The position numbers were made by a program, and so were the translations under genes. DNA of 35,284 nucleotides from Singulisphaera sp. GP187 (GTDB lineage: Bacteria; Planctomycetota; Phycisphaerae; Phycisphaerales; SM1A02): contig CAMBOV010000019.1 of NCBI GenBank assembly GCA_945869475.1, positions 1 to 35,284 of the forward strand. The letters are read 5' to 3'. Within the stretch, counting starts at the first letter, position 1. Every line of letters begins with the position of its first letter. The notes under the pieces were generated by a model, which made no database searches, was not told where the DNA came from, and saw only the letters and a list, made by a program, of their open reading frames with translations. Below are positions 1-35,284 of the stretch, piece after piece.

Positions 1-1283
1 CGTGCTTCTTGTTGACGCGTGAGTGATTCGAGCAAGAGCAGTGTGTTCACTTCGCCGAGTCGGGCGATCTCGCGAATCTCTGCCGCCTGCTCGTCGGCGA
101 GTGGAGTGATGTCGGCTTCCATCGCGAGGCGCTGACCACGCGCCCGCTGGTAGACGACATTGGCATTTTCAAGTTCGCCCAGTTGCAGCTCGATGGTTGT
201 TTCGAATCGCACACGCATGAGTTCGCGCTGCGCGTGCGCCGTTGCGACCCCTTGCTGGTTGTGGTTCCACAGCGGCAGCGGCATCGCGACGCCGAAAGTA
301 AAGTCTTCGTTGCCGTCGGTGTTGTAGGTGGGTCCGATTTCGAGGTCTGGAAATTGTTTTCGAATCTCGGCAGCGAGCGCCTTCTCAGAGACTTCATACG
401 AAGCCGCAAGTGACGCGACAAGTGGACTGCACGTCACCATTTCATCGCGCAACTCTGCCATCGGTCGAGTTTCGACAGGTGGCATCTCACTTGGGATGAA
501 CTTCAGCGCTGCCCATGGCGCCACACCGAGAATTCGTTTAATCGCGACCTCGTGCTCAGCGATCGTGGCGCCGAGCCGCGCGAGTTCGGCTTGCGCGACC
601 GCCTGTTCGATGCGAAAGAGCCGTGCTTCGACGCGCGGCACTTCGCCCGAAAACTCCATGCGCTCGACGATGCCGCGAATCTGCACGACGGCCTGGACCG
701 TTGCGGCGACGACCTGCACACGATCGGATGCGATTGTCCACTGTGCCCACTGCGTGCGAAGGGCGAGCCGCGCATCCCACTCCTGCGCTTGCACCCTCGC
801 GAGATCTGCAATGAGCGCCGCGTTTGCTCGCAGTTTTTCGGCCTCGAGCCTTCCAGAGATCGGAATCGTCAGCGCGATCTGACCACCCATTGAGAGTCCG
901 CCGCCGAATTTCTGCGAGACATCGTTGAGATTGATCCCCGTCACCGGGTCGTCCCACAATCCTGCCGTTTCTGCCGTCGCTCGAGTCACACCCACCTCGA
1001 GCCGCGCGACACGAAGGTGCGGATTGAAAACAAGCGCAACGACCTCGGCCTCTTCGAGGGTGAGTCCATCGGATGGATCGAACGGCGCCGCGGTTGCACC
1101 CGAGTCGGCGGCGGAGAGTCGCGAGGCGACTGCGATGATCTCTTGGTCGTCGATCGTGCGCCCATCGAGTTTCTCGCGAACCGCTGTCGAGTCAAGTGGC
1201 TTTGGCTCGTACGTCGCGCATCCGCGACTGATGGCGGCGATGAGCGCGCACGCTGCGACGATTCGAATTGTCTTTTTTTTCAC
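1..1283 (-). CDS. TolC-family outer membrane efflux protein (partial, C-terminus off the window)
   Basis: The reading frame stays open from a GTG at 1283 to the left edge, giving at least 427 codons without the C-terminus. The start follows AGGAG at five bases' distance. The N-terminus (MKKKTIRIVAACALIAA) is a signal peptide, and the cysteine in SRGC at about residue 22 could be lipidated, although the lipobox is imperfect. Next comes LTLEEAEVVALVFNPHLRVA, the usual opening of the first outer-membrane-efflux repeat. A second repeat starts near PLVASLAASYEVSEKALAAE and contains MPLPLWNHNQQ, typical of CusC/CzcC-like members. Long Ala/Glu/Arg-rich helices lie between. Proteins of this family form the outer membrane duct of RND or ABC exporters. 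The Cys/His-rich gene 79 bp upstream on the same strand suggests metal efflux. Membrane-fusion and RND genes would be expected beyond the left edge. Confidence 0.85.
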   Translation of the reverse strand, partial: MKKKTIRIVAACALIAAISRGCATYEPKPLDSTAVREKLDGRTIDDQEIIAVASRLSAADSGATAAPFDPSDGLTLEEAEVVALVFNPHLRVARLEVGVTRATAETAGLWDDPVTGINLNDVSQKFGGGLSMGGQIALTIPISGRLEAEKLRANAALIADLARVQAQEWDARLALRTQWAQWTIASDRVQVVAATVQAVVQIRGIVERMEFSGEVPRVEARLFRIEQAVAQAELARLGATIAEHEVAIKRILGVAPWAALKFIPSEMPPVETRPMAELRDEMVTCSPLVASLAASYEVSEKALAAEIRKQFPDLEIGPTYNTDGNEDFTFGVAMPLPLWNHNQQGVATAHAQRELMRVRFETTIELQLGELENANVVYQRARGQRLAMEADITPLADEQAAEIREIARLGEVNTLLLLESLTRQQEA

Positions 1284-1362
1284 AGGAGCTCCTGAGGATG
1301 CACGATCATGAATGGGTGACAACGCACGCATGCCAAAGCGCATGCGCAGAGGAAGTCGCCAC

Positions 1363-1782
1363 TTAAATCAGAAGTCGTGTCACCGCAAGCGCGCACCGCT
1401 CGGCTGAAGCGGCTGGATCTGGCGGAATAACGTGCGCTTTGTTCCTTGGAGCGCAGTGTGGAGTCCAGGCAATGAGAAGGAACTCGCAGACGAGCGGCGC
1501 CGAGAAATCGATCTCGCCCGCGTGGCTCAGCCTCGTTGCGATCGAGTCATCGGGCGCAGTGATGTGAATGCACGTCTCGCAGGCGTCGTGCTGCGGATCA
1601 ACTGAAACTGGCGCCGCATGTTCATGTTCGCAGTTCGAGTGTTCGGAGTGCGATGACTCGGAGTGCGATGACTGCACTTGCGCAGGCGCGGCGAAACAGA
1701 GCGACTCACCACGCGCATATCCCAAGAGTGCTTGCGAGACAAGCAGGAGGACCGCGGTGAATTGGAGGAGTCGTGAACTCAT
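1363..1782 (-). CDS. Small exported Cys/His-rich protein, possible metal-binding partner of the efflux operon
   Basis: A 139-residue protein starting at the ATG at 1782. It begins with a clear signal peptide (MSSRLLQFTAVLLLVSQALLGYARG). The stretch at about residues 37-65 is rich in His, Cys, Ser and Glu: SSHSESSHSEHSNCEHEHAA, followed by HDACETCIH, a CxxC flanked by histidines. Such motifs bind soft or borderline metal ions. It lies immediately upstream of the TolC-like gene on the same strand. Small His-rich proteins are often found at the head of Czc/Cus-type RND efflux operons, so a role in periplasmic metal sensing or buffering is inferred. No named family was recognised with certainty. 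No strong Shine-Dalgarno sequence is visible before the start. Confidence 0.65.
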   Translation of the reverse strand: MSSRLLQFTAVLLLVSQALLGYARGESLCFAAPAQVQSSHSESSHSEHSNCEHEHAAPVSVDPQHDACETCIHITAPDDSIATRLSHAGEIDFSAPLVCEFLLIAWTPHCAPRNKAHVIPPDPAASAERCALAVTRLLI

Positions 1783-1829
1783 GCGCCGTGTGGGAGCATA
1801 GGCACAGGCAACCGCGCGTGCAACAGAAG

Positions 1830-3206
1830 TCACTGCGTGGATGGTGGCGTCGATGCCGGCTTGGCTTGGGGCCTCGAGGGTTCGGTGATCTGCGGAAGGT
1901 CGAACGCTCCATCGCCCGAACCGATCCCAAGCGTCAGCAGATAGAGATCGAAGGTCTGGCGCAACTTGAATCGGCGAGGTTCGATGCCGGCGAGCAAGAA
2001 CAGCGTCATCAAGCGCATCACTCCCGTGGCGACGAAAACCATCGCGTAGCCCTGCCTGCCGATCTCCATGCTCGAGAGAATTGTTGCGCCGATGAGCGAA
2101 CCACTGACGACCGCCGCACTCTGCACGATGTTGTAAACCGTCATGACGCTGGTGCGCCGCTCGCTGGGGATGACATCGAAAACTAGAAGAAACGTGGCGG
2201 TTTCCCAGCATGCCCACGCCATACCGACCGCGAACTGCAACGAGAGAATCCACCAGAAACTGTCTGAGACGAGGTAGAGCGTTGCGGTTGGAATGATGCC
2301 GATGGCGCCGAGCCAGAGTGGAACGCCCGGCCCCCACCGCTTTGCCATCCGACCAACTCCCGGAAGTGCGACGACTTTCGCGGCAAAGGTCACGGCGAAG
2401 GCGCACATGAGCTGCGTGTAGGTGAAGTTGAGTTCATTGAGCATGTAGGGCGTGACGAACGCAGCAGAGACATTGGTCGCGAGCACGACGGCAAGCATGT
2501 AGACAAGAAGCGATCGAACCGATCGATCGCTCAAGAGGTCGCGCTGCAAGACCCGAAGCGATGGAGGTTCGGTGCTCGCCGCAAGTGCTGGGTTCGGTTC
2601 ACTGTGCGCAGAGAGAAAGAAAGACGAGGCCCCTCGCGCGATGAACGCAAGAAAGAAGACGAGTGAAAACGCTTCGAGCAGGTGGTCGGATCGGCGTCCC
2701 CATTCCAAGATGAGTCCGCTGAGCAGTCCCACTGCGAGCAGCGCTTGGACTGTTCGACTGCGACTCGTCCAAAAGTGTGTTGCGATGAGTCGAGGAATCA
2801 AGGTCGGCGCCCACGTTTGCCACGGTGGCGCGGTGCAGAATCCTGCGGCCCAGTAGAGACTCACGAGCAGATAGACCTGCGGCGCCGTCACTGCACCGAG
2901 CCACGCGCTGATCGAGAGCGCCAAGAGAGAGAGTGCTTGCAGTGCCGTGAAGAATGAGACCCACACTCGCAGACTCTTGACGTACCTCACCCCCCATGGC
3001 GTGATGCTGTGAATCACTGCGCCCGCGAGCACGGGCACCGTTGCGATGAGTCCCGCTTCGACTTGCGAGAGTCCAGCGGCAAGAGCAAACGCGACGAAAT
3101 AGGCTTCAGCCAATCCAACGGTGAGTGCGAACGCGGCGGCATCCGCTTGCAACAGGCGCATGTCGCGGCGAAGGGTTTGAACGCGCGGATTGGTCGAGGC
3201 AGTCAC
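1830..3206 (-). CDS. MFS transporter, substrate unknown
   Basis: About 458 residues with some 12 hydrophobic segments, the length and layout of the major facilitator superfamily. There is a charged central loop (SEPNPALAASTEPPSLRVLQ) between the two six-helix halves. The second half begins with a conserved-looking VYMLAVVLATNVSAAFVTPY segment. An Arg-Arg-containing loop (PSERRTSVMTVYN) between helices resembles MFS loop motifs. The C-terminal tail is hydrophilic and Pro/Gln rich. The chosen GTG start at 3206 overlaps the stop of the preceding gene as GTGA, which suggests translational coupling. Another in-frame GTG at 3236 would add ten residues. The substrate cannot be told from the sequence. 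The adjacent sulfotransferase-like gene suggests a shared surface-modification or export task, but this is only inference. Confidence 0.8.
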   Translation of the reverse strand: MTASTNPRVQTLRRDMRLLQADAAAFALTVGLAEAYFVAFALAAGLSQVEAGLIATVPVLAGAVIHSITPWGVRYVKSLRVWVSFFTALQALSLLALSISAWLGAVTAPQVYLLVSLYWAAGFCTAPPWQTWAPTLIPRLIATHFWTSRSRTVQALLAVGLLSGLILEWGRRSDHLLEAFSLVFFLAFIARGASSFFLSAHSEPNPALAASTEPPSLRVLQRDLLSDRSVRSLLVYMLAVVLATNVSAAFVTPYMLNELNFTYTQLMCAFAVTFAAKVVALPGVGRMAKRWGPGVPLWLGAIGIIPTATLYLVSDSFWWILSLQFAVGMAWACWETATFLLVFDVIPSERRTSVMTVYNIVQSAAVVSGSLIGATILSSMEIGRQGYAMVFVATGVMRLMTLFLLAGIEPRRFKLRQTFDLYLLTLGIGSGDGAFDLPQITEPSRPQAKPASTPPSTQ

Positions 3207-4099
3207 GAGCGCCCAAGAGTATCGCCACCAAGCCACCTGGCGCGCATCGCGGCGCGCTCGACGTGGGACCAGAAGTGAAGCGCATATTCGCTGTTGAGCA
3301 TCGAATCGATGTACTGCGGATGCGACGCGAGTTGACGCTTGAGGGATTCAGTCCAACTGGTTCTGCCACGCTCGTGGGCTGTATTCACCCGCCCGATGCG
3401 GACGTCGGCGAGTTGAAGAAAATCGCCGACGACACGACCCTTCACTTCGTCGTTGAGTTCAGCGCGCAGAACGAGCATCTCGTTGCTGCCCTGTCGAAGG
3501 ACGGTGTATCCCGTCTCGTGATCGAAAAGCGTTGCGTAGACATCGATGCCAAGAATCACCTTGGGCTCGAGATCGAACCATTCTGTCGTGAGGTGATGGG
3601 GATAGCGCTCGAGAAAGTGTTGCGCCATCACCTGCACCGGTGTCTCATCGGCGCGCTCGTGTGCCTGAGCGTCGCTCGCGAACGAGGGCAAGTTGTAGTG
3701 AAACCCAGAGACAGCCGTCGCAATTGGATCGCGCACGAGTGCGATGAACTTGCATGGGCGATGCGCGTCGATGATCTCGAACCGAACCATCCTGTTGCTG
3801 TGTGTCAGGTCGAACATCTGTGCACGAACACCCGGCTTCCAGAGTGAGTCGGTGCGATTGCCCTTCCATGCCGCTGGATCGAGCGAATGCGCCTTGAGTG
3901 CGAGCGTGTCTGAGCGTTTGTGAAGCGCGCGGTAGATCGCCATCGAGCCAGATTTCGTCATGCTGTAGACGACCACGGGAGTGCCGCCTGCGCTGTAGAT
4001 CGCGTGCATTCGACGCCGATCACGCACAGTGTGCCGCCACCAAGTCAGGGACTTCTCGGCGCGCTTGATCTGCGCGCCAATAGCGGCGAGGAGTTTCAT
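3203..4099 (-). CDS. Sulfotransferase-like protein
   Basis: A 298-residue protein read from the ATG at 4099 (MKLLAAIGAQ); a longer frame upstream looks untranslated. VVVYSMTKSGSMAIYRAL at about residues 42-59 matches the 5'-phosphosulfate-binding loop of PAPS-dependent sulfotransferases (pattern TYPKSGTTW). FIALVRDPIATAVSGFHYNL at about 118-137 matches the 3'-phosphate-binding region (RDPxxxxxS). There is no signal peptide, so it is probably cytoplasmic. The acceptor is unknown; bacterial relatives act on polysaccharides or lipids, and some similar proteins are annotated as capsular polysaccharide synthesis proteins. Its stop overlaps the start of the following MFS gene (GTGA). It is divergent from the DUF4139 gene with 66 bp between the starts. 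Confidence 0.65.
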   Translation of the reverse strand: MKLLAAIGAQIKRAEKSLTWWRHTVRDRRRMHAIYSAGGTPVVVYSMTKSGSMAIYRALHKRSDTLALKAHSLDPAAWKGNRTDSLWKPGVRAQMFDLTHSNRMVRFEIIDAHRPCKFIALVRDPIATAVSGFHYNLPSFASDAQAHERADETPVQVMAQHFLERYPHHLTTEWFDLEPKVILGIDVYATLFDHETGYTVLRQGSNEMLVLRAELNDEVKGRVVGDFLQLADVRIGRVNTAHERGRTSWTESLKRQLASHPQYIDSMLNSEYALHFWSHVERAAMRARWLGGDTLGRS

Positions 4100-4165
4100 C
4101 ACGAAACTGTAACAAGCCCGGTGGGTGTCGCACGGTGATAGGCTCGCTCTCAAGGAGCATCCACG

Positions 4166-6265
4166 ATGACCAACATGACACTCAAGACACGCTCAGCCAT
4201 CCACTGCCTCTTCGGTGTGACGATCACCCTCGGTTGCACATTGCTCGCGACTGCCGCGGGCGAAGGCGCGGGCTCTGCGCAGCTGCCCATCACGTCGATC
4301 ACCCTCTACCGAAGTGGCGTTGGTTCATTCGAACGAAATGGATCGGTCACTGCGGGCGACTCAGTGCAACTTCGATTCGCAAACGATCAGATCAATGACA
4401 TGCTCAAGTCGATGGTGATTCTCGATCCGCAGCGGTCGCTACAGTCTGTGACCTACGACTCGAAAGAGCCGCTCGCACGACAACTCGCGAGTTTTGGGGT
4501 CGATCTTGCAGATAATCCATCGCTCGCCACAATCTTGGGACGGCTGCGCGGCACGCGTGTGAAGGTTGTAACGAACGATGGACCCGTTGAAGGAGTCATT
4601 CTCGGAGGCGAGAGTCGCGAGCAAGCACAAGGCAGCGCACAGAAGGCAATCAGTGTGCCTTTTCTAAACCTCGTGACACCCACCGGCGTGCGATCGATCA
4701 ACCTCGCGACGATGGTCTCAGTGCAACTCGAAAGCGCGACACTCAACGCCGAACTGAACAAGGCACTCGTCGCGCTCGCCTCGCACAGCACCGATCGATT
4801 CAAGAGTGTTGGCCTCGCGTTTGGTGGCAAAGGATCGCGTCCGGTCAGCGTTGTGTACGTCAACGAGATGCCCATCTGGAAGACGAGCTACCGATTGGTG
4901 CTGCCCGATGCGGTCAAGACGAAGGAGAAGCCGCTCATTCAAGGATGGGCCATCGTTGAGAACACGACGGATGATGATTGGACCGCAGTGCAACTCGCAC
5001 TCGTTGCGAGTCAACCGGTGAGTTTTCAGATGGATCTCTCAGAGTCGCTGCACATCAACCGACCGATGCTCGACGTGCCGATGGTTGCAGGAGCCGCGCC
5101 ACGCATCTATCAGGACAGTGACGCCTTTCAAGCGGACAAGAAACTCAGAGCGATGACTGCGCCGGACAGTCCACCGCCGGTGTCTGCGATGATGAAAAGT
5201 GCGGTCATGGACGCGGGTGGTAGTTTCGGTGACGGTGGATCACTCGGAGCGCGTTCGAGGTCGCTTGGCGAAGCTCTCGAAGGCTCAGACATCGCGTCGG
5301 GCGGTGAGGTCGGCGAATCGTTTCAGTACACGCTGAAGGATCCAATCTCGATTGCACGTCAACAGTCGGCGATGCTGCCAATCTTGACTTCGCCGATCGA
5401 TGGTCGTCGTGTGAGCATCTTTAATGCTGATGATGGGATCGACCATCCCATGCGCGGTGTTGAACTCACGAATTCATCAGGATTGCAGCTGATTCCAGGT
5501 CCCATCGCAGTCTTTGATGGATCGACCTACGCCGGCGATGCACAGATTGGCTATCTCACGCTCAACGACAAACGACTGCTTGCCTACGCCGTCGACTTGG
5601 CGGTTTCGGTCGCGGTCACCAAGGATGGAAAACACGACGTGCGATCTGTCAGCATCGTCGATGGACTTGTGGAACAGACGTACCAGCAAGTGCGCACCCT
5701 TTCGTACGCATTTGTGAACAAGGACGAAACGCGCGACCGTACGCTTTTGGTTGAGGTTGAGAAGGAAGAGAATTGGGCGTTGACCACTCCTAAAAAACCC
5801 GCACAAGAGACTGCGAATCTCTACCGATTCGAAGTGACGCTGCCCGAAGGCGAGAGCGGCACACTTCTGGTGACTCAGGAGAGCACGAGCGTTCATCGGA
5901 TCGCAGTCGTTGGATATGACATGCCGACTCTTCTCTCGTATGCCACCAACGGCAAGGCCTCGGCGGCGGTTGTTGACGCGATCAAGAAAGCAGCGCAACT
6001 GCAGTCGGTGATCAACGCGACGAATGCGCAGATTGCGCGGCTCGAGCAAGAGCGGCAGGCGATCGCTGCAGACCAGGAACGCATTCGTCAGAACATGAAC
6101 TCGATTAGCCACGACACCGACGTGTACCGCCGGTATCTCACCAAGTTCGACGAGCAAGAGACCCGGCTCGAAGCGATCCGCGTCGAGGATGGTCAACTTC
6201 GCACGACACTCACTGCGCAACAAGAGGCTCTCGCCTCGTACATCCGTTCGCTCAACGTGACGTGA
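4166..6265 (+). CDS. Exported DUF4139 domain-containing protein
   Basis: A 699-residue protein with AAGGAG (4152-4157) eight bases before the ATG. An N-terminal signal region ends near TLLATAAGEGAG. The segment ITLYRSGVGSFERNGSV near residue 47 is the usual opening of the DUF4140/DUF4139 superfamily, once called mucoidy inhibitor-like. The central part contains VVYVNEMPIWKTSYRLVL and GWAIVENTTDDDWTAVQLAL, which fit the DUF4139 beta-rich domain. At about residues 610-695 a long heptad-rich helix (QIARLEQERQAIAADQERI) predicts a coiled coil. No enzymatic residues are recognised and the function is unknown. It probably acts in the periplasm or on the cell surface. Its TGA directly abuts the TGA of the opposing glycosyltransferase gene. 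Confidence 0.8.
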   Translation: MTNMTLKTRSAIHCLFGVTITLGCTLLATAAGEGAGSAQLPITSITLYRSGVGSFERNGSVTAGDSVQLRFANDQINDMLKSMVILDPQRSLQSVTYDSKEPLARQLASFGVDLADNPSLATILGRLRGTRVKVVTNDGPVEGVILGGESREQAQGSAQKAISVPFLNLVTPTGVRSINLATMVSVQLESATLNAELNKALVALASHSTDRFKSVGLAFGGKGSRPVSVVYVNEMPIWKTSYRLVLPDAVKTKEKPLIQGWAIVENTTDDDWTAVQLALVASQPVSFQMDLSESLHINRPMLDVPMVAGAAPRIYQDSDAFQADKKLRAMTAPDSPPPVSAMMKSAVMDAGGSFGDGGSLGARSRSLGEALEGSDIASGGEVGESFQYTLKDPISIARQQSAMLPILTSPIDGRRVSIFNADDGIDHPMRGVELTNSSGLQLIPGPIAVFDGSTYAGDAQIGYLTLNDKRLLAYAVDLAVSVAVTKDGKHDVRSVSIVDGLVEQTYQQVRTLSYAFVNKDETRDRTLLVEVEKEENWALTTPKKPAQETANLYRFEVTLPEGESGTLLVTQESTSVHRIAVVGYDMPTLLSYATNGKASAAVVDAIKKAAQLQSVINATNAQIARLEQERQAIAADQERIRQNMNSISHDTDVYRRYLTKFDEQETRLEAIRVEDGQLRTTLTAQQEALASYIRSLNVT

Positions 6266-7774
6266 TCACTTGCCGGCTGGCAAGATGATCGACATGCTGA
6301 GCGCTTTCTTTGGAACATCCGCTGTCGTGCGCGGCGTGATCTCGAATCGCTCGATGGGGGTATGCGATCCAAAGTTGTCGAGCCACAGTGGTGGCATGGG
6401 CTCTTCCCAGACCAGCACCGCACCCTCGGTCTCAATTCGTTTGAGATCAACCCACGGAGCGCGCAGTGGAATTGCATCGATGATGACATCGGGATGGTCG
6501 CTGTGATAGACCGCGACATTGCCGGCGATCCAGTGCGTACCGATGACGATCGTCAAGGGCGCGCCGCCAGTCGCTTTGCTCCAGCGCGCGCCGACCTGCG
6601 CCGCGAATTGGTCACCGTTGAAGCAGACGGCCGCGACGTTTCCTGTGATGTGTGGCCGCGCGATGAGTCGAACCGCAACGAAGCCGAGAATTCCAAACGC
6701 CAAGACGCACCACGCGATCCACATCGTGCGGAGTCCGCTGAAACCGATGGGACGGCGCACGAAGAGCAGCACAACGAGTCCTGTGTAGGGCAGCCATCCC
6801 ATCGCCCAGAATCGGTGCATATAGAGATTGAGCACGCACGAGAGCAGTGCTGCGAGCGCGACTGGAAACGCAGTGCACCAGAGAAAATAAAGCGCAGCCT
6901 TGCGCGTCTCAATCGCGGGCGATTCGTGCTCGATCGTCGGCGTGCCGGGAACCGCAAAGAGCAAGAACATCATTATCCAGACGCCAAACATCATGGCGAT
7001 CTGCACCCCGACAAACTCAAGTGGATAGGTGATGCGCCCCCACCACGGTGCGGGCGCAGTGTCGTAGAGAAATGCAGAATGAAATGGCAAGAAGTCGACC
7101 TGCCAGAGCCCGATGAGGTGCGGCACCATCACGATCGTGCCAGTGAGCAATCCGAGATATGGACCACGCGTGCGCCACAACCAGCGCGAATCTTTGTTGA
7201 TGAGCGTGAATGCGAGTACGCCTACGGGTGCAAATCCTGCGGTGTGCTTTCCGTAAATCGCCACGGCTGAGCACGCACCAAAGCAGATCCACGCGAGCGA
7301 TGTATTGCCGGTCTCGCGCGACCCGCGCACCGCGCGCCATCCTGCCCAGATCAGACCCGCGACCAGTGGCAACTGAATCGTGTTGTGATTGAAGAGGTCG
7401 CATTCGTAGTTGTAGTAGATGCATCCTTGAAGTGAGAGCGCAGCGATGAGTGCGCGCCACGGACCCGCAACATCGCGCGAGGCGCGCCAGACAACCCATG
7501 CCGCGGTCGCTGTTGTTGCAGGACCCAAAAAGAACTGCGGCCAGATCGCACGATTCGTCGCCAGTGAAACAGCTTCGGTCGCCCACGCGGGCAATGGCGG
7601 GTGCTTCCAGTAACTCAACTGCCAACTCTTGCCCCAGATGAGCATCTCAATGTGGTCGTAGGGCAGATTTCCAGACAAGCATGCGGTGACCAATGACCAC
7701 CCGAAGTACATCGCAAGGGTTGTGAGCCAAAAAAGGGCGTTGGGGGAGTTGGCGACTCTTCGGATCAGTGTCAT
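6266..7774 (-). CDS. Integral membrane glycosyltransferase, GT39/ArnT-like (PMT_2 family)
   Basis: About 502 residues with some ten or more membrane segments and a soluble C-terminal domain of about 120 residues. After the first helix, the sequence LPYDHIEMLIWGKSWQLSY with the later pair HPPLPAW resembles the first periplasmic loop of PMT_2 enzymes. There an Asp/Glu pair helps bind the polyprenyl-phosphate sugar donor, and the HPPL-type motif is typical. NYECDLFNHNTIQLPL is also characteristic of this group. The enzyme probably transfers a sugar from a lipid carrier to lipid or protein on the outer face of the membrane. The ATG at 7774 lies only six bases after the 3' end of tRNA-Arg, so there is no room for a ribosome binding site outside the tRNA. 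A longer frame would start inside the tRNA and is unlikely. Confidence 0.8.
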   Translation of the reverse strand: MTLIRRVANSPNALFWLTTLAMYFGWSLVTACLSGNLPYDHIEMLIWGKSWQLSYWKHPPLPAWATEAVSLATNRAIWPQFFLGPATTATAAWVVWRASRDVAGPWRALIAALSLQGCIYYNYECDLFNHNTIQLPLVAGLIWAGWRAVRGSRETGNTSLAWICFGACSAVAIYGKHTAGFAPVGVLAFTLINKDSRWLWRTRGPYLGLLTGTIVMVPHLIGLWQVDFLPFHSAFLYDTAPAPWWGRITYPLEFVGVQIAMMFGVWIMMFLLFAVPGTPTIEHESPAIETRKAALYFLWCTAFPVALAALLSCVLNLYMHRFWAMGWLPYTGLVVLLFVRRPIGFSGLRTMWIAWCVLAFGILGFVAVRLIARPHITGNVAAVCFNGDQFAAQVGARWSKATGGAPLTIVIGTHWIAGNVAVYHSDHPDVIIDAIPLRAPWVDLKRIETEGAVLVWEEPMPPLWLDNFGSHTPIERFEITPRTTADVPKKALSMSIILPAGK

Positions 7775-7780
7775 GAGAAA

Positions 7781-7854
7781 CGTCCCGGGGTGGGATCGAA
7801 CCACCGACCTGCAGATTAGAAATCTGCTGCTCTATCCAACTGAGCTACCGGGAC
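7781..7854 (-). tRNA. tRNA-Arg(UCU)
   Basis: The minus strand folds into a full cloverleaf. Acceptor GTCCCGG pairs with CCGGGAC, followed by discriminator G. The D arm is GCTC/GAGC. The anticodon stem GCAGA/TCTGC encloses loop TTTCTAA with anticodon TCT. The T arm is GGTGG-TTCGATC-CCACC. Length is 74 nt and no CCA is encoded. It reads AGA codons. The membrane glycosyltransferase gene begins six bases downstream on the same strand, so the two are probably transcribed together. Confidence 0.97.
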
Positions 7855-8006
7855 TGCTGTCGTGCGCGCCGACTGTTTGAGTGTAATTGCTCTTCTCTCT
7901 GTCGCGCGGCGATCTCTGCTCGATAGCATCACAGGCGTGGGCGACTGCGCGTCGCCGTGGGATCCCAGGTTCACCGGTCGCACCGAGCGTGCGAAAGGAG
8001 GCAGTC

Positions 8007-8585
8007 ATGGGCGTCAAGTACCGGTTCAAGAATGGTGATTTTCTCTCTGGGTGGCTCTCGGCAGAGGAGTTGCGCGATGCTGTCACGAAGAAGAAGTTGA
8101 CTCCGGAGTCGACCGTTCAGAAGGCTGGACGAGATGATTGGATCGCAGCGAATTTGATCCCGGGACTCTTCGTTGTGGCTGCTCCTGCTGCGGTCATCGA
8201 AGCGCCTGCGAAGGAAAGCGAGCCGAGCCGAGTCGATCCGCGCCACGGCACTCGTCCCGGCGAGTCGATTCATCACCTGCTCTACCGCGTGCTTCACATG
8301 AACATCCACGTCGTCGCACATGATGAGGCGCACGAAGGTGAGCATGCGCTCGCTGGGACGCTCGTTGGAGTCACGGCCGAAGGTGTAATGGTTGAGTTCG
8401 TGCAGTTCGCGGCGATTGTCTACATCCCGCTGACGCGAATTCGCTGCGCGTGCATCACGTCGAAGTTTCCGTCGCTTGGTCCTCCGCGCCGTGGTGAAAT
8501 CGTGCAGATCGAAGTCGACGCACTTCCAGATTTGCACGCGTGGTCGAGCCAGACATCACCCGAGATTGCGCGAGCCGAGGCGTAG
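8007..8585 (+). CDS. Protein with N-terminal GYF_2-like domain and C-terminal small beta domain
   Basis: A 192-residue protein. AAAGGAGG at 7994-8001, five bases before the ATG at 8007, fixes the start, although the frame is open further upstream. Residues 1-50 (VKYRFKNGDFLSGWLSAEEL, then TPESTVQKAGRDDWIAA) match the GYF_2-type pattern: a G-x-x-x-G-W/P-x-S-x-E-L-R segment followed by V-x-x-x-G-x-x-x-W-x-x-A. Such domains are thought to bind peptides and are common in planctomycetes. The C-terminal half contains HALAGTLVGVTAEGVMVEF and AAIVYIPLTRIRCACI, which could form a small Sm-like or beta-barrel fold; this is a weak guess. There is no signal peptide. The following lipoprotein gene starts 42 bp downstream and may be cotranscribed. 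Confidence 0.65.
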   Translation: MGVKYRFKNGDFLSGWLSAEELRDAVTKKKLTPESTVQKAGRDDWIAANLIPGLFVVAAPAAVIEAPAKESEPSRVDPRHGTRPGESIHHLLYRVLHMNIHVVAHDEAHEGEHALAGTLVGVTAEGVMVEFVQFAAIVYIPLTRIRCACITSKFPSLGPPRRGEIVQIEVDALPDLHAWSSQTSPEIARAEA

Positions 8586-8627
8586 CTGCCTCACCGCGGG
8601 TCGATGCGAAGCGGTTACAGTGCGCAC

Positions 8628-9347
8628 ATGCAACGAACGCTTCGAATCATCGGGTTGTGCCTCATTCTTGGATCGGCCTTCGGGTGCTCAACGCCATCGG
8701 CGCTTCCTGCGCACTATCAACTTCCGACACTGCTGCGGAGCGAGATTCCACTCGCGCAAGCAGCGATCCTGAAGTACGCGCAGGAGCATGATGACCATTT
8801 GCCCGGCACTGTCGTAGGAGAGCAGCTCGCGATGCGCGCGATGGCTGTTCGAGAGAGTTCGGTGAATGAAGTCGACGCAGCAGGATCCCCCGTCACGGTC
8901 GCTGAGTCGATCGATGGCGTCGCGTACCTCTATCGCCCCGCGCAAGACAACTTCATCTTGACTGTCTGTGGGCGGGTGTTGCGAACGGTGCCAGGTGCGC
9001 CGAGTCCGATGTGCGCGTGGTTCGTGTACCAGGGTCGCTACTCAGAGAAGGGCGAAGTGATCGAGGATCGCACAAGCTATCTCGAGAACACAGAACTCTT
9101 CATCGACTCGATGCGCGCAACGACGCATCCCACGGCATGGAACTCGTCGGCGTGGGCGATCAACCGTTGCTACACCGCGGTGGTTGCGGCCAATGGACTC
9201 GCTTCTGCAGATGGCATGGTTGAGCACTTCGTCAAGGCTGCGATTGCGACGGGACGCGCGCGGGTTCCGACCGGAATGCCTCCACGACAGGCCGCGTTTG
9301 GCGGAACGGTGGCGAAGTCGAGTGCGGCTCCGCCAGTGCCGCAGTGA
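8628..9347 (+). CDS. Lipoprotein of unknown function
   Basis: A 239-residue protein starting at the ATG at 8628, which places a good lipoprotein signal (MQRTLRIIGLCLILGSAFGC) at the N-terminus with the modified Cys at residue 20. The mature part begins STPSALPAHYQ and has no repeat or catalytic motif I recognise. A segment with LAQAAILKYAQEHDDHLPG is similar in style to the type-II-secretion-like N-terminal region of planctomycete DUF1559/pseudopilin-related proteins (a helix followed by H-x-x-x-L-P), but there is no prepilin motif. It lies 42 bp after the GYF_2-like gene on the same strand. The 32 bp between its stop and the opposing chaA-like stop show no clear terminator. Confidence 0.6.
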   Translation: MQRTLRIIGLCLILGSAFGCSTPSALPAHYQLPTLLRSEIPLAQAAILKYAQEHDDHLPGTVVGEQLAMRAMAVRESSVNEVDAAGSPVTVAESIDGVAYLYRPAQDNFILTVCGRVLRTVPGAPSPMCAWFVYQGRYSEKGEVIEDRTSYLENTELFIDSMRATTHPTAWNSSAWAINRCYTAVVAANGLASADGMVEHFVKAAIATGRARVPTGMPPRQAAFGGTVAKSSAAPPVPQ

Positions 9348-9379
9348 GTTCGTCCATCGCGCGGCGGGTCGCCCGGCGA

Positions 9380-10588
9380 TTAGTCGAGCAGCAGCGCGAT
9401 CCACATTGTGAAAAACATGAGGTGGACGATGCCTTGCATGAGGTTCGCGCGGCCCAGTGAGAGGTGAAGCATCGAGATGATGATCGTGCCTGCGAGCAGG
9501 GCAATCTGAGCTGGCTCAAGTCCGAGTTCGACGGGGGTGCCGATGAGGAGTGAGACGAAAAGCACCGCTGGGATGGTCAATCCGATTGTGCTGAGCGCGC
9601 TGCCGTGCAAGACGTTAATTGTTCGCTGCAAATTTGAACTCCACGCGGCACGCGTCGCGGCGATTCCTTCGGGAAGCATGATGAGCGTTGCGACGACGAC
9701 TCCAGCGAGACCCGCAGGCAGATACCTCTTGCCGAGGGCGGTCACCAAGAGTTCGCCAAGAGACTCGGCGAGCAAGACAACTGCGACTAGTGCGACGACT
9801 AGCCATCCCACGATCTTCGCCATGGCGAGGCGTGATCCTGGAGTGGATTGGAGTGTGTGTGCCGACGCATGAGCTGAAGGATGCGCGGCGGCCTCGGGAT
9901 TCCGCTCGATGAAGAACTCACGGTGTGACGAGGCTTGCAGGGCGAGAAATGCGACGTAAAGACCCAGCGACGCGCACGCGACGAAGAACTCCATCTGGGC
10001 AGACATGTATCCGCCGGGTCGAGAGACGGTGAGGCGCGGCAAGACCAATCCGATCAATGAGAGTGCAGTGATCAATGCCAGAAACGACGAAGCTGACTTC
10101 GCATTGAACGTTTGCTCTCGCTTGCGCAAGCCTCCCATCACGAGCGCGAATCCGACGAGTCCGTTCATGATCAACATGACCACGGCGAACATCGTGTCGC
10201 GTGCAACGTGGTCCTCAGACTTTCCAGTCAGCATGATGCCGACGACAAGGGCAACTTCGATCGTGACTGCCGAGAGTGTGAGAACGAGGCTTCCGAATGG
10301 CTCGCGCAACCGGTGTGCGATTGCCTCAGCATTCGCAGATGCACGAAAGGCGCAGATGAGAATCACACCCAGAATGAGCGGAAAGAGATACCCCGGCGCG
10401 GTCGCTTGCGTGATCACTCGCGAAGTTTCGTAGTCCGTGACCGAATGGACGAAGCCGATCCAGTGCGGCTTGAACGAGACCACGAGCGCGAAGAGCAGGC
10501 CAAGAAATGTGGGGAGCTCGATGAGCTTGGATGCCCATGTGGATGCCCAAGTGGATGACCCGTGGCGACGGCTCTGTGTGTGCGACAT
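9380..10588 (-). CDS. chaA: Ca2+/H+ antiporter, ChaA-like (CaCA superfamily)
   Basis: 402 residues with about 11 membrane segments. The two alpha-repeats of the cation/Ca2+ exchanger superfamily are visible. The first is around REPFGSLVLTLSAVTIEVAL, which carries the conserved Glu after Thr-Ile. The second is around LIMLPEGIAATRAAWSSNLQ with the pairing Pro-Glu, followed by QRTINVLHGSALSTIGLTIP. The length fits ChaA (about 366 in E. coli) with a longer hydrophilic N-terminus and a central His/Ala-rich loop (AAHPSAHASAHT). It should exchange cytoplasmic Ca2+ or Na+/K+ for protons. The N-terminus contains WASTWAS, encoded by a 12-bp tandem repeat. It is divergent from the thioredoxin-like gene. 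Confidence 0.88.
   Translation of the reverse strand: MSHTQSRRHGSSTWASTWASKLIELPTFLGLLFALVVSFKPHWIGFVHSVTDYETSRVITQATAPGYLFPLILGVILICAFRASANAEAIAHRLREPFGSLVLTLSAVTIEVALVVGIMLTGKSEDHVARDTMFAVVMLIMNGLVGFALVMGGLRKREQTFNAKSASSFLALITALSLIGLVLPRLTVSRPGGYMSAQMEFFVACASLGLYVAFLALQASSHREFFIERNPEAAAHPSAHASAHTLQSTPGSRLAMAKIVGWLVVALVAVVLLAESLGELLVTALGKRYLPAGLAGVVVATLIMLPEGIAATRAAWSSNLQRTINVLHGSALSTIGLTIPAVLFVSLLIGTPVELGLEPAQIALLAGTIIISMLHLSLGRANLMQGIVHLMFFTMWIALLLD
10529..10560. repeat. 12-bp tandem repeat within chaA N-terminus
   Basis: GGATGCCCATGT, then GGATGCCCAAGT, then a partial GGATGACC. It encodes the duplicated STWA residues before the first membrane helix. Changes in copy number would keep the frame. 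Confidence 0.75.
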
Positions 10589-10604
10589 GATTCTTTACTC
10601 TATT

Positions 10605-10620
10605 CGATCGAGCACGATCG
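10605..10620. promoter_or_regulatory. Small inverted repeat in the chaA / thioredoxin-like divergent region
   Basis: CGATCG-AGCA-CGATCG lies in the 76-bp gap between the divergent starts. It could be an operator, but CGATCG is common in this genome, so the support is weak. No convincing -10/-35 pair was found around it. Confidence 0.25.
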
Positions 10621-10664
10621 TTCCGAGCGTCGAGGCGTGAAGGCGTGCAGTAGGCTTGCGAACG

Positions 10665-11855
10665 ATGTTGCAACTCTCTCTGCTGACGCTCACCTGCATA
10701 CTTGCTCAAGCGACTCCGCCTCAGGTCGTGCCGCCGCCTCCAGTCGTGCCGCCGCCATCAGGTCCGGGTGATGAGAGTCAGACCAAGCGAAGTGCCGCGC
10801 GTCCTCCACTCTCGTTCGACTCGCCGCTTCCAATTCCAGATGTCGCAGAGTGGATCAACGGCGCGCCGCCAGAATTTACAGATCGCCAAACACTGTTTGT
10901 GATCGTCTTCTGGGCGTCCAACATCACCCCCGCGCGCGAGGCGCTTCCACGCATCTCGCGCATCGCCGATGCGTACAAAGATCGTGGAGTCGTTGTCGTG
11001 GGGATGACCGCCGAACCTGCCGAGGGAATCCGTCCACTGCTTGAGTCATCTGCCTACAAAGAGAGCGTTCGATTCGCCATCGGCTGCGACCCCGATCGAA
11101 GCACCTACAAGCAGTTCATGAATGCCTCGTGGCAGACGTCGCTGCCGACGGTCTTTCTCGCCAAGGCAGGCCGAGTGCTGTGGATCGGTACACCCCACGA
11201 ACTTGAGAAAGTGTTGACCGCTGTGCTCAATGGCACATGGACTGTGCAAGGCCGCAAGGAGTCGCACGAACGCGACGCCGCAACCATCATGCGCGCCGAG
11301 GCGTTTGAAGAGGCGCTCAACGTGTTTGTCGATCGACGCGACTGGGATGGAATGCTCTTGGTACTCGGCGAGATGGAACTCGACAGCGACGCCTCGCTCG
11401 CGCGTGAGGGGCGGCTGCTTCGGGTTGGAGTCTTGCAGCAGGCGGGTCGCACGTCAGAGGCGCTGCAAACCTGCGATGCGCTCGTTGAGTCGACCAAAGA
11501 TTGGATGGTCGCCGCTGAAGTTGCGCGGATGCTCTCTTCGCCGCTCTTTGTGACGACGGACACTTCTCGATCGACCCTCGCAGCACTCAAGGGAATTGCC
11601 CTCTCGAAGCAGAAGCAAGCGATGGCATACGAAGCGCTCTCGCATGTGCAAGCACGCGCCGGACAACGTGATCTTGCGCTGCGCTCGCTTGAGCGCGCGT
11701 TGTCACTCGCGCTTCCAGATGAGCGCGACGTGATTCAAGAGCGCATCGAGTTGCTCAAGGCGACGCCAGAGCCAGTCGTGCCTGCGCCGCCAGTCGCGCC
11801 TGCGCCGCCGGTCGTGCCTGCGCCGCCGGTCGTGCCTGCGCCGCCGGTCAAGTGA
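10665..11855 (+). CDS. Exported thioredoxin-fold (TlpA/AhpC-like) protein lacking the CxxC, with proline-rich ends
   Basis: 396 residues from the ATG at 10665, with signal peptide MLQLSLLTLTCILAQA. A Pro/Val-rich stretch (VVPPPPVVPPP) follows. Residues about 65-190 have a thioredoxin fold: a beta strand (TLFVIVFWAS), then NITPAREALPRI where TlpA proteins have WCGPCRxELP, then VVVVGMTAEP, and LPTVFLAKAGRVLWIG with the expected cis-Pro. Both active-site cysteines are replaced (CGPC to ITPA, residues 87-90), so disulfide redox activity is not expected. Residues about 195-365 are helical and repeat-like, similar to TPR hairpins (AFEEALNVFVDRRDWDGML, ARAGQRDLALRSLERALSLA). The C-terminus has four 18-bp repeats encoding PVVPAP units. 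The role is unknown, possibly a scaffold or binding protein in the periplasm. Confidence 0.72.
   Translation: MLQLSLLTLTCILAQATPPQVVPPPPVVPPPSGPGDESQTKRSAARPPLSFDSPLPIPDVAEWINGAPPEFTDRQTLFVIVFWASNITPAREALPRISRIADAYKDRGVVVVGMTAEPAEGIRPLLESSAYKESVRFAIGCDPDRSTYKQFMNASWQTSLPTVFLAKAGRVLWIGTPHELEKVLTAVLNGTWTVQGRKESHERDAATIMRAEAFEEALNVFVDRRDWDGMLLVLGEMELDSDASLAREGRLLRVGVLQQAGRTSEALQTCDALVESTKDWMVAAEVARMLSSPLFVTTDTSRSTLAALKGIALSKQKQAMAYEALSHVQARAGQRDLALRSLERALSLALPDERDVIQERIELLKATPEPVVPAPPVAPAPPVVPAPPVVPAPPVK
11772..11843. repeat. Four 18-bp tandem repeats encoding PVVPAP
   Basis: Units of the form CCGGTCGTGCCTGCGCCG, with one or two changes in the first two copies, run to just before the stop of the thioredoxin-like gene. 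They encode a Pro-Val-Ala tail that probably spans the periplasm or cell wall. Copy number may vary between strains. Confidence 0.85.
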
Positions 11856-11867
11856 GTGCGGTCTGCG

Positions 11868-14012
11868 TCAACTCCCGCGAATCGAAAAGGCTGGCAGGTA
11901 CGCCTTGCGCGTGTACTGCGCAACCATCCGGTGCGAATTGAACTCTGCAGGAACGGTCGCAGCGCTGTGGAGCGCGCGTGCGATCCATCCGTGGGGAAGT
12001 CCCCTCTCATCGCGCTCGTAAAACTGCGGGATGATCGACTCTTCGAGCAGCGCGTAGACGCTTGCGGCATCTGCACCGTCGCGCGCGCTTTGATCTTGTA
12101 ATTTAGCGTCTTGCACCGCGGTCACCGTGCCGATGCTCCATCCATTGATGCCATCGGTTGCTTCTGGCCACCATCCATCAAGAATCGAGAGGTTGAGTCC
12201 ACCGTGCAACGGCGGTTTCATTCCACTTGTGCCGCTCGCCTCGTATGGTCGAATAGGTGTGTTGAGCCAGACATCGCATCCTGAAGTGAGCATGCGTCCC
12301 ACGTGCATGTCGTACTCCTCGACGAATGCAACGCGGCCGACGAAGCGAGCATCGCGACTCATCTCAAAGATTTTTTGTGCGAATGCCTGACCATCCACAT
12401 CGCGGGGATGCGCCTTGCCGGCGAAAATCAACTGCACCGGTCGATTGACACTCGAGAGAATCGCAGCGAGCCGATCTGCGTCGTGAAAGATGAGTGGCGC
12501 GCGCTTGTAGGTCGCGAAGCGTCGCGCGAAGCCGATGGTGAGCGCGTCGTCGGTGAGCAATGAATCGGTCGCAGCGACTTCGGACTGTCCCTCGCCGCGG
12601 CGTTTGCACTGCATCGCGAGTCGATCGCGTACGAAATGCACGAGGCGACTTCGCAGGCGCGCGCGAAGGTGCCAGAATTCTCGTTCATCACACCCTTCGG
12701 CGTGGCGCCATCCAGTGGCCTTTGGAGCCTGCTTCGAGAGGCGAAGTCCACACGTGCGGCGCCAGAATCTCTCAGCGTCTGGATCGATCCACGTCTTGAC
12801 GTGAACGCCGTTGGTGATCGACCCGATGGGAACCTTGTTCGCGGCGACGCCGTAAAACTCTTTCCACATCTCGCGACTCACTTCGCCGTGCAACTGCGAG
12901 ACGCCGTTGACGCGCTGGGCGAGGCGCAGTGCGAGCACAGTCATGCAGAAGGTTTCTTTCGGGTCACCTGGTTTGATTCGTCCGAGGTCTGCGAGTTCAT
13001 CGCTCGAGAGCCCCGCGCGAAGTGCGAGGGTTGCGAGTTCTTCAGCGACCATCTTTGGGTCGTAGCGATCGTGCCCTGCGGGCACCGGCGTGTGTGTTGT
13101 GAAGACCGTGGCACGGCGCACAACATCGAATGCTTCTTGGATCGGCCGACCCGACGAATGCAATTCGACGGCGCGCTGCAGCGCTGCGAACGCCGCGTGA
13201 CCTTCGTTGAGATGCAAGACCGTGACTTTTTCTCCCACAGCCTTCAGCGCCATCATGCCGCCGACCCCGAGCAAAACTTGTTGGCGAAGACGCAGATGTG
13301 GTTCGCCCTTGTAGAGACCCTCGGTGAGTCTGCGATCCTCAGGAGCATTGGCTTTGAGATCGGTGTCGAGCAGATAGAGCGGCACGCGCCCAACCCACAT
13401 TCGCATCACACGCGCGGTGACGATGCGCGCGCCAATTGGGCAGCCGATCGTGACGCGTGTGTCTTCGATGCCCCATCGCGCAAAGTCGTAGTCGGGATAA
13501 AGCACGACGGTTGATCCATCGCGGGCAATCTGCTGAATGTAGTAGCCATGGCGATAGGCGAGACCGACCGCGACGAGTGGGATGCCCAAGTCTGAGGCAC
13601 TCTTGAGGTGGTCACCCGCCAAGATTCCCAGACCGCCCGCGTACTGTTGGATCGACTCGTGCAATCCGTACTCGCTGCAGAAGTAGCCGATGCGCAATCC
13701 GGCCAACGCGACCGAAGCACCGCGCTGAAACCACGCGCGCTCACCGAGATAGGCGGCGCGCGCGGCCAATCCGTCGAAGACCCGCTTCACGAAGAGGGGA
13801 TCGCACGCGAGTGCCGCGATGCGCGCAGGTGACGTTCGTTCGAGTGTCCCCAGCGGTGAATGATTTGTTGCGCGCCACTCGCTTGGGTCGAGCGTTTGAA
13901 AGACTGACCATCCCTCCTCGTTCCACGACCACCACAGATTCGATGCGAGGTCGCGGAGGTGGGTGATGAGTTCGTCAACACGAATCGATGGAACGCTCTG
14001 GGCTCGTGACAT
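11868..14012 (-). CDS. glgP: Alpha-glucan (glycogen/maltodextrin) phosphorylase, GT35 short type
   Basis: 714 residues from the ATG at 14012 (MSRAQSVPSIR). The N-terminal segment LASNLWWSWNEEGWSVFQTL is the DUF3417 region found in the short, archaeal/actinobacterial type of phosphorylase. IGYFCSEYGLHESIQQYAGG and LGILAGDHLKSASDLGIPLV are the glucan-binding signatures. FTTHTPVPAGHDRY and GSITNGVHVKTW follow. The PLP lysine lies in EASGTSGMKPPLHGG (Lys about 599), and LDGWWPEATDGINGW is typical of this type. It releases glucose 1-phosphate from alpha-1,4-glucans in the cytoplasm. It is the third gene of the minus-strand run after the GH13 enzyme and 4-alpha-glucanotransferase, 35 bp after the latter. 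Together they form a maltodextrin or glycogen degradation pathway. No good Shine-Dalgarno site precedes it. Confidence 0.93.
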   Translation of the reverse strand: MSRAQSVPSIRVDELITHLRDLASNLWWSWNEEGWSVFQTLDPSEWRATNHSPLGTLERTSPARIAALACDPLFVKRVFDGLAARAAYLGERAWFQRGASVALAGLRIGYFCSEYGLHESIQQYAGGLGILAGDHLKSASDLGIPLVAVGLAYRHGYYIQQIARDGSTVVLYPDYDFARWGIEDTRVTIGCPIGARIVTARVMRMWVGRVPLYLLDTDLKANAPEDRRLTEGLYKGEPHLRLRQQVLLGVGGMMALKAVGEKVTVLHLNEGHAAFAALQRAVELHSSGRPIQEAFDVVRRATVFTTHTPVPAGHDRYDPKMVAEELATLALRAGLSSDELADLGRIKPGDPKETFCMTVLALRLAQRVNGVSQLHGEVSREMWKEFYGVAANKVPIGSITNGVHVKTWIDPDAERFWRRTCGLRLSKQAPKATGWRHAEGCDEREFWHLRARLRSRLVHFVRDRLAMQCKRRGEGQSEVAATDSLLTDDALTIGFARRFATYKRAPLIFHDADRLAAILSSVNRPVQLIFAGKAHPRDVDGQAFAQKIFEMSRDARFVGRVAFVEEYDMHVGRMLTSGCDVWLNTPIRPYEASGTSGMKPPLHGGLNLSILDGWWPEATDGINGWSIGTVTAVQDAKLQDQSARDGADAASVYALLEESIIPQFYERDERGLPHGWIARALHSAATVPAEFNSHRMVAQYTRKAYLPAFSIRGS

Positions 14013-14047
14013 GAGTCGAGCATTTCTACCAAATTCACGAGTGTTTG

Positions 14048-15517
14048 CTATCGAATGCGACCGGTGATCGCTGCGAGTCTCTGCACGCTCTTGGCGCATT
14101 TCGTGCAGTGTGTGCGCCAATCGCTCGGAAGGCGCCACCGCCATTGCCCCTGCCCGCGCCCAGGCAGATTCATCCGCGCGCTGCGGTCGAGCCCGAGCAC
14201 ATCTTGCAGCGCGACGACGGCAAGTTGCGCTCGCGAGGCGAACGCAAGTCGCATCATTGCCTCGTGGGGAGCGCGTGCCGAGTCGGCGCCACAGTACGCA
14301 ACAAATCGTGTGCGCTCTGATGGCGAGAGAGCTTGAAACCACCCGCGCGTCGTGTCGTTGTCATGCGTGCCGGGGTAGACAACCGATTGCACCTCATGGC
14401 GGTGAAGCAACTCGCCCGAGTTGTCGCATCCAAAGGCGTGATGCAACACTTTCATTCCTGGAAGATCGAATCGCGTGCGAAGCGCGACAACCTCATGCGT
14501 CACCGCGCCGAGATCTTCGGCGATCAACGCAAGCGGGCCGAGCTTCTTTCGCGCAGCTGCGAGAAGTTCTTCTCCAGCTTGTGGCTTCCATGCACCAGTG
14601 CGCGCGGTCTTTGCGCCGCTGGGAATCTCGTAAGCGTGATGGAATCCAACAAAGTGATCGATGCGTACCCCATGGAAGCGGCGCAGCGATGCGGCGATGC
14701 GCTGCGTCCACCAGCGAAATCCATCGGCACGGTGGGCGGACCATCGGTAGTGCGGATGCCCCCAGAGTTGGCCATCCTTTGAAAAACAATCTGGTGGGAC
14801 ACCCGTCAGCACCTCAGGACGCCCCAACCTGTCGAGACGAAAGAGTTCTGGATGCTCGGCAACATCGGCACTCTCGAGCGAGACGAAGATCGGTAAATCT
14901 CCGAGCAGTTTCACGTTGTGTGCAATCGCGTGGTCGCGCAGTGTGGTGAACTGCGCGTCGAAGGCGAACTGAAGAAAGGCGTGGTAGCCAAGAGCGTCGT
15001 TTAGGTAGGTGCGCCATCCTGCGAGCCAATACTTCTCACGCTGCGCGAATGCTGCGTAACGCGCACTTTCGAAGCCCCCATCGGCGCGAAACGATTCGAA
15101 GGCGCGAAGAAATGCGGGCTCTTTCGCCCGACGTGCCGCGTCATAGTTTGTCTTCGCGCTCGAGCTTCGCGACCCAATTCGACTGGTCATTGTTCCGCGC
15201 GAGAAACGGGCGGCAGCTCGCGCCGACTCTCGCACGTCGCGCGTGCTCAGCAGTCCTTCGTCGCGCAATCGCTCGAGTGAGAGAAAGAGCGGCTCGCCCG
15301 CGAAACTCGAGGTGCTCGCGTACGGAGAGTCGCCCGGACCAATGGGGCCAACAGGCAACATCTGCCACCACGAGAGTCCAGCAGCGGCGCACCACTGCAC
15401 GAATTCAAAGGCGCAGTCACCGAGGTCGCCGATCGCGCATGGGCCAGCGAGACTCGAGAGATGCGCCAGAACACCTGCGCTTCGATGAGCCATCACAGGA
15501 TTGCGCGCGAGACTCAT
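14048..15517 (-). CDS. malQ: 4-alpha-glucanotransferase (amylomaltase), GH77
   Basis: 489 residues, the usual length for short MalQ (about 500). The N-terminal RSAGVLAHLSSLAGPCAIGD and WWQMLPVGPIGPGDSPYAS are diagnostic of GH77, as is LGDLPIFVSLESADVAEHPE. The catalytic triad is visible: nucleophile Asp287 in VRIDHFVGF, acid/base Glu334 in LIAEDLG, and Asp386 in GTHDNDT. NLPGRGQGQWRWRL closes the domain. It disproportionates maltodextrins in the cytoplasm, releasing glucose and longer chains that the downstream phosphorylase can use. The start ATG overlaps the stop of the upstream GH13 gene as ATGA (15514-15517), so translation is probably coupled. The region between about residues 105 and 125 is Arg/Ser rich and poorly conserved. 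Confidence 0.94.
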   Translation of the reverse strand: MSLARNPVMAHRSAGVLAHLSSLAGPCAIGDLGDCAFEFVQWCAAAGLSWWQMLPVGPIGPGDSPYASTSSFAGEPLFLSLERLRDEGLLSTRDVRESARAAARFSRGTMTSRIGSRSSSAKTNYDAARRAKEPAFLRAFESFRADGGFESARYAAFAQREKYWLAGWRTYLNDALGYHAFLQFAFDAQFTTLRDHAIAHNVKLLGDLPIFVSLESADVAEHPELFRLDRLGRPEVLTGVPPDCFSKDGQLWGHPHYRWSAHRADGFRWWTQRIAASLRRFHGVRIDHFVGFHHAYEIPSGAKTARTGAWKPQAGEELLAAARKKLGPLALIAEDLGAVTHEVVALRTRFDLPGMKVLHHAFGCDNSGELLHRHEVQSVVYPGTHDNDTTRGWFQALSPSERTRFVAYCGADSARAPHEAMMRLAFASRAQLAVVALQDVLGLDRSARMNLPGRGQGQWRWRLPSDWRTHCTKCAKSVQRLAAITGRIR

Positions 15518-17967
15518 TGCTCGAGCGCCCAGACCCGTCCTGAAAGTGCTGGCACTGAAATCTTTGGAAATGCTTCATCGGCAACGGCCGCCCCTTCGCC
15601 ACCGAAGATCGTGCGCCACGGGCCGGTGCGCGTCGAACTGATCGACTTCGAGAGATCGAGTTGCACCTCGTGCGGCGATGCGTTGAGCGCCACCAATAAC
15701 TTCTCGCTGCCGAGCGCGCGCTCGAAGATCCAGACATCGTGCGCATCGTCGCAGAGGATTGTCTCGAACGATCCACCGCGCAAAGCGGGGTGGGCATTGC
15801 GCAGCGCGATCACTCGCTTGTACCACTCGAGATGAGCACCATCGACGGTGTTTTCAAGCGGCTTCTCGTAGGGCTCGAGATCTTTCCAGAGCATCGGCTT
15901 GCGATTGGTTGGATCGTCGGCCCCCCACATTCCAACTTCATCGCCGTAGTACACCATCGGAGCGCCGACGTAGACCATCTGCGCCAACACGACTAAACGC
16001 GCGCGCGCGTACTCGTCAGCCGATGGCTTTCCACCTTTATACGTCTGGCTTTCTTGCTCGCGGTTGCCCTTGTCATAGTCCGAATCTGGATGGCGCAACT
16101 TCGAGACGAGGCGATCGGTGTCGTGACTGTCAACGAGATTCTGCAAGACGTAGGTCGCTTGCGCGGGATAGGCGCGGCGCAACTCAGCAAGTCTTCGGTC
16201 GAGTTCGCTCGTGGTGATCTTGCGATCCTTGTCGCGAATCCAGTGCAAGAGTGACTCAGCGAACGGATAGTTCATCACCGCGTCAAACGAACGACCATCG
16301 AGCCACGAATCCGCGCGCTTCCAAATCTCGCCAACGATGTAGGCATCGGGATTGATCGACTTCACAAGTGCGCGCCACTCAAACCAAAACGGCATTGCGA
16401 CTTCATTTGGAACATCGAGGCGCCATCCATCAATGCCATCGGATGGATCGCCGTCGCCGTTTGGATCCATCCAACGACGAGTGACATTGAAGATGTGCTG
16501 CTTGACCTCGTCGCTGTAGAACCCTTGATCGGTCTTGCGAAAGACGGGCAGCTCGGTGAAGCCCGCCCAACCGTCATACTCAAAGGGTTCGAACGATCGA
16601 ACACTAAACCAATCGCGATACACACTCGCTTGACCACGCGCTTGCAGGTCGGCAAAGGCTGGATGCGCGGTGCCGACGTGATTGAAGACCCCATCGAGAA
16701 CGACCCGAATTCCGAGTTGTTTTGCCGCACGAATCACGTCAAGAAAGAGCAGGTCGGTGGGAGTCCACGTCCAGGTCTTTGGATCGCGCAGGTCTTCGAC
16801 GACCTCGGCCTTGGCGTAGTCGCCGCGCGTGCCGAAGTGCTCGTCGACGTGTATGAAACTCGTCGCGTTGTACTTGTGGTGGGTCGTCGCTTGAAAGATT
16901 GGATTGAGATAGAGCGCGTTGACACCGAGCTCTTTGAGATAGGGCAAGCGGCTTCGCAACCCCGCGAGGTCTCCACCGTAGTGTCGCGAGAAGACGTACC
17001 AGTTAAAAAAGGTTTGCCCACTCGCGGTCTCCCATGCACTTGGGGTGTACCACTCGCTCGTCCAGGGTCGACAGGGATCGGGATTGTTCGCGGCGTCACC
17101 GTCACAAAATCGTTCGAGCATGATCTGATACCAGATGGCATCCTTCGCCCACGCTGGCGTCGTGAAGAGTGCGTCGGTCGCCGTGTCGAGTGAATAGATG
17201 CGTGAATCGCTCAATCGTGTTGCTCCATCTGAGAAGAGGAAGGTATAGGCAAGCGCACTCGTCGGCGGCGTGATGGCGAGTTGCCACCACGAAAAGATTC
17301 CGTCACTGCCACCATCGCACATCGCAACGCGCGGCTTTCCCTTCGCGGCAAACTCGACCGACTCGATATCGCCGCGCAGAGTGCGAATGCGTACGAGCAG
17401 TCGTCCATCGGGCAGTCGCTGCACGAATGCCGCGAGTGCGGGATCGTGCGAGAGAGCCCCGCCCTCAATTTTTCCATCGCCGAGTCGGGCGCGAATGGAG
17501 TCAAGATTCGCCTCGCCGCCGAGTCGAAGAACGCTGTTGCTGCCTCCATTGCCATCGTCGCTCTTTCGTTCGTTGCGCGGATCGCTCAACCACTGCGTGG
17601 CGTCGACGACGAACTTGTAGAAGCGTTCGCCTGCAGCGAGCTGCACCGACACCCGCCAGACCCCATCGTCACCTCGGCTCATCGGTGTCGCAGTCGTGCT
17701 CCACGAATTGAAGTCGCCTGCGAGGGTCACACTCTTCGCTGGCCGCACAGGTTGAAACGAGAATTCGCAGGCGAAGGCGCCACCGGCGAGTGAGCGAGCC
17801 TCGACACTCGAAGGGGTCGTGGCTTGCGTCAGCGAGAGAGTCGATGTGACTTTCGCTTCGCGGGGCGGCCACTGCGCTTGTGGCTGCGACTGCACGTCGG
17901 ACGAGCAGAGCAGTGCAGCAAGTGCTGCGACGATCAGCGCCGATTCGAGTGAGTTTCGTGGTGACAT
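15514..17967 (-). CDS. Exported GH13 alpha-amylase-family enzyme with N-terminal CBM48/CBM20-like domain
   Basis: 817 residues from the ATG at 17967, with a signal peptide (SALIVAALAALLCSSDVQS). Residues about 50-130 form a starch-binding immunoglobulin-like domain (VTLAGDFNSWSTTATPMSRG, then FYKFVVDATQWLSDP). A second beta domain precedes the catalytic barrel. The barrel has AIWYQIMLERFCDGDAANNP, VVLDGVFNHVG, the nucleophile Asp518 in DGWRLDVPNE, Glu547 in IVGEIW and Asp616 in VDSHDTDR, so it should be active. The pattern resembles the neopullulanase/cyclomaltodextrinase group, here secreted. It probably cuts starch, glycogen or pullulan outside the cytoplasm to give maltodextrins for the adjacent importer. 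It is the first gene of the coupled operon with malQ and glgP, and is divergent from the importer with 71 bp between the starts. Confidence 0.88.
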   Translation of the reverse strand: MSPRNSLESALIVAALAALLCSSDVQSQPQAQWPPREAKVTSTLSLTQATTPSSVEARSLAGGAFACEFSFQPVRPAKSVTLAGDFNSWSTTATPMSRGDDGVWRVSVQLAAGERFYKFVVDATQWLSDPRNERKSDDGNGGSNSVLRLGGEANLDSIRARLGDGKIEGGALSHDPALAAFVQRLPDGRLLVRIRTLRGDIESVEFAAKGKPRVAMCDGGSDGIFSWWQLAITPPTSALAYTFLFSDGATRLSDSRIYSLDTATDALFTTPAWAKDAIWYQIMLERFCDGDAANNPDPCRPWTSEWYTPSAWETASGQTFFNWYVFSRHYGGDLAGLRSRLPYLKELGVNALYLNPIFQATTHHKYNATSFIHVDEHFGTRGDYAKAEVVEDLRDPKTWTWTPTDLLFLDVIRAAKQLGIRVVLDGVFNHVGTAHPAFADLQARGQASVYRDWFSVRSFEPFEYDGWAGFTELPVFRKTDQGFYSDEVKQHIFNVTRRWMDPNGDGDPSDGIDGWRLDVPNEVAMPFWFEWRALVKSINPDAYIVGEIWKRADSWLDGRSFDAVMNYPFAESLLHWIRDKDRKITTSELDRRLAELRRAYPAQATYVLQNLVDSHDTDRLVSKLRHPDSDYDKGNREQESQTYKGGKPSADEYARARLVVLAQMVYVGAPMVYYGDEVGMWGADDPTNRKPMLWKDLEPYEKPLENTVDGAHLEWYKRVIALRNAHPALRGGSFETILCDDAHDVWIFERALGSEKLLVALNASPHEVQLDLSKSISSTRTGPWRTIFGGEGAAVADEAFPKISVPALSGRVWALEQ

Positions 17968-18038
17968 GCGGCTCAAGAGTAGAACGCTTCACCAATCGCT
18001 GCGCGCGACTTGCACGCCGAAACTATCCTCGCACGAGC

Positions 18039-20423
18039 ATGATTCGACTCACCGCACAGTGGCTTCGCAGACTGCTGTGGATGGCGACCGGCGCAATCGT
18101 GCTCTGGGCCTTCGCAACCGTCGCGGTGCGTGAACTGCGCGCACTGCTCTCGCGTGATACCCGTACTGAACTCGTCGTCATGCACTGGTCGGGCGAGGGT
18201 GGGCAGGAAGAAGATCAGATTGTCGAGGATGCTCTGCGCACTTTCGAGCGCGACCATCCGACGCTTCGAGTGCGACGCATCAATCCCGGCGATGCAGGCA
18301 GTTTCTACACAAAGCTGCAGACGATGATGGCGTCGGGCGATCCGCCAGATGTCTTTTATGTTGGTTCGGAGCGCATTCCCGCGTTCGTTTCGCTCGGATT
18401 GCTCGCGCCACTCGATGACGCTCTCGCAGAGGATGCGCGCGCGAAGGTCGCCGATCAGATTGAACTCGACGGCTTCTATCGCGCGACCGTCGAAGCCTTT
18501 CAGTTCGATGGCAATGCAACGGGCCGTGGACCTCTCTACGGAATTCCAAAGGACTTCACGACCGTTGGCTTCTACTGGAACAAAGATCTCTTCGCGCGCG
18601 CTGGACTCGCCCCGCCGAGCGCCGACTGGACTTGGGATGAGTTCATCGCCGACGCACGCGCGATTGGAAAGTTGCCCGGTTGCACGGGCGCAGAATTCGT
18701 CACCTGGCCCGCAATGGTGCGCGCCTACTTGATGAGTGAGGGAGTCGATGTGAAGGGAGAGTCGTTCGACGACTTGCGCACATCCGACCCACGGGTCGTC
18801 GCAGCGCTCGATCGACTTCGCAGTTGGCGACACGATGAGAGTGGCGCACTCACGAGTGGTAAAAGCAAGATCGCAACGGGATCGAGCGTCTTTCTTGGAG
18901 GGAAGGTCGGACTCGCCGGTCCTTTTGGACGGTGGGTCGTACCGAGTTACCGCAAGATCCCCTCCGCTGCGGATGGTGGATTTTCTTGGGATTTCGCAGC
19001 GCTTCCTCGCGGCAGTGCGCAGAGCAACATCGTGTTGACTGTGTCCTGGTCGATCTCACGTCAGAGCAAACACCCCCGCGAAGCATGGCAACTCGTGCGG
19101 TTTCTCTCAGGCGAAAAGAATCAGCGCGCGCTCGCGACGCTCGGGTTGGCGATTCCAACGATTCGAGCTGCGGCGCAGAGCACGGCGTTTGATGATCCGG
19201 CGCAAGAACCTGCCAATGACCGCGCGTTTCTTGATGCGGCAGAGCGGGCGCGCGTCGTCGATTGGCCGAGCGATCCACAATTCGAATCACTTCTTGGATC
19301 GCGCCTCGATCAAGCGCTCAAGACCGGCGACCTTTCACTCACAGAGGCGATCGCAAACTTCGAGCGCGACTGGAAGGCGCAGCGCGAGAGTCCGCTTCAG
19401 AATGGGGCGACGTCAGCGATGCCGTGGACCCCACTCGCGTGGATCGGCGTCGCGCTCGTCGTCGTCGTGGCGTCACTCGCTTTCGTGCGACTGCGACGAG
19501 GCAACCTCAGCCTCGCCCATCGCCGCGAAGAGCGCATTGGCTTTCTGCTCGCCTCACCGTGGATCGTCGGCTTCGCTCTCTTCATGCTCTTTCCAATCGC
19601 GATGAGTCTCGCCCTTGCATTCGCGCGGTGGAAGGGTGTTTCGCCCCTGAATGAGGCTGATTTTGTTGGGATCGCAAACTTCGAGCAGTTGCTCACCCTC
19701 GATCACCGTTTTCGCGCGAGTCTCTCGGTCACTGCGTACTACGCGCTGCTCGCCGTGCCTTTCGGACAGGTGCTCGCCCTGCTCGCAGCGCTCTTGATGA
19801 ATGCGAAGGTGCGCGGCATCCACCTCTTTCGTGCTGCGTGGTATCTGCCGAGCGTGCTCGCAGGTGTTGGCGTTGCGGTGCTCTGGCGGTGGATCTTCGA
19901 CTCGGACGGCGGCTTGCTCAACAGCGCACTTGCACCGCTGCTCGCCCCCATCGGACTCGCCCCGCCGGAATGGTTTGGTCGCGACGCGAGCCTCTTCGGA
20001 GCGCCGGCCTTTGCACTGATGAGCCTCTGGTTCATGGGTGGAACAATGATCGTCTTTCTCGCGGGATTGCAGCAGATTCCGGTTGAACTCTATGAAGCGT
20101 CGGCGATTGATGGCGCGAGCAAGCGTCGCCAATTCTGGTCGGTGACGCTGCCGATGCTCTCGCCGATCATCCTCTTCAATGTGATCATGGCCATCATCGC
20201 GAGCTTTCAAGTCTTCACGCAAGCGTTCGTCATGACCGGCGGTGAACCGGGCGACCTCACGCGCTTCTATGTGCTCTATCTCTACAACCAGGGGTTTGAG
20301 TATTACGAAATGGGATACGCCAGCGCGATGGCGTGGCTCTTGCTGCTCATCGTGCTTTCGCTCACCGTCGTGGTGATGCGCACGAGCAATCGCTGGGTGC
20401 ACACCGATGGAGCAAAGGCGTGA
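18039..20423 (+). CDS. Fusion of sugar-binding protein (SBP_bac_1) and MalF/UgpA-type ABC permease
   Basis: 794 residues from the ATG at 18039. Residues 10-30 form an N-terminal membrane helix. Residues about 42-455 are a full cluster-B carbohydrate-binding protein: LVVMHWSGEGGQEEDQIVED, ALRTFERDHPTLRVRRINPG, TKLQTMMASGDPPDVFYVG, LYGIPKDFTTVGFYWNKDLF and AWQLVRFLSGEKNQRA are all typical. A second helix at about 462-484 leads into a complete six-helix CUT1 permease (about 493-794). Its EAA loop is ELYEASAIDGASKRRQFWSV, and its first helix contains LLASPWIVGFALFMLFPIAM. With both anchors, the binding domain sits outside the cytoplasmic membrane. There is no stop or frameshift between the two parts. 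Separate genes are the rule for CUT1 importers. The coupled MalG-type permease follows, and the flanking amylase, malQ and glgP genes point to maltodextrin. Confidence 0.92.
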   Translation: MIRLTAQWLRRLLWMATGAIVLWAFATVAVRELRALLSRDTRTELVVMHWSGEGGQEEDQIVEDALRTFERDHPTLRVRRINPGDAGSFYTKLQTMMASGDPPDVFYVGSERIPAFVSLGLLAPLDDALAEDARAKVADQIELDGFYRATVEAFQFDGNATGRGPLYGIPKDFTTVGFYWNKDLFARAGLAPPSADWTWDEFIADARAIGKLPGCTGAEFVTWPAMVRAYLMSEGVDVKGESFDDLRTSDPRVVAALDRLRSWRHDESGALTSGKSKIATGSSVFLGGKVGLAGPFGRWVVPSYRKIPSAADGGFSWDFAALPRGSAQSNIVLTVSWSISRQSKHPREAWQLVRFLSGEKNQRALATLGLAIPTIRAAAQSTAFDDPAQEPANDRAFLDAAERARVVDWPSDPQFESLLGSRLDQALKTGDLSLTEAIANFERDWKAQRESPLQNGATSAMPWTPLAWIGVALVVVVASLAFVRLRRGNLSLAHRREERIGFLLASPWIVGFALFMLFPIAMSLALAFARWKGVSPLNEADFVGIANFEQLLTLDHRFRASLSVTAYYALLAVPFGQVLALLAALLMNAKVRGIHLFRAAWYLPSVLAGVGVAVLWRWIFDSDGGLLNSALAPLLAPIGLAPPEWFGRDASLFGAPAFALMSLWFMGGTMIVFLAGLQQIPVELYEASAIDGASKRRQFWSVTLPMLSPIILFNVIMAIIASFQVFTQAFVMTGGEPGDLTRFYVLYLYNQGFEYYEMGYASAMAWLLLLIVLSLTVVVMRTSNRWVHTDGAKA

Positions 20424-21283
20424 ACCGCGCGACGTCGCGAGTTGTTCAGTACACGCTGCTCGTGGGCGGTGCGCTCATCATGCTCGCTCCACTCTGGTGG
20501 ATGTTCGTCGTAAGCCTCCAAACTCCTGAACGCGCAGCCGCTGCCGTCGGCGGCACAGGTGGCGTTGCGCTCTGGCCCGCGTCGCCGCAGTGGATGAACT
20601 ATCCCCAAGCACTGCGCGAAATGGGCTCGGTGCAGTGGCAGGGTTTTCTCAACGCCTTTGCGAACTCGATCGTCGTGACAACGCTTGTTGTCATCGGCAC
20701 GGTGCTCTCGAGCAGTCTCGTCGGATTCGCCTTCGCACGCATTCGATTTCGTGGAAGCCGCGCGCTCTTCATCATCATGCTCGGCACGATGATGCTGCCT
20801 GGGCAAGTCACGCTCATTCCGCTCTTCATTCTCTTTCGACACCTCGGCTGGATCGATTCGCTTCTTCCGCTCATCGTGCCGGCGTTTTTCGGAAACGCGT
20901 TCTTCATCTTCATGTACCGACAGTTCATCGCTCAGATTCCTGAGAGTCTCGTTGAAGCCGCGAAGGTTGATGGCCACTCGCTCGTGGCAATCTGGTGGAA
21001 GATCATCCTGCCGCTCTGCAAGCCGGTGACGGCGATTTGCGCCGTCTTTACATTCATCTACGTCTGGAATGATTTCATGGGACCGCTCGTCTACCTGCAC
21101 AGCGACGAGCAAGCGACACTCGCCGTCGCGCTGAACTCATTTCGCAATCAGTACGGCGGGCTCGAAGATGTGCACCTCTTGATGGCGGCGAGTTTGGTCA
21201 CGATGGTTCCATGCATCGTGCTCTTCGTTGCTGCACAGCGTCAGTTCATTGAAGGACTCGCTCGCGGCGGCGTGAAGGGCTAG
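20420..21283 (+). CDS. MalG/UgpE-type ABC sugar permease
   Basis: 287 residues starting at a GTG that overlaps the stop of the fusion gene (GTGA, 20420-20423), a sign of translational coupling. Six membrane segments are visible. The first contains LLVGGALIMLAPLWWMFVVS, the usual MalG opening. The EAA motif lies in ESLVEAAKVDGHSLVAIWWK, which docks onto the ATPase. The segment MMLPGQVTLIPLFILFRHLG is also typical of this subfamily. It should form a heterodimer with the permease half of the upstream fusion. The ATPase gene is not adjacent but lies 1.5 kb downstream at 22745. Confidence 0.93.
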   Translation: MNRATSRVVQYTLLVGGALIMLAPLWWMFVVSLQTPERAAAAVGGTGGVALWPASPQWMNYPQALREMGSVQWQGFLNAFANSIVVTTLVVIGTVLSSSLVGFAFARIRFRGSRALFIIMLGTMMLPGQVTLIPLFILFRHLGWIDSLLPLIVPAFFGNAFFIFMYRQFIAQIPESLVEAAKVDGHSLVAIWWKIILPLCKPVTAICAVFTFIYVWNDFMGPLVYLHSDEQATLAVALNSFRNQYGGLEDVHLLMAASLVTMVPCIVLFVAAQRQFIEGLARGGVKG

Positions 21284-21314
21284 GACGAGGCGCCTCAGGG
21301 AGCCTGCGCGCGAC

Positions 21315-22697
21315 TCACATCGCTGGATTGTTGTAGTTGTTGCGCAACCACGCGATGAGTTGCTTCGCGTTGTCGCCCTTGACCGTCAGCGCTGGAGCTT
21401 GCGCCATCAAGGCATCCACCTCGCTCTGCAACGCGACGACTTCGGCTTTAAACTCTGGATTGATCGTCATCATCGGGTTCTTGGCGAGGGTCGCGGCGAT
21501 CGCTCGAGCTTGGCCGGTCGCGGCACTTGCCTCTTCAAAGATTCGTACGACCTGCTGCCATGCTTCGATCGAGAAGTCGACGTTCTTGCGCCAGGCACTC
21601 GTGCCCACGCGGGTGAACTCCCAGCTGCTCCCCGTCGATGTGGTCGACGTTGTCTGGGTCCAATTGCGCGAATAGGTGCGTCGATACTTCTGCTGGCGAG
21701 GATCGGTCGCCCGCGCATTCGCCTCGGCCTCGATGAGGCCACCCACGAGTGCACGTGCGTTCTTGACGGCGGTGAATCCCGTTTTTAAACCGAGGGAGAG
21801 TTGGTCGAACTCCTGTGATCGTCGCTCTTGAATCTGCGCGAGAATCTTCTCGGCGACGTCGGGTTGTGCGATCCACTTTTCGACGCCGAGCACCTTGCCC
21901 ACCGCGTCGAGCGATCCCGTGCACGAGAGTGCGAGACCGGAGGCGACGAGTTGCGATCCCGTCATGCCCGGCATCGCGTCTTTCCCGCTGGCAAGTTGCA
22001 CCGAAGGAATTCCTGCAGGCGCAGTCACCGCTGCCTCTGGGCACCCATCACTCCCCCGCCAAAGAAAAAGATCTGTTGCAGGATCGAGCAACGCGTTCAC
22101 GAAGAACCTCATGTATGCGCGATCCGTCGAACGCGAAATGATCGTCTCGAAACAGGCGCCAACTTCGGCCGCGATCCCCGAGTTTGGAACATCGGACGCT
22201 GGAGTCCACTCGAGAACGCTGACGTCATTGTTCGGATTGAGTACCACCACGTAGTCGCACACCATCGGCAAGATCGCGCCCATTCCAGAGCACGATCCTA
22301 GAACGCAGATCACTGGCATCCGTCTGCGCACTTGCACGATCTGCTCGGCGAGCGCGAGCGTTGCAGCGTGCTCTCCGCCCGTCAAATTGAAGTGGATCAC
22401 AAGTGCATTCACGCCAGCCGTCGCGGGAGTGCGCTTGAGAAACTCGGCAAGCGCATCACTCGCCGTTGAGTCGCCGATCGAACCATTCAGTGGCAAGGTC
22501 GCGTATCGAAGAGTGTGGGCGAGGCGGCGGTCCTTTGAACACTTCGATGTTGGAGGTACGGCATCGATTGGCCCATCGCCCTGTGCGACCTCTTGTGTCG
22601 CAGCCGTTGCTGGACCGCGCACAGGAACGAGCGCAGGCGCAGCGGGAGATTGAGCGGTGATGGACAGCAGCGCGACGAGCAGAGGGGTCGTAAACAT
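21315..22697 (-). CDS. Exported protein with a ClpP/SppA/NfeD-like fold (putative serine protease-like)
   Basis: About 460 residues, with a signal peptide ([17 protein letters not shown]) from the ATG at 22697; an ATG at 22718 would add seven residues. Residues about 97-155 resemble the core of the ClpP/crotonase fold as seen in NfeD and SppA proteases. [20 protein letters not shown] parallels the LDTPGG oxyanion loop. [20 protein letters not shown] parallels the segment carrying the serine nucleophile (here Ser137, Ser-Gly-Met-Gly). The rest of the catalytic set cannot be assigned. The C-terminal 120 residues are helical. It lies on the opposite strand between the importer permeases and the ATPase gene, with 47 bp to the latter's start. 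Whether it takes part in glucan use is unknown. Confidence 0.55.
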
Positions 22698-22744
22698 GTT
22701 CTCACTGTTGTACCTCATCGTCGATGAGCAGTAGGCTCTCTGGG

Positions 22745-23956
22745 ATGGCAACAGTGCATTTGCGCGCAGTTTCAAAGAGCTACGCATCGGGCGCATCGGG
22801 CACGACGAGGGCAGTCGAGTCGGTCGACCTCGCGATCGCCGATGGCGAATTCGTCGTGCTGGTTGGGCCATCGGGGTGCGGCAAGAGCACAACGCTTCGG
22901 ATGATTGCGGGGCTCGAAGATGTTTCGGGGGGCACGATCTCAATTGGAGAGTGCGTCGTCAACGACGTTGCACCCAAAGATCGCGACATCGCGATGGTCT
23001 TTCAGAATTACGCGCTCTATCCCCACCTCAACGTGCGACAGAACCTCTCGTTCGGTCTCGAACGCCGGCGCGCATTCAAGAGTTGCTGGCGCGGGCTCTT
23101 CGATTCTGCCTACCGATCGAAGCGCGCGGGCGAACGCGCCGCGATCACGGCACGTGTCGAGGCGGCTGCGCGCACGCTCGGCATCGAACAACTGCTTCAC
23201 CGGCAACCCCGCGAACTTTCCGGTGGACAGCGTCAACGCGTGGCCGTCGGACGGGCATTGGTGCGCGATCCTGCTGTCTTTCTGTTCGATGAGCCGCTCT
23301 CGAATCTCGACGCACTCTTGCGCACAGAGATGCGCACCGAACTTCGAATCCTTCACCGCAGATTGCGTGCGACGATGGTCTACGTCACACACGACCAGGA
23401 AGAGGCGATGAGCCTTGCCGACCGCATCGTTGTGATGAAGGATGGCGTCGTGCAACAAGTGGGATCGCCCGCTGAGATTTATGGGCGGCCATCCAATCGA
23501 TTTGTTGCCGGCTTCATCGGTACGCCACCGATGAACATGATCGACGGCACGATCACGCTCGACGCCGATAGCACGCTCACCTTTCGATCGGCGTGCTGCA
23601 CGCTCACGCTTCCTCCTGGGCGTTTCGACCTCGACGGACTCTCGCGAGGCCACGAGCGCCCCGTCACGCTTGGCATTCGTCCCGAGCGGTTGTCTCCCGC
23701 GGTGGGTGAATCGAACGTGTCAGCGCATGCGAATGTCACTGGACGGGTCGTCGCCGTCGAACGCTACGGCGCCTCGGCTGATGTCGTACTGTCTGCGAGT
23801 GGCATTCGCCTCATCGCACGCGCGTCGCAAGAGTGCACTACGCAAATTCGCGAAGGCGAGAATGCAACGATGACGGTTGACGTCAATGCGGCACATCTCT
23901 TCGATTCACACACTGGATGCGCTCTCGCGCGCGCGATCAGGGCGCCCAACCGCTGA
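22745..23956 (+). CDS. ABC sugar importer ATPase, MalK/UgpC/MsmX type
   Basis: 403 residues from the ATG at 22745; an in-frame ATG at 22724 is also possible. Walker A is GPSGCGKST (41-49), the Q-loop is in [14 protein letters not shown], the signature is LSGGQRQR (158-165), Walker B is [12 protein letters not shown] (178-189) and the switch histidine is in YVTHDQEEA (216). The C-terminal TOBE/OB regulatory domain (about 245-400) includes [17 protein letters not shown] and [10 protein letters not shown], typical of the CUT1 family. Compared with MalK, the helical subdomain carries about 20 extra residues after FGLE ([20 protein letters not shown]). It should energise the fusion permease and MalG-type permease encoded upstream. 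Its 3' end overlaps the convergent GH13 gene by 20 bp. Confidence 0.93.
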
Positions 23957-25985
23957 GCATGCTCGCGAGATCGCTTCCGCCAACTGTGCCATCGCCATCG
24001 ATGTCAGCGACGCTGCCGGATGTGCCCCACGCTGAAAGCAGAATCGAGAGGTCAGCTCCGTTCACAGCCCCGTCGTGGTTAAGATCTTGCGGCGCATAGA
24101 CAGGTGGTGGATCGCCCTGCGAGAACATCGTCACCGAATAGGCACCGACTGAGATGAGCGCACTTTGCGCAAGACCATCCCACGCAGTGTCATTGGTCGA
24201 CGTCGTGAGACACAGCGTGTTTGCATAGTCGCTGCTGTAGCCCGTCCAGTCGCTGTTAAATCGGCACTTCCAGAGACCCGATCGGGGCATCCCGATGCGG
24301 TAATTGAGGCGCGGAGTCGCAGAAAAATTCGCGATCACGATCGTGTCATCGAGCTCGCCGCCATTCTGCCAGCGGTGATAGGCGATGAGTTTTTCTGTGT
24401 TGTTCACGTGAAAGACGTTGGTACTGAATCCCGAAAGCCCGCGCGTCACACCTGTGGCATTCTTGCGAAGGGCGACGAGGTCTTGATAGAGCTTGAAAAT
24501 GCCTGAGTAGGTCGTCTTGCGCGACCAGTCGAGCGCAACATCATCGCGAAACCATTCATCTTCGAGAAACTCCTGCCCTTGAAAGAGCAGCGGGATTCCA
24601 GGCGCGCTCATCACAAGTGCGGCCGCGAGCGTCGAGCGTTTGCGCGCAGACCACGAGCCTGCGTTGCCCGGAGAGATCTCTTCGGGCACGCGCTGCTTGC
24701 CATTGGCGACTTCGTCGTGGCTCTCGGAATAGATGACGCGCTGCTGCATCGATCCGTTGTAGGAAAACGCGATCGCGTCGCGCACGGAATACATGTTGCG
24801 ATCCGCATCGTTTGAAGTGATCGATGCGCTGCGAATCTGCGGATAAAAACTCGCATCCCACTGACTATCGAATCCTGCCCCGCCCGCGCCTGTGGTTTTG
24901 GTCATGTAGGGCTCGACGTCCATGTCTTCGGCGACGATGAGCTTCTGCGGCGCGACCGCGTCGACTTCGTTGTTGATCCACTGCAAGAGCGACCATCCGT
25001 CGGCAATATCTGGACCGTCTTGCCCAACGCGCCGGATGTACTTGGTGCCGTCGACGCGCAGGCCGTCCATGCGAAACTCATTGAGCCACATCATCGCGTT
25101 GTCACGAAGGTAGGTTCGAACTTCTCCTCGCCCGAAGTCTGGACGCGTGTCGCCCCACGGCGTGTAGGCGCGGGAATCGTTGTAGAAAAAAACTCCGCCA
25201 AGACCGTTCTGCGACCATCCATCAAACTGCCAGATATCCATGTCGTTGGGACCGATGTGGTTGTAGACAACATCGCAGGTCACCGCGATTGAGCGCGCGT
25301 GCGCAGCGTCGATGAACTCTTTCAGATCGTTTGGACTTCCGTAGGCACTCTCGACCGAAAAGGGATACGAACCGTTGTATCCCCACGAGCGGTCCCCTGA
25401 AAACTCACAGATCGGCATGAGCGCAATCACATTCACGCCGAGTTCGACAAGATGATCGAGGCGCGCCACACACTGGTCGAGGGTCGATGGCGGAGAGCCG
25501 CTCGTCGACGAGCCGAACGTGCCGATGTGCATCTCGTACATCACAATCTTGTCCCACGTTGGAATGGCGAATGATGTGTTCTGCCAGACGTAGGCGTTTG
25601 CGTCGTAGACCACAGAGTTGCCCACTGAGCTCACAAGGTCGCGGGCGCGCGGATCATTCTTCCAGAGCAACTGCGTCCCGCGCTTGAGATAGAACTTGTA
25701 GTGCGCCCCTGCTTGCACGAGCGGAACATCGACCGACCAATAGCCATTACCCTCGTTGAAGAGCGGGCGCGAGGTTGTGCTCCAGAAGTTGAATGATCCT
25801 GCGACCGCAACCGTGTCGGCATTTGGAGCGAAGGTTCGAAAAGTCGTGCCATTGCCCGTCGCAGAGGCGTATGGGATCGCGCCAATTCCAGGTCGCATCG
25901 AGATCTGCGCGAGAGCCGAACTCGCCGTGAGGGCGAGCGCAGCAGCGAGAGTGAGTGCGAGATGGCAGCGGGTGCGAGATTGCAT
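23937..25985 (-). CDS. Exported GH13 enzyme (CBM48 plus branching-enzyme-like barrel) with dockerin-like C-terminal tail
   Basis: 682 residues with a signal peptide ending ASSALAQ. Residues about 45-130 are a CBM48-type domain ([16 protein letters not shown], then [20 protein letters not shown]). The barrel opens with [12 protein letters not shown], the signature of the GlgB/TreZ/isoamylase side of GH13, and has [12 protein letters not shown], nucleophile Asp312 in [12 protein letters not shown], Glu353 in VAEDMD and Asp424 in ESHDEV. The enzyme therefore looks active, as a branching enzyme, amylase or debranching enzyme; the exact reaction cannot be told. The last 52 residues hold two EF-hand-like repeats ([20 protein letters not shown] and [20 protein letters not shown]) as in planctomycete secreted proteins. 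It overlaps the ATPase gene tail to tail by 20 bp. A 7-bp inverted repeat lies upstream of the start. Confidence 0.88.
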
Positions 25986-26021
25986 TCCCGCAAATCTTAC
26001 TGCGAGCGGCGGTAGATGCCT

Positions 26022-26048
26022 GTTTTCTAAGTCACTATCAGAGAAAAC
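26022..26048. promoter_or_regulatory. Inverted repeat upstream of the exported GH13 gene
   Basis: GTTTTCT (26022-26028) and AGAAAAC (26042-26048) are separated by 13 bases, so the half-sites lie two helical turns apart. It sits in an AT-richer 82-bp gap, 37-63 bases before the ATG at 25985. An operator for a sugar-responsive regulator is possible. It could instead be a hairpin ending the SYLF transcript, but no T-run follows. Evidence is by position and symmetry only. Confidence 0.3.
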
Positions 26049-26067
26049 TCACGCGACCACTCGGCGA

Positions 26068-26775
26068 TCAGGTGCCGCTCTGAAGCTTCTTGGAGAGTTC
26101 GATTCCGCCAGGAGGCTGCGGAAATTTTCCGTTGAGAATGTCGACGACGGTGGCATCGGCCCCGTAGGCGTTGGCATTTGTCTTCTCGCTGAAGGTGATC
26201 CCAAGTCCGCCGATCGAGGCGGCGCCGTAGAGCCCTGCCGCTCGAACGTACGTCTTCACCGGTGCGCCTGCGGCTTTCGTCTCTCCCGTGCTCGTCAGTG
26301 CCGTGCCTTGTGCTCCTGCGTAGAAATAACTCCCGTCGGTCGTGAACTTGTCGAAGACTGCGGCATCTGAAAAAACCATCACGATGTCGAGATGCTGCGC
26401 TCCGATCAATGCGCCGAAATCTCCCTTGACGATGCCGATCGCAACTGGGGGCGACCATCCCGAAGAAAGTTTCTTGATGACAACGCCCTCGCCGCCCATC
26501 ATTCCGATGACCACACCGCCTTGAAAACACTTCACCAGTGCAACGCCAACGGCTGAGTTCAGTTCTCCTTGAGGGATTGGCTTTCCAGAAGTCTGCACAC
26601 TCTGAAAGGCCTCACTGCCCTGCGTGATCCGCTCGAGCATCGGACCGTTCGACGAACAGCCAGTGGTTACGAGAAGCGCAGTCGACGTGAGGAACAAGCC
26701 AAGAACATTGCCAAGAACATTGCCAAGAACATTGCCAAGATCATTGCCAACTGAAGCGATGACGATCCGTGTCAT
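26068..26775 (-). CDS. SYLF (Ysc84-like) domain lipoprotein
   Basis: 235 residues from the ATG at 26775, preceded by GGAG eight bases away. The N-terminal region (MTRIVIASVGNDLGNVLGN, then more copies of LGNV, then LFLTSTALLVTTGC) is a long lipoprotein-type signal, although threonine at -3 is unusual. From about residue 60 the SYLF domain is clear: AVGVALVKCFQGGVVIGMMG, VKGDFGALIGAQHLDIVMVF and SYFYAGAQGTALTSTG, then glycine-rich GAASIGGLGITFSEKTNAN. SYLF proteins bind lipids (phosphoinositides in eukaryotes); bacterial members are envelope lipoproteins of unknown role. The four GNVL repeats come from a 12-bp tandem repeat. It lies on the same strand as the flanking genes but with its own spacing. 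Confidence 0.8.
   Translation of the reverse strand: MTRIVIASVGNDLGNVLGNVLGNVLGLFLTSTALLVTTGCSSNGPMLERITQGSEAFQSVQTSGKPIPQGELNSAVGVALVKCFQGGVVIGMMGGEGVVIKKLSSGWSPPVAIGIVKGDFGALIGAQHLDIVMVFSDAAVFDKFTTDGSYFYAGAQGTALTSTGETKAAGAPVKTYVRAAGLYGAASIGGLGITFSEKTNANAYGADATVVDILNGKFPQPPGGIELSKKLQSGT
26699..26746. repeat. Four 12-bp tandem repeats in the signal region of the SYLF lipoprotein
   Basis: Three exact copies of CCAAGAACATTG and a fourth with one change (CCAAGATCATTG). On the coding strand they encode repeated Gly-Asn-Val/Asp-Leu. Each unit is four codons, so slippage changes the length of the signal sequence without a frameshift. Confidence 0.9.
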
Positions 26776-26850
26776 GAGGAGGTCTCCGAGGTGCGAATGC
26801 GACGCGTCACTGCGTCGACGCACGGAGTCTAACTCGTCGTGCCGCTCACG

Positions 26851-27908
26851 TCAGACGCATAGACCCCACGCGCTCAAGACTGCTGCGAGGTCGGCGCCGT
26901 CGGTGGTCAAGTCGCCGTTCGTGTCTCCACCGTTGGTCCCCCATCCACCGAGCACTGCCGCGAGGTCTGCACCGTCGATGATCCCGTCGTCATTCAGATC
27001 TGCAGGACAAGCTGGCGGCACAACTGGGCAGTCAGGTTCAGCGGCGTCGACAACGATCACTGCATATTGATCGCCGGCAATGGATGCAAGGTTCACGAAT
27101 CGAGGTTCGGCGAGATTTGAGCTTCCCGCTCCGAGGCCGCCAATCAACTGGTTCGAGAGCCAATCGTGTCCGCCACCGTTGATCATCGCGCAGACTTTGA
27201 TGTTCTGCTGCGTTGCGGCGTCGTACCCCATGAGCGAGAGTGGGATCGCGACTTCGACTCCTGTGGAAACTCCCGATCCATCAACGCTGCCGCCGTCGGC
27301 ACCGACTCCGGCAACATTAGCGTTGTTCAAAGCGACCTTTACTCCGTACTTCGCGTTGTCGATCGCAACGGTTCCGGGCGCGCCGCTGCCGAGGTAGGCA
27401 CCGATGCCACCGCCGTCAGTCAAGACCTGTGCGATGTTTGCGTAGAGCGAGGTCGGCGTGCCACCGCAGGTTGTCGTGAGGTAAAAGTTTGCAGAGAAGC
27501 ACGCGTCGAACTTCAGGCCATCTCCAACGCCAGCGGCACTCTCGCCGAGTCGATTGAGACCGTTGAAATCGACATCAGCGTTGTCGCCGCGAACTGAGTT
27601 CTGTCCGCCGATTCCACTGTCAATGAAGAGTTCAAACTTATTGAAATTGCTTTCGAGGTTGCCGCCGAAGAAGAGGTAGGCACTCCGCCGTCAATCCTTG
27701 CATGGCAATTGTCGAGTTCTGAGCCGTTGGCAACATCAACAATGCCAAGGTTCGAGTCACCGAATCCCGTCGTGGAGTTTTGAGAAGCAATCGCGGCGCC
27801 GTAGAGTTTCTCACGCATGCCGTCAACGGCCACCTGCCCCACTGCGGTCGAAGCGAGGACTGATGGAACCAAGATGATTGCCGCCACGATAGAAAAACGT
27901 GTCTTCAT
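26851..27908 (-). pseudogene. Frameshifted exported protein with dockerin-like C-terminal tail
   Basis: The gene starts at the ATG at 27908 with AGGAG six bases upstream and signal peptide MKTRFSIVAAIILVPSVLAS. The first frame runs through VDGMREKLYGAAIASQNSTT and GFGDSNLGIVDVANGSELDN, then loses sense near 27678-27690. The neighbouring frame continues with LFFGGNLESNFNKFELFIDS, DNADVDFNGLNRLGESAAG and FDACFSANFYLTTTCGG, and on to 26851 as one sensible protein. One missing base restores a full product of about 352 residues. No slippery heptamer is seen at the junction, so programmed frameshifting is unlikely. Either the gene is broken or the base is an assembly error. The protein ends in two dockerin-like repeats (DLNDDGIIDGADLAAVLGGW and GDLTTDGADLAAVLSAW). 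The function is unknown; the VDG start and beta-rich body recall carbohydrate-binding CBM9-like domains. Confidence 0.75.
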
Positions 27909-28003
27909 TGCTGTCTCCTGAGTCGAAAGATAGTCCGAAACCACGCGCGAGCAAACTTCTGTCGCAGAAAACAGAACTTTCTGGATGGCGCGCCGAGCCG
28001 ACC

Positions 28004-29167
28004 CTACCGAACTGTGATGACGGCGACTCCGCCAAGGGCAAGCGTCGCTGCCTGCGCCCTCAGCATCAAGTCGCACGCAACCTTTCTGTCGGGATCGAGT
28101 TCGCACGCCTTCGAGAGCGCCACGAGGGCGCTCTCGTACTCGCCTCGGTGTTCGAGAATGAGTCCCTTGAGCAGATAACCATCGCACAGCTTCGAATTAC
28201 GAGCGATGAGTCGATCGGCGCACCCTTCGGCGCGGACGAGGTCGTCGACCAGCCAGGCGATGTACCCGAGCGTCAGATCCTGTTCGACGGTTGTGCCGGC
28301 CTTGCCTGAGAGCACCGAACTCTCGAGCCGAACAAGCAAATCTCTCGCCTCGCTGCCGCGATTGGTCAGCATCAGACACCGCGCTTGCATACGCAGAAGA
28401 TCGTCACGTTGAATGGTCGCTTCAGGAAGTGTTGAAAGTGCGATGAGGCAGCGGTCCCATTGCTCGGCATTGAACGCGACGACGGCGGCATCCTCCTGAT
28501 AGAGCGTTGGATCAGGAGCAAGTGTCACGGCGAGTTCGATGAAGTGAAGCGCCTGTTCGTCATCACCTTCTGCGGCCGCGATTTCAGAACGAAGATGCGC
28601 GAGTGCCGAGTTAAACTCGAAGTGGCAGAGCGTGTCATCGACGAGTCGCTTCGCCTCTTCGACGCGATTCAATGCGAGTAGGGTCTCCGCCTCGCTCAAG
28701 AGGTAGTGCGCGTTGGTGGGTTCGATTGCGAGTGCCGCTGCGTAGTGAGCGTGCGCCTCCTCGTCTCGACTCCAACGTTGATAGACGACGCCCAAGTAGT
28801 AACAACACTCGTCGCATCCGGGATTCAGTTCGTGCGCATACTTGAACTCATTCGCTGCTGATTCGAGCCGTCCCATCTCGAGAACGATTCTGCCGCGCAA
28901 GAGATGTGCCTTCGAATCAGTTGGTGCGACCACGATGACCTTGTCGATGTGCTTGAGGGCTTCAGTGAACTGCCCAGCCTCGAGCGCCTGCGACGCTTGG
29001 GCTCTTGCGACACCCACGCCGACTTTGTCGAATCGATCCTTCGCATTCTTGCGTGCTTCGACGCCAGCGGTCGATTGCCCCTTGCAGCCTGCGAGCGTTT
29101 CAACGCCAAGAAGTGCCACTGCCGTGAGATAGAGTGCGCTGGCGAGCGGTTGCCATGACCGCTTCAT
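28004..29167 (-). CDS. TPR-repeat lipoprotein of the secretin operon
   Basis: 387 residues, with a lipoprotein signal ending ALLGVETLAGC (Cys about 28). From about residue 50 on there are roughly eight to nine TPR-type helical hairpins, for example QASQALEAGQFTEALKHIDK, AHLLRGRIVLEMGRLESAA, CYYLGVVYQRWSRDEEAHAH and YLLKGLILEHRGEYESALVA. Its ATG overlaps the stop of the secretin gene (ATGA, 29164-29167), so the two are probably translated together. TPR lipoproteins such as PilF/PilW act as pilotins that bring the secretin to the outer membrane. That role is inferred from the context and fold; this protein is longer than PilF (about 250 residues). Confidence 0.8.
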   Translation of the reverse strand: MKRSWQPLASALYLTAVALLGVETLAGCKGQSTAGVEARKNAKDRFDKVGVGVARAQASQALEAGQFTEALKHIDKVIVVAPTDSKAHLLRGRIVLEMGRLESAANEFKYAHELNPGCDECCYYLGVVYQRWSRDEEAHAHYAAALAIEPTNAHYLLSEAETLLALNRVEEAKRLVDDTLCHFEFNSALAHLRSEIAAAEGDDEQALHFIELAVTLAPDPTLYQEDAAVVAFNAEQWDRCLIALSTLPEATIQRDDLLRMQARCLMLTNRGSEARDLLVRLESSVLSGKAGTTVEQDLTLGYIAWLVDDLVRAEGCADRLIARNSKLCDGYLLKGLILEHRGEYESALVALSKACELDPDRKVACDLMLRAQAATLALGGVAVITVR

Positions 29168-31128
29168 TGAGAGCCTGCCGGTGCTGGTGCTGGTTTGGAT
29201 GGCGTCGCGCTCTGTGTCGGAGAAAAGGTTCGACGTTCGATGAGCGTCTTATCGATCACGTCTTGATAATCAGAACCTGGCATCGACATCGCCCGCTCGC
29301 GCAATTGTTGTATCGCCGGCGAGACTGGCTTCATCCGAAGTGCGGCATTCGAATAGTAGAGCGTCTTGGCGAGATCGCCATTTTTGTAGGAGTTGAAGGC
29401 ATCCTGTTGATAGTTCGCAGTGACCTGCTCGCGTGAAAATGGCAAGAGACCTGCGCGCGCACCAAGTCGCACGTTGTCTGCCATCTCGAGAGAATCACGA
29501 CCCTCTTCGTAGAGTTTTTCATCTTCGAGAATCGTCGGAGTCACCATAAAGATGATCTCTTTTCGCTGCACTTGGTCGCCTTGACCTCCGGTGAGACCAC
29601 CAATGAAGGGAATCTCGCTGACTCCAGGAACTTGCTTGCGCTGTGTGACCATCTTGTCGGCAAAGAGCCCGCCGAGCACAACCGTCTGCCCACTTCGCAC
29701 ACGCACATTTGTTCTGATTTCTTGCTTGTTTTCGTCGGGAACCTCGGTGAAGTTCGGCGAGTTTGGCGCTCCGATCTTTCGCAACTTGTAGTCCGAGATG
29801 CTGGGCATCAACTCCATGCGAATCATCCCGTCATCTGAAATGAAGGGACGAAAGTGAAGGATGATTCCCGTGTCGAGAAAGTCCACAGTCTGCGTCGTGC
29901 TGGTCACGCTCACCGTTGACGTCACGTACGCGACACGCTCACCAACTTCGATCGACGCGCGCTGCCGATTGAGACACGTCACGGCAGGTCGCGCAAGCAC
30001 CGTTGTATCAGTGACCTCATCAAGAATGTTGAGAAAGACAGCCATGTCGCCGGCGATCAGTCCCATTTTGACATTGGCCGGTGGAGCCCCTGGCAGACTG
30101 ACAATGTTGCTCACCGCGCCGGCTTGCGCACTTGTGGTCGGATAAGGAGTCAACGTTGCCTTCTGCATTGCGTCGGGAATTCCGAGTGGCGGAATGAGAT
30201 TGCCAATCACCGCATCGGTGACGTTACTGAAATTCAGATTGCCAATCGCCGCGAAGTCGACGCCGTACGCATTGTTCTCATCGACCGTCGCAGAAACGAT
30301 CGTGCATTCGACGCGAACCTGTTGCGGCGGCACGTCGATCTCTTTGAGAACCCGCGCAATTTCGTCGAGGTTTGCCTCGTAATCGGTCACCAAGAGCCGA
30401 GCGGTAAAGGCGTAGTCGTCGGCACCGCCGTCGGCAATGTCCGATTGATATCCAGCTCTCACGAGCCCCCGTCCCGCAATCGCTCCCTCCTTTGAGAGGA
30501 CTGGTTTCACGAACGATTCCGCATCGAGCGAACTCAGAAATTGCAGAGTAAAGACGCGCGTCGCGACCTTTCGCGATGCCTTCTCGACTTCGACGAATTC
30601 GGCGCGCGTGTAGACAAAGATGAACCCCGCGTCGCGAACTGAGACAAGTCCATTGACTGAGAGGATCGCTTCGAGCGCTTGGTCGAATGGAACGTCGTAG
30701 AGATTGACCGAGACCGTTCCCTCAACCTTGTCACTCGCGACGATGTTCTGCTTGCTGCGAACTGCGAGCAACTCGAGCAGCGAATCGATCGCGACGTTCT
30801 GAGCCGCAAGGGTGATCGTGCCACTTGGCGAAATTTCGATCACTGGCAGGTCGCTTGGAATTACTGCGGGAACGACTGCCGCCGGGGCGGCAGCGGCGGC
30901 AACGGCGGCAACAGCCTCGATGGGCGGCGTCTCTGCCTTCGACGGTGCACCGGTCGGCGCACCCGTTGCGACCGGAGCAATTCCACCCGGGGGAACGACC
31001 GATTGATCACTCTGGCCGAGTGCTCCATCTCGCACGAGGAGTGTCGTCAACGCGACTGCGAAGAACGAGCGAACAGCCCAGATGCGAACTGTGGATGGGA
31101 TACGTGCGAGATTATTCGGTGATGCCAT
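29164..31128 (-). CDS. Secretin of a type II secretion / type IV pilus-like system
   Basis: 654 residues from the ATG at 31128, with a signal region (FFAVALTTLLVRDGALGQ). A Pro/Ala-rich linker follows. Residues about 100-175 form an STN/N0-like domain (LAAQNVAIDSLLELLAVRSK, then GTVSVNLYDVPFDQALEAIL). An N1-like domain is at about 185-275 (RVFTLQFLSSLDAESFVKPV). The secretin barrel domain includes VECTIVSATVDENNAYGVDF, VLARPAVTCLNRQRASIEVG, VDFLDTGIILHFRPFISDDG and RVRSGQTVVLGGLFADKMVT, then VPGVSEIPFIGGL, which is the classic GspD/PilQ ending. About 120 extra C-terminal residues follow, with a short TPR-like piece (NSYKNGDLAKTLYYSNAAL). It should form the outer membrane ring. The TPR lipoprotein downstream overlaps it. 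Confidence 0.92.
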   Translation of the reverse strand: MASPNNLARIPSTVRIWAVRSFFAVALTTLLVRDGALGQSDQSVVPPGGIAPVATGAPTGAPSKAETPPIEAVAAVAAAAAPAAVVPAVIPSDLPVIEISPSGTITLAAQNVAIDSLLELLAVRSKQNIVASDKVEGTVSVNLYDVPFDQALEAILSVNGLVSVRDAGFIFVYTRAEFVEVEKASRKVATRVFTLQFLSSLDAESFVKPVLSKEGAIAGRGLVRAGYQSDIADGGADDYAFTARLLVTDYEANLDEIARVLKEIDVPPQQVRVECTIVSATVDENNAYGVDFAAIGNLNFSNVTDAVIGNLIPPLGIPDAMQKATLTPYPTTSAQAGAVSNIVSLPGAPPANVKMGLIAGDMAVFLNILDEVTDTTVLARPAVTCLNRQRASIEVGERVAYVTSTVSVTSTTQTVDFLDTGIILHFRPFISDDGMIRMELMPSISDYKLRKIGAPNSPNFTEVPDENKQEIRTNVRVRSGQTVVLGGLFADKMVTQRKQVPGVSEIPFIGGLTGGQGDQVQRKEIIFMVTPTILEDEKLYEEGRDSLEMADNVRLGARAGLLPFSREQVTANYQQDAFNSYKNGDLAKTLYYSNAALRMKPVSPAIQQLRERAMSMPGSDYQDVIDKTLIERRTFSPTQSATPSKPAPAPAGSQ

Positions 31129-31189
31129 CAATGCGCGTCATTCCGCTTTCCGCCGCTCTGGCGGCAGTGCGTAATGACAATCGACACAC

Positions 31190-31663
31190 TTACGGCAATC
31201 CGATTGCATTTTCGAGGCGGATTTGTCCTGATGTGGGCTGCAACACGAGCTCGATGCTCTCAACTCCGCCGTCGGTTGTGAGCTGAATTCGTGGCTCTGG
31301 AGCGTCGAGTCCGATGTTGAGTGCGCCGGAATGGTTGAATGGGATTCCCCCCACCGGAACGTCGGTCACAGTGAGTTTGACTCCAGTTGCCTCAGAAAAA
31401 CTGCTGCGTGTGAAGCGCACCGTTCCGCCGTCGGGCGGTCCTGCGATGATGTAGCCATCAGAAAGAAATTGAATCGTCGCTGGATTGGATGGATTGGCGA
31501 TCGTCCAGGCTTGCGCGTACTGAATGTCAGCCCAGAGTCGATGCTTCGCCGCGGCGAGCCGTCCTGCGCTATGGTCCGAGAACATTGGTGCGGCGAGTGC
31601 GACAAGAATCGCCAGGATGATCGATGCGATGATGAGTTCGATAAGGGTGAAGGCGCGTTTCAT
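31190..31663 (-). CDS. Minor pseudopilin, GspH/FimT-like
   Basis: 157 residues from the ATG at 31663. The prepilin signal MKRA|FTLIELIIASIILAIL has the conserved Phe+1 and Glu+5 with Ala at -1, cleaved by the prepilin peptidase. A beta-rich globular part follows (RLWADIQYAQAWTIANPS is the usual helix extension of GspH). It lies 18 bp after the PilX-like gene and 61 bp before the secretin gene. An upstream in-frame TTG at 31675 is less likely. Confidence 0.85.
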   Translation of the reverse strand: MKRAFTLIELIIASIILAILVALAAPMFSDHSAGRLAAAKHRLWADIQYAQAWTIANPSNPATIQFLSDGYIIAGPPDGGTVRFTRSSFSEATGVKLTVTDVPVGGIPFNHSGALNIGLDAPEPRIQLTTDGGVESIELVLQPTSGQIRLENAIGLP

Positions 31664-31681
31664 GTGGTTTCTCAATCTGGC

Positions 31682-33460
31682 TCAAAACTCAATCTGGATG
31701 CGTGTTGGAATCTGCTGCGTTCCACCACGCGGCGGAGGCGCGCCTTCGGTCATGCCGGTGATGTCATCGAGGGCGTGGTCGTAGAAAAAGCTCGCGGTGT
31801 CTCGCAAAAGCACGTGATTCGCCGCGATTCGGCCGTAGATTTCGGTGGTTCCGCGCAGAATCACAGGATTGGTTGGCATATAGATCGACCCAACCACGCA
31901 GGTCGAGGCAAAGTCCCAGATAAAGATGCTCGAGAGGAAGGCGGGATCTGGATAGATGCGCACCCGCCATGGCTCGATGTACTGCGGTTCTTCGGGGGCG
32001 AAAGTTGAGCAGGCATTCGCGGCCCACTGGTTCATCCACTTCTTTCGGTGAGGATCACCCGCCGCGAGCGTTGGGTTCGTCTCGTTTGGACAGGTGTACT
32101 CCTTGCCGATCCACGAATTGTTCATGACGAGGTCGTAGGCGACGAAGAGCAAGAGTTGCGAGTTGCCCTTAAGTTCGATCGATGAGTTTGTGATGTCGAG
32201 ACTCTTCGCATCGAGGTCGAGCCACATGCGCGCCTTCATCACAATCTTGACGTTGCCGTCGATGATGAGCTTGCTGTTGCTGAGCGTGAACTTGTCATCC
32301 ACTCGGTAGACGCCGCTCTTGAGAGTGATGACCGAGTTGCTCACGATCTTGAGGTCACCGCCGCCGATTGGGAATCCGAAGAACTCATTGCACTTCACAC
32401 GAATTGGATTCAGCGTGACGGTCTGCTCGGTGTAGGTCTTGTTGCCCGAGAAGGTCGTACCAGGTACAAACGACGGTTCGTTCGGCGGAGTCGGCATACG
32501 AATCGATTCGCCAGCGGAGAGCCGCACGAGTTCGACTTCATCAGCGCTTCCTCCAGTGACCGTCACGCTCTCGGCGTTGCTTGGGTAGTACAAATACGCC
32601 TGATTTGTCGAGAAATCTGTCGACACCTGCCACGAAGCCGCGAGCACGGGATTGCCACCGAGATACTTGAAGACCTGAGGTCCACTGGGCAGCGTCACCC
32701 CTACGTAGCCGGCGCGCGAGGCGCGGCGAAACCGGGTCTGATTCGCTGTGATCGCAGCTGTGATGTTGAGATACGTTCCTGTGATCTCGTACGCCTGATC
32801 TTCGAAGTAGGCGTTCTCGTGAAAGTCGGCGCCTTCGTTTCCCCACCACGAGCGCAGTGCTTGGGTGCCGAGATTGATCGGATACTTCAGTGAACTTTTG
32901 GGCGACTTCTCCCAGCGACCGACAAAGTTGTCGGCCTCCATCCGAAAAAGTTTATTGGCGAAGATCGCGTACTGACCCTTGATCAGACTCTGCAAGCTCA
33001 TCTGCGCGCTCATCTGGTAACTGGTCTCTCCCACCGTCACGGTGATGTTCGCTTGAAACTCAGTGGTTGTAATCGTCGGTGGAGCGCCCGTGTTGATATC
33101 GGCAACGGTGACGTTCAATGTCGCGCCGTTGATCTGATAGTTCGTCAGCAGCGTGCCGTCGGCAAGTTGTGCCCGCCACTGCGTCGCGAGAATCGCATCC
33201 GACTGACAGAAGATTCCAGCGAGCACTTCACGCGAGATCGCGAGTCCTTCAGCTGCTGCGAGGCGCGCGCGAGCAGCCTCTCCCATGCTGCGACCAACGA
33301 GCACACTGCGATCGCGAGATTTTACAAACGCCGTTCCCGCAGTTCCTGCGACGCCGAGTGCGAAGATCGCCATCAAGAGTGCTGCGCCTCGACGGGCGCG
33401 CGTACCGAGGCGTTTCGCAATGTGTGCTGTGGTTTTTTGCGAGTTATGTGTGTGTGCCAT
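31682..33460 (-). CDS. Large PilX/GspK-like minor pilin protein with extended beta-rich domain
   Basis: 592 residues from the ATG at 33460, two bases after the stop of the upstream gene. Near residues 23-46 the segment RARRGAALLMAIFALGVAGT resembles PilX/GspK N-termini, with a short basic leader and then a hydrophobic helix; it has no Glu at +5, as in GspK and some PilX proteins. The helix continues with AARARLAAAEGLAISREVLAG. The rest is far larger than PilX (about 200) or GspK (about 330). It holds a repetitive beta-strand region (GVYRVDDKFTLSNSKLIIDG, LDITNSSIELKGNSQLLLFV, TTEIYGRIAANHVLLRDTA) that looks like a beta-solenoid, such as the DUF7305 type seen after PilX N-termini. It may sit at the pseudopilus tip. 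Confidence 0.72.
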   Translation of the reverse strand: MAHTHNSQKTTAHIAKRLGTRARRGAALLMAIFALGVAGTAGTAFVKSRDRSVLVGRSMGEAARARLAAAEGLAISREVLAGIFCQSDAILATQWRAQLADGTLLTNYQINGATLNVTVADINTGAPPTITTTEFQANITVTVGETSYQMSAQMSLQSLIKGQYAIFANKLFRMEADNFVGRWEKSPKSSLKYPINLGTQALRSWWGNEGADFHENAYFEDQAYEITGTYLNITAAITANQTRFRRASRAGYVGVTLPSGPQVFKYLGGNPVLAASWQVSTDFSTNQAYLYYPSNAESVTVTGGSADEVELVRLSAGESIRMPTPPNEPSFVPGTTFSGNKTYTEQTVTLNPIRVKCNEFFGFPIGGGDLKIVSNSVITLKSGVYRVDDKFTLSNSKLIIDGNVKIVMKARMWLDLDAKSLDITNSSIELKGNSQLLLFVAYDLVMNNSWIGKEYTCPNETNPTLAAGDPHRKKWMNQWAANACSTFAPEEPQYIEPWRVRIYPDPAFLSSIFIWDFASTCVVGSIYMPTNPVILRGTTEIYGRIAANHVLLRDTASFFYDHALDDITGMTEGAPPPRGGTQQIPTRIQIEF

Positions 33461-33462
33461 GA

Positions 33463-34176
33463 TCAAGACTCCGTACAGATTGGGTGCCGATCAAAGAACG
33501 CCAGAGCGCTTTCCATGCGCATGTCACTTCGCAACTCTGCATCACCTTCGAGGGCGACGAATGCGAATTCAGCTCCGATCGAACGGTTGACGCAGATGTC
33601 TGCCGATTGCCAGATGAATCGCGGTGCCGCAGCCGCGACGCCAGCGACGAGTGGCGGTGCGAGATTGACGGCGATGGGTGAGCGTCGAAGTTGGTCGGTG
33701 TCGCGCAGTTGCACGAAGAGGTTGTCCCAGAACTCACTGTCGGTCGAGAAGTACACCGCAGACTCGCCAGCTGGAACAGCTTCGGCTTTCACGGTCCACT
33801 CGATGAGTGACCAAGACTCGTCTGCTTCTTGAGCGAATTCAAGCCAGTGCAGTTCATCATCGACGAGATCGATGCGATCGAATGCTGAGTCGCTTCCGCT
33901 GCCTGATTCTGCGAGTGTTTCTGCAGGAAGCCAGAGCAAGACGCGCTGCTCGCTGAGTGCGAGCGTCATTCGAGTCTTGAGACTCAGGAGCCCAAGGTGT
34001 GATTGCAAACCGGCGCCGCGCACGATCGCTTCACTGCGAAGATCTTGGATCGCCAACGCACCGGCGAGTCCGCCGATGAGTGCGATGACTGTTGCAGCAA
34101 TCATCGTCGTGATCACGGTCGCGATGAGCATCTCAATCAACGTGAATGCGCGGCGAGTGCAGCGAGTCATTCTCAT
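33463..34176 (-). CDS. Minor pseudopilin, GspJ/PilW-like
   Basis: 237 residues. The prepilin signal MRMTRCTRRA|FTLIEMLIA is followed by a hydrophobic helix (TVITTMIAATVIALIGGLAG). Phe+1 and Glu+5 are present. The soluble part is acidic and mixed alpha/beta with no specific motif recognised. The position after the GspI/PilV-like gene and the length fit GspJ or PilW. The ATG overlaps the upstream stop as ATGA (34173-34176). Confidence 0.82.
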   Translation of the reverse strand: MRMTRCTRRAFTLIEMLIATVITTMIAATVIALIGGLAGALAIQDLRSEAIVRGAGLQSHLGLLSLKTRMTLALSEQRVLLWLPAETLAESGSGSDSAFDRIDLVDDELHWLEFAQEADESWSLIEWTVKAEAVPAGESAVYFSTDSEFWDNLFVQLRDTDQLRRSPIAVNLAPPLVAGVAAAAPRFIWQSADICVNRSIGAEFAFVALEGDAELRSDMRMESALAFFDRHPICTES

Positions 34177-34625
34177 GGAGTGACCCCACTCTCTTCAATC
34201 GTCCGCGGGCGAAAGCGCTGCAACGAAACAAGTTTTCGCTGCGCGCCAGCCCAAGTGTCAAAGACTGTGACATCGATCAAATAGCCTGGAACAAGCAATC
34301 CAGGGAAATCAGGCACTGTGAGATTGGCTGACGTGACTTGCGTGCGGCGACCGAGCCGTCCATAGGAACCGCTGAAGGCATCGCCACTCAACGAGGTCAT
34401 CGTTCCAATCGCTTCAGTGACATCAACCGCTGCGATCGTTTCATACGAGCGTGCGAGATAGTCGCTGATGCGTGATTCAGCAGCTGTTCCCGCGAGCGTC
34501 ATCGCCAGAGCATCCTCTTGTGCAGCGAGACCAGCTTGCACAGACGAGGCCATGATCGCCGCTGAGATCGTCAGCACGACCATCGCAACGAGGCACTCCA
34601 TGAGTGTCATTGCGCGGCGAACCAC
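34173..34625 (-). CDS. Minor pseudopilin, GspI/PilV-like
   Basis: 150 residues starting with GTG at 34625, with a purine-rich GAGGGAAGG directly upstream. The prepilin motif MVRRA|MTLMECLVAMVVLTIS carries Glu at +5 with Met instead of Phe at +1, as is usual in GspI/PilV proteins. It is the first gene of the minus-strand pseudopilin and secretin run. It is divergent from the GspG-like major pseudopilin gene across a 242-bp gap. Confidence 0.83.
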   Translation of the reverse strand: MVRRAMTLMECLVAMVVLTISAAIMASSVQAGLAAQEDALAMTLAGTAAESRISDYLARSYETIAAVDVTEAIGTMTSLSGDAFSGSYGRLGRRTQVTSANLTVPDFPGLLVPGYLIDVTVFDTWAGAQRKLVSLQRFRPRTIEESGVTP

Positions 34626-34867
34626 CCTTCCCTCACATGACTAGGTGTTCAATTTCACATCCTGAGAGTGGAATCCACCTGTTTAAATGCAAATCTCGAT
34701 GGTGCGAATTTGCAACTACAAAACAAAGGCGAAAATCGAGAGGTTCACTGGATTGACCCCGAGAGGAAACCGATTGTTTCAGAGTCGGACATCGAATGTC
34801 GCTGTCCTGCTCTACAACCGGCAACGCGTGCACTGCACACCTTGCCACTGAACTTTGGAGGTTCACA
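34626..34867. promoter_or_regulatory. Divergent intergenic region between pseudopilin genes
   Basis: This 242-bp stretch is the largest gene-free region in the window and is richer in A+T than its surroundings. It must hold promoters for both the minor pseudopilin operon (minus) and the GspG-like gene (plus). No strong -35/-10 pair can be named; TTGACC near 34753 is one possible -35. An inverted repeat is listed separately. Confidence 0.5.
34688..34714. promoter_or_regulatory. Inverted repeat TGCAAAT-N13-ATTTGCA, possible operator
   Basis: Perfect 7-bp half-sites at 34688-34694 and 34708-34714 lie in the divergent pseudopilin promoter region, with half-site centres 20 bp apart, about two helical turns. 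It may bind a dimeric regulator controlling both directions. The regulator is not known. Confidence 0.35.
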
Positions 34868-35221
34868 ATGATTGCTCGTAACATCAAGCGCGGATTCACA
34901 CTCATCGAAATCCTGATCGTCGTCGTCATTCTCGGCGTCCTCGCGGCACTGGTCGTGCCATCAGTCGTCAGCGCATTGGCTGATGCTCAGACTGAAGCAG
35001 CTGACGCTCGCGGAAGTCAGATCTTGACGATGATCACTCGTTACAACCAGTTCTTGCCAGGTGGCGGAACCGCGATCACGACAGCCAACGGCACGATCTC
35101 TTCGGCCAACATGGCGAAGTTGGAGACGGCTGGTTACTGCGTCGCAGCCGATGTCGTGAACCAAGTCGACTCGACCAAGGGATGGAACTTCGCTGCAGGA
35201 AAGGTCATCCCAGAGCCATAA
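34868..35221 (+). CDS. Major pseudopilin, GspG-like
   Basis: 117 residues from the ATG at 34868, with GGAGG six bases upstream. The prepilin sequence MIARNIKRG|FTLIEILIVVVILGVLAA is canonical, with Gly-1, Phe+1 and Glu+5. It continues with LVVPSVVSALADAQTEAADA and RGSQILTMITRYNQFLPG, as in planctomycete GspG-like proteins with a helix of alternating Gln/Asp. The soluble domain is short. It should polymerise into the pseudopilus worked by the secretin complex encoded on the other strand. An imperfect dyad follows the stop (35237-35270) but lacks a T-run. Confidence 0.87.
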   Translation: MIARNIKRGFTLIEILIVVVILGVLAALVVPSVVSALADAQTEAADARGSQILTMITRYNQFLPGGGTAITTANGTISSANMAKLETAGYCVAADVVNQVDSTKGWNFAAGKVIPEP

Positions 35222-35284
35222 GTGAGTCGGACAAGTATCAGTCGGGTGCCCCGCGGCGGACACCTGATCATGTAGAGCAGCGGG

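Follow-up and report, generated by a model that had tools for sequence, protein, structure and literature searches.

The gene at positions 18039–20423 (forward strand) of the window, a stretch of 35,284 nucleotides from Singulisphaera sp. GP187, raises the question of whether a CUT1 importer can have its sugar receptor built into its own permease. According to the excerpted part of a review (PMC11212667), CUT1 operons typically comprise four gene products, of which the receptor is a separate one. Here one frame of 794 residues, stop-free in translation, encodes four parts in order: an anchor in the membrane, the whole of an SBP_bac_1 domain, another helix and then a permease of MalF/UgpA type. 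The earlier note had read this architecture from the letters, and the translation, the Pfam matches and a structural model agree with it. The gene, whose description draws also on NCBIfam profiles and orthologues, quite probably belongs to a CUT1-type importer, most likely for alpha-glucan oligosaccharides, with the receptor covalently joined to the MalF-type subunit.

Both halves are matched by Pfam above the curated cut-offs, SBP_bac_1 at residues 57–362 (E 3.6e-35) and BPD_transp_1 at residues 578–780 (E 6.2e-11), and every fused protein in the two sets scanned (of 23 and 28 proteins) has both domains. The N-terminal membrane helix (residues 2–37, 18042–18149, forward strand), with a hydropathy peak at residues 12–30, is a helix in the model as well; its translation has no lipobox cysteine, and it is probably uncleaved. 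It is followed by the predicted extracytoplasmic binding-protein domain (residues 41–450, 18159–19388, forward strand), which is assigned through SBP_bac_1 and a match to the structure 5f7v, by a linker (residues 451–462, 19389–19424, forward strand), delimited in an alignment of 25 fused proteins by the invariant Trp463, and by a second membrane helix (residues 463–487, 19425–19499, forward strand), evident in hydropathy and in the model, which would bring the chain back to the cytoplasm. The MalF/UgpA-type permease core (residues 492–794, 19512–20420, forward strand) has UgpA as its best NCBIfam profile (residues 497–787, E 1.6e-27) at 97 bits, short of the equivalog cut-off of 335, and is also matched by the archaeal GlcT and by MalF, all under their equivalog cut-offs. 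A simple hydropathy scan detects both tethering helices and five permease helices. The loop region at residues 683–706 (20085–20156, forward strand), in which E686, A687 and D691 are invariant in alignment A1, is what we take to be the EAA motif, the presumed docking site of the ATPase.

The start at 18039 is backed by orthologues and by an upstream hexamer, TATCCT (18024–18029, forward strand), a putative -10-like promoter element 15 bases ahead of the ATG. All 17 same-genus orthologues have such a TATNCT-like hexamer (TATGAT in one of them) 13–18 bases upstream of the ATG, and 14 of the 17 have no Shine-Dalgarno-like motif ahead of the start. The position of the hexamer and the scarcity of Shine-Dalgarno motifs suggest a leaderless or nearly leaderless message, as far as can be judged from sequence.

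A joining error at 19370–19500, about which the earlier note had been cautious, is untenable, because 17 of the 19 genomes from the genus have the same fusion in one frame (24 of the 41 genomes of that whole search). A genome was counted as fused when a single listed match had no internal stop and covered at least 600 query residues; fused relatives that match in the permease half only are omitted from such counts. Neither a stop nor a frameshift, named beforehand as fatal to the idea, was met in the relatives counted among the genus and class genomes. In two genomes of the genus (G013 and G015), neither the fused gene nor, at the same sensitivity, an unfused version was found. That two adjacent genes have been read as one through assembly or annotation is vanishingly improbable, given the stop-free match over both halves in these 17 genomes and many others and its presence in 24 named, separately assembled records. 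Such artefacts can occur: in Sinorhizobium meliloti the same receptor and MalF-type permease are encoded by two adjacent genes (HB773_22590 and HB773_22595), with genes for a further permease and an amylo-alpha-1,6-glucosidase after them; the gap between the pair is bridged by one piece of a tblastn match.

Long frames that seemed to be fusions in three genomes (one each of Cohnella, Chloroflexi and Streptomyces, with 7, 5 and 3 loci) proved unfused in 15 of 15 cases. These frames of ~730–960 amino acids are 15 of at least 17 matches listed without an internal stop; in 14 of them the receptor is encoded in a different frame or upstream of a stop, and in the fifteenth (L213) no receptor was found in frame by our own profile or by Pfam. 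Another candidate, L158 (G138), was likewise unfused on reading. One of the 15, a Chloroflexi frame of 757 amino acids (L210:2431-4701), instead joins two permease domains in a single chain, apparently those of MalF and MalG. The unfused pairs of S. meliloti, Chloroflexi, Bacillota and Actinomycetota have the same order, a receptor gene and then a MalF-type gene, but unlike the fusion they are two genes.

The structure of the fusion was predicted with AlphaFold2 from an alignment of 25 fused proteins, the window protein and those of 24 named loci (mean pLDDT 83, pTM 0.75). The model shows a helix at residues 2–37, a two-lobed domain to about residue 450, a helix at 463–487 and then the permease helices; two membrane crossings ahead of the permease would fit the usual permease topology. 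Residues 41–450 form a confident binding-protein fold. The best solved match to the receptor half is the cycloalternan receptor Lmo0181 (5f7v; Foldseek E 2.3e-23), which superposes on the range 41–450 with a Z score of 42.9 (2.6 Å over 381 residues) and disposes of the worry that the first 450 residues might lack such a fold. It is followed by receptors for beta-glucans, maltose, trehalose and other sugars. The receptor half occupies the best 50 Foldseek matches, which are thus silent on the permease half.

The attached domain might instead serve as a docking or regulatory domain while another, free receptor delivers the sugar. Additional domains on MalF would be nothing out of the ordinary, since that of E. 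coli makes contact with the receptor through a large periplasmic domain. Here, however, the domain has a complete two-lobed receptor fold and is strongly constrained, and the organism appears to have no other candidate. Its own genome contains three SBP_bac_1 matches, the fusion, a protein resembling iron receptors and one resembling PstS next to a PstC-like permease (the iron, PstS and PstC names were given by eye), and a second sugar-type binding protein was not found in this genome, which is 96.7% complete, so that a receptor gene could have been missed. Since the other two matches look iron- and phosphate-type, the fusion is, judging by sequence, probably the only CUT1 receptor of the organism, and a merely docking or regulatory role of the attached domain is very unlikely.

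The genes that follow encode the other parts expected of a CUT1 importer. A MalG/UgpE-type permease gene (20420–21283, forward strand; BPD_transp_1 E 1.2e-17, UgpE profile E 5.3e-35) starts at 20420 with a GTG overlapping the fusion's own stop codon, and its product matches UgpE, GlcU and MalG in NCBIfam, each under the equivalog cut-off. A MalK/UgpC-type ATPase with OB and TOBE domains is encoded at 22724–23956 (forward strand; ABC_tran, OB_MalK, TOBE_2) and reaches 435.8 bits with the UgpC profile, above the cut-off of 432. The gene between these two (21315–22943, reverse strand) has no Pfam match and by eye resembles ClpP/S49-like proteases; a homolog is found at the same place in loci L077 and L078. 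An SBP_bac_1 receptor, two different permease subunits and a separate single-cassette MalK/UgpC-type ATPase are thus all present, and the profiles and neighboring genes uphold the CUT1 assignment. The fusion departs from CUT1 importers in a trait that is typical and not defining, the receptor as a separate free or lipid-anchored protein; on the transport of di- or oligosaccharides itself, only the neighborhood and the fold bear.

The gene order is conserved among relatives. Within up to 10 kb on each side of the 24 best named loci, homologs of MalG were found near 23, of the window's GH13 enzyme near 21, of MalK near 19, of GH77 near 16 and of the phosphorylase near 15, these counts being lower bounds because several loci are on short contigs, and some of the matches being partial or distant. 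The MalG homolog lies downstream of the fusion in 23 of the 24 loci and the MalK homolog in 19, so the pairing of a MalF-type fusion with a separate MalG-type partner, proposed beforehand, is corroborated by profiles and by gene order alike. A nearby MalK homolog was not found in five of the 24 loci, one of which is on a contig that ends soon after MalG; in these five the ATPase may be encoded elsewhere and shared. One fused gene (L096, JAEUIR010000014.1) has no MalG, MalK or GH13 homolog within the stretch examined.

The enzymes encoded around the importer point to its substrate. A GH13 alpha-amylase with CBM48 (15514–17976, reverse strand) is divergent from the fusion, and beyond it are a GH77 4-alpha-glucanotransferase (14048–15517, reverse strand) and an alpha-glucan phosphorylase in an open frame at 11868–14342 (reverse strand), with the true start probably inside it. 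On the other side is another GH13 enzyme (23937–25985, reverse strand), which also has CBM48 and ends in a Dockerin_1-like calcium-repeat region; all four are assigned by Pfam. Because GH13, GH77 and glucan phosphorylase genes flank the fusion and are kept near many relatives, the substrate is most likely maltodextrin or related alpha-glucan oligosaccharides, as suggested by these neighbors and by the fold. It is unlikely that the tethered importer serves sugars other than alpha-glucans. The best PDB sequence match of the receptor is the arabino-oligosaccharide receptor AbnE (E 1.9e-29), the beta-glucan receptors rank high in the structure comparison, and several more distant relatives are without GH77 and the phosphorylase nearby. 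Against these stand the flanking genes, with homologs near 21, 16 and 15 of the 24 named relatives as given above, and the top structural match, Lmo0181, which was solved with cycloalternan, an alpha-glucan; several of the solved matches bind alpha-glucans.

The linker between the two halves keeps its length while its sequence drifts. The stretch of residues 450–462 is 13 residues long in 24 of the 25 aligned fused proteins and 14 in one, and Trp463 is invariant in all 25; in a wider set, the stretch 430–500 is 71 residues long in 38 of 55 fused proteins and 66–74 across all. The 17 same-genus orthologues give a median pN/pS of 0.21 for the receptor and 0.20 for the permease as opposed to 0.57 for the linker with the second helix and 0.56 for the N-terminal anchor, values usable only as a contrast because silent sites are near saturation (median pS ~0.7).

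The weaker constraint on the linker and the second helix would also be expected if the gene is fused and its product is not, that is, if a protease or signal peptidase cuts the chain, or translation starts internally, and a free receptor or permease does the work. An in-frame ATG at about codon 461 is found in all 17 same-genus orthologues, and some divergent fused relatives begin with what by eye seems a cleavable signal peptide. A cut at that N-terminal peptide, however, would leave the receptor held by the second helix. The internal start was judged weak: in the wider alignment Met occupies position ~461 in just 13 of 25 proteins, and no Shine-Dalgarno-like motif precedes the ATG in any of the 17 orthologues, the latter being a weak argument because the true start also lacks the motif in 14 of 17. 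The fixed length of the linker and the invariant Trp463 are as expected of a working tether, and a split product is quite unlikely.

The fusion is not confined to Phycisphaerae, as the earlier note had supposed it might be. Of the 298 genomes of the class, 56 have it (at an E value of 1e-60 or lower), as do 13 of 294 genomes of the phylum, eight of them outside the class, so that other planctomycete classes have it as well. Among the best 80 loci from the 84,980 named species genomes scanned, 25 are fused and 55 unfused; four of the unfused loci (L126, L142, L143 and L144) are without any receptor by our own profile. The top 24 of these 80 are all fused, 23 with planctomycete names and one labelled Bacteroidia, and the 25th fused locus is an Armatimonadota-labelled record. 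That Armatimonadota-labelled genome has six distinct fused genes alongside unfused ones, namely five with a long frame or a match in a single frame, one of these being the 25th gene, and L198, which has both Pfam domains. The locus with the Bacteroidia label (L079, JASGCG010000033.1) has a fused gene 65–66% identical to that of the window, with no other match at E 1e-20 in its genome of 2.1 Mb; it is probably a mislabelled planctomycete bin or a case of transfer.

This distribution leads to the question of one origin or several. Trees were built from 61 sequences hand-picked from 134 (58 of the 61 for the receptor, three unfused ones without receptor sequence being omitted), with MalG sequences set apart by a profile made from a single sequence. 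The permease tree requires four changes between the fused and unfused state, three of them forced by well-supported branches, and the receptor tree also four, all of them forced. Clade A, that of the window protein, has bootstrap values of 98 in the permease tree and 100 in the receptor tree. Clade C, with open frames of ~810–980 residues, has 100 in both and adjoins an unfused Paenibacillus protein in both; two clade C genes form a tandem pair in G149 (L177) and a close pair on one strand in G075 (L159). The planctomycete fusion L165 groups with unfused Chloroflexi in both trees, while the Armatimonadota fusion L122 is placed elsewhere, its position in the permease tree being weakly supported. 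A tree with extra Armatimonadota sequences, built with a simpler model and an unsettled bootstrap, requires five changes, three of them forced, and one of the added sequences joins clade C. A single origin of all sampled fusions is rejected by the AU test on the permease tree (p 0.024), while the union of clades A and C alone escapes rejection (p 0.085), the groups having been named after the first tree was seen.

Because both trees need several changes of state, the fusion probably arose more than once, insofar as sequence trees can tell. Some of the changes could be fissions, the trees themselves giving no direction, but repeated gain is favored by the spread of unfused forms over many phyla. 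A likely route is that the stop separating neighboring receptor and MalF genes was lost, since the pair in S. meliloti is two adjacent genes. A recurrent fusion would also be hard to explain if its product were split at once, which again argues for a product that stays in one piece.

In 14 loci (L167:5795-7645, L159:273-2105 and 12 others), the MalG-type partners are unusually long, with open frames of 559–640 amino acids. These sequences (alignment A3), 13 from among the partners in fused clade C together with L172, were picked for length. Between core helices one and two they contain 230–356 residues, as compared with ~50 in the MalG of the window. No Pfam family was found in the insert, all 14 proteins matching BPD_transp_1 alone; it may form a further extracytoplasmic domain.

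The systems most similar in their parts are MalEFGK2, UgpBAEC and LpqY-SugABC, which share the SBP_bac_1 receptor, two different permeases and a separate OB/TOBE ATPase, but in which the receptor is separate and not part of the MalF-type chain. The closest in linkage are GlnPQ and OpuA, whose receptor is covalent with the permease chain, as it is here at the gene level. OpuA has identical halves and a receptor of a different family, and the receptors of GlnPQ may precede the membrane domain. GlnPQ, an importer of amino-acid type, is a homodimer with two receptor domains per chain and four per complex, unlike the fusion. In the excerpted text on GlnPQ (PMC8025302), which against that order words the receptors as ‘C-terminally linked’, these glutamine receptor domains are tethered to the membrane domain, as in the fusion, the nearer one by a flexible 19-residue linker. 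In the glycine betaine importer OpuA of L. lactis, the receptor is joined through an 11-residue linker and a hydrophobic anchor, both lacking sequence conservation, as the excerpt of PMC11065425 has it; this tether closely parallels that of the fusion, with its short linker of unconserved sequence, although OpuA has two receptors per complex. RPA2039 from Rhodopseudomonas palustris is, on the partial account of it, also counted among the closest known systems.

In contrast to GlnPQ and OpuA, the fusion has a separate, unfused MalG-type partner, which speaks against a homodimer with two or more receptors, and the only receptor families found by Pfam are SBP_bac_1 and SBP_bac_8, not those of amino-acid or betaine receptors. 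Its parts are of CUT1 type, while its linkage appears to be of the GlnPQ/OpuA kind placed on a heterodimer, so that a complex would have one receptor. Searches of an open-access library brought up no publication about receptor-permease fusions in CUT1 importers, while domain databases such as InterPro may list the architecture. The phrase ‘fused to the permease’ concerns ATPases in the excerpt of PMC3899296 and is a general remark in that of PMC9045158.

In the importer proposed here, the chain would cross the membrane once, the two-lobed receptor would fold outside, and after the linker of ~13 residues the second helix would re-enter the membrane and the chain continue as the permease. The complex would combine the fusion with a single MalG-type subunit, made separately, and with two ATPases of MalK/UgpC type. 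As the MalG- and MalK/UgpC-type genes are separate, it would have exactly one tethered receptor, and the earlier note's expectation of a single receptor per importer holds at this level. Sugar released by the neighboring amylases would close the receptor, which would dock on its own MalF/MalG face; ATP hydrolysis would import the sugar, and GH77 and the phosphorylase would then degrade it. The tethered receptor would always be present and could not diffuse off.

The benefit put forward in the earlier note was a high local concentration of the receptor. A fixed 1:1 stoichiometry, or the loss of receptor exchange, would explain the fusion at least as well, because the free maltose receptor MalE of E. 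coli is already in 30–50-fold excess (excerpt of PMC9045158). The fusion would then trade receptor excess and exchange for permanent occupancy; better capture at low sugar, simpler assembly or export, or removal of a brake are all possible benefits.

For the meeting of a free receptor with its transporter, the maltose importer serves as the textbook example. In the excerpted account of Bao and Duong (PMC3328499), MalE binds MalFGK2 tightly and leaves when loaded at high sugar, a regulation suggested as possibly universal. A tethered receptor cannot leave, so the fusion tests this suggestion directly. On balance it seems somewhat the likelier course that CUT1 importers of Planctomycetota and Armatimonadota have repeatedly hard-wired one receptor to MalF, so that ligand-driven dissociation does not take place, and that in one lineage MalG has gained an extra ~230–360 residues. 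The conserved and apparently recurrent MalE-MalF-like fusion offers a natural test of whether the receptor ever needs release, and a system of constant 1:1 ratio that structural and single-molecule studies could use. It also shows that receptor tethering is not tied to homodimeric importers of the GlnPQ and OpuA kind.
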